A stretch of DNA of 50,100 nt from Acidobacteriaceae bacterium (GTDB lineage Bacteria; Acidobacteriota; Terriglobia; Terriglobales; Acidobacteriaceae), in contig JASHNS010000007.1 of NCBI GenBank assembly GCA_030041515.1, positions 1 through 50,100 on the forward strand, written 5' to 3'. Each line of letters opens with the position of its first letter. Position 1 is the first letter of the stretch. The translations under genes and the position numbers were made by a program. Positions 1 to 50,100 of this stretch are shown here, one piece after another. Below the pieces are notes generated by a model. The model searched no databases, was not told the DNA's origin, and saw nothing but the letters and a program-made list of their open reading frames with translations.

Positions 1-607
1 GCGGAAAAATGCCCAGCGCGTCCAGGCGAGCAGCGCTCGTCGCGAGCTGCGCCTGCGTCAAAACCGCCGCGGGCGAAAACGTGAAGGCCCGCTGCAGCAG
101 CAGGGTATGCACGCGCAGATTGCCCTGAACCTGGGACGCGGCGATGTACGGTTTGCCGATGCGATTCCAATAGTGCAGCGCTGCCGGCACATTGCCCATC
201 AGGTAGTAGACGGTTCCGGCAAAGTCGTTCGCGTAAGGGTCGCTGGGATCGAGCTTCAGCCCGCGGCGCAGGCACGCGGCCGCCTCGGGGTAATGCTTCT
301 GCTCGAAGGCAACGCCGGCGAGTTCGATGGGAAAGCGCTTGTCGCGCGGGTTTTGCCGCTCCCCGGCGAGCAGTGCGGCCCGCGCTGCTTTCAGTCGTCC
401 CAAATGAGCGAGCGCCATACCGTAGTCGAAGTTGATCTCCGCCGAGCGGGCGGGCAACGGCTCCGTCAGGCGCACGACCTCTGCCCAGCGGCTACGGCCA
501 TAAGCCTGCTGGATCTGCGCGTTCGGGTCGCCAGGCGTTTGCGGTAGCGCCACAGACCCGCCCAGCAGCGCCAGCATGAGCAAAATGCTCCAGCGCAAAC
601 CAGGCAC
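1..607 (-). CDS. TPR protein with POTRA-like segment (3' end outside window)
   Basis: The frame stays open from a GTG at 607 to the window edge, so only the N-terminal ~202 residues are present. The start lies 2 nt after the stop of the C39-like peptidase gene, which implies translational coupling. The protein opens with a hydrophobic segment (SILLMLALLGGSVALP) that should be a signal peptide. TPR-like helices follow (NFDYGMALAHLGRLKAARAA, then PYANDFAGTVYYLMGNVPAA). The last visible stretch (SPAAVLTQAQLATSAARLD then ALGIF) resembles the first POTRA unit of Omp85/BamA-type outer-membrane proteins. The product is therefore probably a periplasmic TPR module fused to, or leading into, an outer-membrane-type domain. 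The POTRA reading is an inference from a short segment. An ATG at 577 is an alternative start. Confidence 0.7.
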   Translation of the reverse strand, partial: MPGLRWSILLMLALLGGSVALPQTPGDPNAQIQQAYGRSRWAEVVRLTEPLPARSAEINFDYGMALAHLGRLKAARAALLAGERQNPRDKRFPIELAGVAFEQKHYPEAAACLRRGLKLDPSDPYANDFAGTVYYLMGNVPAALHYWNRIGKPYIAASQVQGNLRVHTLLLQRAFTFSPAAVLTQAQLATSAARLDALGIFP

Positions 608-609
608 GC

Positions 610-1179
610 CTAATGTTGCGCAGATTGCGGCACGGCCAGCAGCATCCAGTCGTGCGTGGCGCTCCAGTCCCGTTCGAATCCTGCACGCTCCTGTGTCAGC
701 AGCTTGCGTTCCGCCGGATCGTTCATCGTCACCGTGCCCCGCGCGGAATCGACTCCGGCAATCACCACATAATGCAGCGCCCGCTCGCCCGTTGGCCGCA
801 GTGCAACGATCAGCGGCCGGCCTTTGCCGATCTGCTCCTCCAGATCCTTCCACGTCCCCTGCACCGCGAAGGTCACGAAACCGTGCTGCTCCAGATAGTG
901 CTCCAGCGCGGCGGGCGTCGCGCCATCCAGGCGCCGCGAGCCGACCTGGCGCTCGATCGAGGTTACATCGTCTGCCGGAGTCAGCGCGCGGTGCCGCTGC
1001 CGCGCCCAGTATTCCATCACCATCGCGACCGACGCGGCGCCGCAGCCATCCGCCGGCTGGCGGACAAAGGGAACGTCAATCCACACGTCAGGCGGGGCCG
1101 CAGCCTGGGCGGCACGCGCGGCCGCCGGAGTGGCGGCCAGCGCGGCAATCAACAGCAGAACGAACGTGCAGCGTGCCAT
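610..1179 (-). CDS. C39-like cysteine peptidase, PA2778-type, exported
   Basis: The 189-residue protein has a signal peptide at about residues 1-23 (hydrophobic core FVLLLIAALAA, then AAARA). It carries the papain-like C39 pattern: nucleophile Cys46 in DGCGAASVAMV, His136 in ALHYVVIAG and Asp154 in MNDP. C39 peptidases normally cut leader peptides after double glycine. There is no ABC transporter domain here, so this is the stand-alone C39_2/PA2778 form, whose substrate is unknown. It sits between a PA2779-like gene (9 nt upstream) and a TPR gene (2 nt downstream). In Pseudomonas the PA2778 protein is described as peptidase plus TPR; here the two parts appear as separate adjacent genes. The likely location is the periplasm. 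The fold assignment is firm and the function is not. Confidence 0.8.
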   Translation of the reverse strand: MARCTFVLLLIAALAATPAAARAAQAAAPPDVWIDVPFVRQPADGCGAASVAMVMEYWARQRHRALTPADDVTSIERQVGSRRLDGATPAALEHYLEQHGFVTFAVQGTWKDLEEQIGKGRPLIVALRPTGERALHYVVIAGVDSARGTVTMNDPAERKLLTQERAGFERDWSATHDWMLLAVPQSAQH

Positions 1180-1188
1180 TGCGTGCGG

Positions 1189-1608
1189 TCAGTGTACGGC
1201 AATCACCACGATCACGACGACGATGGCGACGATGATCACCAACAGCATCCCGGTGGTGAGCCGTCCTGCCGCGAACTGCTGCTGCGCGTTCGTCGCGCGC
1301 TGCGCCAGGCTGGCGAGATCATGGCTGGAGAGCGTGGGAATCGCGTTGCGCACCTGCGTCGGATCCACTTTCGCAGTTTTCATCGCCTGCGCGGCAGTTG
1401 GCGTGGAGAGGAAATTCGTGAGCGTTCGGATGTTTTCCTGGCGTGTGGCCGTCACGGCCTGCGTCTGCTGCTGCAGGGCCTGCGGGCTGACAAGGTGATC
1501 CTGTGCCTGCGCTGCCGGCGAGAACCCGGGAACAAAGCTGAACAGCGAAAGCAGCGCCGCAAGCGCGACGCCGCGGAAGAAAGTGCTCATTTTCGATGAG
1601 TCCGACAT
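1189..1608 (-). CDS. PA2779-like small membrane-anchored protein
   Basis: The 139-residue product starts at the ATG at 1608, which has a good Shine-Dalgarno (TGGAGCCGCT before ATG). An internal ATG at 1590 (MSTFFRG) is possible but less supported. The N-terminus is a signal peptide (FFRGVALAALLSLFSFVPG, ending near AAQAQ). The middle is a helical region rich in Gln, Ala and Thr (VSPQALQQQTQAVTATRQ; NFLSTPTAAQAMKTAKVDP). The C-terminus is one transmembrane helix of Val/Ile (MLLVIIVAIVVVIVVIAVH) that ends the protein. This matches the PA2779 family as I remember it, which is habitually encoded next to PA2778-type peptidases, and that is the arrangement here. The function is not known. An envelope complex with the two downstream genes is an inference. 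Confidence 0.75.
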   Translation of the reverse strand: MSDSSKMSTFFRGVALAALLSLFSFVPGFSPAAQAQDHLVSPQALQQQTQAVTATRQENIRTLTNFLSTPTAAQAMKTAKVDPTQVRNAIPTLSSHDLASLAQRATNAQQQFAAGRLTTGMLLVIIVAIVVVIVVIAVH

Positions 1609-1709
1609 AGCGGCTCCATTCAACAGATTTAGCGATCTGGTTAATGGGATGCCCTGCGTGGAAAAGCGAGTTGTAGGGAAGCAATCTGGACCGGTCCGGG
1701 AGCGCCAGC

Positions 1710-3521
<1,812 letters not shown>

Positions 3522-3669
3522 GGAGAGCCATTCCGCCGCGTCGCCCCCTGGGCGCAGCCGGTTGATGACCTGCGAGGAGAAGTTCGCCGGAAGCCTCAGT
3601 TTATCATCGGCACCGGCGGGGTCAGGGCCATACAATAGAAGTACCCGTCCGCAGCCGGATCTTGTTTGC

Positions 3670-5496
3670 ATGGTCGCGAAAACCGCTTTTCTTACAGGCA
3701 GCCTGGCTGCGCTACTCGCCCTGACGGGCTGTGCTTCGCAGCCGAAAACGGGGGCGCGCCTTCCGGCGAACGCCACGGCTCCCCCGATCGAGCAAAACAC
3801 TGCGCCGGCAATTCCCGCCCCGGCTCCCACACCTGTTTCGCAAGCTCCTGAAAAGCAGTCGCAATCGGCGGCCGCGCAGTCGCAGCGCGACAATGACCTG
3901 ATCGCCTCCGTTGAGAAGGCCTACCACGCCGGTCTGGACAATTATCAGCAGGGCCAACTCGCGGCGGCGCGCGCCAACTTCGATTACGCGGTCGATCTGA
4001 TGCTGCGCTGCAACTGCGACATCCGGCAGGACCAGGCCCTCTCCGACGAGTTCGATCACATTGTGGATGCCGTCAATACGCTGGAACTGGATGCGCTGCG
4101 CCAGGGCGGCGTACAAGGCGCGCAGGCTGAAACCCCGGTTGATGTGGCGGGCAACATTACCGCGCCGGCGAGCGCGAACGTCACGGCGGCCGCGACGGCG
4201 GAACTCAAAACCACCCATTCCGATCTGCCTTTGGTCATGAACCCGTACGTTGCGGCATACATTGATTTCTTTACGAACAATCCCCGCGGCCACGCCACCA
4301 TCGTCGACTCGCTGGAGCGCATGAGCCGGTACAAGTCAATGATCCAGGATGTGCTGCGCAAGGCCGGACTGCCGCAGGATCTGATCTATCAGGCGGTGGC
4401 TGAGTCGGGCTTTCGTCCGCAAATCGTCAATCGCCGCTCCGGCGCGGGCGGGATGTGGCAGTTCATGCCATGGGGCAATTACGGTCTGGAGCACAACGCC
4501 TGGGTGGACCAGCGCTTCGATCCTGTGGAGTCGACCGAAGCGTACGCGCGCGAAATCAAAGCCGACTACGACCAGCTTGGTGACTGGTACCTTGCCATGG
4601 CCGCCTATGACTGGGGCGCGGGGAACGTCCAGCGCGCCGTGCAGCGCACCGGCTACGCCGACTTCTGGCAGCTCTATCAGCGCAACAACCTGCCCCAGGA
4701 GACCAAGAATTACGTCCCCATCATCCTTGCTGTCACGATCATGGCGAAGAATCCGAAGCAATACGGCCTGACCGACCTCACGCCCGATCCGCCGCTGGTC
4801 ACCGATACGGTGACCACCGATTACGAAGTGAACCTGCGCCTGGTCGCGGACATCGTGGGCGCGCCGGTGCAGGAGATCGAGTCGCTGAATCCCAGCCTGC
4901 TGCGCATGAGCACTCCGCCGGACGATTCCTTCGATCTGCACCTGCCGGCAGGCACGGGACCGGTGTTTCAGAAGGAGATTGCAGAGATCCCCGTGGATAA
5001 ACGCCGCTATTGGCGGATGCAGGCGGTGAAGCCCGGCGAGACGCTGGCGAGTGTGGCGCGCACCTGGCATGTCACCCTGCAGAACCTGGCGTTTGTGAAT
5101 CAGCTCAGCCCCGATGCTGACCTGACGGGCACGGATTTTCTGGTCATTCCCGAGGCTCCCTCCAGCGAACCTGGCGCGTTGCGGGGCGCCTTGTATCGCG
5201 TTCGCCGCGGTGACACGCTGGTGACCATCGCAGATCGTTTCGGCGTCACCATGGCTCAGTTGCGCCGCTGGAACCACCTGCGCGGCAGTGTCGTCACCGC
5301 CGGGCGCCGCCTGTACGTGGCGGAGCCGGCACATGTCTACGCGCGCAGCCGCTATCGTCACTCTTACCGCGGCCGGCGTCGCAGCTCCACGCATGCGCGT
5401 ACGAAGACGACGACGGCGCGGCGGAAGTCGTCGGCCACCTCCCATCGCAGGAAGACCACCCCTTCCCACAAACGGACGACGAAACGCACCAGCTAA
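3670..5496 (+). CDS. mltD: Membrane-bound lytic transglycosylase with two LysM domains (MltD-like lipoprotein)
   Basis: The 608-residue protein begins with a lipoprotein signal (LLALTGC, acylated Cys at about residue 21). A Pro/Ala/Gln-rich linker and a helical region follow. The SLT domain spans about residues 225-350, with the catalytic Glu in AESGFRP and the conserved [20 protein letters not shown] and NYVPIILA motifs. Two LysM units follow at about 449-495 ([14 protein letters not shown]) and 507-550 ([17 protein letters not shown]). The last ~55 residues are Arg/Lys/Ser/Thr-rich and basic, which is unusual for the family and may bind anionic wall polymer. It should cleave peptidoglycan glycan strands from the inner face of the outer membrane. 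Upstream, TACAAT at 3631-3636 could be a -10 box, but I see no convincing -35. Confidence 0.92.
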
Positions 5497-5680
5497 TGCG
5501 TTTTCAGAGTTGATGTTCCTCGAAGCCGCGATGTCGAGTCGACGCGATCAGCCGGGAGCGGCGATCCCGAGTGAGTAGAAGAGGACACACCGTCTCTGAA
5601 AATCCCATGGGGTTGCGAAAACTTCCTCGCCGTGCCCAGCCTCCCATACACTCGTAACACGTTTCTGCTGAAGGGAACCG

Positions 5681-7177
5681 ATGTCTCTTTACGTCATCGT
5701 GCTTGTTGCGATTGTGCTCACCCTGCTGGCCGTCTCGATTACGCGCCTCGGCCGGGTGAAGACGAAGGCGGATTATCTGGTGGCAGGCCGTTCGCTGCCG
5801 GCCTTCGTGCTCATCTTCACGCTGCTTTCTTCCTGGATTGGTTCCGGCTCTCTCCTGGCCGGCGCGGAAAACGCCTACCGGCACGGATTTGCTGCGCTGT
5901 GGCTGGCAGCCGGCGGATGGTTTGGGCTGCTGTTCATCTACTTCATCGCCCCGCGCGCCCGCAAATTCGCGCAGTTCACCATTCCCGATCTGCTGGAGGC
6001 GCGCTACAGCCAGACCACGCGGGTGCTGGGCGTGATCGCCGTCCTGTTTGCCTACACCGGCATCACCAGCTATCAGCTCATCGGCGGAGGGGACATCCTG
6101 CACCTGGTCTTTCCCGCGGCCGTTTCCGCAACGCTCGGCAAGTACATCATGGCCGTATTCGTCATCGCGTTCACTGCCATTGCGGGCATGTCCTCGGTAG
6201 CGTACATGGACGTCTTTATCGGCCTGCTCGCCACCATCACGATGTGCGTGGCGCTCCCGTTTCTGTTGCACTCCGCGGGGGGCTGGAGTGGGGTGTACCA
6301 TGCGCTGCCGCCGACGCATTTTGAGGTGCTCGGCGACTTCACCTTTGTCGGCGCGATGGAGTTGATGCTGCCTACGCTGCTGCTTATGCTCGGCAACCAG
6401 GCGATGTACCAGAAATTCTTTTCCGCCAAATCCGAGCGGGACGCGCGCGTCGCCGTCGTGGGATGGGTCATCGGCACCGTCATTCTGGAAACCGTCATTG
6501 TCGCGATTGCCGTGGTTGGATCAGTCCTGTTTCCGACGGGGCCGGTGTCGCATTATCCGCGGGAGATCATTGCCTATACCGCCATGCACGGCCTTCCGGC
6601 GCTGCTGGGTGCGCTGTTGATGGGCGCCGTCTTTGCCAAGATCATGTCCACGGCCAATAATTTTCTCTTTTCGCCCGCGACCAACCTCATCAACGACGTC
6701 TACGTCCGCTACATCTCGCCCGGCGCCTCCGATAAGCGCATCCTGCTCGTTTCGCGGCTTACCGTCGTGCTGCTGGGCATCTGGGCGCTCTACCAGACCA
6801 TGGCCATCACCAACGTGCTGCAGCAAACGCTCTATGCGTACACGGTCTACTCCGCTGCGCTCACGCCGGTCATTCTGGCGGCGTTTTATTCGAAGCGCGC
6901 GAATGCCGCCGGCGCGGTGACCGCCATCGGCCTCGGCACGTTCATTACGGTTCTCTGGAACATCGCATTTCCCGACGGCAAGGTCTCGCACTGGATCGTG
7001 CGCGCCGGCGTCGCGCCGCATCTCGCCGCGCAGCTCGCGCAGCATGATGCGATTTTCCCCGCATTGGTGGTTGCTGTGTTGGGGTTGGTGATCGTCAGCG
7101 CGCTGACGGCTCCGCCCAGCGCGGAGAAGCTGGCGCCGTTCCATGGCGCGGCGGCCCCGCAGGCAGTCTCCGATTAG
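5681..7177 (+). CDS. Sodium:solute symporter family transporter (SSS)
   Basis: The 498-residue protein has about 13 hydrophobic segments and the SSS N-terminal pattern: a first helix, then KTKADYLVAGRSLPAF, TLLSSWIGSGSLLAGAENAY and GFAALWLAAGGW. The LeuT-fold unwound helix residues (SSWIGSGS) and the later TAIAGMSSVAYMDVF and KIMSTANNFLFSPATNL segments are typical. It should import a small solute with Na+ across the inner membrane. The subfamily is not decided by sequence alone, and the next gene gives no substrate clue. The start is supported by AAGGGA eight bases before ATG. The short Cys-rich gene starts 11 nt after its stop, so the two are probably co-transcribed. Confidence 0.9.
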   Translation: MSLYVIVLVAIVLTLLAVSITRLGRVKTKADYLVAGRSLPAFVLIFTLLSSWIGSGSLLAGAENAYRHGFAALWLAAGGWFGLLFIYFIAPRARKFAQFTIPDLLEARYSQTTRVLGVIAVLFAYTGITSYQLIGGGDILHLVFPAAVSATLGKYIMAVFVIAFTAIAGMSSVAYMDVFIGLLATITMCVALPFLLHSAGGWSGVYHALPPTHFEVLGDFTFVGAMELMLPTLLLMLGNQAMYQKFFSAKSERDARVAVVGWVIGTVILETVIVAIAVVGSVLFPTGPVSHYPREIIAYTAMHGLPALLGALLMGAVFAKIMSTANNFLFSPATNLINDVYVRYISPGASDKRILLVSRLTVVLLGIWALYQTMAITNVLQQTLYAYTVYSAALTPVILAAFYSKRANAAGAVTAIGLGTFITVLWNIAFPDGKVSHWIVRAGVAPHLAAQLAQHDAIFPALVVAVLGLVIVSALTAPPSAEKLAPFHGAAAPQAVSD

Positions 7178-7188
7178 GGAGTTCGCTC

Positions 7189-7524
7189 ATGGCAAATGGC
7201 AAGGGCTCTCTCGATTGCCGCTATTGCATGCATTTCGATCGCTCGACCGGCGATTTCTGCCGGTTTCACGGTCGGAACCTGCCCCCTCCGAAGCGCGTGC
7301 AGAACAATCGCATTTGCTGCAATTTCGAGCCGAACTCAAATTACGATCGCGACAATCCTCAGCCGCAATTCATGCCTCTCGTCCGCCGGTTTGCCTGGTT
7401 TGGAACTGATCTGCAGCCGGGTGTATTGTATGAGTTCACTTACAATCAACCGGACGGCATCGCCCAAACCGCAGTCCTGCGCGTTCCCGACTGGCAGACC
7501 GGAGCCTGGAAACAGCCTGAGTAA
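7189..7524 (+). CDS. Small Cys-rich hypothetical protein, possible metal-binding
   Basis: The 111-residue protein has an N-terminal cluster of possible metal ligands: Cys10, Cys13 and His15 (LDCRYCMHF), Cys24 and His27 (DFCRFHG), and Cys43-Cys44 (RICCNFEP). The C-terminal half looks like a small beta-rich domain (VLYEFTYNQPD, AQTAVLRVPDWQTG) without cysteines. The N-terminal half resembles a treble-clef or iron-sulfur type knuckle, but I recognise no family. The start has GGGAG about seven bases upstream. It is tightly linked to the symporter gene and convergent with the CCA-enzyme gene. Reading frame, ribosome site and composition support a real gene. The function is unknown. Confidence 0.7.
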   Translation: MANGKGSLDCRYCMHFDRSTGDFCRFHGRNLPPPKRVQNNRICCNFEPNSNYDRDNPQPQFMPLVRRFAWFGTDLQPGVLYEFTYNQPDGIAQTAVLRVPDWQTGAWKQPE

Positions 7525-7588
7525 TGGGCAGGGGCATTTCGGAAGGACTGCGGACGGGCGGTCGAGAGGGCCCCGCTGACGGGCTGTC

Positions 7589-8944
7589 TCACGCAAAGAT
7601 CTCGCGGATCAGCCTCATCGCCTCGCCCTTCGTCCGCACCCGCCCCTCCAGCTGCGCGTCCTCGGCGAGGGCCAGCATCTCCTTGAAGCGGGGTCCGGGT
7701 GCATATCCCGCGGCAATCAGATCGCGTCCGGTGACGAGCAGGGCAGGCCGCACCTCTTCCTCCGGCATCTCGTCGCGCCGCCGCTTCGCAAATTCGTACA
7801 GCCGCAAATCGCCGTGGCTCGACAGGCAGTCGATCCGGTGCAGCGCCAGGTGCTCGTCGAAATGCGGCAGCCGGAAGAAGCGCTTCAGCGTCGAGTCCTT
7901 CATCTTCTCCACATCGCCGAAGCGCATGTGGTTCTCGACCAGGCTGAGGATCTGCGTGCAGTCCTCATTGGAGAAGCGCAGGCGCCGCAGAATCTCATGC
8001 GCGATCCGCACGCCGATTTCGACGTGCCCGTTGAAGCGGATGCGATCCGGCGGCTGGTGCGAAAACGTTGCCGGCTTGCCCACGTCGTGCAGGAGCGCGC
8101 CCCACGCCAGCGTGGGGGAGGCCCCGGCTGGCAACTTCTCCAGCAGCAGCAGCGTGTGCACCCACACATCGCCTTCCGGATGGTACTCCGGCGGCTGCTC
8201 GACGCCGTGCAGCTTCTCGATCTCCGGCAGCACCTCGCGCAACAGGCCCGTCTCGTCCAGCAGCTCGAAGGCGCGCCGCGCCCGCCCCTCGGTCAGCATG
8301 CGCGTCAGTTCGTCGCGCACGCGCTCGCGGCTCACCTGGGCGATGCCGGGCGCGAGCTCGCGAATGGCCCGCGCCGTCGCCGGTTCAATCACATAGTCAA
8401 AGCGCGCCGCGAAGCGCACCGCGCGCATCATGCGCAGCTTGTCTTCCTCAAAGCGCCGATGCGGCTCGCCAATCGCGCGCACGATCCCATCGCGCAGATC
8501 GTTCTGTCCGCCAACATAATCCAGCAGCGACGAGGTCAGGCTGCAGGTTTCCCGCTGCAGCACCGGATCCAGCATCATGCCGTTGATGGTGAAATCGCGA
8601 CGCAGCACATCCTCGCGCGCGCTCTTCGAAAAACGCACCTCCGCGGGATGCCGGCCGTCCAGATAAACGCCGTCGCTGCGAAATGTCGCCACTTCGGTGA
8701 CAATTTCCTGGCCCTCGACATCTTCGCAGACCAGAATCACGCCAAAGTGCGCGCCCACCGCAAACGTGCGGGGGAAAAGGCCCAGCACCGCGTCAGGATG
8801 GGCGCTGGTAGCCACATCGAAGTCCTTAGGCGCCACGCCCAGCAGCAGATCGCGCACGCAGCCGCCGGCAAAGTACGCCTCGTAGTCGGCCGCACGCAGC
8901 CTGTCGACGATCCGCTCCGCCGCGATTTGGCCCGCTGTTTTCAT
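7589..8944 (-). CDS. cca: CCA tRNA nucleotidyltransferase / poly(A) polymerase family, with HD domain
   Basis: The 451-residue class II nucleotidyltransferase has the head-domain motifs AYFAGGCVRDLLLG and KDFDVAT (metal-binding Asp-x-Asp). It also has RRDFTINGM, the neck motif EEDKLRMMRAVRFAARF, and the ERVRDELTRML segment. The C-terminal half has an HD phosphohydrolase-type signature (LAWGALLHDVGKP). It should add or repair CCA at tRNA 3' ends, or add poly(A). Class II CCA-adding and PAP enzymes are hard to separate by eye; the HD domain favours the CCA/repair type. The start at 8944 was chosen because MKTAGQIAAERIVDRL begins the family alignment. The longer frame up to 9127 would overlap the divergent membrane-protein gene. 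Confidence 0.9.
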   Translation of the reverse strand: MKTAGQIAAERIVDRLRAADYEAYFAGGCVRDLLLGVAPKDFDVATSAHPDAVLGLFPRTFAVGAHFGVILVCEDVEGQEIVTEVATFRSDGVYLDGRHPAEVRFSKSAREDVLRRDFTINGMMLDPVLQRETCSLTSSLLDYVGGQNDLRDGIVRAIGEPHRRFEEDKLRMMRAVRFAARFDYVIEPATARAIRELAPGIAQVSRERVRDELTRMLTEGRARRAFELLDETGLLREVLPEIEKLHGVEQPPEYHPEGDVWVHTLLLLEKLPAGASPTLAWGALLHDVGKPATFSHQPPDRIRFNGHVEIGVRIAHEILRRLRFSNEDCTQILSLVENHMRFGDVEKMKDSTLKRFFRLPHFDEHLALHRIDCLSSHGDLRLYEFAKRRRDEMPEEEVRPALLVTGRDLIAAGYAPGPRFKEMLALAEDAQLEGRVRTKGEAMRLIREIFA

Positions 8945-9044
8945 CACGCGTTGCGCCGCTCTGGTGGCCCGGTTGTGCGCCCGCCTCGCCGCACGAAGGT
9001 GGGATTCGGCGTGCAAATGCGCGGCTGCTACCATCGTTCGCAGC

Positions 9045-10541
9045 ATGAGCATTGCGACCGAGCCGGCCGTTCCCGCCGCACCGCGATCTACGTGGAGCGC
9101 GCGCATCTTTAGTTTACCGGCGCTCATGGGCGTGGGGTTGTTGGACCTGTTGTTCTTCTACTCGAACCCTGCGCGGGGCACAGCCCGCATCGTCGCGGAC
9201 ACGGATATCTGGTGGCATCTGCGCAACGCGGCCGAGCTCCTCCGCACCCACCATTTTCCCCACACGGCGCACTGGACGTTCACCGTCGCCGGCCAGCCGT
9301 GGATGAATGGCGAGTGGCTGGCGGAGCTCCCCTACTCCTTTGCGTACCACGCCTTCGGCGACCGCGGACTCTACCTGATGACGATGATCGTGACCAGCGC
9401 GATCGTGCTCGGCGTCTATTGGCTGGCGCACATGCGCTGCGGGAGCTGGCGGGGAGCGTTCCTTGCGGCGGTGGTCACCGCGGCCTTCGCGACGGTTTCG
9501 CTCGCCCCGCGTACGCTGCTTTTCGGCTGGCTGTGCCTGGTTGCGGAACTCGCGGTGCTCTGGAACCTCGAGAAAGGCCGCGACTATACCGCGTGGCTGC
9601 CGATGATCTTTCTCTTCTGGGTGAATGCGCACGGTTCCTGGTTCATCGGCTTTGTGCTCATGCTGGTGTTCTTCGCCTGCGGATGGATGGAGGGCGCATG
9701 GGGCGACGTGATTGCCCGCTGCTGGACGCCGCCGCAAAAGCGCAAGCTCCTCCTGGTCACCGCAGCCAGTTTCGCCGCGCTCTTCGTCAATCCTTATGGC
9801 TGGAGGCTGGTCGCTTATCCGCTGGACGTGGCCTACGGGCAGAACCTGATGATCCAGTCCGCTGCGGAGTGGGCCAGCCTCGACTTTCACAGCCTGCGCG
9901 GCAAAGTGGTGCTCGCCGTCTTCGCGATCCTTGCCATCCTGCAGTTGGTGCGCCGCTGCCACTGGAGCATCCAGGACCTCGCCTTTGCCCTGATTGCGGT
10001 CTACGGCGCCTTCACGTACGTGCGCTTCGTTTATCTGGCCGGGATCCTTCTGGCGCCGATGCTGGGAGCGGCCTTCGGCATGGGCCCGGAATCTTTTCCA
10101 GATAAGCCCCGGCAAAAAGTAAACGCTCTGCTGATGGCTCTCATGCTCGCCTACCTTGCGTTTTGGGCGCCATCGCAGCAGCAACTGCAGGCTGGCGTCG
10201 CTGCAGAATATCCGAAGAAAGCCATTCCATACGTGCAGTCGCTGGCCGGGCAGGGAAATCTCTTCAACGACGTGAACTGGGCTGGTTATTTCGAATGGAA
10301 TGCGCCCAACGTGAAGGAGTTCGCCGATACCCGGCTGGACGTCTTCGTGCACCGCGGCGTCATGGGCGACTACCTGAACGCCACCAGTCTCCACGACACG
10401 TTCGCGGTGCTCGACAAATATCAGATCCGCTACGTCCTGCTCGAGAGGAACGCGCCGATGGCATATCTGCTGGCGCACAGTGCGGGATGGAAAACGACTT
10501 ACCAGGATGCACAGGCGGTGGTCTTTGAGCGCGTCCGGTAA
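9045..10541 (+). CDS. Multi-pass membrane protein, GT-C glycosyltransferase-like (paralog 1)
   Basis: The 498-residue protein has about 9-11 transmembrane helices and a soluble C-terminal region. Just after the first helix comes DTDIWWHLRNAAELL, an acidic loop motif placed like the catalytic D-x-D/E-D loop of GT-C glycosyltransferases. Later come GQPWMNGEWLAELPY and WVNAHGSWFIGF. The C-terminal part reads NLFNDVNWAGYFEWNAP, then DTRLDVF and the YVLL segment, a pattern typical of dolichyl-phosphate-mannose-type bacterial transferases. It may transfer a sugar from a polyprenyl carrier at the outer face of the inner membrane; this is an inference. It overlaps the next gene, which is a close paralog, by about 35 nt. 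The start at 9045 (MSIATEP) fits the short cytoplasmic N-terminus. Confidence 0.75.
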   Translation: MSIATEPAVPAAPRSTWSARIFSLPALMGVGLLDLLFFYSNPARGTARIVADTDIWWHLRNAAELLRTHHFPHTAHWTFTVAGQPWMNGEWLAELPYSFAYHAFGDRGLYLMTMIVTSAIVLGVYWLAHMRCGSWRGAFLAAVVTAAFATVSLAPRTLLFGWLCLVAELAVLWNLEKGRDYTAWLPMIFLFWVNAHGSWFIGFVLMLVFFACGWMEGAWGDVIARCWTPPQKRKLLLVTAASFAALFVNPYGWRLVAYPLDVAYGQNLMIQSAAEWASLDFHSLRGKVVLAVFAILAILQLVRRCHWSIQDLAFALIAVYGAFTYVRFVYLAGILLAPMLGAAFGMGPESFPDKPRQKVNALLMALMLAYLAFWAPSQQQLQAGVAAEYPKKAIPYVQSLAGQGNLFNDVNWAGYFEWNAPNVKEFADTRLDVFVHRGVMGDYLNATSLHDTFAVLDKYQIRYVLLERNAPMAYLLAHSAGWKTTYQDAQAVVFERVR

Positions 10542-12009
10542 CGCCACTCCGGGTTCCACGCCGCACCGAGGCTCGCGCCTGTTCAGCTTTCCGGTGGTGC
10601 TGGCCCTGGTTTTGATTTTTGTGCTGGTCTGGGCAGGCCGCAGCCAGGGCATCTCCGATCCCGATATCTGGTGGCATCTCCGCAACGCCGCAGAACTGCT
10701 GCACACCGGGCATTTTCCCCACGCTGATGCCTGGACCTTCACCGTCGCCGGCAAACCCTGGATCAACTTCGAGTGGCTTTCCGAGCTTTGGTACTACGCA
10801 GCCTGGAAATGGCTCGGCGAACGGGGGCTTTACCTGGCGATGATGCTTCTTTCTGCTGCGAGCCTGCTGGGCGTCTTTCGTCTCGCATGGCTGCGCTCGC
10901 GCGACTGGCTCGCGGCCCTCTTCGTCTCTCTCATCGCCATCCACTTTTTCATCGTCTCGCTCGCTCCGCGGACGCTGCTCTTCGGCTGGCTGTTTCTGGT
11001 CATTGAGCTGGACATCCTGTGGAGCATCGAGCGCGGCCGCGATCGCACGTCATGGTTGCCGTTGCTCTTTCTCCTCTGGATCAATGTCCACGGTTCGTGG
11101 TTCATCGGTTTCGTGCTCATGGTTCTGTTCTTTGCCTGCGGATGGTTGCAGGGCGAATGGGGCGGCCTCAGTGTGCGTCGCTGGACACCGCAGCAGAAGC
11201 GCCGCTTTTTGCTGGTGACCGCCGCAAGCTGTGCCGTGCTCTTCATCAATCCATACGGATGGCGGCTCGTCGCATATCCCGTGGCCGCGGTCTTCCGCAA
11301 TCGCCTGGGCACGCAGTACATCGCGGAATGGGCCAGCCTGAACCTGCATACAGCGTTCGGCAAACAGGTGCTGGCCGTCTTTCTCGGCCTGGCCGTTCTG
11401 CAATTATTGCGACCGCGCCGCTGGCCGCTGCACGATCTGGTCTTCGCGCTCATCGCCCTCTACGGCGCTTTTACCTATGTGCGGTTCGTCTTTCTCGCCG
11501 GCATTCTGATTCTGCCGGTGCTGGCCATGGATCTTAAACTTCCCGCCCCGCCGCCATCCGGCGCGAAAGCGAAGGACCTGCGCTGGGCCGCCGCGATCGC
11601 CATCGCCGCGCTGCTCGCGCTGATCGGCACGCAGATGCCCGGCGCGCCGGAACTCCAGGCCGGCGTTGCCGAAGATTTTCCCGTACCTGCGCTGCCGTAC
11701 CTGCGCACGCTCACCGGCCGTGGCAATCTCTTCAACCAATACGAATGGGGCGGCTGGCTGGAATGGCAGGCGCCGGAGCTGAAGACCTTCATCGATCCGC
11801 GCATGGACGTCTTCGCCGAGAGCGGCGTGCTGAACGATTACGCTCGCGCCATCCACGCCGACGATACATTCGCAATTCTGGATCGATACCGGATTCGCTA
11901 TGCGCTGCTGGCGAAGGGCAGCGAGATGGCGTATCTGCTGGCGCACAATGCAGGCTGGAAAATCGCGTGGCAGGGTCGGCAGGCTGTCGTCTTCGAGCGT
12001 GCGCAGTAG
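10507..12009 (+). CDS. Multi-pass membrane protein, GT-C glycosyltransferase-like (paralog 2)
   Basis: This is a paralog of the preceding gene along its whole length. It shares SDPDIWWHLRNAAELLHT, AWTFTVAGKPWINFEWL, WINVHGSWFIGFVLM, the VNPYGWRLVAYP-like segment (INPYGWRLVAYP) and the C-terminal NLFNQYEWGGWLEWQAP, IDPRMDVF and RYALL. About ten hydrophobic helices are present. The role is likely a polyprenyl-sugar-dependent transferase in the inner membrane, but no acceptor is indicated. The start is uncertain. ATG 10507 overlaps the upstream gene by 35 nt, while TTG 10525 (LSASGNATPG) has AGGCGG nine bases upstream and gives a shorter N-terminus like its paralog's. The pair looks like an old tandem duplication translated from one message. 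Confidence 0.75.
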   Translation: MHRRWSLSASGNATPGSTPHRGSRLFSFPVVLALVLIFVLVWAGRSQGISDPDIWWHLRNAAELLHTGHFPHADAWTFTVAGKPWINFEWLSELWYYAAWKWLGERGLYLAMMLLSAASLLGVFRLAWLRSRDWLAALFVSLIAIHFFIVSLAPRTLLFGWLFLVIELDILWSIERGRDRTSWLPLLFLLWINVHGSWFIGFVLMVLFFACGWLQGEWGGLSVRRWTPQQKRRFLLVTAASCAVLFINPYGWRLVAYPVAAVFRNRLGTQYIAEWASLNLHTAFGKQVLAVFLGLAVLQLLRPRRWPLHDLVFALIALYGAFTYVRFVFLAGILILPVLAMDLKLPAPPPSGAKAKDLRWAAAIAIAALLALIGTQMPGAPELQAGVAEDFPVPALPYLRTLTGRGNLFNQYEWGGWLEWQAPELKTFIDPRMDVFAESGVLNDYARAIHADDTFAILDRYRIRYALLAKGSEMAYLLAHNAGWKIAWQGRQAVVFERAQ

Positions 12010-12013
12010 GCTG

Positions 12014-12262
12014 TCATGGATGGGGCCCCGGTAACTCGAGGAACTCTCGTTCAACCCAGATCGTCTCTCCCACGCTTCCTGTCACCGCATCGACGATAAG
12101 CTCAGCCCACCCGATCTCGTTCAACGAGACGATGGTAAAAACGTGGCCCAGACACCGGTGAAACACCGCCTTTGTCGGCAAAGACGGATCGACCGGAAGA
12201 TTTGGCGGTATTCCGATGAGTCGAACGCTCTCACCGGGTTTCATCCGGAGATTCTTAGCCAT
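12014..12262 (-). CDS. Small conserved-looking hypothetical protein
   Basis: The 82-residue protein starts [20 protein letters not shown] and ends [14 protein letters not shown]. It appears to be an all-beta domain, with alternating hydrophobic strands ([41 protein letters not shown]). The K-P-G-E-x-V-R-L and W-V-E-x-E-F-L patterns recall small uncharacterised proteins I have seen in acidobacteria and planctomycetes, but I cannot name a family. It has an AAGAGG ribosome site about 12 nt before ATG. It is convergent with the membrane-protein operon (4 nt gap) and divergent from tsaD, with only 38 nt between starts. No cysteine cluster or signal peptide is present. The function is unknown. Confidence 0.6.
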
Positions 12263-12300
12263 GCGGGATCAAACCTCTTCCAGCCAATACTATAGAGAGA

Positions 12301-13506
12301 GTGGCTGGAGCCTTGATCCTCGGCATTGAAACCTCCTGCGACGAAACCGCGGCGGCGGTCGTGCGCGAGGGCAGGGAGATCCTCTCGAGCGTGGTGGCCT
12401 CGCAGATCCCCATCCACTCGCCGTACGGCGGCGTTGTTCCCGAGCTGGCCTCGCGCGAGCATCTGCGCAACATCCTGCCCGTCGTTCGCGCCGCGCTCGA
12501 GCAGGCCGGCGTCGGCTACCAGGATCTCGCCGCCATCGCCGTGACCCAAGGCCCTGGCCTCGCCGGCGCGCTGCTGGTCGGCATCAGCTTTGCCAAGTCC
12601 CTGGCATTTGCGATCGAGAAGCCGCTGATCGCCGTCAATCATCTCGAAGGCCACATTCACGCGGTGCTGCTGGAAGAAGCTCGCCGCCAGGTGAACGCTT
12701 CGGATCTTTTACCCGAGGGGCGCCCGCCCGCGCGGCCAGCGCTCCTCGCGCTGGTCGTCTCCGGCGGCCACACGCACCTGTATCTCGCCGAGGCACGGCA
12801 ATCTGAGGCTGGTGAGCCGGTGTGGTCGTATCGCAACGTCGGCCGCACGGTCGATGACGCCGCCGGCGAGGCCTTCGACAAAGTCGCCAAGCTGCTCGGC
12901 CTCGGTTATCCCGGCGGTCCATGGATCGACGCGCTTGCGCCGCAGGGCGACCCGGAGGCCGTTCCGTTCACCTTCGCGCAGATCAAGGCCAAAGCACACC
13001 GCAAGGGCGAGCCGGGCGCGCTCGATCCCGCGACGGCAACCTACTTCTCCTACAGCGGCATCAAGACGGCGGTCCTGCGCTACACGCACGTGCACGAAAT
13101 GGAAGCCTCCATCGAAACGCGCCGCGCCGCGCTGGCCGGCCTTCCCAACCCCACCCCCGCCGACGCCTTGCCGCTCTGCGACAGGCGCACGCTGGACCTG
13201 ATCGCCTCGTTCCAGCGCTCCGTGGTCGACGATCTGCGCCGCAAGACCTTTCGCGCCGCCGAGCAATTCGGCGTCGATCGCGTGCTCGTCTCCGGCGGCG
13301 TGGCGGCCAATCGCGAACTGCGCGTGCGCTTCACCGCCGAAGCCGCCGAGCGCAATCTTGTCATCGCCTTCCCGTCGCTCTCCCTCTCGACGGACAACGC
13401 CGCCATGATCGCCGCCGCGGCGTGGCCCAGGCTCGCCGCCGGCGACTTCGCCTCCGACGGCCTCACCGCGGAGCCCTCTCTGGTCTTGGGCGGCGCGCCG
13501 CGCTGA
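12301..13506 (+). CDS. tsaD: tRNA N6-adenosine threonylcarbamoyltransferase TsaD
   Basis: TsaD transfers the threonylcarbamoyl group to A37 of ANN-decoding tRNAs, working with TsaB, TsaE and TsaC. The sequence shows the ASKHA fold signatures: [16 protein letters not shown] at the N-terminus, the metal-binding NHLEGHIHA (HxxxH), [42 protein letters not shown] and the C-terminal [11 protein letters not shown] with STDNAAM. The 401-residue product is about 60 residues longer than typical bacterial TsaD (~340). The extra length lies in a Pro/Ala-rich loop after HIHA (residues ~121-145) and an insert near residues ~275-300. The start is GTG. cysS begins 17 nt after the stop in the same direction, so they form a translation-related pair. 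Confidence 0.96.
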
Positions 13507-13523
13507 TAAACTGAAGACAGCGA

Positions 13524-15089
13524 ATGAGCGAACAGAATCAGCAAATTAGCGGGAAAGCGACGGTGCTCTCCGGCGAAACAGCCCCCGCGCCCACCCCGCG
13601 CCTTTACAACACGATGACCGGCCGCGTCGAGGACCTCGCCCCGTCCGATGGCAAAGCCCTCCGCATGTATGCCTGCGGCCCCACCGTCTACGACTACGGC
13701 CACATCGGCAACTTCCGCACGTTTCTCCAGGTCGATGTCCTGCGGCGATTCCTGCGCCTGCGCGGCATCGAGGTTCGCCACGTGATGAACGTGACCGACG
13801 TGGACGACAAGATCATCCGCAACGCGGCGGCGGCCGGCGTTTCGATCGCCGATTACACGCGCAAATACGAGCAGGCATTCTTCGAGGACCTCGACGCATT
13901 GCAGGTCGAACACCCTGAGGTCGTCGCGCGCGCCACCGAGCATATTCCCGCGATGATCGCGCTCATCCAGCGGCTCGCCGAGCAGGACATTGCCTACCGC
14001 GCGGAGGACGGCTCGTGGTACTTCCGCATCGCGCGTTTTCCCGAGTACGGCAAGCTCTCGAAGAAGGATTTCGAGGGCATCAGCGACGGTGCTCGCATCG
14101 ATGTGGACGAGTACGAGAAGGATTCCGCCCGCGACTTCGCGCTGTGGAAAGCGCCCAAGCCCGGCGAACACAAGTGGGAAACGGAGCTTGGCCCGGGCCG
14201 TCCGGGCTGGCACATCGAGTGCAGCGCCATGGCCATGCAGTACCTCGGCGACAGCTTCGATCTCCATGCCGGCGGCGAAGACCTGATGTTCCCGCACCAC
14301 GAGAATGAGATCGCGCAGTCGGAGTCGGCCTCGCACCGCACCTTTGCGCGGCACTGGTTCCACGTGCGTTTTCTGCTGGTCGAAAATCGCAAGATGTCGA
14401 AGTCGGAGGGCAACTTCTATACGCTGCGCGACCTGCTGCTGCGCGGCTACAAGCCCTCGGCGATTCGCATGCTTCTCATCTCCGTGCCCTATCGCCAGCA
14501 GCTCAACTTCACCTTCGAAGGATTGGCAGCCGAGACCGTCGCCGTCGAGCGGCTGCGCAACTTCCGCGACCGCATCCGGAAGACGGCGTGGCCAGCGGGC
14601 CTCTCGCATGGCTCTCGCGGCGTATCAAACGAAATCGGGGACGCAGCCAAAGAAGCACTTGATAACTTCTATGCCGCCTTGGCGAATGATCTAAATACGG
14701 CCGAAGCCCGGGCAGCCATCTTCGACTTAGTGCGATTTGTTAACGCGCAGGCTGACGCTGGCAATTTCCTCGAAGCTGACAAATCGGCCGTCCTCGACGT
14801 CCTCGCTCAATTCGATCGCGTATTCGCCGTGCTCGAGGACCACGACGAGCAGTGGATGCGTTTTACGCTGGAGTGGGCCGAGCGCGAAGGCCGCCTCGAC
14901 GAGGCCGCGCCCGAAGTGCGCGCTCGCCTCGCATTGTCCGACGCCCAGATTCAGGCGCTCGTCGACGAGCGGACGCAGGCCAAGCGCGCGCGCAATTTCG
15001 CCCGCGCGGATCAGATCCGCAACGACCTCGCCGCGAAGGGCATCCTGCTCGAAGACTCGAAAGATGGCGTGCGCTGGAAGCGGAAGTGA
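13524..15089 (+). CDS. cysS: Cysteinyl-tRNA synthetase
   Basis: The 521-residue class I synthetase charges tRNA-Cys. The N-terminal signature MYACGPTVYDYGHIGNFRTF holds the first zinc-ligand Cys and the HIGH-type motif (HIGN). WHIECSAMAMQ and LHAGGEDLMFPHHENEIAQS hold the remaining zinc ligands. KMSKSEGNF at about residue 290 is the KMSKS loop. The C-terminal helical DALR-type anticodon-binding region ends with KRARNFARADQIRNDLAAKG, typical of CysS. About 30 residues precede the usual start of homology. The ATG at 13524 was accepted because no better start follows before the conserved core, though the extension could be trimmed. It follows tsaD by 17 nt. Confidence 0.97.
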   Translation: MSEQNQQISGKATVLSGETAPAPTPRLYNTMTGRVEDLAPSDGKALRMYACGPTVYDYGHIGNFRTFLQVDVLRRFLRLRGIEVRHVMNVTDVDDKIIRNAAAAGVSIADYTRKYEQAFFEDLDALQVEHPEVVARATEHIPAMIALIQRLAEQDIAYRAEDGSWYFRIARFPEYGKLSKKDFEGISDGARIDVDEYEKDSARDFALWKAPKPGEHKWETELGPGRPGWHIECSAMAMQYLGDSFDLHAGGEDLMFPHHENEIAQSESASHRTFARHWFHVRFLLVENRKMSKSEGNFYTLRDLLLRGYKPSAIRMLLISVPYRQQLNFTFEGLAAETVAVERLRNFRDRIRKTAWPAGLSHGSRGVSNEIGDAAKEALDNFYAALANDLNTAEARAAIFDLVRFVNAQADAGNFLEADKSAVLDVLAQFDRVFAVLEDHDEQWMRFTLEWAEREGRLDEAAPEVRARLALSDAQIQALVDERTQAKRARNFARADQIRNDLAAKGILLEDSKDGVRWKRK

Positions 15090-15175
15090 GCGCGGGGAAC
15101 ACCCGCGCCGCGCACCAGGGAGTGTCTCAGATTGAAATCCGGATTTCGACCAGGACGGAACTGGCGAGTCGGCGA

Positions 15176-15709
15176 CTAAGCAGGAATGTACGTCAACCTG
15201 ATCACGTCCTTGCCGATTTGATCGCTGGCCACAAGGCGGAGCGGCGGCCGGGGGCCGGCGAAGAATGGCGTGCCACGGCCGAGCACGATGGGGTGAATGT
15301 AGAGTCGATACTCATCAATAAGACCGAGGTTGGTGAGGCTTCCTGCCAGGTCTGGCCCCGCAACGTCGATCTCTCCGGTCAGCTGGGCTTTCAGTCCACG
15401 TATTGCTGCCTCAAGGTCATTTTCGACAACTGTTGCGTTAGGACCGGCCGACTTCAGCGACCGCGACACAACCCACTTCGGCCGGCTCCGCCACGCAGCA
15501 GCGAAGTCGCGTTCCTCCGCGTCCCATCCTGGAAGGTCATCGTCCCAATAACGCATGATCTCGTAGATGCGGCGACCGTACACCATGCCCGTCAGGCCGC
15601 GCACGTGCTCCGTGAAGTGACGAAAGAGCACGGCGTCCGGCGGGCTGATTTTAAGATGGTCGACGTACCCATCCAGAGACTGGTTCATTCCGAAAACGAG
15701 CTTTGCCAC
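15176..15709 (-). CDS. RibD C-terminal / dihydrofolate-reductase-like protein
   Basis: The 177-residue protein has the RibD_C/DHFR-like fold used by many small uncharacterised reductases: KLVFGMNQSLDGYVD at the N-terminus, GLTGMVYGRRIYEIM, WVVSRSLK, DVAGPDLAGSL (nucleotide-binding loop) and HPIVLGRGTPFF near the end. Such proteins bind NADPH, but the substrate is unknown and it is not a true FolA. The start is the GTG at 15709, supported by AAGGAGG nine bases upstream. The open frame extends to 16081 but shows no similarity there. The gene stands alone, convergent with cysS and divergent from the phosphofructokinase gene. Confidence 0.88.
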   Translation of the reverse strand: MAKLVFGMNQSLDGYVDHLKISPPDAVLFRHFTEHVRGLTGMVYGRRIYEIMRYWDDDLPGWDAEERDFAAAWRSRPKWVVSRSLKSAGPNATVVENDLEAAIRGLKAQLTGEIDVAGPDLAGSLTNLGLIDEYRLYIHPIVLGRGTPFFAGPRPPLRLVASDQIGKDVIRLTYIPA

Positions 15710-15718
15710 GCTGCAGAT

Positions 15719-15725
15719 CCTCCTT
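15719..15725 (-). promoter_or_regulatory. Shine-Dalgarno deciding a GTG start
   Basis: A perfect AAGGAGG on the minus strand lies nine bases before the GTG at 15709. It selects that codon as the start of the RibD/DHFR-like gene over the upstream open frame. Confidence 0.8.
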
Positions 15726-15894
15726 GCCAGGGTTCTTCCGAATAGCTTAAGCCGTTGTCGCAAGGACGTAAGGTGGGACACGATCTGCGCGTCACATTCT
15801 CGGTGTGACCAGAAAGCAGGGGTTCGCCTTCTCCCCAGGGTCGATATTTCAGACCGACGCCCTCGCCCGGGCACCTCGGTAATTTGAATCGCCA

Positions 15895-15926
15895 AGTGTC
15901 CCCCAGTATCATTTTGATGGGGCACT
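15895..15926. other. Imperfect stem-loop in the 289-nt gap before pfk
   Basis: AGTGTCCCC pairs with GGGGCACT (one bulged base), followed by TTTGG on the plus strand. It lies between two divergent genes, so a terminator role is not obvious. It could be part of the pfk leader or a relic of an older gene. The rest of the gap (15710-15998) shows nothing coding. AGTGAGGA just before 15999 is the pfk ribosome site. Confidence 0.3.
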
Positions 15927-15998
15927 TTGGTCTGATTTTGATTCTCGCCGGCGCATTTGCCCGGCATAACTTTTTCCCAATCAGGAAGTGAGGACGCA

Positions 15999-17036
15999 AT
16001 GCGAATTGGTGTGTTGACGGGCGGCGGAGACTGCCCTGGTCTGAATGCCGTCATCCGGGCGGCTGTGCGCAAGGGCATCATTCATTATGGAGACGAATTC
16101 ATCGGCTTCCTCGAAGGCTGGCGCGGCGTTCTCGACAACGCGACGGTCCCGCTGACGCTCGAAAAGGTCGATCGCATCCTCACCGAGGGCGGTACCATCC
16201 TGCGTACCTCGCGCACCAACGTCCGCAAAATCGAGGGCGGCATTGAGAAGTGCGTGGCCACGCTGAAGGCCAACAAGCTGGACGCGCTGATCGCCATCGG
16301 CGGAGACGACACGCAGTCCGTCACCAACGCGCTCATCCAGGCCGGCGTCCCCGGCGTCGGCGTGCCCAAGACCATCGACAACGATCTGAACGGCACCGAC
16401 GTCTGCTTCGGCTTTGACACTGCCGTGATGATCGCGACCGAAGCCGTCGATCGCCTGCACACCACGGCCGAGTCGCACAACCGCGTCATTGTCTGCGAAG
16501 TCATGGGCCGCGATGCGGGCTGGATCGCGCTCACGGCCGGCGTGGCCGGCGGCGCGCACGTCATCCTGGTGCCCGAAAAACCCATCGACCTCGATCACGT
16601 CTGCGCCATCCTGAAGCACAACCACGACCACGGCAAGAAGTACGGCATCGTCGTGGTGGCCGAGGGAGCCAAGCTCCCGGATTCCGGCGAGCAGGCCACC
16701 AAAGGCGAGAAGGTGGACGCCTTCGGGCATGCGCGCCTCAGCGGCATTGCCGATCACCTGGCCGAGCTGATTGAAAAGCGCACCGGCTACGAGACGCGCT
16801 CCGTGAACCTGGGCCACACCCAGCGCGGCGGCACGCCCACGGCCTACGATCGCATGCTCGCGACGCGGTACGGCCTCGCTGCCATTGACCTCGTCCACCA
16901 GGGCAAATTCGGGCGTCTGGTCGTCCTGCGCGGAACGAAGATCGAGGACATCCCGCTGGCCGAAGCCATCGCGAAAAACCGCACCGTCGACGACAGCTTC
17001 CTGAAGATCATCAGCGGCCTCGAGCCGAAGCTGTGA
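15999..17036 (+). CDS. pfkA: 6-phosphofructokinase family, residues of the pyrophosphate-dependent type
   Basis: The 345-residue enzyme phosphorylates fructose 6-phosphate to fructose 1,6-bisphosphate. The N-terminal GVLTGGGDCPGLNAVIRA is the phosphoryl-donor loop, PKTIDNDLNGTD carries the catalytic Asp127, and EVMGRDAGWIA and GHTQRGGTPTAYDR are substrate-binding. The donor is predicted from two positions. Residue 104 is Asp (IGGDDT, where ATP enzymes have Gly) and residue 124 is Lys (PKTIDND, where E. coli PfkA has Gly). Asp104 plus Lys124 is the established signature of PPi-dependent enzymes, which run reversibly in glycolysis and gluconeogenesis. The start at 15999 has AGTGAGGA upstream. 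The numbering happens to match E. coli PfkA. The gene is monocistronic by layout. Confidence 0.93.
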   Translation: MRIGVLTGGGDCPGLNAVIRAAVRKGIIHYGDEFIGFLEGWRGVLDNATVPLTLEKVDRILTEGGTILRTSRTNVRKIEGGIEKCVATLKANKLDALIAIGGDDTQSVTNALIQAGVPGVGVPKTIDNDLNGTDVCFGFDTAVMIATEAVDRLHTTAESHNRVIVCEVMGRDAGWIALTAGVAGGAHVILVPEKPIDLDHVCAILKHNHDHGKKYGIVVVAEGAKLPDSGEQATKGEKVDAFGHARLSGIADHLAELIEKRTGYETRSVNLGHTQRGGTPTAYDRMLATRYGLAAIDLVHQGKFGRLVVLRGTKIEDIPLAEAIAKNRTVDDSFLKIISGLEPKL

Positions 17037-17044
17037 ACGGAAAC

Positions 17045-17072
17045 GCCCGCTGGCTGCGCCAGGCCGGCGGGC
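17045..17072 (+). terminator. Possible stem-loop terminator after pfk
   Basis: GCCCGC at 17045-17050 pairs with GCGGGC at 17067-17072, enclosing an inner TGGC/GCCA pairing, 8 nt after the pfk stop. No T-tract follows, so intrinsic termination would be weak. Confidence 0.35.
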
Positions 17073-17136
17073 ACCCCATCTCAGGCCAATCGTCTGCCCT
17101 GGTTGGCCTTTGGATACCCCCATCGGAAATTCCCTG

Positions 17137-17166
17137 TTGGTTTGGGCCTTCGTCCTGTGGTATACA
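17137..17166 (+). promoter_or_regulatory. Candidate sigma-70-type promoter for the HTH gene
   Basis: TTGGTT at 17137-17142 and TATACA at 17161-17166 are separated by 18 bp. They would place transcription start about 5-8 nt before the ATG at 17179, giving a very short or absent leader. Confidence 0.45.
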
Positions 17167-17178
17167 AGGCGTGCTGCA

Positions 17179-17469
17179 ATGAAAGCCGCGCCTGCCCAAA
17201 CCGTCGAGGTCCGCGAGGTCATGGATATCCGCCAGGCCGCGCACTACCTCGGTATCAGCTCCGATAGCCTCTATCGCTATGCAGCGACTGGGTTTATACC
17301 GGCCTTCCGGATCGGCAATCGCTGGCGCTTTCGCAAGTCGAGGCTGGAGGAGTGGATGGACAGCCGCTCCGAGGAGACGGAATCGCCTGCCCCAAAACTG
17401 GTTCGGTCCGCGAAAAAGCCTGTTCGCTCCGCGCGGGTGCTCGGACGCTCCGCCCGAACCGGTTCCTGA
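17179..17469 (+). CDS. MerR/excisionase-type helix-turn-helix DNA-binding protein
   Basis: The 96-residue protein carries the winged-HTH signature of the excisionase/MerR-like HTH_17 group: DIRQAAHYLGISSDSLYRYA, then GFIPAFRIGNRWRFRKSRLEEWM. The C-terminal ~40 residues are basic and low-complexity (repeated VRSA/GRSA). Such stand-alone proteins act as phage excisionases, antitoxin-like factors or small regulators. No integrase or prophage gene is nearby, so a chromosomal regulatory role is more likely. The start at 17179 (MKAAPAQT) was chosen over the longer frame from 17110 because the extra residues are not HTH-like and would overlap the predicted promoter. Its stop lies 1 nt from the end of the convergent GntR gene. 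Confidence 0.8.
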   Translation: MKAAPAQTVEVREVMDIRQAAHYLGISSDSLYRYAATGFIPAFRIGNRWRFRKSRLEEWMDSRSEETESPAPKLVRSAKKPVRSARVLGRSARTGS

Positions 17470-17470
17470 T

Positions 17471-18217
17471 CTACACCTCCGCCGGCCGCGGTCTTCCTTT
17501 TCTCGTCCGTGCGTCGCTCTTCGGCTCGCCGGCCATCGCCTCCAGGTCCTGCGCCGACTGCGCCATCGCCAGGTGCCGCTTCATGACGGCCCGCGCCTCG
17601 GCCGCATTGCGCGTGCGGATCGCCCGGTAGATTTCCCGGTGCAGGTCTGCGGACTCCTTCAGGTCACGGGAACGCTCTGCCGTCTTCCGCCGCTCATCGT
17701 ACAGAGCAGAGGTGATAGTCTCCATCAGCGCAGCCAGAATCGGATTGCCCGATGCCTGGGCGATCACGCGATGGAAGCGGATGTCGTGAATCAGATACTC
17801 CATCGCGTTTCCGACGGTCGCGTACATCTCCGCGACTTCTTCGGAAAGCGCGGCGAAATGGTGCTCGTGGCCGCGCTCAGCAGCCAGCGCCGCCAGCTCG
17901 CTTTCCAGGATGCGCCGCGCCTCGAACATCTGCCACGACTGAAATCCGTGCAGCGCACCCAGCAGGCTCAGCGACGATTTGCCGATCTCCGGCGGCCCGT
18001 CGGCCACAAACGTGCCCACGCCATGCCGCACATCCATCACGCCCATCGCCGCCAGGTAGCCGATGCCCGTGCGCAGGCTGGCGCGGCTGATGCGCAGCTT
18101 GCGCGCAAACTCACGCTCCGGCGGAATGCGGTCTCCCGGCTGCAGACCGCCGCTCTCGATCATGCTCCGGATGTGGTTGACCACTCGCATGGTCATGTGC
18201 GTATCGGTCTTCGCCAT
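17471..18217 (-). CDS. FadR/GntR-family (FCD) transcriptional regulator of hexuronate genes
   Basis: The 248-residue protein has a GntR winged helix at about residues 5-75 (HIRSMIESGGLQPGDRIPPE, REFARKLRISRASLRTGI, GVMDVRHGVGTFV). An all-helical FCD ligand domain follows, with likely metal ligands in IHDIRFHRVIAQ, DLHREIYRAI and MKRHLAMA. FCD members of the ExuR/UxuR type bind hexuronates or their aldonate products and release DNA. It is divergent from uxaC with 193 nt between, and a FadR-like palindrome lies in that gap, so it very likely represses the uxaC operon. The C-terminal tail is basic. No defect was seen. Confidence 0.9.
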   Translation of the reverse strand: MAKTDTHMTMRVVNHIRSMIESGGLQPGDRIPPEREFARKLRISRASLRTGIGYLAAMGVMDVRHGVGTFVADGPPEIGKSSLSLLGALHGFQSWQMFEARRILESELAALAAERGHEHHFAALSEEVAEMYATVGNAMEYLIHDIRFHRVIAQASGNPILAALMETITSALYDERRKTAERSRDLKESADLHREIYRAIRTRNAAEARAVMKRHLAMAQSAQDLEAMAGEPKSDARTRKGRPRPAEV

Positions 18218-18350
18218 CGCTTCTCCCGGTCCCTCGCTGGAACCTCTGCGGTATCGCCCCTTTGCGCGGCTTTAGCGGCCTGTTCGGGCGCGATTCTTGC
18301 ATCATGGACGAAAGTACCACTCTTCCACCCGTCCGCGCAGTGTATTCTAG

Positions 18351-18360
18351 TGGTCGGACC
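18351..18360. promoter_or_regulatory. GntR/FadR-type operator upstream of uxaC
   Basis: TGGTCGGACC, with a central palindrome GGTC-G-GACC, resembles the FadR-type operator core. It lies 2 bp after a possible -10 box (TATTCT at 18343-18348) and 50 nt before the uxaC start, where a bound repressor would block transcription. The -35 region is not clear. Confidence 0.5.
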
Positions 18361-18410
18361 TCTCGAAGGTCATGTGAAATGGAGACGGTCCTGGAGGTAA
18401 CCCGGAAATC

Positions 18411-19835
18411 ATGCCGGCTGAAGCCATGAAGCTCATTGACGACGACCGGCTCTTTCCGGCGAACCCCGTAACCCGCGCTATTGCGCGCCGGCTCTACGCG
18501 GAAATCCGCGGCCTGCCCCTCATCAGCCCCCACGGCCACACGCAGGCCGGCTGGTTCGCGCGCAACGAGCCATTCCCCGATCCAGCCAAGCTTTTCGTGC
18601 AGCCGGACCACTACATCTACCGGATGCTGTACAGCCAGGGCATCTCCCTCGACGACCTGGAAATCGGCGTCGACGAGCTCAAAGATCCGCGCCGCGTCTG
18701 GCGCATTTTTGCCGAGCATTATTATTTGTTCCGCGGCACGCCCACCCGCATCTGGCTCGATTACGCCTTCCACGAGCTCTTCGGCCTGGAAGAACGGCTC
18801 TCCGGGGCGACCGCCGACCTCTACTTCGACGTCATCTCCGAGCGCCTGCGCACGCCGGAGTTCCTGCCCCGCGCGCTCTATGAGCGTTTCCGTCTCGAGG
18901 TCCTCGCGACCACCGATTCGCCTCTCGACTCGCTCGCCGATCATCAGGCCATTCGCCAGTCAGACTGGAAAGTGCGCGGCGCCGCGCCACGCATCCTGCC
19001 CACCTTCCGCCCCGACTCCGTGGTCGATCCCGACTTTGCCGGCTTCCACGAGAACGTCGCCATGCTGGGCCAGATGACTCACGAAAACACTTCCACCTGG
19101 CCCGACTACCTGAAGGCTCTCGCCGTCACGCGGCAACGCTTTAAGGCGCAGGGTTGCACCGCCACTGACCACGGCCATCCCACCGCGCACACCGCGCACC
19201 TCAGCGCGGATGAGGCCGCGCGCCTCTTCGAGAAGATCATCGCCAAACGCGCCGACGCCGCCCAGAAGGAGCTCTTCCGCGCCCAGATGCTCACCGAGAT
19301 GGCGCGCATGAGCGTCGAGGACGGCCTGGTGATGCAGCTGCACCCCGGCGCCTTCCGCAACCACAACCGACAGGTCTACGAGCGCTACGGCCGCGACGTC
19401 GGCGCCGACATTCCCATGGCGACGGACTACGTCCGTTCGCTGCAGCCGCTGCTCGATCTCTACGGCAACGAGAAGAATTTCACGCTGATCCTCTTCACGC
19501 TGGACGAAACCACCTACAGCCGCGAGCTCGCTCCCCTGGCTGGCCATTATCCATGCCTGCGCCTGGGGCCGCCCTGGTGGTTCTTCGACAGCCCCGAGGG
19601 CATGCTCCGCTTCCGCGAGCAGGTGACGGAAACCGCCGGCTTCTACAACACGGTCGGCTTCAACGACGACACCCGCGCCTTCCTCTCCATTCCCGCGCGC
19701 CACGATGTCGCTCGCCGCATGGATTGCGTGTGGCTCGCGCGTCTCGTCGCCGAGCATCGCCTGGACGACGACGAGGCAGTGGAAGTCGCCAGGGATTTGG
19801 CGTACAACCTGGTGAAGAAGGCTTACCGGCTGTAA
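18411..19835 (+). CDS. uxaC: Glucuronate isomerase (uronate isomerase)
   Basis: UxaC converts D-glucuronate to D-fructuronate and D-galacturonate to D-tagaturonate in the cytoplasm. The 474-residue product has full family length (~470). It shows LISPHGHTQAGWF (the amidohydrolase-type metal HxH), DHYIYRMLYSQGIS, LATTDSPLDSL, LPTFRPD, HGHPTAHTAHLS, MQLHPGAFRNHN and CLRLGPPWWFFDSPEGML, followed by TVGFNDDTRAF. GGAGG lies 13 nt before the ATG at 18411. A second ATG at 18426 (MKLIDDDRLF) is an alternative start. It is the first gene of a run of five same-strand genes for hexuronate use. Confidence 0.95.
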   Translation: MPAEAMKLIDDDRLFPANPVTRAIARRLYAEIRGLPLISPHGHTQAGWFARNEPFPDPAKLFVQPDHYIYRMLYSQGISLDDLEIGVDELKDPRRVWRIFAEHYYLFRGTPTRIWLDYAFHELFGLEERLSGATADLYFDVISERLRTPEFLPRALYERFRLEVLATTDSPLDSLADHQAIRQSDWKVRGAAPRILPTFRPDSVVDPDFAGFHENVAMLGQMTHENTSTWPDYLKALAVTRQRFKAQGCTATDHGHPTAHTAHLSADEAARLFEKIIAKRADAAQKELFRAQMLTEMARMSVEDGLVMQLHPGAFRNHNRQVYERYGRDVGADIPMATDYVRSLQPLLDLYGNEKNFTLILFTLDETTYSRELAPLAGHYPCLRLGPPWWFFDSPEGMLRFREQVTETAGFYNTVGFNDDTRAFLSIPARHDVARRMDCVWLARLVAEHRLDDDEAVEVARDLAYNLVKKAYRL

Positions 19836-19873
19836 AACTCCCGTCCGGGCGTACCTCGGATCGAACCGCAAAC

Positions 19874-21193
19874 ATGAGTGACGGAATGGCGACTCGAGGC
19901 ACGGCATCGGACTCGTTCTTTCAGAGCCTCGGCTCCGGCAGCCGAACCTCGCACCAGCGCTGGGTCGTCTGCACGCTGCTGTTCTTCGCCACCGTCATTG
20001 CGTATGTCGACCGCGGCGTCATCGCCTATCTCGAGAAATTCCTCGAAACCATCATTCCCGGCCTCAACAGCGTCCGCTACGGATACATTCTCGCCGCCTT
20101 TCAGGTCGCATATGCCATCGGCATGTTGATCGCCGGTGGATTGACCGACAAGCTCGGTACCCGCCGCTCCTTCGCGATCGCCATCGGCCTGTGGAGCGTC
20201 GCAGCCATGCTGCCCGGAGCCGCGTCTTCCGTCGCCGCCTTCGGCATCGCGATGTTCCTGCTCGGCCTGGGCGAAGCGGCGAACTTTCCCGCGTGCATCA
20301 AGACCATCGCCGAGTGGTTCCCCAAGCGCGAACGCGCCCTGGCCACCGGCATCTTCAACTCCGGCGCCAACATCGGCAACATCGTCGTCCCGCTCGTCGT
20401 CCCTACGCTGGTCGTTCTGGTCTCCTGGCGCGGAGCGTTTCTCGTCACAGGGGGATTCGGCGTCGTCTGGCTGATTTGCTGGCTGTTCTACTACCGCCGG
20501 CCCGAACTGCACCGCAGCGTTTCCCGCGCGGAACTGGAGCTGATCCTCAGCGACCCTGTCGAGCAGCTGGAAACCGTCCCGTGGCGGCGCGTTCTGCCGC
20601 TCCGGGAAACCTGGGCCTTCGCCATCGGCAAATTCCTCACCGATCCCATCTGGTGGTTCTATCTCTTCTGGCTGCCCCGCTATCTGCAGTCCACTTTCGG
20701 GTTGAGTCTGGCTGCGGACCGGATGCCGCTCGTCGTGGTGTACAGCATCTCAACCGTGGGCAGCATTGGCGGCGGATGGATCTCCTCCAGCCTGCTGAAG
20801 GCCGGCAGGAGCACCAACGTTTCCCGCAAAACCGCCATGCTCATCTGCGCGCTGTGTGTCCTGCCGGTTTTCGCCGCACCTTATATCCATCACCTGTGGA
20901 CCGTCGTAGCCCTCGTCGGCCTGGCGACCGCCGCGCATCAGGGATGGTCGGCCAACCTCTTCACCCTCCCTTCCGACGTCTTTCCCAAAGCCGCGGTCGG
21001 CAGCGTGATCGGCATCGGTGGCATGTCGGGAGCCATCGGCGGCGCCCTGCTGCAGCTGGCGACCGGCTATGTGGTCAAGTTCACGCACAGCTATGTGCCG
21101 ATGTTCATCATCGCCTGTGTCGCGTATCTGCTGGCGCTGATCGTCATCCATGCCATCACGCCGAAGCTGGCGCCGGCGCGGATCACTGCATGA
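19874..21193 (+). CDS. MFS transporter, hexuronate (ExuT-like) family
   Basis: The 439-residue protein has twelve predicted helices and the anion:cation symporter pattern of MFS sugar-acid carriers: VIAYVDRGVIAYL in helix 1, GGLTDKLGTRRSF in the helix 2-3 loop, GLGEAANFPACIKTIAEWFP in helix 4-5 and FLTDPIWWFYLFWLPRYLQ after the central loop. ExuT and related carriers bring galacturonate and glucuronate in with protons. Its place between uxaC (38 nt upstream) and the LarA-like gene (19 nt downstream) supports that substrate. The start at 19874 (MSDGMATRG) precedes a ~28-residue soluble N-terminus. No strong ribosome site was seen, so coupling to uxaC is likely. Confidence 0.9.
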   Translation: MSDGMATRGTASDSFFQSLGSGSRTSHQRWVVCTLLFFATVIAYVDRGVIAYLEKFLETIIPGLNSVRYGYILAAFQVAYAIGMLIAGGLTDKLGTRRSFAIAIGLWSVAAMLPGAASSVAAFGIAMFLLGLGEAANFPACIKTIAEWFPKRERALATGIFNSGANIGNIVVPLVVPTLVVLVSWRGAFLVTGGFGVVWLICWLFYYRRPELHRSVSRAELELILSDPVEQLETVPWRRVLPLRETWAFAIGKFLTDPIWWFYLFWLPRYLQSTFGLSLAADRMPLVVVYSISTVGSIGGGWISSSLLKAGRSTNVSRKTAMLICALCVLPVFAAPYIHHLWTVVALVGLATAAHQGWSANLFTLPSDVFPKAAVGSVIGIGGMSGAIGGALLQLATGYVVKFTHSYVPMFIIACVAYLLALIVIHAITPKLAPARITA

Positions 21194-21212
21194 AGAAAGG
21201 AGAGAATGCAGT

Positions 21213-22487
21213 ATGAGCCTCTATTGCAATGTCGGCAGCGCGGATACGGATCTCTCCGATCAGCGAATGAACGATCTGCTGGTGGAGGCCCTCGGCAAGC
21301 TCGGCCCGCGCCGGCGCGTCCTCGTCATCCCGCCGGACATCACCCGCCTGCATTCCCACGCCGGCGAGATCACTCGCTTCGCCTGGGCACACTATGGCGA
21401 CCGCCTTGAGGCTGTGCTGCCCGCGCTTGGCACGCATGCCCCCATGTCGCCGGCGCAGATCACGCGCATGTTCGGCGACGTGCCGCAGTCGCTCTTCCGC
21501 ATTCACAACTGGCGCACCGATATTGAAACCCTCGGCGAAGTCCCGGCGGAATTCATCGAAGAGCAATCCGAAGGCAAGCTGCATTATGCATGGCCCGCGC
21601 AGATCAACCGCCTCATCGCGCGTGGCGGCTTCGATCTCATCCTCTCCGTTGGCCAGGTCGTCCCGCACGAAGTCATCGGCATGGCCAACTACAACAAGAA
21701 TGTCCTCATCGGCACGGGCGGGCGCGAAAGCATCAACCGCAGCCACTATCTCGGCGCGGTTTACGGCATGGAGCGCATCATGGGCCGTGCCGATAATCCC
21801 GTGCGCCGCGTGCTCAACTACGCCGCGGACCGCTTCCTGAAGGATCTGCCCATCGTCTACGTGCAGACCGTCGTCGCCCGCGCCGCCAGCGGCGGCCTCG
21901 CCACACGCGGCCTCTTCATTGGCGACGACGCCGAGTGCTTCCACCGCGCCGCCGATCTCAGCCTCCAGGTCAACTTCGAAATGCTCGACCAGCCGCTGCG
22001 CAAAGCCGTCGTCTATCTCGACCCGCAGGAATTTCACAGCACCTGGCTCGGCAACAAGGCGGTCTACCGCACGCGCATGGCCCTCGCCGACGGCGCGGAT
22101 CTCATCATCCTCGCGCCGGCGGTAAAGGAGTTCGGCGAGGATCGCACCATCGACGCGCTCATCCGCAAATACGGCTACCACGGCACGCCGGCAACGCTCG
22201 ACGCCGTCGCGAAGAACGCCGATCTCGCCGCCGACTTGAGCGCCGCCGCGCACCTCATCCACGGCTCGTCCGAGGGCCGCTTCCGCATCACCTGGTGCCC
22301 CGGCCATCTCACGCGCGAGGAAATCGAGGGCGTCGGCTTTGCTTTCGGCGACCTCGGCGAAATGCAGCGCCGCTACGACCCCACGAAGCTCAAGTACGGC
22401 TTCAATACCGTCGATGGCGAAGAGATTTTCTTCATTCCTAACCCGGGCCTCGGCCTTTGGGCGCATCGCAACCGATTCTCAAATTGA
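21213..22487 (+). CDS. LarA-like (DUF2088) nickel-pincer-enzyme family protein in hexuronate operon
   Basis: The 424-residue protein resembles lactate racemase LarA and its homologs. It has a VLVIPPDITRLHS N-terminal segment, LPALGTHAPMSPAQI (the G-T-H motif near the catalytic His in LarA), VGQVVPHEVIGMANYNK (a possible catalytic His and a Lys near the place LarA attaches its cofactor) and a C-terminal domain with LIILAPAVKEFGED. LarA homologs use a nickel-pincer nucleotide and racemise or epimerise alpha-hydroxy acids. The linked genes make a sugar-acid epimerase more likely than lactate racemase. No larB/C/E cofactor gene is in the window. The ATG at 21213 follows AAAGGAGAG; uxaE starts 7 nt after the stop. 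The exact reaction is unknown. Confidence 0.82.
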   Translation: MSLYCNVGSADTDLSDQRMNDLLVEALGKLGPRRRVLVIPPDITRLHSHAGEITRFAWAHYGDRLEAVLPALGTHAPMSPAQITRMFGDVPQSLFRIHNWRTDIETLGEVPAEFIEEQSEGKLHYAWPAQINRLIARGGFDLILSVGQVVPHEVIGMANYNKNVLIGTGGRESINRSHYLGAVYGMERIMGRADNPVRRVLNYAADRFLKDLPIVYVQTVVARAASGGLATRGLFIGDDAECFHRAADLSLQVNFEMLDQPLRKAVVYLDPQEFHSTWLGNKAVYRTRMALADGADLIILAPAVKEFGEDRTIDALIRKYGYHGTPATLDAVAKNADLAADLSAAAHLIHGSSEGRFRITWCPGHLTREEIEGVGFAFGDLGEMQRRYDPTKLKYGFNTVDGEEIFFIPNPGLGLWAHRNRFSN

Positions 22488-22494
22488 GGAGTCC

Positions 22495-23793
22495 ATGACT
22501 ACGCACGGAGCAGAGCTCGGAAAACTTTCGATTGGCGTGGGCGACCGCTTCGCTCATCAGGCAAAGGCGCAGCTGCAGGCCTGCATCCTCGCAGCGCAGG
22601 CCGGCGTCGACGTGATCCCCGTCTGGAACAAATCCAACCGCGAGCACAACATCATCGGCTCGGAGCCTGCATCCGCCCGCGCCGCTGCCGACGCGGCCGT
22701 GAAAGCGCTGGGCTGGAAGAAGCCGTATTTCTGCGACGCGGACCACATCAACCTGACCACCGTCGATCGCTTCCTCTCTTCCTGCGACTTCTACACCATC
22801 GACGTTGCCGACGCGATCGGCAAACCCGCCTCTTCCTCCTCTATCGAAACCTTTGTGAAGCAGCACGCGTCGCTCGCCGGCCGCCTCCAGCTCGAGGGCG
22901 TCAGCGATCCCATCGAGATCACGCCCGAGCTGCTGCGCGCGACCGCTGCTAAATTCCTCTTCGCGGTGCAGGAAGCGGGCAAGGTGTACCGCAAGATCGA
23001 AGCCGCCAAAGGGAAGGGAAGCTTCATCGCCGAAGTGTCGATGGACGAGACCGACGCGGCGCAAACCCCCGCGGAGCTGCTCATCATCCTCGCCGCCATT
23101 GCCGATGAAGGCATTCCCGTCCAGACCATCGCTCCAAAATTCACGGGCCGCTTCAACAAGGGCGTTGATTACGCCGGCAACGTCGAGCAATTCCGCCGCG
23201 AAATTCATCTCGACGTCGCCGCCATTGCCTGGGCGGTGCGCCACTTCGGTCTGCCGAGGAACCTCAAGCTCAGCATCCACTCCGGCAGCGACAAATTCTC
23301 TATCTATGCCGCGATTCACGAGGCCACAAAGCACTCCGGCGTGCACCTGAAGACCGCAGGCACCACCTGGCTCGAGGAAATCATCGGCCTCGCCGAAGCC
23401 GGTGGCGACGGCCTCGCGCTCGCGAAGGAAATCTATGCCGAGGCGTACGCACACCGCGACGAGCTGTGCGACCCTTACGCGACCGTCATCGACATCGATC
23501 CTGGCAAGTTGCCCGCGCCTGCAGCCGTCGCCGGCTGGACCTCGCAGCAGTTCACGTCGGCGCTCCGCCACGATCCGCGCTCGCCTGCGTACAACAGCAG
23601 CTTCCGGCAGCTCCTGCACGTCGGTTTCAAAGTGGCCGCAAAAATGGGCCGCCGCTATCTCGATCTGCTGGAAGCCAACGAAGCGGTGATCGCGAAAAAC
23701 GTGACGGAGAATCTTTTCGATCGCCACATCGCCCCGGTCTTCCTTGGCAAACCGGCGCCAACTGCTATCCTGGTTCACGCGGAGACCAAATGA
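22495..23793 (+). CDS. uxaE: Tagaturonate epimerase (UxaE)
   Basis: UxaE is the metal-dependent D-tagaturonate/D-fructuronate epimerase first described in Thermotoga. It lets galacturonate feed into the fructuronate-mannonate branch. The 432-residue product shows the family run: SIGVGDRFAHQAKAQLQA, VDVIPVWNKSNREHNIIGS, FCDADHINLTTVDRFL, FYTIDVADAIG, VSMDETDAAQTP, IAPKFTGRFNKGVDY, LSIHSGSDKFSIY and KTAGTTWLEE, then LLHVGFKVAAKMG. His/Asp/Glu in DADHIN, MDET and IHSGSDK are likely metal ligands. GAGGAG precedes the ATG at 22495. Its stop overlaps the SDR start (ATGA), so the two are coupled. Confidence 0.9.
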   Translation: MTTHGAELGKLSIGVGDRFAHQAKAQLQACILAAQAGVDVIPVWNKSNREHNIIGSEPASARAAADAAVKALGWKKPYFCDADHINLTTVDRFLSSCDFYTIDVADAIGKPASSSSIETFVKQHASLAGRLQLEGVSDPIEITPELLRATAAKFLFAVQEAGKVYRKIEAAKGKGSFIAEVSMDETDAAQTPAELLIILAAIADEGIPVQTIAPKFTGRFNKGVDYAGNVEQFRREIHLDVAAIAWAVRHFGLPRNLKLSIHSGSDKFSIYAAIHEATKHSGVHLKTAGTTWLEEIIGLAEAGGDGLALAKEIYAEAYAHRDELCDPYATVIDIDPGKLPAPAAVAGWTSQQFTSALRHDPRSPAYNSSFRQLLHVGFKVAAKMGRRYLDLLEANEAVIAKNVTENLFDRHIAPVFLGKPAPTAILVHAETK

Positions 23794-24566
23794 CCCTGAA
23801 AAGCTTGCAACTGGACGAAAAGACCGCCGTCGTCATCGGCGGAACTTCAGGCCTGGGACGCGCCATCAGCCTCGGCCTCGCCGAAGCCGGCGCGGACGTC
23901 GTCGCCTCCGCGCGCCGTCAGCAACAGGTGGACGAAACCGCCGATGCCATTGAGAAGCTGGGCCGCAAGTCGCTGCGCCTTGCCAGCGATATCCAGGATC
24001 GCGCCTCGCTCGAGCGCCTGCTCGCCGAAACCGTCGCGCATTTCGGTCAGGTCGACATCCTCGTCAACTCCGCCGGCAAAATCAAGCGCGCGCCCACGCT
24101 CACCTTCCCCGAAGACGACTGGCGCGACATCATCGACACCAACCTCACCGGGACACTCCGCGCCTGCCAGGTCTTCGGTGCGCACATGCTCCAGCGCGGC
24201 TACGGACGCATCATCAACATCGCCTCGCTGAATTCCTTTGTCGCGCTCAACGAAGTCGCCGCCTACGCCGCCAGCAAAGCCGCCGTCGCCTCGCTCACGC
24301 GCTCGCTCGCGGTCGAGTGGTCGAAGAAGGGCGTGCTCGTCAACGCCATCGCCCCCGGCGTCTTCCGCACCGCGCTCAACGCCGACCTGCTCGACAACAC
24401 GCCACGCGGCAAAGAGCTGCAGATGCGCACGCCCATGAACCGCTTCGGCAAAACCGAAGAAGTTGTCGGCGCCGCGGTCTATCTCGCCTCCGACGCGGCC
24501 TCCTTCGTCACCGGCCAGGTGCTGGTCGTCGATGGCGGATTCCTGGCCAGCGGCGTAAACCAGTAG
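23790..24566 (+). CDS. SDR-family oxidoreductase, probably sugar-acid dehydrogenase
   Basis: The 258-residue classical short-chain dehydrogenase has the Rossmann motif [24 protein letters not shown] (the NAG-type motif), the active site Ser in INIASLNSF and Tyr/Lys in YAASKAAV, and the C-terminal [12 protein letters not shown]. Position and pathway logic suggest reduction of D-fructuronate to D-mannonate (the UxuB role) or a related keto-acid. KduD-like 2-keto-3-deoxygluconate dehydrogenases look similar, so the substrate is an inference. Translation is coupled to uxaE by the ATGA overlap. It ends the hexuronate operon. Neither mannonate dehydratase (uxuA) nor KDG kinase/aldolase is in the window. 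Confidence 0.9.
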
Positions 24567-24578
24567 GGCGAAGCGGGT

Positions 24579-24596
24579 GCCTGGACGGCCAGTCCT
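24579..24596 (+). repeat. Dispersed intergenic repeat, copy 1 (second copy 34326-34343)
   Basis: GCCTGGACGGCCAGTCCT recurs at 34326-34343 with one mismatch, and both copies are preceded by GGCGAAGC a few bases upstream. Both lie in short intergenic or 3'-end sites, which suggests a REP-like family. Confidence 0.5.
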
Positions 24597-24619
24597 GTCA
24601 TACTGGTACTGGGTGCCCC

Positions 24620-25732
24620 ATGCCCCTCAACAACACCATTGCCGTTGCCATGTCCGGCGGAGTCGACTCGTCGACCGTTGCGGCCATGCTGCGCGCCGAG
24701 GGCTACGAGCTGGTCGGACTCACCCTCCAGCTCTGGAATCAGCGCCGCCTCGCCGGCAAGGAGGGCATGCCCGAGCAGGTCACCGGCCGCTGCTGCTCCC
24801 TCGACGACGTCTACGATGCGCGCCGCGTCGCCGAGCGCCTCGGCATCCCGTATTACGTCGTCAACGAGGAGGAGCGCTTCGAACAGGATGTCGTCCGCCC
24901 CTTCGTGCGCGAGTACCTCAGTGGGCGCACTCCCGTCCCCTGCTCGCTCTGCAACAACCATCTCAAGTTCGACCAGTTGCTCGTCCGCGCGCGCCAGATC
25001 GGCGCCGACCGCATCGCCACCGGCCACTACGCCCGCAACGAGTATGACCCCGCGCGCGGCCGCTGGATCCTCAGCCGCCCCGCCGACCAGGCGAAGGACC
25101 AGACGTATTTCCTTTTCGGCCTCACGCAGGATCAGCTGGCGCGCACGCTGTTTCCGCTGGGCGGCTACCGCAAGCCGGAGGTGCGCGAGATTGCCGCGCA
25201 GCACGGCCTCGCCATCGCCATCAAGCCCGACTCGCAGGAGATCTGCTTCATCCCCGGCGGCGACTACAAGCGCTTCATCGCCGCGTATCTCGACGAGCAG
25301 GGCGAGGCCATCCCCGACACGGCGGGCGAGCTCGTCTCCACCACGGGCGAGACCATCGGCCGCCACACCGGCATCCACAACTTCACCATTGGCCAGCGCA
25401 AGGGCCTCGGCGTGGCGTCGCCCGATCCGCTCTACGTCATCCAGATCGATCCTGCCAGCCATCGCGTCACGGTCGGCGCCGATGCCGAAGCCACCACGCG
25501 CTCGCTGTGCGCCCGCGATCTCAACTGGATTTCCATCCCGGAGCTGCGCGGCGAAATGCGCGTGCGTGCCAAGATTCGCCATCGTCACGAGCCCGCCTCG
25601 GCCACAATCCGCATGACCAGCGCAGAGGAAGTCGAGGCCATCTTCGACGAGCCGCAGCGCGCCGTCACCCCAGGCCAGGCTGCTGTCTTCTATGACGGCG
25701 ATGAGGTTGTCGGCGGCGGATGGATTATGTAA
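24620..25732 (+). CDS. mnmA: tRNA-specific 2-thiouridylase MnmA
   Basis: MnmA thiolates U34 of tRNA-Lys/Glu/Gln using ATP and a persulfide. The 370-residue protein shows the PP-loop [17 protein letters not shown] and the catalytic Cys in [12 protein letters not shown]. It also has [13 protein letters not shown] (second catalytic Cys region), [40 protein letters not shown], and the C-terminal [19 protein letters not shown]. All key cysteines are present. The start at 24620 is set by [14 protein letters not shown]. The ribosome site is weak (GGGTG). It follows the SDR gene by 53 nt and is probably an independent unit. Confidence 0.96.
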
Positions 25733-25734
25733 CA

Positions 25735-25829
25735 GCAGGGGTTACGGTTTACGGTCTACGGTTTAGGAAGGACACCAGATCAGCAGCCGGACCCGCAAAG
25801 AATCCTATACCGTAAACCCTATCCCCTGC
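25735..25829. repeat. Long inverted repeat between convergent mnmA and hexosaminidase genes
   Basis: The left arm 25735-25757 (begins GCAGGGGTTACGGTTTACGG) pairs with the right arm 25807-25829 (its complement begins GCAGGGGATAGGGTTTACGG) with only about three mismatches and a ~49-nt loop. The left arm also contains a short direct repeat of the TTTACGG type. It sits exactly between two convergent genes and may act as a bidirectional terminator or be a miniature REP/BIME-type element. Confidence 0.6.
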
Positions 25830-25830
25830 C

Positions 25831-27882
25831 TCACCTCACCTCATTCACCAGGTCCCGCATCGGCTGCGCCACTGTGAACCATGTCAGCGCGATGGGTTCG
25901 TCCGCCTCGTCCAGAATCTTCAGCTTCGCGGCCTTCCATCCCGGCGGCGCGGGCACGCCCGAGGCCAGATACCCAATCCCCTCCAGGCCCATCGCGCCCA
26001 TCTCCGTCAATTGCCGCGCGCGCGGCAACGCTTCGGCCAGCCGCGGCGACTCCGACATCAGCAATACCCGTTCCGGCTCATCCTGAGTCCACGACTGGAA
26101 AATCGCTGTCAGCGCGGCCTGCTGCTCCGGCCGGGCCGCGGGATTTTCGAGGTACGTGCTCACCAGCTCCTCGAAACCGTGCCGCGATGGCGGATCCGGC
26201 GGCAGCGCATCCACCAGGTTATCCAGCGGCATCAGCGACGTCACGCCATGCTTGTCGGACCAGTCGCCGCGCGTATCGAAATTCACCGGTTCCAGCACCG
26301 CGGCCAGCGTCTCCAGCGGGCCAATCTGTTCCGTCCCCGCCAGCGCGCGCAGGCTCGCGTCTTCCTGAGAAATCTGCGTCAGCCCCAGCGCTTCCAGCCG
26401 CAGATTTTCCACCCACAGCCGCCGGTACATGTCGTCGACATTGTCCACCGATTGCGGCGACCACAGCCGTTCCGCAATCGCCGCTGTGCGCGGCCAGATG
26501 CGCGAGTCGATATTCTCCGCATCCACGTACTCGCCCCACATGCACGCCTCGCCGCCCAGAATCCGAGCGGCCTGCGCCGGCGTCAGCGTGTTCCCAGCCG
26601 GCAGCGGATCCACGCGGTAATGATCGGCGGCGCTGTCCATGTGGTCGAGGTAGTATCCCGCGCTCAAAATCCCCGTGTATCCCTCCTTCGCGCCCTCAGC
26701 CAGCGAGTCGAACCCGCGCCACGACTGCACCACCACGTCCTTCGGCAGCCCCGGCGTCATGATCTCGTCCCATCCGATCATCTTCTTGCCGTGCTTCTGA
26801 AGAATGGGCAGCAATTGCTGGTTGAAATAGGCCTGCAGCGCCGCCGTCCCTTTCAGTCCGTGCTCGCGCATGAACGCCTGTATCCGCGGATTGTGCGCCC
26901 ATTCCACGCCGTTATTCTCATCGCCGCCGATGTGCATGTACGCATCGGGAAAGATCTGCGCCATCTCACCGATAAACTTGTCGAGAAATTCATAGGTGCT
27001 CGCGCGCGTCGGATCGAGCACCGGATTGAAGACCCCGAAGTGGCGCTGGATCGTGAATGGCCCCTGCGCGCTGGCCAGATCCGGATAGCCCACCACCCAC
27101 GAGGTGCTGTGCCCCGGCATGTCGAACTCCGGCACCACCCGAATCCCGCGCGCCCGCGCATACGCCACGACCTCGCGCGCCTGCTCCTGTGTGTAGAACT
27201 GCCCGTCCGAGCCATCCTCGGTCAGCAGCGGGAAGATCTTGCTCTGGATGCGGAAGCCCTGGTCATCGGTCAGGTGCCAGTGGAAGACGTTCATCTTCAC
27301 CGCGGCCATCCCGTCCAGCGTCCGCTCGATCACGCTGATGGGCTCGAAGTGCCGCGAGCAGTCGATCATGAGCCCCCGCCACACGAAACGCGGCGAATCC
27401 TGGATGGACACCGCCGGCAGAAAGTACCCCTGCCCCGAATTCTGCACCAGCTGCTCGAGTGTCGCCAGCCCGTGCATCGCGCCCACATCCGTCGCGGCCT
27501 GCAGGTGCGCCCCCTGCGGCGTCACGTCGAGCGAATACGATTCGTTCTCATCCACGCCCTGCACGGCCTCGCCTGGCCCATCGACGGTGATAATCAGCCC
27601 AGCCCGCGTTCCCGCCGGTTTTTCCTGGATCACAACGCCTGTTTCCTGTGTGAGTTGCTCCATCGCCCGCGCGATCGCGTCGTCCAGCCGTTGATCGTGA
27701 AACTTGTCCGTCGCCGCCGCGAATCCCTTGCCAATCGGCAGCCAGCCCGAGCCGACGGTCAGGTGCGCCGGCTCCGGCATGAGCGTGTTCACAAAAGCTT
27801 GTGGAGTCTGGGCTGCGGCGGTGCCGCTCATCAGCACTCCGGATGTGGCGGCCAGGGTCATCATCACTACCAGTTTTTTCAC
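25831..27882 (-). CDS. Secreted beta-N-acetylhexosaminidase, glycoside hydrolase family 20
   Basis: The 683-residue exported enzyme has a signal peptide (VMMTLAATSGVLMSGTAAAQ). A GH20b-type N-terminal domain follows (residues ~25-155), then a GH20 TIM barrel with FVWRGLMIDCSRHF, FHWHLTDDQGFRIQS and MHIGGDENNGVEW. Asp321-Glu322 are the substrate-assisted catalytic pair. It should remove terminal GlcNAc/GalNAc from chitin oligomers, glycans or murein fragments in the periplasm. The C-terminal ~170 residues are helical and not clearly named. The start is the GTG at 27882 with AAGGAA ten bases upstream, since the signal peptide begins VKKLVV. It is divergent from glgX. Confidence 0.94.
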   Translation of the reverse strand: MKKLVVMMTLAATSGVLMSGTAAAQTPQAFVNTLMPEPAHLTVGSGWLPIGKGFAAATDKFHDQRLDDAIARAMEQLTQETGVVIQEKPAGTRAGLIITVDGPGEAVQGVDENESYSLDVTPQGAHLQAATDVGAMHGLATLEQLVQNSGQGYFLPAVSIQDSPRFVWRGLMIDCSRHFEPISVIERTLDGMAAVKMNVFHWHLTDDQGFRIQSKIFPLLTEDGSDGQFYTQEQAREVVAYARARGIRVVPEFDMPGHSTSWVVGYPDLASAQGPFTIQRHFGVFNPVLDPTRASTYEFLDKFIGEMAQIFPDAYMHIGGDENNGVEWAHNPRIQAFMREHGLKGTAALQAYFNQQLLPILQKHGKKMIGWDEIMTPGLPKDVVVQSWRGFDSLAEGAKEGYTGILSAGYYLDHMDSAADHYRVDPLPAGNTLTPAQAARILGGEACMWGEYVDAENIDSRIWPRTAAIAERLWSPQSVDNVDDMYRRLWVENLRLEALGLTQISQEDASLRALAGTEQIGPLETLAAVLEPVNFDTRGDWSDKHGVTSLMPLDNLVDALPPDPPSRHGFEELVSTYLENPAARPEQQAALTAIFQSWTQDEPERVLLMSESPRLAEALPRARQLTEMGAMGLEGIGYLASGVPAPPGWKAAKLKILDEADEPIALTWFTVAQPMRDLVNEVR

Positions 27883-28092
27883 GCGTCCGGTTCCTTGATT
27901 CAATCTCGGGAACCAGCTTACGCAACTTCTGCGCTCGCGCGCCACTTTCCAGCGCCATCCCAGGCCTCGCCGCACGGAAGATCACCCCCGACGCGCCCGG
28001 CGTATTCCGCATCGAACCATGCTGCAGGCGCGATACCCCACGCATACCGCCATCGCTCCATCCGTCTGCTCCCTGAGGAAAAACACGCACGC

Positions 28093-30273
<2,181 letters not shown>

Positions 30274-30492
30274 GGCGCGGCGACCGGGTGACAGGACCTG
30301 GGTTACAGTACCTGGGTCACGGTACTCGACCTTCAGGGGGTACCCCCCCTCGTGTCGGCCCTGTGGCAAAGGGCTGAAAACAGGGGATCGGGGCCTTGTT
30401 GACTGACTCGACATCCCCTCCCGACTCCTCCCCAAAAACAAAACCGTCATCCTGAGCGCAGTTGGCGCATTGCGCGCCAACGCAGTCGAAGT

Positions 30493-30547
30493 ACCTGGCC
30501 TGAGCGAAGCCGAAGGCACCTGGCCTGAGCGAAGCCGAAGGCACCTG
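30493..30547 (+). repeat. 25-bp tandem repeat, 2.2 copies
   Basis: The unit ACCTGGCCTGAGCGAAGCCG followed by AAGGC occurs at 30493-30517 and 30518-30542 without mismatch, and ACCTG begins a third copy. The CCTGAGCGAAG-x-CGAAGG core is a motif I associate with widespread intergenic repeats in acidobacteria and other environmental bacteria. A related degenerate form (GGCACCTGGCTCAGTCGAAG) lies at about 45402-45421. Confidence 0.75.
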
Positions 30548-30582
30548 TATTTCGTCCACCACGGGGCGGGCCCACAACGCAA

Positions 30583-30606
30583 AAGGACTCGCGCGGGCGA
30601 GTCCTT
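30583..30606 (-). terminator. Stem-loop terminator, minus-strand orientation
   Basis: AAGGACTCGC and GCGAGTCCTT form a perfect 10-bp stem with a 4-nt loop. On the minus strand it is followed by TTTTGCGTT, and on the plus strand by no T-run. It lies 115 nt after the stop of the small minus-strand ORF 30721-30918, which supports that ORF being transcribed. Confidence 0.6.
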
Positions 30607-30720
30607 CGAGTCACTGCGAATCCTGATTCAGTTTCCATTTTTAGTCTGCGCGGGGTGGGGAATTGGAGCAAGGAAAATCGGTTGGATGGGGGAACGAAGG
30701 TAATGGGGGGCACAGCAGCG

Positions 30721-30918
30721 CTACTTCGGGAGCTGGACCTTGGCCGACCTTCCGCGCGACCGGCGCCGGGGCGTTCGGGCTTTGGCGGCGTTCATCTCGT
30801 CGAAGGACACTGCGGGGCGGGTCTTGCCAGATTGGTCGGCCATCGCCCACAGGTCTTCGAGCTCGAGGCGTGTCCTTCTGGCTCCGACGAGGACGGCGCG
30901 ATTCACTTTCCTAGACAT
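30721..30918 (-). CDS. Small basic hypothetical protein
   Basis: The 65-residue ORF starts MSRKVNRAVLVGARRTRLEL and has a strongly basic C-terminus (ARTPRRRSRGRSAKVQLPK). The ATG at 30918 is preceded by GTAGGG with good spacing, and a stem-loop terminator lies downstream. The gene is divergent from the ribbon-helix-helix gene of the restriction-modification island. The basic tail suggests nucleic-acid binding, but this is only composition. I recognise no family, and an annotation pipeline might omit it. Confidence 0.4.
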   Translation of the reverse strand: MSRKVNRAVLVGARRTRLELEDLWAMADQSGKTRPAVSFDEMNAAKARTPRRRSRGRSAKVQLPK

Positions 30919-30985
30919 GGAAAACCCTACAAATACTCTTAACCTAATTTGCGGTCCTTACCTGGACTCTGGTGGAAAAGTGATG

Positions 30986-30997
30986 ACGCAATTGCGT
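30986..30997. promoter_or_regulatory. Perfect 12-bp palindrome in the divergent control region
   Basis: ACGCAATTGCGT is fully self-complementary and lies between the small minus-strand ORF and the ribbon-helix-helix gene. It is a candidate binding site for a dimeric regulator. Confidence 0.4.
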
Positions 30998-31086
30998 TTT
31001 CTGGCGCTAGCACAGTCCATCGGCGGGGTGTATCGGAATTCTAAGTCTTTTACTCTGAACATGATGTGTCGCTGCCCATATCGTTG

Positions 31087-31123
31087 TGCTGCAGTGTGCA
31101 GCAGACTGCATCAAATTGCTGCA
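31087..31123. promoter_or_regulatory. Operator-like repeat array upstream of the RHH regulator
   Basis: TGCTGCA-GTG-TGCAGCA at 31087-31103 is a perfect inverted repeat, and TGCTGCA recurs at 31117-31123, exactly 30 bp after the first half-site. The second copy overlaps a possible -35 (TTGCTG at 31116-31121) paired with CATAAT at 31141-31146. This layout fits autoregulation by the ribbon-helix-helix protein whose GTG start lies at 31156. Confidence 0.55.
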
Positions 31124-31155
31124 ATCTGCGCCATTGGTGTCATAATGGGATAGAC

Positions 31156-31374
31156 GTGACACCCAAAACCAAATCCGTCAGTTCCAAGAATCGATTTTCT
31201 GTTTCGCTGACAGATTCCGAGCTCACTGAGCTACTCTCGCTCAAAGACCGGCACCGCGTCTCACTGGCGTGGCTGGGTCGGCAGGCGATCGTGGAATTCA
31301 TTGCGAAATACCGAGAAGAAAACGTGCAGCTGCCCCTGAAGCTGACGATAAGGAGCACTTATGACCGCTCCTAA
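31156..31374 (+). CDS. Ribbon-helix-helix (CopG/Arc-like) regulator of the R-M genes
   Basis: The 72-residue protein begins at the GTG at 31156. Its N-terminal strand NRFSVSLTDSEL, followed by two helices (LTELLSLKDRHRVSLAWLG, RQAIVEFIAKYRE), is a ribbon-helix-helix fold, the DNA-binding dimer of CopG/Arc/MetJ-type repressors. The stop overlaps the start of the cytosine methyltransferase gene by 14 nt, so the two are translated from one message. It likely controls expression of the methyltransferase, and perhaps the nuclease, in the manner of a controller (C) protein, although classical C proteins are HTH rather than RHH. An upstream in-frame ATG at 31066 gives a Cys-rich extension unlike the fold and crosses the operator, so it was rejected. 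Confidence 0.78.
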   Translation: MTPKTKSVSSKNRFSVSLTDSELTELLSLKDRHRVSLAWLGRQAIVEFIAKYREENVQLPLKLTIRSTYDRS

Positions 31375-32539
31375 GACTCTCACCGCCATAGATCTCTTTT
31401 GCGGCGCCGGTGGCCTCTCTGAAGGGTTCAGGCAAGCGGGCTTTCACGTGCTCGCGGGCCAGGACTTCGATGCAACCGCTGGCGCGACTTTCGCAGCTAC
31501 ACACCCTGAAGCGAGGTTCCTTCCGGGCCCGATACAAGAGGTCACGGCCTCGCAGTTGCTTCGTGCCACAGGTCTGAAGCGCGCTGAGGTGGACGTCCTT
31601 GTGGGTGGGCCGCCGTGTCAAGGGTACTCCGTTTACAACCATCAACGGGGCGCTGATGATCCTCGCGCCGGCTTGTTCCGAGAATACCTGCGAATTGTGG
31701 AAGGCCTCCAGCCAAAGTGGCTGGTGATGGAGAACGTCACCGGAATCACTTCGATCGCCGGTGGAGCGATTGTGCGAGAGATTCAGCGTGGAATGGCCAA
31801 GCTGGGCTATCGGGTTCGGATGAAGGTACTGAAGGCTGAAGAATTTGGTGTGCCGCAAGAGCGGCGTCGCGTCTTCTTCATCGCCACCAGGACTGCGCAG
31901 CCCATTTTCTTTCCCGCCGCGGTCCACGGTCCTGGGTTGCCCAATTTTGTGACCATTTGGGATGCCATATCTGACCTGCCCCGAGTGCCCAATGGCGGTG
32001 CCGGCTGCAGTCTAAACTACGCGAGCGCCCCCAGGAACGAATATCAGAGAAGGCTCCGTGGTGCGGAGCAGGTAGTCACAAATCATGAGGCTCCGCAATT
32101 GGCGCGAGTAAACGAGGAACGTATGAAGCACATTCCGCCGGGCGGATCGTGGAGGGATCTCCCGTTTGCGCTGCTCCCACAAGGGATGCGCCGTGCAAAG
32201 AGAAGCGATCACACAAAGCGCTACGGTCGGCCCCGCAAAACAGATTTGGCCTGTACCATTCTGACGAAATGCGATGTGCATTGGGGCGCGTATATCCATC
32301 CTGTCCAGGACCGTGCCATTACCGTGCGCGAGGCTGCGAGGCTCCAGTCATTCCCCGATTCGTTTGTGTTTCAGGGGAGCAGGACGGACCAATACAAGCA
32401 GGTAGGCAACGCCGTACCCCCACTGCTGGGCTTCCATGTGGCAAAGGCTATGCTGTCGGCGATGGAAGCACCCGAGGCGGAGGAATCCACTTCTGACGCG
32501 ATTCCGGGTGAACTGTTTGATCTGTCGGTCGCCATCTAG
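31361..32539 (+). CDS. DNA (cytosine-5-)-methyltransferase of a type II R-M system
   Basis: The 392-residue C5-MTase has all main motifs: I (AIDLFCGAGGLSEGF), IV with the catalytic Cys (VGGPPCQGYS), VI (LVMENVTG), VIII (VPQERRRVFFIATR), IX (ITVREAARLQSFPD) and X (YKQVGNAVPP). The variable target-recognition region lies between VIII and IX (residues ~190-310). It methylates cytosine within the recognition site and protects the host from the companion nuclease. AAGGAG lies seven bases before the ATG. The 3' end overlaps that of the convergent NotI-like gene by 4 nt. Base composition is lower in GC than that of the flanking chromosomal genes, which suggests horizontal transfer. Confidence 0.95.
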   Translation: MTAPKTLTAIDLFCGAGGLSEGFRQAGFHVLAGQDFDATAGATFAATHPEARFLPGPIQEVTASQLLRATGLKRAEVDVLVGGPPCQGYSVYNHQRGADDPRAGLFREYLRIVEGLQPKWLVMENVTGITSIAGGAIVREIQRGMAKLGYRVRMKVLKAEEFGVPQERRRVFFIATRTAQPIFFPAAVHGPGLPNFVTIWDAISDLPRVPNGGAGCSLNYASAPRNEYQRRLRGAEQVVTNHEAPQLARVNEERMKHIPPGGSWRDLPFALLPQGMRRAKRSDHTKRYGRPRKTDLACTILTKCDVHWGAYIHPVQDRAITVREAARLQSFPDSFVFQGSRTDQYKQVGNAVPPLLGFHVAKAMLSAMEAPEAEESTSDAIPGELFDLSVAI

Positions 32540-33567
32540 TTCTCCTCCGGAACTTCCTCGGGTATCTCTGCTCCTGTTGCGTCGGCTTCCGCGCGTGTCG
32601 GCGCGCTTGTCGCCTTGCTTGCGATGCGCCGCTCAAACTCCGGCTTTGGCACAGGTTTGCCACCGGTTAGTCCTTCAACCGAACGCTCCAAAGTGGTGAG
32701 ACGGACTTCATCAAGCACCATGCGGCTGCGCTTCTCTCCAGGCATTTCATCAAATCGGACGATGAACCACGCAATATCAGCATTGGAAATGTCCGCTACG
32801 CGGTCCATTTCTCCGATGGAATCAAAAAAGGCGCGGTCCACCACGACCGCCATCTTCTTGCCCCAGCGCCGAAGAGTAGGAACCTTGATTTGCAGTTGCG
32901 GCATCAGGCGCTTCGGTCCACTACTGCGATAATCCGGCCTGCGCCTTCCAGCAGGAAAGACGACGTGATTCACATTCGTATCTGCGAACGCCGTGAACTC
33001 CCGGCTCATGGCATCACCAGAGAAATAGACCGCCTGAATCTCCACTGCGCACCACTCCATCGGCGCGTCTATGGCGGTCTTGTTACTGACGATAATCATG
33101 TCGAACCGGCCAACATCGTCCCCGCCTTTGCTGTCGGTGGTTGCCGCTGCCTCAAGGAAGCCCACCTCTCCGACAAGAAGGGGGTTATCATCGCCCAGAA
33201 GATGTGCGCCGACCCAGCGAAATACCTCAAGGCCTTCGTGGAAACGGTAGGGGCAAGTGACGCGGAGGCCCCCCACTGTACCGGCGACGGCCTCGCCCAC
33301 AACCTGTCCTGTCGTCTCGTCCTGGCGGTGGGCATAGAGGCGAAGAGAGCACACACCTCCCGATTTTGTGCATACTCCGGTTCCTTGCGAGGATTTGAAC
33401 GGGCACGGCTGCTGGTCCCGCTCCTTTTTCTTCTTGGATTGCTCCATTGCAAAATATTGCCTATCAGCAGCGGTCAACTCAGCCACACGGTTTCCGAACC
33501 ACTCCCCAATTCCAAACCTAGGTGTGACATCCTTGGGCTTTCGCGTCGCTTTCTTCCGTCCTGTCAT
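32536..33567 (-). CDS. NotI-family type II restriction endonuclease
   Basis: The 343-residue protein shows the two hallmarks of NotI. The first is a four-cysteine metal site: Cys55 (QPCPFK), Cys66 (GTGVCTKSGG), Cys73 (VCSLRLY) and Cys105 (VTCPYRF). In NotI such a site binds iron and has a structural role. The second is a PD-(D/E)XK-type active site with Gln in place of Lys: Asp156 (GRFDMIIV), Glu176 and Gln178 (WCAVEIQAVYFSG). This corresponds to Asp160, Glu182 and Gln184 that I recall for NotI. NotI cuts GCGGCCGC; specificity here is not proven. The start at 33567 has GGAGCC upstream. The gene is convergent with the methyltransferase and divergent from vsr. Its C-terminal ~45 residues are low-complexity and acidic. 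Confidence 0.82.
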   Translation of the reverse strand: MTGRKKATRKPKDVTPRFGIGEWFGNRVAELTAADRQYFAMEQSKKKKERDQQPCPFKSSQGTGVCTKSGGVCSLRLYAHRQDETTGQVVGEAVAGTVGGLRVTCPYRFHEGLEVFRWVGAHLLGDDNPLLVGEVGFLEAAATTDSKGGDDVGRFDMIIVSNKTAIDAPMEWCAVEIQAVYFSGDAMSREFTAFADTNVNHVVFPAGRRRPDYRSSGPKRLMPQLQIKVPTLRRWGKKMAVVVDRAFFDSIGEMDRVADISNADIAWFIVRFDEMPGEKRSRMVLDEVRLTTLERSVEGLTGGKPVPKPEFERRIASKATSAPTRAEADATGAEIPEEVPEEN

Positions 33568-33681
33568 CAGGCTCCATTCCGAAGCGCAAACCGTGAGTCC
33601 GCGCCGAGGTCCAAGAACTCAAGGCAAGACGGAATTCACATGCAGCGGGTGTTTGAATCGAAGTGAGAATCCCGATTCATT

Positions 33682-34143
33682 ATGCCACCTACTAAAAAGC
33701 AAAAGAGAAAGCGCGCTCAGGCAGGGATGACGCGAAGCGAAAACATGCGCCGGATCATGGGCAGGAATACGACCCCGGAACTGACCGTGAGACACCTCCT
33801 CTCCCAGCGAGGCTTCCGCTATCGGCTCCATAGGGCGGATCTGCCGGGAAAACCAGACATTGTCTTCGTGTCCCGGCGCAAAGTCATTTTCGTGCACGGC
33901 TGTTTCTGGCACGCTCACTCTTGCAGCATGGCGCATCAACCGAGAACGAACGAGGGCTACTGGTCCCCGAAGTTGCAGCGCAACCAGGAGCGGGACGCAC
34001 ATCACCTGACTGCATTAAAGGCCGCTGGTTGGAAGGTGCTGACAATTTGGGAATGTGAGCTGAAAGATATCGCCTCCGTTACGCGAAAGCTGGTGCGATT
34101 TTTGACTGGCGCCGCGGATTGCTCCGCTTCGGCAAGCAGGTAA
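33682..34143 (+). CDS. vsr: Very short patch repair endonuclease (Vsr)
   Basis: Vsr nicks 5' of the T in T:G mismatches that arise when 5-methylcytosine deaminates, so it usually accompanies C5-methyltransferases, as here. The 153-residue protein shows TRSENMRRIMGRNTTPELTV, the active-site Asp in LPGKPDIVFVSRRKVIFVHG, the zinc-site residues in GCFWHAHSC, YWSPKLQRNQERDAHH, and WKVLTIWECEL. A basic N-terminal extension (MPPTKKQKRKRAQAG) precedes the conserved start at residue 16. The ATG at 33727 is an alternative with a close GGCAGGG. The 114-nt gap to the divergent endonuclease gene must contain both promoters. A strong terminator follows at 34276. Confidence 0.93.
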   Translation: MPPTKKQKRKRAQAGMTRSENMRRIMGRNTTPELTVRHLLSQRGFRYRLHRADLPGKPDIVFVSRRKVIFVHGCFWHAHSCSMAHQPRTNEGYWSPKLQRNQERDAHHLTALKAAGWKVLTIWECELKDIASVTRKLVRFLTGAADCSASASR

Positions 34144-34275
34144 CTAACAAAATAATATGACGCGGCTGTTATACCTTCCAAGGCACTCCATCAAATGCAC
34201 CGCTAACTCCCCTGGAGTCAGTCGAGTTTACTGCTAAGCCACTCCATCAACTCGCGAAGCGAAAACGAGCAATAA

Positions 34276-34301
34276 AAAGAGGCTCCCGAAGGAGCCTCTT
34301 T
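34276..34301. terminator. Strong stem-loop terminator, bidirectional
   Basis: AAAGAGGCTCC and GGAGCCTCTTT pair perfectly (11 bp) around a CGAA tetraloop. A-rich and T-rich edges make it work on both strands, for vsr and for the convergent inositol-phosphate synthase. Between vsr and this hairpin, CACTCCATCAA occurs twice (near 34184 and 34231). Confidence 0.85.
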
Positions 34302-34325
34302 GGCCTTTGCGGCGAAGCCGCGCCC

Positions 34326-34342
34326 GCCTGGACGGCTAGTCC

Positions 34343-34343
<1 letters not shown>
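34326..34343 (+). repeat. Dispersed intergenic repeat, copy 2 (first copy 24579-24596)
   Basis: GCCTGGACGGCTAGTCCT differs from the first copy by one base. GGCGAAGC lies just upstream in both. This copy touches the stop codon of the inositol-phosphate synthase gene. Confidence 0.5.
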
Positions 34344-35659
<1,316 letters not shown>

Positions 35660-35796
35660 GTTCAGTGCCTTTCGCGTCTCAAAATGAATTCAAAAGAATT
35701 TCAAAACCAAACAGTCAGTGTCTCGCCCCGGGCGGGATTTCGCAAATGACCGGTGGTGAATGGGGGATTTTGGGCGGTGAACGGCGCAGTGAGCGG

Positions 35797-36447
35797 CTAG
35801 CGCTCTGCCGGTGCATCGTTCGGCCGCACGCGGTTCTTCCAGTGCGTCCCGACAAACCAGACGAAGGCCGCGAGCAGGGCGATCTCGACGACGAGGTGAA
35901 AGCGGTGAAAGGCCTGCTGAAAGCGCGGATCGGTGTGCCACTTCTCGCCGAGCTTCATGCCGAACCAGGAAAGGCAGGAATACCAGACCAGAGCGCCAGC
36001 GGTGGTGTAGAGGTGGAAGCGCAGGCGCGGCATCCGCGCGATGCCGGCGGGGAAAGCGACAAAGGTCTGCACGACGGGCAGCATGCGGCCGAGCAGCACG
36101 GCGATCGATCCGTAGCGCGAGAAGAACCAGGTCATGCGGTCGAGATCGTGGCGGCTCATCAGAACCCAGTTGCCGTAGCGCTCGACGAGAGGGCGGCCGC
36201 CGCGGGCGCCGATCCAGTAAGCGATGGCGGAGCCGATGTTGCAGCCGAGGGCGGCCGCCAGGATCACGAGCGCGAAGTGGAAGCGCCCCACGTACACCAG
36301 ATAGCCGGAGAAGGGAAGGATGACCTCCGACGGGACGGGAACGCCGCCTGAGTTGAGCGTGACGAGCGCGACGATGCCGGCATAGCCGCCAGCGCTGATG
36401 ATGTGGGTGACGAATTGAAAGACCCAGACGACAATCTTCTCGCTCAT
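35797..36447 (-). CDS. DedA family (SNARE-associated / VTT) membrane protein
   Basis: The 216-residue inner-membrane protein has the DedA pattern: VPVPSEVILPFSGYLVYVG near the N-terminus (Glu and Pro in the re-entrant loop), then GCNIGSAIAYWIGARGGR, RHDLDRMTWFFSRYG, and GRMLPVVQTFVAFPAGIARM with the conserved Arg and Pro. DedA proteins are flippase-like and recycle undecaprenyl phosphate or phospholipid. About five hydrophobic segments are visible. The start at 36447 has only a weak ribosome site. Its function among DedA paralogs cannot be told from sequence. Confidence 0.92.
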   Translation of the reverse strand: MSEKIVVWVFQFVTHIISAGGYAGIVALVTLNSGGVPVPSEVILPFSGYLVYVGRFHFALVILAAALGCNIGSAIAYWIGARGGRPLVERYGNWVLMSRHDLDRMTWFFSRYGSIAVLLGRMLPVVQTFVAFPAGIARMPRLRFHLYTTAGALVWYSCLSWFGMKLGEKWHTDPRFQQAFHRFHLVVEIALLAAFVWFVGTHWKNRVRPNDAPAER

Positions 36448-36815
36448 TCAAAACTCAGTTTAACGTGCGGCCTCGTTTGAGCCGGCGTAGTGAATGGGCC
36501 GGTGCGGCCTGGCTGGCTCGTCGAATTTTGGCCTCGCGTGCGGCTCGCGGAGTCGCGGTTCCGTGAACGCGGGCTTCGCTGAGTGGGCCTGTTCTCTGCA
36601 TTCAAGATTACCGAGGTCACTTATAGTACCCCAATCGTGGCATTGAGATAGGGGTTACTTGAAGTTACTGTTGGGCATCCGCTGTAACTAATTTGCTGTC
36701 CTGATCTGCTGTCCTGAAGTAGCCGGAGCACGACCGCCGCGCGGCGGATACGGCCTGCCCTGGGACTGTGGCACCCGTGGTCCGCCCAAGGGCGGCTCGC
36801 GGGCCGGAGGCCTCA
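36448..36815. other. Noncoding gap with small repeats before the Ser/Gly lipoprotein
   Basis: No gene is supported in these 368 nt. TGCTGTCCTGA occurs twice with a 13-bp period (36694-36704, 36707-36717), and CCGCCC-AA-GGGCGG near 36782-36795 can form a small hairpin just upstream of the lipoprotein ribosome site GGAGG at about 36806. The AT-rich part around 36600-36700 could hold the promoter, but no clear boxes were found. Confidence 0.4.
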
Positions 36816-38390
36816 ATGACGTCCCTCTCCCGCTCTGCGGCGCTGGTTTTGGCCGCTGCTGTCACGTTGTTTCTGATTCCCACCGGTTGCAGCACAGTCG
36901 CCGGCGACACAGCCGCGCCAGCCAGCCAGACGTCGGGCGCTTCCTCAGGGGCGTCCGGCAGTGGCACGAGCGGGTCAGGTAACTCTGGTAACTCAGGTAA
37001 CTCCGGCTCAAGCAGCGGCTCGGGAAGCTCGGGCTCTGGCTCTTCGGGGTCCGGGTCTTCCGGATCAGGATCCTCGGGGTCGGGTTCGGGCAGCTCGGGT
37101 TCCGGATCTTCGAGTTCCGGGACCAGCGGATCGGGTTCTTCGGGGTCGACGGGATCGGGAAGCGGAAGCGCTGGCTCATCGGGATCTGGTTCGTCAGGTT
37201 CAGGTGCGAGCGGAACGGGTTCCGCCGGCTCGGGAAGTTCCAGTTCGGGCAGCGGCAGCTCAGGAACGGGCTCTTCCGGATCCGGTACTTCGGGATCCGG
37301 TACTTCGGGATCAGGTACTTCGGGATCAGGTTCGTCGGGTTCGGCCGGCTCCGGCTCCAGTTCCTCGGGCTCTTCTGGCTCCAGTTCATCCGGAAGCTCA
37401 GGGGCCGGGTCGTCCGGATCGGGAACCTCCGGTTCAGGCAAGAGCAGCTCCGGTACCTCGGGATCCGGCTCGTCAGGATCTGGTTCGTCGGGTTCAGGCT
37501 CGAGTGGCTCGAGTGGTTCGGGTTCTGGATCGTCCGGATCGAGCAGCTCAGGCTCCGGATCGTCGAGTTCGGGAAGCAGCGGCGCGGGCTCGTCGGGGTC
37601 CGGTTCGGGTAGCTCCGGTTCCGGAAGCTCCGGATCTGGAAGCTCCGGATCGGGAAGCGGCTCCGGATCGGGTTCTTCTGGCTCCGGGTCATCGGGATCT
37701 TCGGGCCTGCCATCCGTTGTTCCCTCCAGCGCGGTTGCCGTCAGCGCCATCCAGAGTCTCAGCAACTGGAAGCTGGCGGACGATTCCGGCACCAGCGGGA
37801 CCGCGAGCGGCGCGATGTCGCTGGCCACGCTGCCCTCGCTGAGCGGCCAGTCACGCGAGTTCGCCACCACTTACACGGACGAGGGCGGCGAGCGCTACTG
37901 GGTCACATTTGCCTCCGACCCCAACGCTACCAACTTCCTTTACGACGCATGGATTTATCTGGCCGGCTCAGCTTCGGGTGTGGACACGCTCGAGCTCGAT
38001 ATGAACCAGGTCACGGCGAACGGCCAGACCGTCATCTACGGCTTCCAGTGCGACGGCAATGCTCATGTGTGGGATTACACGGAGAACGCCGGCTCGCCGA
38101 CGAACTACGACGACCACTGGCTCCGCTCGGAGCAGCCCTGCAACGTCCATGACTGGGCTGCAAACTCCTGGCACCACGTTCAGATCTGGTACTCGCGTGA
38201 CGATTCCGGCAACGTCACATACCACTCTGTCTGGCTCGATGGCACCGAGCAACCGATCGACGCCACCGTTCCTTCATCGTTTGCGCTGGGCTGGGCTTCG
38301 GTGCTGGTCACGAATCTTCAGATCGATGGCGAGGGGGCGAGCGGCTCCTCGACGGCTTACGTGGACAAGCTCACGATCTATCGCTGGTAA
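36816..38390 (+). CDS. Ser/Gly-repeat lipoprotein with lectin-like C-terminal domain
   Basis: The 524-residue surface-type protein has a signal peptide ending in LFLIPTGC, a lipobox with an unusual Pro at -3 and acylated Cys25. Residues ~40-296 are an almost pure Ser/Gly tract (GSGSSGS repeats, occasional Thr, Asn, Ala), long and flexible enough to project the end domain away from the membrane. Residues ~297-524 form a beta-rich domain with SNWKLADDSGTSG, FLYDAWIYLAGSASG, LELDMNQVTANGQTVIYGF, WHHVQIWYSRDDSGNV and AYVDKLTIYRW. This looks like a concanavalin/LamG-like jelly roll that may bind sugar. Two Cys in that domain may form a disulfide. The start has GGAGG four bases after a GC hairpin. 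The exact role is unknown. Confidence 0.8.
   Translation: MTSLSRSAALVLAAAVTLFLIPTGCSTVAGDTAAPASQTSGASSGASGSGTSGSGNSGNSGNSGSSSGSGSSGSGSSGSGSSGSGSSGSGSGSSGSGSSSSGTSGSGSSGSTGSGSGSAGSSGSGSSGSGASGTGSAGSGSSSSGSGSSGTGSSGSGTSGSGTSGSGTSGSGSSGSAGSGSSSSGSSGSSSSGSSGAGSSGSGTSGSGKSSSGTSGSGSSGSGSSGSGSSGSSGSGSGSSGSSSSGSGSSSSGSSGAGSSGSGSGSSGSGSSGSGSSGSGSGSGSGSSGSGSSGSSGLPSVVPSSAVAVSAIQSLSNWKLADDSGTSGTASGAMSLATLPSLSGQSREFATTYTDEGGERYWVTFASDPNATNFLYDAWIYLAGSASGVDTLELDMNQVTANGQTVIYGFQCDGNAHVWDYTENAGSPTNYDDHWLRSEQPCNVHDWAANSWHHVQIWYSRDDSGNVTYHSVWLDGTEQPIDATVPSSFALGWASVLVTNLQIDGEGASGSSTAYVDKLTIYRW
36936..37705 (+). repeat. Low-complexity Ser/Gly coding repeat
   Basis: About 770 nt encode alternating Ser and Gly with varied synonymous codons (TCC, TCG, AGC, GGA, GGC, GGT, GGG). 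The codon mixing means the DNA is only loosely repetitive, which protects it from slippage. It also opens a long antisense frame, dismissed below. Confidence 0.85.
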
Positions 38391-38825
38391 CGATTGCGGG
38401 TAAGGAACGTTGCAGGACGCGGCCTCGAACCTGCGCTTCTGTGCTGTTTCATCGCTGCCGGGCACCTGGCTTGCCGTGACGTCAAAACGCGCCACCGGGG
38501 CGGAACGTGGACGACATCAAGTTTCGCACCGGCGGAGGCCTGGTCATCGCGACTAGACTGAAGCCGCTCCAGGGAGCGGGTCTGCCGCTGAGATTCCCGA
38601 ATTCCGAAGGTGAGCCGGGAAGTACGTCTGTTCAACTTTTCCCTGCCACAGCGTCGAACGTTCAAGATTGAAGCAGATCCGATCGTCGCTCCCGTCGCCC
38701 TAAAGCGAGAAGAGAAGCGGGTCACCTACGCCCGCAACCCACAACGAGCCACTTGTACCGGGCCTCGGATGCGCGGAAGCGAGATTGCGCCTCCGGGCGG
38801 CTGCAGGCCCAAAGGAGAATTGTTT
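38391..38825. other. Noncoding gap before manganese catalase
   Basis: These 435 nt show no credible gene on either strand. The AAAGGAG ribosome site for the catalase lies at about 38811-38817. A GGCACCTGGC segment near 38461 is the same core seen in the tandem repeat at 30493. No clear promoter or operator was recognised. Confidence 0.4.
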
Positions 38826-39554
38826 ATGTTTTTCCATCGGAAAGAACCTATGATTCCCATCGAAGTCAGGAAGCCGAACCCGGTGTTTGCGCAATTCCTG
38901 CTGCAGCAGTTCGGCGGTGCCACGGGCGAGCTGACAGCCGCGCTGCAGTACTGGGTGCAGGCGTTCCATTGCCCGAAACCCGGAATTCGTGAATTGCTGC
39001 AGGATGTCGCGCTTGAGGAATTTGGCCATCTCGAGATGGTGGGCAAACTGATCGAGGAGCACACCCGCGAACAGAAGGAGGTGGTGAGCGATCTCGAGAT
39101 GGCTCCCATCTTCGCCATCCGCGGGCGCGGGCCTCACCTGGTCGATGAAGGAGGTGTGGCGTGGACCGCCGCATACATCAACGAGGGCGGCGATGTGGTG
39201 CGCGATCTGCGCGCGGATATCGCGGCCGAGGCCGGAGCCCGCGAGACGTATGAGATCCTGCTGGATCGAGCTCCCGACGCGGGCACGAAGAAGGTCCTGC
39301 ACTATCTGCTGACCCGGGAAATCGCCCACACCAACATGTTCATGAGGGCGCTGGAGTCGCTGGGCAAGCTGACCGAGCCGGTGTTTGGGAATGTGAAGCC
39401 TGACGAGTCCGTCAACATCTACTATCACCTCTCCGCGAACGGGGCGCCGAAGAGAGGCCCATGGAACCAGGAGCCGGAGTTTAAATACGTTGCGGACCCG
39501 GTGAAGCTCCTGGAGAGCCACGAACTGGTGGGCGCGAGCGGCAAAGTGGCCTGA
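38826..39554 (+). CDS. Manganese catalase
   Basis: The 242-residue ferritin-like dimanganese catalase dismutates hydrogen peroxide. The metal ligands are visible with family spacing: Glu35 (GATGELTAAL), Glu65 and His68 (LEEFGHLEM), and Glu135 (IAAEAGARET) with His168 (TREIAHTNMF). The 33-residue gap between the last pair matches the Lactobacillus enzyme as I recall it. The protein is on the short side because the C-terminal region after residue ~210 is reduced. The start at 38826 has AAAGGAG upstream. It is monocistronic, ending in a strong terminator. Confidence 0.93.
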   Translation: MFFHRKEPMIPIEVRKPNPVFAQFLLQQFGGATGELTAALQYWVQAFHCPKPGIRELLQDVALEEFGHLEMVGKLIEEHTREQKEVVSDLEMAPIFAIRGRGPHLVDEGGVAWTAAYINEGGDVVRDLRADIAAEAGARETYEILLDRAPDAGTKKVLHYLLTREIAHTNMFMRALESLGKLTEPVFGNVKPDESVNIYYHLSANGAPKRGPWNQEPEFKYVADPVKLLESHELVGASGKVA

Positions 39555-39584
39555 GCTTCGACAGAGGCTCGATCAGGAACCAGC

Positions 39585-39616
39585 AGGCGGCGGCTGATGC
39601 CGATCAGCCGCCGCCT
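39585..39616 (+). terminator. Strong stem-loop terminator after manganese catalase
   Basis: AGGCGGCGGCTGAT and ATCAGCCGCCGCCT pair perfectly over 14 bp around a GCCG loop, followed by CTTTG. Confidence 0.85.
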
Positions 39617-39643
39617 CTTTGTTGGGGGTCCTCGTCGCTCCCC

Positions 39644-39680
39644 TTGACACTCGACCTGAGCCAGTTGTAGTGTCAGGTCG
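39644..39680 (+). promoter_or_regulatory. Promoter and PadR operator candidate
   Basis: TTGACA (39644-39649) and TAGTGT (39668-39673), 18 bp apart, form a -35/-10 pair. Overlapping inverted repeats cover both: TGACACT (39645-39651) with AGTGTCA (39669-39675), and CGACCTGA (39653-39659 plus one base) with TCAGGTCG (39673-39680). The promoter is so close to the ATG at 39682 that the message may be leaderless. The pattern fits PadR autoregulation. Confidence 0.6.
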
Positions 39681-39681
39681 A

Positions 39682-40044
39682 ATGTCGACTCATGCCAAAG
39701 ACAATCCGCTCGACCTGCTGCAGGGCACGCTGGACCTGCTGATTTTGCAGACCCTCGCCTTCGGGCGCGCGCACGGGCACGCCATCGCGCGCTCCATCGA
39801 GCGCGAATCGGAAGAAGTGCTGCGCGTGGGCCACGGCTCGCTCTATCCCGCGCTGCAGCGGCTGCTGAAGCTGAAGCTCATCGTCGCCGAAGACGGCGTC
39901 TCGGAGAACAACCGCAAGGCGCGCTTCTACCGGCTGACGGCAAAAGGGCGAGCGGCGCTGAACCACGAAGCCACGAAGTGGGAGCGCTTCTCCCGAGCGA
40001 TGGCGCGCATCCTCAGACCCCTGCCTCAGGAAAGCAGATCGTAG
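39682..40044 (+). CDS. PadR family transcriptional regulator
   Basis: The 120-residue protein has the PadR winged helix: [49 protein letters not shown] and [17 protein letters not shown], followed by a short C-terminal dimerisation helix. PadR proteins repress nearby transport genes until a ligand binds. In acidobacteria such genes commonly precede ADOP permeases, as here with a 13-nt gap to the first one. The start at 39682 ([11 protein letters not shown]) is placed directly after the operator-like sequence. The longer frame from 39619 would run through the promoter. Confidence 0.93.
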
Positions 40045-40057
40045 CTGGAGGAATTCC

Positions 40058-42685
40058 ATGCTGACCGGATGGAGCCGACGCCGGAGACAGCTCGAAGAGG
40101 AAATCCGCGCGCACCTTGCGCTGGAAGCCGAAGAGAACCGCGAGGCCGGGATGACGCCGGATGAGGCGCGGCTGGCGGCGCAGCGCAGATTCGGCAACGA
40201 GCTGCTGGCGCTGGAGCGCTCGCGCGAAATCTGGGGCGCGCTGTGGGTGGAGCGCCTGGTGCAGGACCTGCGCTTCGCGCTGCGGCAACTGCGCAAGTCT
40301 CCGGGATTCACGCTGACTGCGGTTCTCACGCTGGCGCTGGGCATTGGAGCGAATACGGCCATTTTTTCAGTGCTGGATGCCGTGCTGTTCAGGCCCCTCC
40401 CCTACAAAGACTCCGCTCGACTGGTCTGGCCGACGCTTCGATTTCCCAGAATGATCATGCATCGTTCCTTTGTTCCCCATCCCATATATTTTGCGTGGCG
40501 AGATCAGAACGACGTATTTTCCGGCATCGCGGCAACGCATTTTGGGGGGAATTACACTCTCACGGGAGACGGCGCTGCAGAAAGAATTGCGGGCATGAGA
40601 GTGTCCGCGAATTACTTTTCGGTTCTGGGTGCGAATCTCGCGTGCGGCCGAAGTTTTACTCCCGAAGAGGATCGGCCAGAGGGCCGCCGCGCGGCCATAT
40701 TGAGTTACGGGCTTTGGCAGTCGCGCTACGGGGGTAATCCGGCGGTTCTCGGGCGCCCGATCATTCTGGATGACGAGGACTACGTGATCGTCGGAGTACT
40801 TCCCGCGGATTTTCGATGTCCAACCTCGGGCAAGCAGCCGCAGGTATTCCTGCCTCTCGCGGCATCGGCCGATGCGCGTTCGGGAATTTGGTATATCCAG
40901 GTCATCGCGAGGCTGAAGCCGGGAGTCACCCGCGCTCAGGCGCAGGCCAACCTCTCAGTCATCGACGACCACGCCTTACCTCTACTGCCGAAATTCTTTG
41001 GCCGTTACACGCGGGACGTTCACCTCAGCGTTCCTTCTCTACACGATCATCTGACCGGCGATGTCCGAGGTCCCCTCTGGATGCTGATGCTGGCCGTTCT
41101 TTTCATTTTGCTGATTGCCTGCGCGAACGTCGCGAACCTGCAGCTCTCGCGCGGCTCCCTCCGTTTCAGCGAATTCGCGATGCGCGCAGCTCTCGGCGCT
41201 TCCCGATCGCGCCTGGCGGGCCAGCTCGTGACGGAAAGCATCGTCCTTTCAGCCATGGGAGGGAGCCTCGGCCTTATAGGCGGTGTTTGGGGCGACATGC
41301 TGCTCCGTACACTGTTGCCCCGTGGCCTGCTCAACACGCAGGACATCCGCATCGAGGCCACCGCGCTGGCGTTTACCGTTCTGGTCTCTATGCTGGCGGG
41401 AGTCGTCTCGGGTTTTGCGCCGATCCTGGCTCTGTACAGCTCCAGCCTCAATGCTTCGTTTCAGTCAGGACGCACGCGAATTACGGGTTCGCGGGAGAGT
41501 GCGATTCTTCGCAGTCTGCTGGTAGTGGGAGAAGTTGCGGCTGCCATCGTTTTGCTCGTGGCCGCGGGCTTGCTCCTGAATAGCTTCCTTCGGTTGAGAA
41601 GAGTGAATTACGGATTTGACCCCCACAAACTTTTGACTGCTCAGCTATTTCTTCCGTCAGACAAGTACTCCGCCGAATCGCAGCAGGCGGCGTTTGCTGC
41701 GCAGCTGCTCGAGCGCGTCGGCGCACTTCCCGGTGTTCAGGCCGCGAGCATTGCCACCAGTCTTCCCATTCGGCTGCAGAACGATATGCGTGTCGGCATT
41801 GAAGGCCGGCCGATCCCCGCGGCGAACGATCTGGGGTCGTTCGTACCTCTCGACTCGGTGAGCGATGCCTATTTTCAGGTGCTTGGCATCCCAATCCTCT
41901 CGGGCCGCGGATTCGACAAGCGGGATGGGCCGAAGACGCCAAAAGTCGCGGTTGTGAACGAGGAGTTCATTCGCAGCTTTTTCCCGCGTAACGAAAATCC
42001 TATTGGAAGACGCATCCTCCTCGGAGTCGGCTCACCCGGCCAGACGCCCGTTTCCATCGTTGGCGTGTCCGCCGCCATTCGACGTGCGGGTCCCCGCAGC
42101 AGGCAACTTCCGCAGATCTTCCTGCCGTTTGCGCAGGCGCCCAGCACCGACTTAACGATTCTGCTTCGTGCTGCGTCCGATCCGGACGCTCTCGTGTCGC
42201 CTCTCCGCTCGCAGGTGCTGGCGCTCGACAGGGAGCTGCCGCTCGCGAACGCGGCCACACTCGATGATTTACTTGCCGGGGAGATTACCGGTCAGCGTTT
42301 TGAGGCGTTCGCCATCGGCCTCTTCGCGGCGTTAGCCCTGGTGCTGGCCTGTGTGGGGATCTACGGCGTGATTTCCTGTTTGGTGAGTCAGCGCGCCCTG
42401 GAGATTGGAATTCGGATCGCCCTCGGCGCCACTCGAGCCGGCGTCATGAGACTGGTTCTGCGCCAGGCAGGCTGGATGGTTTTCGCGGGCATCATTCCCG
42501 GGCTAGCCGGGGCATGGGCTGTGGGGCGCTCGGTGAGGTCGTTCCTCTTCGGCGTGAAAGCTCTGGACCCCGCATCCCTCGCAGGAGCCCTGGGCATATT
42601 GGTGCTGGCCGGCACAATCGCCGCTCTTCTCCCCGCGTGGCGAGCGGCGCGGGTCGATCCCATGGAGGTACTCCGGGTTGAGTAA
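40058..42685 (+). CDS. ADOP-type ABC transporter permease (MacB/FtsX-like), copy 1
   Basis: The 875-residue membrane protein has the layout of 'acidobacterial duplicated orphan permeases'. A soluble N-terminal prefix comes first (EEEIRAHLALEAEEN, GMTPDEARLAAQRRFGN). The first transmembrane helix of a MacB-like module follows (LTAVLTLALGIGANTAIF), then a large periplasmic domain, an FtsX triple-helix segment with AMRAALGASRSRL, a second periplasmic domain, and a final FtsX segment with EIGIRIALGATRAGVMRLVL. No ATPase is encoded nearby, so its partner is unknown. It may export peptides or lipids or be mechanotransmitting. GGAGG precedes the ATG. It is followed 24 nt later by a second copy. Confidence 0.92.
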   Translation: MLTGWSRRRRQLEEEIRAHLALEAEENREAGMTPDEARLAAQRRFGNELLALERSREIWGALWVERLVQDLRFALRQLRKSPGFTLTAVLTLALGIGANTAIFSVLDAVLFRPLPYKDSARLVWPTLRFPRMIMHRSFVPHPIYFAWRDQNDVFSGIAATHFGGNYTLTGDGAAERIAGMRVSANYFSVLGANLACGRSFTPEEDRPEGRRAAILSYGLWQSRYGGNPAVLGRPIILDDEDYVIVGVLPADFRCPTSGKQPQVFLPLAASADARSGIWYIQVIARLKPGVTRAQAQANLSVIDDHALPLLPKFFGRYTRDVHLSVPSLHDHLTGDVRGPLWMLMLAVLFILLIACANVANLQLSRGSLRFSEFAMRAALGASRSRLAGQLVTESIVLSAMGGSLGLIGGVWGDMLLRTLLPRGLLNTQDIRIEATALAFTVLVSMLAGVVSGFAPILALYSSSLNASFQSGRTRITGSRESAILRSLLVVGEVAAAIVLLVAAGLLLNSFLRLRRVNYGFDPHKLLTAQLFLPSDKYSAESQQAAFAAQLLERVGALPGVQAASIATSLPIRLQNDMRVGIEGRPIPAANDLGSFVPLDSVSDAYFQVLGIPILSGRGFDKRDGPKTPKVAVVNEEFIRSFFPRNENPIGRRILLGVGSPGQTPVSIVGVSAAIRRAGPRSRQLPQIFLPFAQAPSTDLTILLRAASDPDALVSPLRSQVLALDRELPLANAATLDDLLAGEITGQRFEAFAIGLFAALALVLACVGIYGVISCLVSQRALEIGIRIALGATRAGVMRLVLRQAGWMVFAGIIPGLAGAWAVGRSVRSFLFGVKALDPASLAGALGILVLAGTIAALLPAWRAARVDPMEVLRVE
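40190..40311 (+). repeat. Near-identical segment shared by the two ADOP genes, copy 1
   Basis: These 122 nt match 42842-42963 with only one mismatch (a synonymous Arg codon). They encode the end of the soluble prefix and the start of the first helix, while the rest of the two genes has diverged strongly. Confidence 0.85.
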
Positions 42686-42709
42686 CTGGCAGACAGCTGA
42701 AGGTTGCGC

Positions 42710-45400
42710 ATGCTGACGCGATGGAGCAAACGAGGGAAGCAGCTGGAAGAGGAGATCCGCGCGCACCTTGCGCTGGAAGCAGAAGAGAATCTTGAAGCCG
42801 GGATGCCGCCGGACGAGGCGCGGCTGGCGGCGCAGCGCAAGTTCGGCAACGAGCTGCTGGCGCTGGAGCGCTCGCGCGAAATCTGGGGCGCGCTGTGGGT
42901 GGAGCGGCTGGTGCAGGACCTGCGCTTCGCGCTGCGGCAACTGCGCAAGTCTCCGGGATTCACCGTTACCGCGATCCTGACGCTCGCGCTCGGCATCGGG
43001 GCGACGACGGGCATCTTCAGCCTGACACGCGCGCTGCTTCTCGACCCGCTGCCCGTCCCCGATCCGGGCAGCCTGGTGCGCATCTCGCTGGTGGTCAGGA
43101 ATTACGGCTCGGCGGTTCCCGATCTTCCGCTGAATCGGTTCATGATCGCATCGCTGCGCCGCCATGCGACGCTGCTCTCCGGCATCTTCGGCTGGAGCCC
43201 GTACTTCTTCGTTCTGAAACAGGACACCGGCCTGCATACCTACGACGGCGCGATGGTCAGCGGAGACACCTTTCAAGTCCTGGGACTGCGCCCCGCAGCG
43301 GGCCGCCTGCTCACGCCCGCCGACGATCGCGAGGGCGGCGGCCCGGATGGGTGGGCTGCGGTGATCAGCTATCGATTCTGGCAGGAGCACTTCGGCGGCG
43401 ACGCTTCCATCATCGGCAAAACGCTTACGCTCTCCGACCACACGGTCACCGTAGTTGGTGTGGCCCCGCGAGGGTTTGAGGGTGTCATGGTCGGCGCGCA
43501 ACCGGATTTCTATTTGCCGCTCGAGTACGAGCCGGTGTTGCGCGGCGCCGGATCGCAACTAAACCAAAGGGGTGCGGTATGGCTCATCACCTGGGCGCGT
43601 CTGCGTCCGGGAGCGCGTTTTGCCGTTGCCGCGGCGCAGATTCGCGCGCTCTTTCGTCCGGTGATTGACGAAACGCTGCCGGCCGCCGTGCTGCACACGC
43701 CGGTCGTGGAGCATTCCGGTTTCGGGGTCGATCGCGGCGGCACCGGGTGGAGCACGTTGCGGGCCACCTACACGCGGCCGCTGCTGGTGCTGCAGATTCT
43801 CACCGGCGTCGTGCTTCTCGTCGGCTGCGTGAATCTTGCAGGGTTATGCCTGGCCCGCGCCACAACCCGCGAGCATGAGTTGGCCGTCCGGGCCGCCCTG
43901 GGCGCGGGGCGGGTGCGCATCATGCAGCAGATCCTGGTGGAGTCGCTGTTGCTGGCCTGCGCCGGCGGAACGCTGGCCGTTGGCTTCGCGTGGATCACCG
44001 ATCGCTGGCTGCTGCGGTTTCTCGACAACAAGGAGGCCGCGAGGGCGCTCGGGGTCCATCCTGACGCAGCGCTGCTGGCGATCACGGCAGCCGGCGCGAT
44101 TGCCTGCGCGTTGGTTTTTGGATTGTTACCGGCGTGGCTGGCCAGCCGGCTGCCGCTGGAGCCGGCGCTGCGGAACACCGGACGCAATCAGAGCCATGGC
44201 GCGCGCAGGAACCTTGCTGTGCGCCGCATGTTTCTGCCCGCTCAGCTCGCGCTGACGCTTGGCCTCGTCGCTGTGGCCGCGATGCTGGGAGCCACCGTTG
44301 TCCATTTGCGCGCCGGCGCGCTCGGATTTCGCCCCGGCAATATTGTGCTGGCCAATACGGATTTCGAGCGGCTGCCGCAGAAGGGCGAGGCACTCGTGCA
44401 AGTGTATCGCCGCATGATGGAGCGTATGTCGCAAATGCCAGGCGTCAATGATGTGAGCGTGGCGGAAGACACCCCTCTCAGTGGCTCGAGCCACGTGGGT
44501 GCGTTCTCTTCGGACGAAAGTCCTGAACCCGCCGCGAATCCCTTTCGCTACGAAACCAATGAGATCGGCGCAAACTACTTCGCGACACTGGGTACGCGCA
44601 TGCTCGCGGGCCGCGACTTTACCGGCACGGATGCCGATGCGGGCACCTGCATCCTGAACAGAACAGCGATGAACCTGCTGTTTCCGGCGCTGCCGGTAAT
44701 CGGCCGCACGGTGCGGCAGCGCATCAGCAGCATGAGTACGGGCACAGCCTACACAGAGGTGTGCCGCGTGATTGCCGTGGTCGCCGACACGCGCTATGTC
44801 AACCTGCGGGACGCGCCGCCGCCGGTTGTCTATCTGCCGATCACGGCGAAGAGCGACCATCTTTACTCGCTTACATTCGTGATACGCGGGCGTTCGCTGA
44901 GCGACGAGGAGGCCGCGTATCGTACTGCGCTGCGCGAATTTGCGCCCGACAGTCCGGATACGAATCCTACCTCTCTCGCTGAGCAACTTGACGAATCGAT
45001 GGCCCGCGAGAGCCTGCTCTCGGTGTTGTCACGCTTTTTCGCGGTTCTGGCTCTGCTGCTCAGCGGCATCGGTATTTACGGCCTGACTGCCTCGTGGGTC
45101 GCGCGCCGAACTTCAGAGATCGGCGTGCGGATGGCACTGGGGGCTACGCGCGGCGGCATCGCCTCGCTCGTGCTCCGTCAAACCCTGGGGCTGCTCGTCA
45201 TGGGAGCACCTGCGGGTATCCCGCTGGCCTTCGTTGGCGGGCGCGTAATCCGCACCTTTCTCTATGAGGTGAATCCGGGGAGTCCTGGCCTGCTGCTGCT
45301 GGCTGTTCTGCTGCTCGCGATTGCCGCTCTGGCGGCCGCATGGCTGCCGGCGAGCCGTGCGGCCTCCGTGGATCCCGTGGATGCTCTCAGGGCAGAGTAA
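42710..45400 (+). CDS. ADOP-type ABC transporter permease (MacB/FtsX-like), copy 2
   Basis: The 896-residue paralog of the preceding gene has the same order: prefix (EEEIRAHLALEAEENLEAGM), first helix (VTAILTLALGIGATTGIF), periplasmic MacB-type domain, and FtsX segments with LAVRAALGAGRVRIMQQIL and EIGVRMALGATRGGIASLVL. The first ~90 residues are almost identical to copy 1, but the periplasmic domains are very different, so ligands probably differ. The ATG at 42710 has GAAGG seven bases upstream; the TTG at 42704 is in frame but less likely. The stop is 10 nt from the end of the convergent purU gene. Confidence 0.92.
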   Translation: MLTRWSKRGKQLEEEIRAHLALEAEENLEAGMPPDEARLAAQRKFGNELLALERSREIWGALWVERLVQDLRFALRQLRKSPGFTVTAILTLALGIGATTGIFSLTRALLLDPLPVPDPGSLVRISLVVRNYGSAVPDLPLNRFMIASLRRHATLLSGIFGWSPYFFVLKQDTGLHTYDGAMVSGDTFQVLGLRPAAGRLLTPADDREGGGPDGWAAVISYRFWQEHFGGDASIIGKTLTLSDHTVTVVGVAPRGFEGVMVGAQPDFYLPLEYEPVLRGAGSQLNQRGAVWLITWARLRPGARFAVAAAQIRALFRPVIDETLPAAVLHTPVVEHSGFGVDRGGTGWSTLRATYTRPLLVLQILTGVVLLVGCVNLAGLCLARATTREHELAVRAALGAGRVRIMQQILVESLLLACAGGTLAVGFAWITDRWLLRFLDNKEAARALGVHPDAALLAITAAGAIACALVFGLLPAWLASRLPLEPALRNTGRNQSHGARRNLAVRRMFLPAQLALTLGLVAVAAMLGATVVHLRAGALGFRPGNIVLANTDFERLPQKGEALVQVYRRMMERMSQMPGVNDVSVAEDTPLSGSSHVGAFSSDESPEPAANPFRYETNEIGANYFATLGTRMLAGRDFTGTDADAGTCILNRTAMNLLFPALPVIGRTVRQRISSMSTGTAYTEVCRVIAVVADTRYVNLRDAPPPVVYLPITAKSDHLYSLTFVIRGRSLSDEEAAYRTALREFAPDSPDTNPTSLAEQLDESMARESLLSVLSRFFAVLALLLSGIGIYGLTASWVARRTSEIGVRMALGATRGGIASLVLRQTLGLLVMGAPAGIPLAFVGGRVIRTFLYEVNPGSPGLLLLAVLLLAIAALAAAWLPASRAASVDPVDALRAE
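42842..42963 (+). repeat. Near-identical segment shared by the two ADOP genes, copy 2
   Basis: This is the partner of 40190-40311, with one mismatch in 122 nt. It is best explained by recent gene conversion or strong local constraint between tandem paralogs. Confidence 0.85.
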
Positions 45401-45410
45401 GGCACCTGGC

Positions 45411-46274
45411 TCAGTCGAAGATCACTGTCTTGTTTCCATAGCAAAGGATGCGGCGCTCCAGGTGCCAGCGGACGGCGCGAGCAAGGACGATGCGTTCCAG
45501 GTCGCGGCCGCGCGCCACCAGGTCGTCGACCTGATCGCGATGCGAGATGCGCGCTACGTCCTGCTCGATGATAGGTCCATCGTCCAGCACTTCGGTGACG
45601 TAGTGGCTGGTAGCGCCGATCAGCTTGACGCCGCGGCCGTGGGCTGCGTGATACGGCCGCGCGCCGACGAATGCGGGCAGGAACGAATGATGCACGTTGA
45701 TGATCGCGGCCGGATAGCGGCTCACGAAGGCGGGCGAAAGAATCTGCATGTAGCGCGCCAGCACCACCAGCTCGATGCGCTTTTCTTCGAGCAAAGTCAG
45801 TGCACGCTCTTCCGCGGCGTCGCGCGTGCCCGCCGTGGTCTCGACATACTCAAAAGGCACACCGTAAAAGCCTGCCAGTGGTTCCGCGTCGCGGTGGTTC
45901 GAAACGATCAGGCAGAAATCGCAGAGGAGCTCGCCGCTGCGCCAGCGATGCAGCAGATCGGCCAGGCAGTGCAGGTAGCGGGAACAGAAGAGCGCCACGC
46001 GCGGCCGCTGCGTGGAGGATGTCAGCATCCAGCGCATCCGCAATTCGACGGCAAGCGGGGCAAAGACGGCGCGGAAGGCGTTCAGGTCGAATCCACTGAC
46101 TTCCTCAGAGGCGAGCTCCCACTCCACGCGCATGAAGAAGAGGCCGAGTTCCTGGTCGCGGTGCTGATCGGCATGGAGAATGTTCGCGCCGCGCTCGTAG
46201 AGCAGGGAAGAGACGCGCGCGACAAGGCCACGCTGGTCGGGGCAGTCGATCAGGAGCACGGCGGAGCCGGACAT
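45411..46274 (-). CDS. purU: Formyltetrahydrofolate deformylase PurU
   Basis: PurU hydrolyses 10-formyl-THF to formate and THF, supplying formate for PurT and balancing one-carbon pools. The 287-residue product has an N-terminal ACT domain (residues ~1-85: VLLIDCPDQRGLVARVSSLL, NILHADQHRD) and a formyltransferase domain (~90-287) with VSNHRDAEPLAGFYGVPF, LVVLARYMQILSP, the catalytic Asn193 and His195 in IINVHHSFLPAF, and Asp231 in TEVLDDGPIIEQD. All catalytic residues are present. It lies 74 nt downstream of the MbfA-like gene in the same direction and may be co-transcribed with it. Confidence 0.95.
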   Translation of the reverse strand: MSGSAVLLIDCPDQRGLVARVSSLLYERGANILHADQHRDQELGLFFMRVEWELASEEVSGFDLNAFRAVFAPLAVELRMRWMLTSSTQRPRVALFCSRYLHCLADLLHRWRSGELLCDFCLIVSNHRDAEPLAGFYGVPFEYVETTAGTRDAAEERALTLLEEKRIELVVLARYMQILSPAFVSRYPAAIINVHHSFLPAFVGARPYHAAHGRGVKLIGATSHYVTEVLDDGPIIEQDVARISHRDQVDDLVARGRDLERIVLARAVRWHLERRILCYGNKTVIFD

Positions 46275-46348
46275 AGGGCCAGAGTAATTCGATTTGTCTC
46301 AGGGCGACAATCAAAAAAGCCGGGCCGGGAAGCGAAGCGGCAGCACGC

Positions 46349-47545
46349 CTATACCCCGATACCGCGCAGACCCAGGCCGATGAAGTACGTCGCGACACCT
46401 TCGACCGCACCGACCAGGGTCATCTCCAGGCCGCTGGCCCACCACGAGCGGACGGTGATGAGAGATTTTGCCGCGCCCACAGCGAAATGTGCAGCGAGCG
46501 AGACGATGGCCGAAGCGATGACCGCGGGATAGCCGGTCATGAAGAAGAAGGGAATGATCGGGATGAACGCACCCACCGCAGTGGATAACGCGCCCGACCA
46601 TGCGGAGACGAAGGGCTGGCTGAGTCCTTCCTCGGTCATGTTGAGCCGCTCGGAGGCGAGCGCACGCAGGAACTGCTCGGGGTTTTCCCCGAGGTGCTCC
46701 ACGACATGGTCGGCGTCGTCGCGAGGGATGCCCTTTACCTGGTAATAGAGCGAGAGCAACTCGCGGGCTTCGGGGGCGTTCATCTGAATGGCCTCACGCT
46801 CGCGGGCCACCTCGGCCTCATAGATTTCGCGCTCGCTCTTTGCCGCCAGATAGGCACCCGACCCCATCGAGAGTGCGCTGGCGATCATGCCCGCCAGACC
46901 CGAGAGGAGCACCCAGTGGCTGTTGCCCAGAGTCGCTCCCGAGACGCCGGAGACGATGCCGAAGATTGCTCCCAGCCCGTCGTTGACGCCGTAAATCGCA
47001 TCGCCAATCCAGCCCGCGGTCTTGCGGCCGCTGCGATTGCGGCGGGTCAGCAGCTCATTCAGCTCTTCCTGCGCCATCTGCGGAGTCACTGCGGTTTTCG
47101 GATAGCGGTGCCGAATGAGCTCGCTCAGCTCACGATAATGCTCCTGCTCTTCGACGATCACTTGTTGCAGGATGGCGACGCTCTCCTCATCGCCCAGCTC
47201 CTTGAGCTGCTGGCCGTAGGTGGCGATCGCGCGACTCTCGTCGATTTCCAGGCGGCGCAGGGCCATGGCGGGACCACCCAGACGGTTCACCAGGGTGTCG
47301 GCATCGCCGGTGGGCTTACCGTCGTAGACGGGCATGGGACCGCCCAGTTCGCGGATGCGTTTTGCCCACAGCGCGGCGTGATGGGCTTCGGCCTCGGCCA
47401 TATGCCGCAGCGTCTTCCTGCGCATCGGATCGTCTTCGCGTTCCGACAGGGTTTTATAGGTGTGATAGCCGTGCATCTCGGCCTGCCAGTTCTCGCTCAG
47501 GGCCTCGATCACACGCTGATCTCTCTGGGACACGGTCTCTGCCAT
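46349..47545 (-). CDS. Ferritin-like/VIT1 fusion (MbfA-like) iron or manganese transporter
   Basis: The 398-residue protein joins an erythrin/rubrerythrin-like four-helix ferroxidase domain (~1-155) to a VIT1/CCC1 membrane domain (~175-398). Candidate diiron ligands are in NWQAEMHGYHTYKTL, AEAEAHHAALW, LEIDESRAIATYG and VEEQEHYREL. The membrane part starts GWIGDAIYGVNDGLGAIFG and contains SMGSGAYLAAKSEREIYEAE and five or so helices. In alphaproteobacteria MbfA exports iron and confers peroxide resistance, and this is the likely role here. The start at 47545 is 8 nt after the stop of the small exported protein gene, so they form one unit. Confidence 0.88.
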   Translation of the reverse strand: MAETVSQRDQRVIEALSENWQAEMHGYHTYKTLSEREDDPMRRKTLRHMAEAEAHHAALWAKRIRELGGPMPVYDGKPTGDADTLVNRLGGPAMALRRLEIDESRAIATYGQQLKELGDEESVAILQQVIVEEQEHYRELSELIRHRYPKTAVTPQMAQEELNELLTRRNRSGRKTAGWIGDAIYGVNDGLGAIFGIVSGVSGATLGNSHWVLLSGLAGMIASALSMGSGAYLAAKSEREIYEAEVAREREAIQMNAPEARELLSLYYQVKGIPRDDADHVVEHLGENPEQFLRALASERLNMTEEGLSQPFVSAWSGALSTAVGAFIPIIPFFFMTGYPAVIASAIVSLAAHFAVGAAKSLITVRSWWASGLEMTLVGAVEGVATYFIGLGLRGIGV

Positions 47546-47553
47546 GCCTGAAT

Positions 47554-48087
47554 TCAGCCTCCGATTCGATACGCAATGCTGAAGCGGCCGATCTGGATAT
47601 ACGGGTGCTCTGCCGGCGGCCAGATGCGAAACGATTCTACACGGTAGCCGCTGGGCATTCGCTGCGCCGTTACGTCGCCCACCGCGTGGCCGGTGGCCGC
47701 GTCATAAAAATGCACCACCACGCCCTGGTCCGCACGCTGGTAGCCAATGACGTAATCGCCCGGGGCGAGCCGCAGAGATCCGCCAAGTTCGAGCGGCACC
47801 TGGGTAAGGAAGAAGTGCGAGTACTTTCCTTCGGCAGAGTAGCCGGCCGTGATCAGGACGACGTCGGCGATGTATTTTCCGTTGCCGTCGGTGATGCCGG
47901 AGGCGGATTTCATGTCGGTCTCGATGCGCTCGGTGACGACGGCGGCGCGCGCCGGGAGCACCTGCTTCAGCTCGTCCGGAGTCGCCTGTCTCCATCCGGC
48001 GTACTGCGCTGTCTGCGCCCACGCGGCACCGGCAAAAAGAACAGCCAGCACTCCATAACCCACCAGAAAATTCTTCTTCGGCCTCAT
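47554..48087 (-). CDS. Exported hypothetical protein
   Basis: The 177-residue protein starts at the ATG at 48087 with a signal peptide (NFLVGYGVLAVLFAGAAWAQ). The mature part is beta-rich with WRQATPDELKQVLPARA, GKYSHFFLTQVPLELG, LRLAPGDYVIGYQRAD and VVVHFYDAATGHAVGDV. The pattern, with PGDYVIGY as a core, looks like the small beta-sandwich proteins common in acidobacterial secretomes, but I cannot name a family. It is tightly linked (8 nt) to the MbfA-like gene, which suggests a shared operon. The longer frame from 48138 adds residues before the signal peptide and has no ribosome site. Confidence 0.75.
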   Translation of the reverse strand: MRPKKNFLVGYGVLAVLFAGAAWAQTAQYAGWRQATPDELKQVLPARAAVVTERIETDMKSASGITDGNGKYIADVVLITAGYSAEGKYSHFFLTQVPLELGGSLRLAPGDYVIGYQRADQGVVVHFYDAATGHAVGDVTAQRMPSGYRVESFRIWPPAEHPYIQIGRFSIAYRIGG

Positions 48088-48146
48088 TGTGTGATCTGTG
48101 AACCCCGCTCTTCTAGGTTTAATCGCCGGAACCTGCACACTCTCGT

Positions 48147-48773
48147 TCAGTCCAGATGCACAATCCCGCGCTGCAGCGCCGTGGTCGCAGCCTGAGTGCG
48201 GTCTTCCACGCCCATCTTGCTCAGCAGGCTGTTCACGTGGGTCTTCACCGTTGCCTCGGAGATGAACAGGGCCGTGCCGATATCCTTATTACTCTTGCCG
48301 GCGACGATCAACTGCAGCACCTCCAGTTCGCGGGCTGTGAGGGAAGAGCCGCCCATGCGCTCGGCGAGCTTCTCCGCGACACGAGAGGGAATTCGCGATT
48401 TGCCCGCATGCACCGTCCGGATTGCTTCGGTCAGCTCGTTTAGATCCATGCCCTTCAACAGATACCCCCTGGCGCCCGCCTGCATGGCACGATAAATGTC
48501 TTCGTCGCCGTCGAAGGTCGTCAGCACGATGACGCGGGCGGCGGGGAACTCCGCGCGGATACGCTCAATGGCCGCCACGCCGTTCAGCTTCGGCAGACGC
48601 AGGTCCATGAGGACGACATCCGGCTGGTGCTTCCGGAACAGGTCAACGGCCTGCTCGCCATCGCTTGCTTCCGCGGCGACGGCAAAGCCGGGCACGGTCT
48701 TCAGCAGCGCGGCCAGTCCCTGCCGCACGATGTGGTGATCGTCGACGATCAGAATGCGGATGCTGTCTGTCAT
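48147..48773 (-). CDS. NarL/FixJ-type response regulator
   Basis: The 208-residue two-domain regulator has a receiver with acidic pocket Asp11-Asp12 (ILIVDDHHIVRQGL), phosphorylated Asp57 (DVVLMDLRLPKLNG), Thr at TTF and Lys107 (GYLLKGMD). A LuxR-type HTH occupies residues ~145-208 (LTARELEVLQLIVAGKSNKD, ISEATVKTHVNSLLSKMGV). The partner kinase gene overlaps its start by 4 nt (ATGA), so the two are translated together. The target genes are unknown; the exported protein, MbfA-like and purU genes that follow on the same strand are candidates. Confidence 0.95.
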   Translation of the reverse strand: MTDSIRILIVDDHHIVRQGLAALLKTVPGFAVAAEASDGEQAVDLFRKHQPDVVLMDLRLPKLNGVAAIERIRAEFPAARVIVLTTFDGDEDIYRAMQAGARGYLLKGMDLNELTEAIRTVHAGKSRIPSRVAEKLAERMGGSSLTARELEVLQLIVAGKSNKDIGTALFISEATVKTHVNSLLSKMGVEDRTQAATTALQRGIVHLD

Positions 48774-50100
48774 GCTTGCCCCGTCTTCTCCGTTTCTGTC
48801 GGCTCGGTATCGGCCTGATCCGTCACGAACGCCGCCGGTTCGGTGGGCTCGGCCGAGATGCCCGCCAGCGGAACGGTCAGCCGCACCGAGGTGCCTTTCC
48901 CCGGACTACTTTCGAGGATCAGCGTCCCGCCAATCGAGGTCGCGCGTTCCCGCATCCCGGTCACTCCGAAGTGCCCGCTGCTCCCATCCGGCGGGTCGCC
49001 GCCGAACCCGCGTCCATCGTCGAGGATCTCCATCCCGAAGATACTCCCCTCGAATTCGAGGCGCAGGCGAATATTCTCCGGCTCGCCATGGCGCACGGCA
49101 TTCACGACGGCCTCGCGCGCAATGCGCAGCGTCTCGCGTTCCACCGCGGTCTCCAGGGGGTGAAACGCGCCGCTTACCTGCATGTGCACTTTCGCTTTGG
49201 CATGCGAGACACCCACGACCTCCTCGGCCATCTTCAGCACACGCGTGGCCAGGTCCTCGCGTACCGCAGCCTGCGAACGGAGCTCCCAAATGGACGCCCG
49301 CGCTTCCTCGAGACCGATCCTCACCAGCGTTTGTGCGCGCGCCAATTGCTCGCGCGCCAGCAACGTCGACGAGTCCATGAATCGCCCGATCAGCTCCAAC
49401 TGGACAGAAAGCGCGACGAAGCCCTGGGCCAGGGTATCGTGGATTTCGCGTGCGATGCGGGTGCGCTCCGCCAGCACGGCCTGGAATTCGCGCTCCACGC
49501 GCTCCAGCCGGCGCCGCCAAGCCTCATAACCGAGCCCGAGCAACGCCAACGCCAGCAGGAACTGGAACCAGAGCAACTGATAAAGATGCGGCTCGACGAC
49601 GAGTTTCGTCGTGGCCGGCGCCGTGCTCCACACGGCGTCGTTGTTGCGCGCCATCACGCGAAAGACATAATGCCCATGGGGCAAATTCGTGTAGTATGCC
49701 GCTCGCCGCGTTCCTGCATCGACCCATCCGGGATCGAAGCCGACGAGCTGATAGCGGTAGTCCACCTTTTGCGGCGCGACGAAGCTGAGGCCGGCATAGT
49801 CGAACTCGTAATGGCTGTGCCCCGGCTTGATGCGCAGCGCAGCCGTCAAACTCTGCGGCACGTCATCCACGCTCACCTGCTCGATCGCGACGAGCGGCGG
49901 AATCTGATTCAGCGGCATCTGCGCGGGATCGACCACGGCAATCCCCTTTAACGTCGCAAACCACAACGTTCCATCGCTGAGCCGCAGCGCCGCCGGGTGT
50001 CCGCCGCTCGAGCACTCGCTGATGCGCATGCCGTCGGTCACGCCGAAGCGCATGACCGGGTCCGGAGATGCTTTGCCGGCAGAAATCGCAATCAGTCCCG
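48770..50100 (-). CDS. Two-component sensor histidine kinase, beta-propeller/Y_Y_Y type (5' end outside window)
   Basis: The coding frame is open to the right edge, so the N-terminus is missing. The visible part shows the last blade of a reg_prop-type propeller (ALRLSDGTLWFATLKGIAVV), then a Y_Y_Y domain (PQKVDYRYQLVGFDPGW, AAYYTNLPHGHYVFRVMARN), and a transmembrane helix (LLWFQFLLALALLGLGYEAW). A HisKA_3 dimerisation helix follows with the phospho-His in RIAREIHDTLAQGF, and an HATPase domain (LRIAREAVVNAVRHGEPE, ILDDGRGFGG, GHFGVTGMRERATSIGG). It senses a periplasmic signal with the propeller, which in related proteins often concerns sugars or stress. It is coupled to the response regulator by ATGA. 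Confidence 0.92.
   Translation of the reverse strand, partial: GLIAISAGKASPDPVMRFGVTDGMRISECSSGGHPAALRLSDGTLWFATLKGIAVVDPAQMPLNQIPPLVAIEQVSVDDVPQSLTAALRIKPGHSHYEFDYAGLSFVAPQKVDYRYQLVGFDPGWVDAGTRRAAYYTNLPHGHYVFRVMARNNDAVWSTAPATTKLVVEPHLYQLLWFQFLLALALLGLGYEAWRRRLERVEREFQAVLAERTRIAREIHDTLAQGFVALSVQLELIGRFMDSSTLLAREQLARAQTLVRIGLEEARASIWELRSQAAVREDLATRVLKMAEEVVGVSHAKAKVHMQVSGAFHPLETAVERETLRIAREAVVNAVRHGEPENIRLRLEFEGSIFGMEILDDGRGFGGDPPDGSSGHFGVTGMRERATSIGGTLILESSPGKGTSVRLTVPLAGISAEPTEPAAFVTDQADTEPTETEKTGQA

Follow-up and report, generated by a model that had tools for sequence, protein, structure and literature searches.

A NotI-family restriction-modification cassette with a predicted ribbon-helix-helix controller

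Introduction

A long-standing question is how restriction-modification (R-M) systems hold back cleavage until the host DNA has been methylated; it has been studied mostly with C-proteins, a group of helix-turn-helix (HTH) proteins. Repressors with a ribbon-helix-helix (RHH) fold usually act on operator repeats in helical phase, and to our knowledge the known ones of the CopG, Arc and omega type serve in plasmid copy-number control or regulate phage or toxin-antitoxin genes. Extracts of published reports describe the systems closest to the one presented here: C.Kpn2I inhibits the methyltransferase promoter (PMC6237814); RptR, a repressor of Type I R-M systems with a strong genetic association with R-M systems, is an alpha-helical dimer that recognizes a TAGCTA site, is encoded by the first gene of a defence operon and represses itself via three 9-bp direct repeats (PMC12255303); and in the nuclease NotI a Gln replaces the catalytic Lys and a Cys4 motif is present (PMC4081073). 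In the extract of a review of R-M systems, the term ribbon-helix-helix appears once, for toxin-antitoxin regulators (PMC3874152). Among the top-ranked titles and abstract openings in the open-licence PMC literature, none reported R-M systems under the control of an RHH protein, which is weak evidence of absence.

Results

The window analysed here is the whole 50,100-nucleotide stretch of DNA from an Acidobacteriaceae bacterium. An earlier note had proposed that it holds a compact unit of an RHH regulator, a C5 methyltransferase, a convergent NotI-like nuclease and a divergent Vsr, and all four open reading frames were confirmed (Table 1). The 4-nt 3' overlap described between the nuclease and methyltransferase genes is real (CTAG, 32536-32539), and the RHH and methyltransferase genes share 14 nt at the methyltransferase start. 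The cassette has a GC content of 57.4%, as against 63.4-63.5% around it. Vsr scores 144.1 bits with TIGR00632 (cut-off 97.85), which places it in that family. The nuclease had no match among PADLOC families, and no relatives of it were found in viral contigs and phage records.

Table 1 Features of the R-M cassette and its upstream region.
Feature	Coordinates	Strand	Evidence or remark
Predicted RHH operator	31087..31133	+	five 10-bp-phased TGCnnCA repeats
RHH (CopG/Arc-like) predicted controller	31156..31374	+	GTG start
C5-cytosine DNA methyltransferase	31361..32539	+	PF00145 7.1e-68
NotI-family restriction endonuclease	32536..33567	-	PF12183 5.2e-76
Divergent nuclease/Vsr intergenic region	33568..33681	.	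conserved with locus L014 by eye
Vsr-type very-short-patch mismatch endonuclease	33682..34143	+	TIGR00632 2.2e-42, PF03852 4e-28

The proposed membership of the nuclease in the NotI family stands, with 255.5 bits against a PF12183 cut-off of 22. Its AF2 model (pLDDT 81.6) matched NotI in Foldseek (3c25_A, E 7.3e-9, probability 1.00; 3bvq was also matched), and the first match other than NotI had an E value of 0.13. The fold matches to the NotI entries have TM 0.43-0.49 and rmsd 9-10.5 (for 3c25_A, TM 0.49/0.47 and rmsd 9.3). The enzyme thus shares fold and Pfam family with NotI (3c25, 3bvq), but it is only 14% identical to true NotI over 393 alignment columns, and both C5 and D12 partner methyltransferases occur among its close relatives. 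PDB sequence searches for NotI, with this nuclease and with a relative, gave no match. Residues C55, C73, C105, D156, E176 and Q178 are invariant in 17 family members, and C66 is at least 90% conserved in the same set. A putative Cys4 motif, and a putative active-site Gln where a catalytic Lys is usual, recall those described for NotI, as judged from residue conservation within the family. In the nuclease tree, which has long branches and open forks, only starred forks were used; it omits seven near-copies and cut or partial rows (L026, L027, L036, L039, L040, L042 and L073, the last of which is one place with L085).

DNA homology to a related locus, L014, is limited to 31087-34105 (80%): it begins exactly at the TGCnnCA array, and the same cassette lies between unrelated, unmatched flanks. 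The L014 methyltransferase is 87% identical to the window's, and in that locus, as in two Sphingobium plasmids and G412, the RHH gene still accompanies the methyltransferase. The four-gene layout is kept in L014 and in pBN5 of Paraburkholderia aromaticivorans (NZ_CP022995), where a small upstream gene, a C5 methyltransferase, a convergent NotI-family nuclease and a divergent Vsr are found. While the pBN5 nuclease is 69% identical to the window's, its methyltransferase is only 46% identical, and its small protein, annotated as 'plasmid-related protein', lacks S-x-A-W and weakly matches another RHH family (RHH_9, 15.4 bits, cut-off 23.4). The nuclease that goes with an RHH-methyltransferase pair varies as well. 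Methyltransferases 70-75% identical to the window's occur with nucleases only 21-24% identical to the window's nuclease, while the latter is 70% identical to plasmid nucleases paired with a different class of methyltransferase, the adenine-class D12.

That nearly the same nuclease is found with C5 as well as with adenine-class methyltransferases limits the possible recognition site. An ordinary NotI isoschizomer would cut GCGGCCGC, the C5 methyltransferase would protect the same site, and the RHH gene would be incidental, as the Pfam family and the best fold match could suggest. We consider this improbable: beyond the low identity to true NotI, GCGGCCGC holds no adenine for a D12 enzyme, it is not depleted (ratio 0.92 in the 1.02 Mb sampled from this genome, with 181 observed vs 196 expected), and the RHH gene is retained in the related loci. 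The repeated GCGGCCGC sites that had been pointed out are present, 14 in the window including all five positions given earlier, where about 9 are expected at the density of the 1.02-Mb sample. A shared NotI specificity, and with it a need to protect these sites, is unsupported in view of the identity, the D12 partners and the site counts, and the change of methyltransferase class warns that such specificity is not readable from a family name. Judging from these sequence comparisons, the nuclease's site probably differs from GCGGCCGC.

CGATCG was set beforehand as a candidate, being a palindrome that holds A and C and by parallel with XorII, which we take to have a vsr neighbour. Ranked by z, it heads the depleted 6-bp palindromes in 1.02 Mb, with a ratio of 0.67; ranked by ratio in 0.97 Mb, it comes 7th of 59. 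It is also low both in relatives in which no NotI-family match was found (G217 0.60, G007 0.44, G023 0.66, G094 0.82) and in NotI-family carriers (G396 0.63, G397 0.44, G399 0.39). Depletion of GCGATCGC was not found in 1.02 Mb (0.98), and site counts in the window's genome and relatives gave no avoidance signal specific to any candidate site. Such counts could fit a decayed cassette, or an inactive nuclease beside a methyltransferase acting as an orphan. This is very unlikely, given that none of the four reading frames is interrupted, the putative catalytic residues and the cysteines show conservation, and both L014 and pBN5 retain the layout.

For the small protein encoded by the first gene, Pfam shows only RHH families, all below cut-off (RHH_3, 15.1 bits vs 21.6; a second RHH profile, 13.4 vs 20.5). 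The protein is a member of an RHH subfamily whose signature is S-x-A-W-x-x-R, and the RHH genes of two other loci of this subfamily, L096 and L130, pass RHH_1 with 32.5 and 29 bits. Its single-chain model (pLDDT 75.6) has helices at 20-33 and 37-55 and no assigned strand. In Foldseek the model matched the DNA-binding domain of CopASO with a TM of 0.82 by target and an rmsd of 1.1 (probability 1.00); the E value, 0.18, was the best obtained, so that none fell below 0.001, and CopG (1b01) was within the ten best fold matches. The model points to an RHH fold, common to the CopG, Arc and omega repressors.

The first two repeats of the array upstream of this gene form an inverted repeat, TGCTGCA-GTG-TGCAGCA (31087-31103). 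Nowhere else in the 1.02 Mb sampled from this genome does TGCWGCA-N3-TGCWGCA occur, nor a run of at least three phased TGCnnCA; when up to one mismatch is allowed, the pattern has three matches in the window, all at the array, vs 0.10 expected. L014 keeps the first two repeat arms with an altered spacer. The array showed no consensus promoter. Between the nuclease and Vsr genes (33568-33681) there is no exact TGCWGCA, and hence no indication that the nuclease is under direct control.

Phasing extends to the subfamily: upstream of 18 signature genes, a motif-free test that excluded the near copies L042 and L089 detected self-similarity at lag 10 (Fisher p 1.7e-7), the lowest p among the other 19 lags being 0.019 (lag 20). 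Lag 10 was not below 0.05 in 8 of the 18 loci, with L086, L088, L090 and L092 far off, and 29 generic RHH controls gave a mild lag-10 signal (p 0.042). This test replaced a first periodicity test, in which the mean z at lag 10 was 1.84 for 18 loci vs -0.21 for six negatives.

Sixteen signature loci were found by RHH sequence alone. A methyltransferase lies directly downstream in 12 of them (the exceptions are L087, L088, L089 and L093) vs 0 of 37 loci lacking the signature (Fisher p 7e-9), a comparison in which the signature was partly chosen from the counted loci and L088 and L089 are near copies. For loci tested after the signature was fixed, the counts were 2/2 with and 0/31 without it (p 0.0019). 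The downstream systems are unrelated: NotI-, PstI-, XhoI-, BglII-type and others. The earlier note's R-M island, with an RHH regulator gene overlapping the methyltransferase, is therefore borne out, and the RHH-methyltransferase association goes beyond what it had proposed. Near NotI-family nucleases, an RHH-type query matched at 9 of 18 C5-paired rows (some of these matches being to the pBN5 protein and not the window's, and L073 and L085 being one place) and at none of 22 D12-paired rows; the controller thus does not belong to NotI-family systems in general.

Antitoxins often carry RHH domains, and toxin-like genes lie downstream of many of the 27 control RHH genes scanned (PIN 7, PemK 4, PIN_3 3 and ParE 2, which may overlap). 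The window's protein might accordingly work alongside the enzymes as a partner that resembles an antitoxin or scans DNA, and not as a transcriptional regulator; in DndE, according to the extract of a report on it, RHH domains serve to bind DNA within a modification complex (PMC10853773). We regard a partner role as unlikely, as members of this RHH subfamily lie in front of methyltransferases and nucleases that are unrelated to one another, which is hard to fit to one protein partner, and phased arrays lie upstream of the RHH genes.

Discussion

We consider it likely that the locus is a horizontally moving 3-kb Type II R-M cassette with its own RHH controller, which would repress the RHH-methyltransferase operon via the array. 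RHH dimers would bind the phased TGCnnCA repeats upstream of the RHH gene and hold down the operon, whose two genes may be translationally coupled. In a new host without RHH protein, the methyltransferase would be made freely and the chromosome protected; RHH protein would then build up and keep methylation low, which would leave invading DNA unprotected. The nuclease and Vsr would be expressed from the separate divergent region, with Vsr mending T:G mismatches that arise from 5-methylcytosine deamination. Vsr genes lie near 5 of 18 C5-paired vs 0 of 22 D12-paired nucleases, as expected if Vsr serves 5-methylcytosine.

Like C-proteins such as C.Kpn2I, the RHH protein is small, encoded with R-M genes and predicted to bind DNA; unlike them, it appears to be a ribbon-helix-helix protein and does not qualify as an HTH (XRE-type) controller. 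With RptR, as the extract describes it, it shares the position as first operon gene, short repeats and the association with R-M genes, and autorepression is predicted for it. It differs from RptR in its RHH-like model, TGCnnCA array and Type II genes, as judged from the description of RptR; across the subfamily, the repeats are 10-bp-phased TGCnnCA or, by eye, GTGrTGyA, and mostly precede Type II-like genes. The controller type is best read as distinct from both C-proteins and RptR.

We favour, with some reserve, the view that S-x-A-W-x-x-R RHH proteins and their 10-bp-phased operators constitute an undescribed class of R-M controller, a module passed between Type II systems that are unrelated and span at least four phyla. 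If R-M systems have a second widespread family of controllers whose operator can be predicted, many uncharacterised R-M cassettes would become testable and a simple genomic tag for new ones would be at hand.

Gene layout and nuclease fold

The earlier note placed a restriction–modification (R-M) cassette of four genes in the window, and all four lie at the positions that it gave, in open frames. The ribbon-helix-helix (RHH) gene, the predicted controller, ends 14 nt inside the methyltransferase gene; methyltransferase and nuclease are convergent with a 4-nt overlap. If the downstream gene is read from its first possible start codon, it overlaps the RHH gene in loci L014, L041, L042, L085, L086 and L091 as well as in the window, which suggests translational coupling of RHH and methyltransferase. 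No sequence search with the nuclease reached NotI; a fold search from its AF2 model (pLDDT 81.6) gave NotI, 3c25, as the nearest solved fold (E 7.3e-9, 14% identity, TM 0.49, rmsd 9.3).

Features of the cassette and its surroundings in the window
Feature	Position	Strand	Remark
Predicted operator array	31087-31133		
RHH gene	31156-31374	+	
C5 methyltransferase	31361-32539	+	
NotI-family nuclease	32536-33567	-	
Nuclease–Vsr intergenic region	33568-33681		Non-coding, yet by eye conserved with L014
Vsr	33682-34143	+	
ORF	36768-38390	+	540 aa; very long Ser/Gly repeat tract, then C-terminal part without it

An RHH subfamily often precedes methyltransferase genes

A four-protein RHH profile matched 8 of 396 genomes of the window's phylum besides the window (E ≤0.001), and a six-protein profile (E ≤1e-4) matched 10 of 398 genomes in a second phylum and 3 of 331 in a third. 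A plasmid search for RHH relatives returned five records: two Sphingobium plasmids already known and, besides H52, two new ones that entered the neighbourhood reading. The signature S-x-A-W-x-x-R occurs in 16 genes found through RHH, one of which comes from the control described below, and 12 of the 16 have a DNA methyltransferase directly downstream; the window, L014, L041 and L042 do not count here, having come to light via the window itself or via R-M genes.

Genes downstream of RHH genes with the signature
Locus	Downstream genes
L052	C5 methyltransferase, then unknown gene, then Vsr
L053	Eco57I-type methyltransferase with BsuBI/PstI nuclease
L085	C5 methyltransferase with NotI-family nuclease
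L086	C5 methyltransferase with weak AAA match and PDDEXK_7
L090	C5 methyltransferase, unknown gene, Vsr
L091	C5 methyltransferase
L092	Eco57I-type methyltransferase with XhoI
L095	N6_N4 methyltransferase with BglII
L096	N6_N4 and C5 methyltransferases
L099	C5 methyltransferase
L133	Two methyltransferases
L257	Two N6_N4 methyltransferases
L087	No methyltransferase directly downstream; Type IIG-like gene 1.57 kb downstream
L088, L089 (near copies)	No methyltransferase directly downstream; SNF2 helicase gene next, and in L088 then a Schlafen/AlbA gene (Schlafen-AlbA/RecG-C-like)
L093	Nothing recognised

The control set comprised the 30 top RHH_1 matches that had loci, each from a different genome among 60; one of them carried the signature. 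Among RHH genes without it, a methyltransferase came next in 0 of 37, as judged by a Pfam scan of the following ORF (26), absence of a next ORF (3), an integrase by Pfam (1), or ORF length and catalytic motifs alone (7). The signature was written down ahead of examining the control and the third phylum, and in these two sets a methyltransferase came next in 2/2 genes with it versus 0/31 without (p 0.0019).

Predicted operator and mode of control

The window's RHH gene is immediately preceded by five TGCnnCA units at 10-bp spacing, the sole instance in 1.02 Mb sampled from this genome of both TGCWGCA-N3-TGCWGCA and three or more phased TGCnnCA. L014 retains the first two arms with an altered spacer. 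Similar arrays precede RHH genes on Sphingobium plasmids, in one third-phylum genome (TGCAGCA-TTC-TGCTGCA) and in Cereibacter (TGCTGCA-CAG-TGCAGCA), though the R-M genes there are unrelated; A-W-V relatives mostly have GTGrTGyA-like repeats upstream, by eye. In a motif-free periodicity test across 18 signature loci, only lag 10 was clearly elevated (mean z 1.74, Fisher p 1.7e-7; individually <0.05 in 10/18; lag 20 p 0.019), versus a mean z of 0.66 (p 0.042) at lag 10 in 29 generic RHH controls. As annotated, the CopG gene of L041 (4768) and of L042 (2481) takes in the predicted operator; its real start probably lies at ATGCCG, 39 nt downstream.

We infer all the regulatory steps: the RHH protein would repress its own operon with the methyltransferase, which would give a methylate-first start followed by restraint. 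The nuclease–Vsr intergenic region contains no exact TGCWGCA, so the timing of the nuclease probably depends on a promoter of its own or on an indirect route.

Methyltransferase partners and recognition site

Eight plasmid records carry nucleases about 69-70% identical to the window's. Partners were read in six of them, all but the Variovorax records H2 and H4: on the Paraburkholderia aromaticivorans plasmid pBN5 the partner is a C5 methyltransferase like the window's, and on pEST4011, pIJB1, both Aeromonas plasmids and a third Variovorax plasmid it is a gene annotated as DNA adenine methylase. The pEST4011 enzyme and a Thermus enzyme match PF02086 (D12 class, N6-adenine) at 44.7 and 38.6 bits (cut-off 22), and both contain DPPY, a motif associated with adenine methylation. 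The starred 14-row clade containing the window's nuclease comprises 9 D12 and 5 C5 rows, classed by tblastn matches within 2.5 kb. Given these mixed partners, the recognition site, if close nucleases share one, should contain both A and C. The NotI site considered earlier, GCGGCCGC, has no A, and its 181 occurrences against 196 expected in 1.02 Mb show no depletion; both points speak indirectly against that specificity. The window's genome also shows depletion of CGATCG, but so do relatives without a detected NotI-family match.

R and M genes have evidently reassorted, since the L041 and L085 methyltransferases are 70% and 75% identical to the window's and their nucleases 21% and 24%.

Apparent mobility and distribution

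By sequence comparison the cassette looks mobile. L014, from another Acidobacteria MAG (FK1.bin77), holds a copy 80% identical to the window (proteins 77-88%) that is confined to 31087-34105; beside this copy, about 5.5 and 4.5 kb of flanking sequence have no match to the window. Cassette GC is 57.4% versus 63.4-63.5% alongside. In the window's phylum, 13 of the 396 genomes sampled carry NotI-family genes, the window's own included, and in the second phylum 13 of 398 do, its centre included; nuclease relatives are present on 10 plasmid records. Distant NotI-family nucleases with C5 partners are encoded on Pseudomonas, Klebsiella, Sagittula and Cronobacter plasmids (L043-L046).

Among NotI-family loci the controller appears patchily distributed. 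At least 9 of 18 C5-paired rows (L073 and L085 are the same locus) versus 0 of 22 D12-paired rows had a nearby match to a small RHH-type query, the window's or pBN5's, taken together, and at least 5 of 18 versus 0 of 22 had Vsr; these counts are lower bounds because flanks are short in some loci.

Relation to known regulators

Known R-M regulators include C-proteins (PMC6237814) and RptR (PMC12255303), and a review of R-M regulation names ribbon-helix-helix once, for toxin-antitoxin regulators (PMC3874152). Our literature search, of limited coverage, found no description of RHH controllers for R-M systems. The SNF2 helicase genes of L088 and L089, together with the Schlafen-AlbA-like gene of L088 and preceded by the same RHH subfamily, possibly represent an uncharacterised defence module under a like controller. 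According to the DefensePredictor paper, RHH domains occur in 4% of uncharacterised predicted E. coli defence clusters, in keeping with the present findings.
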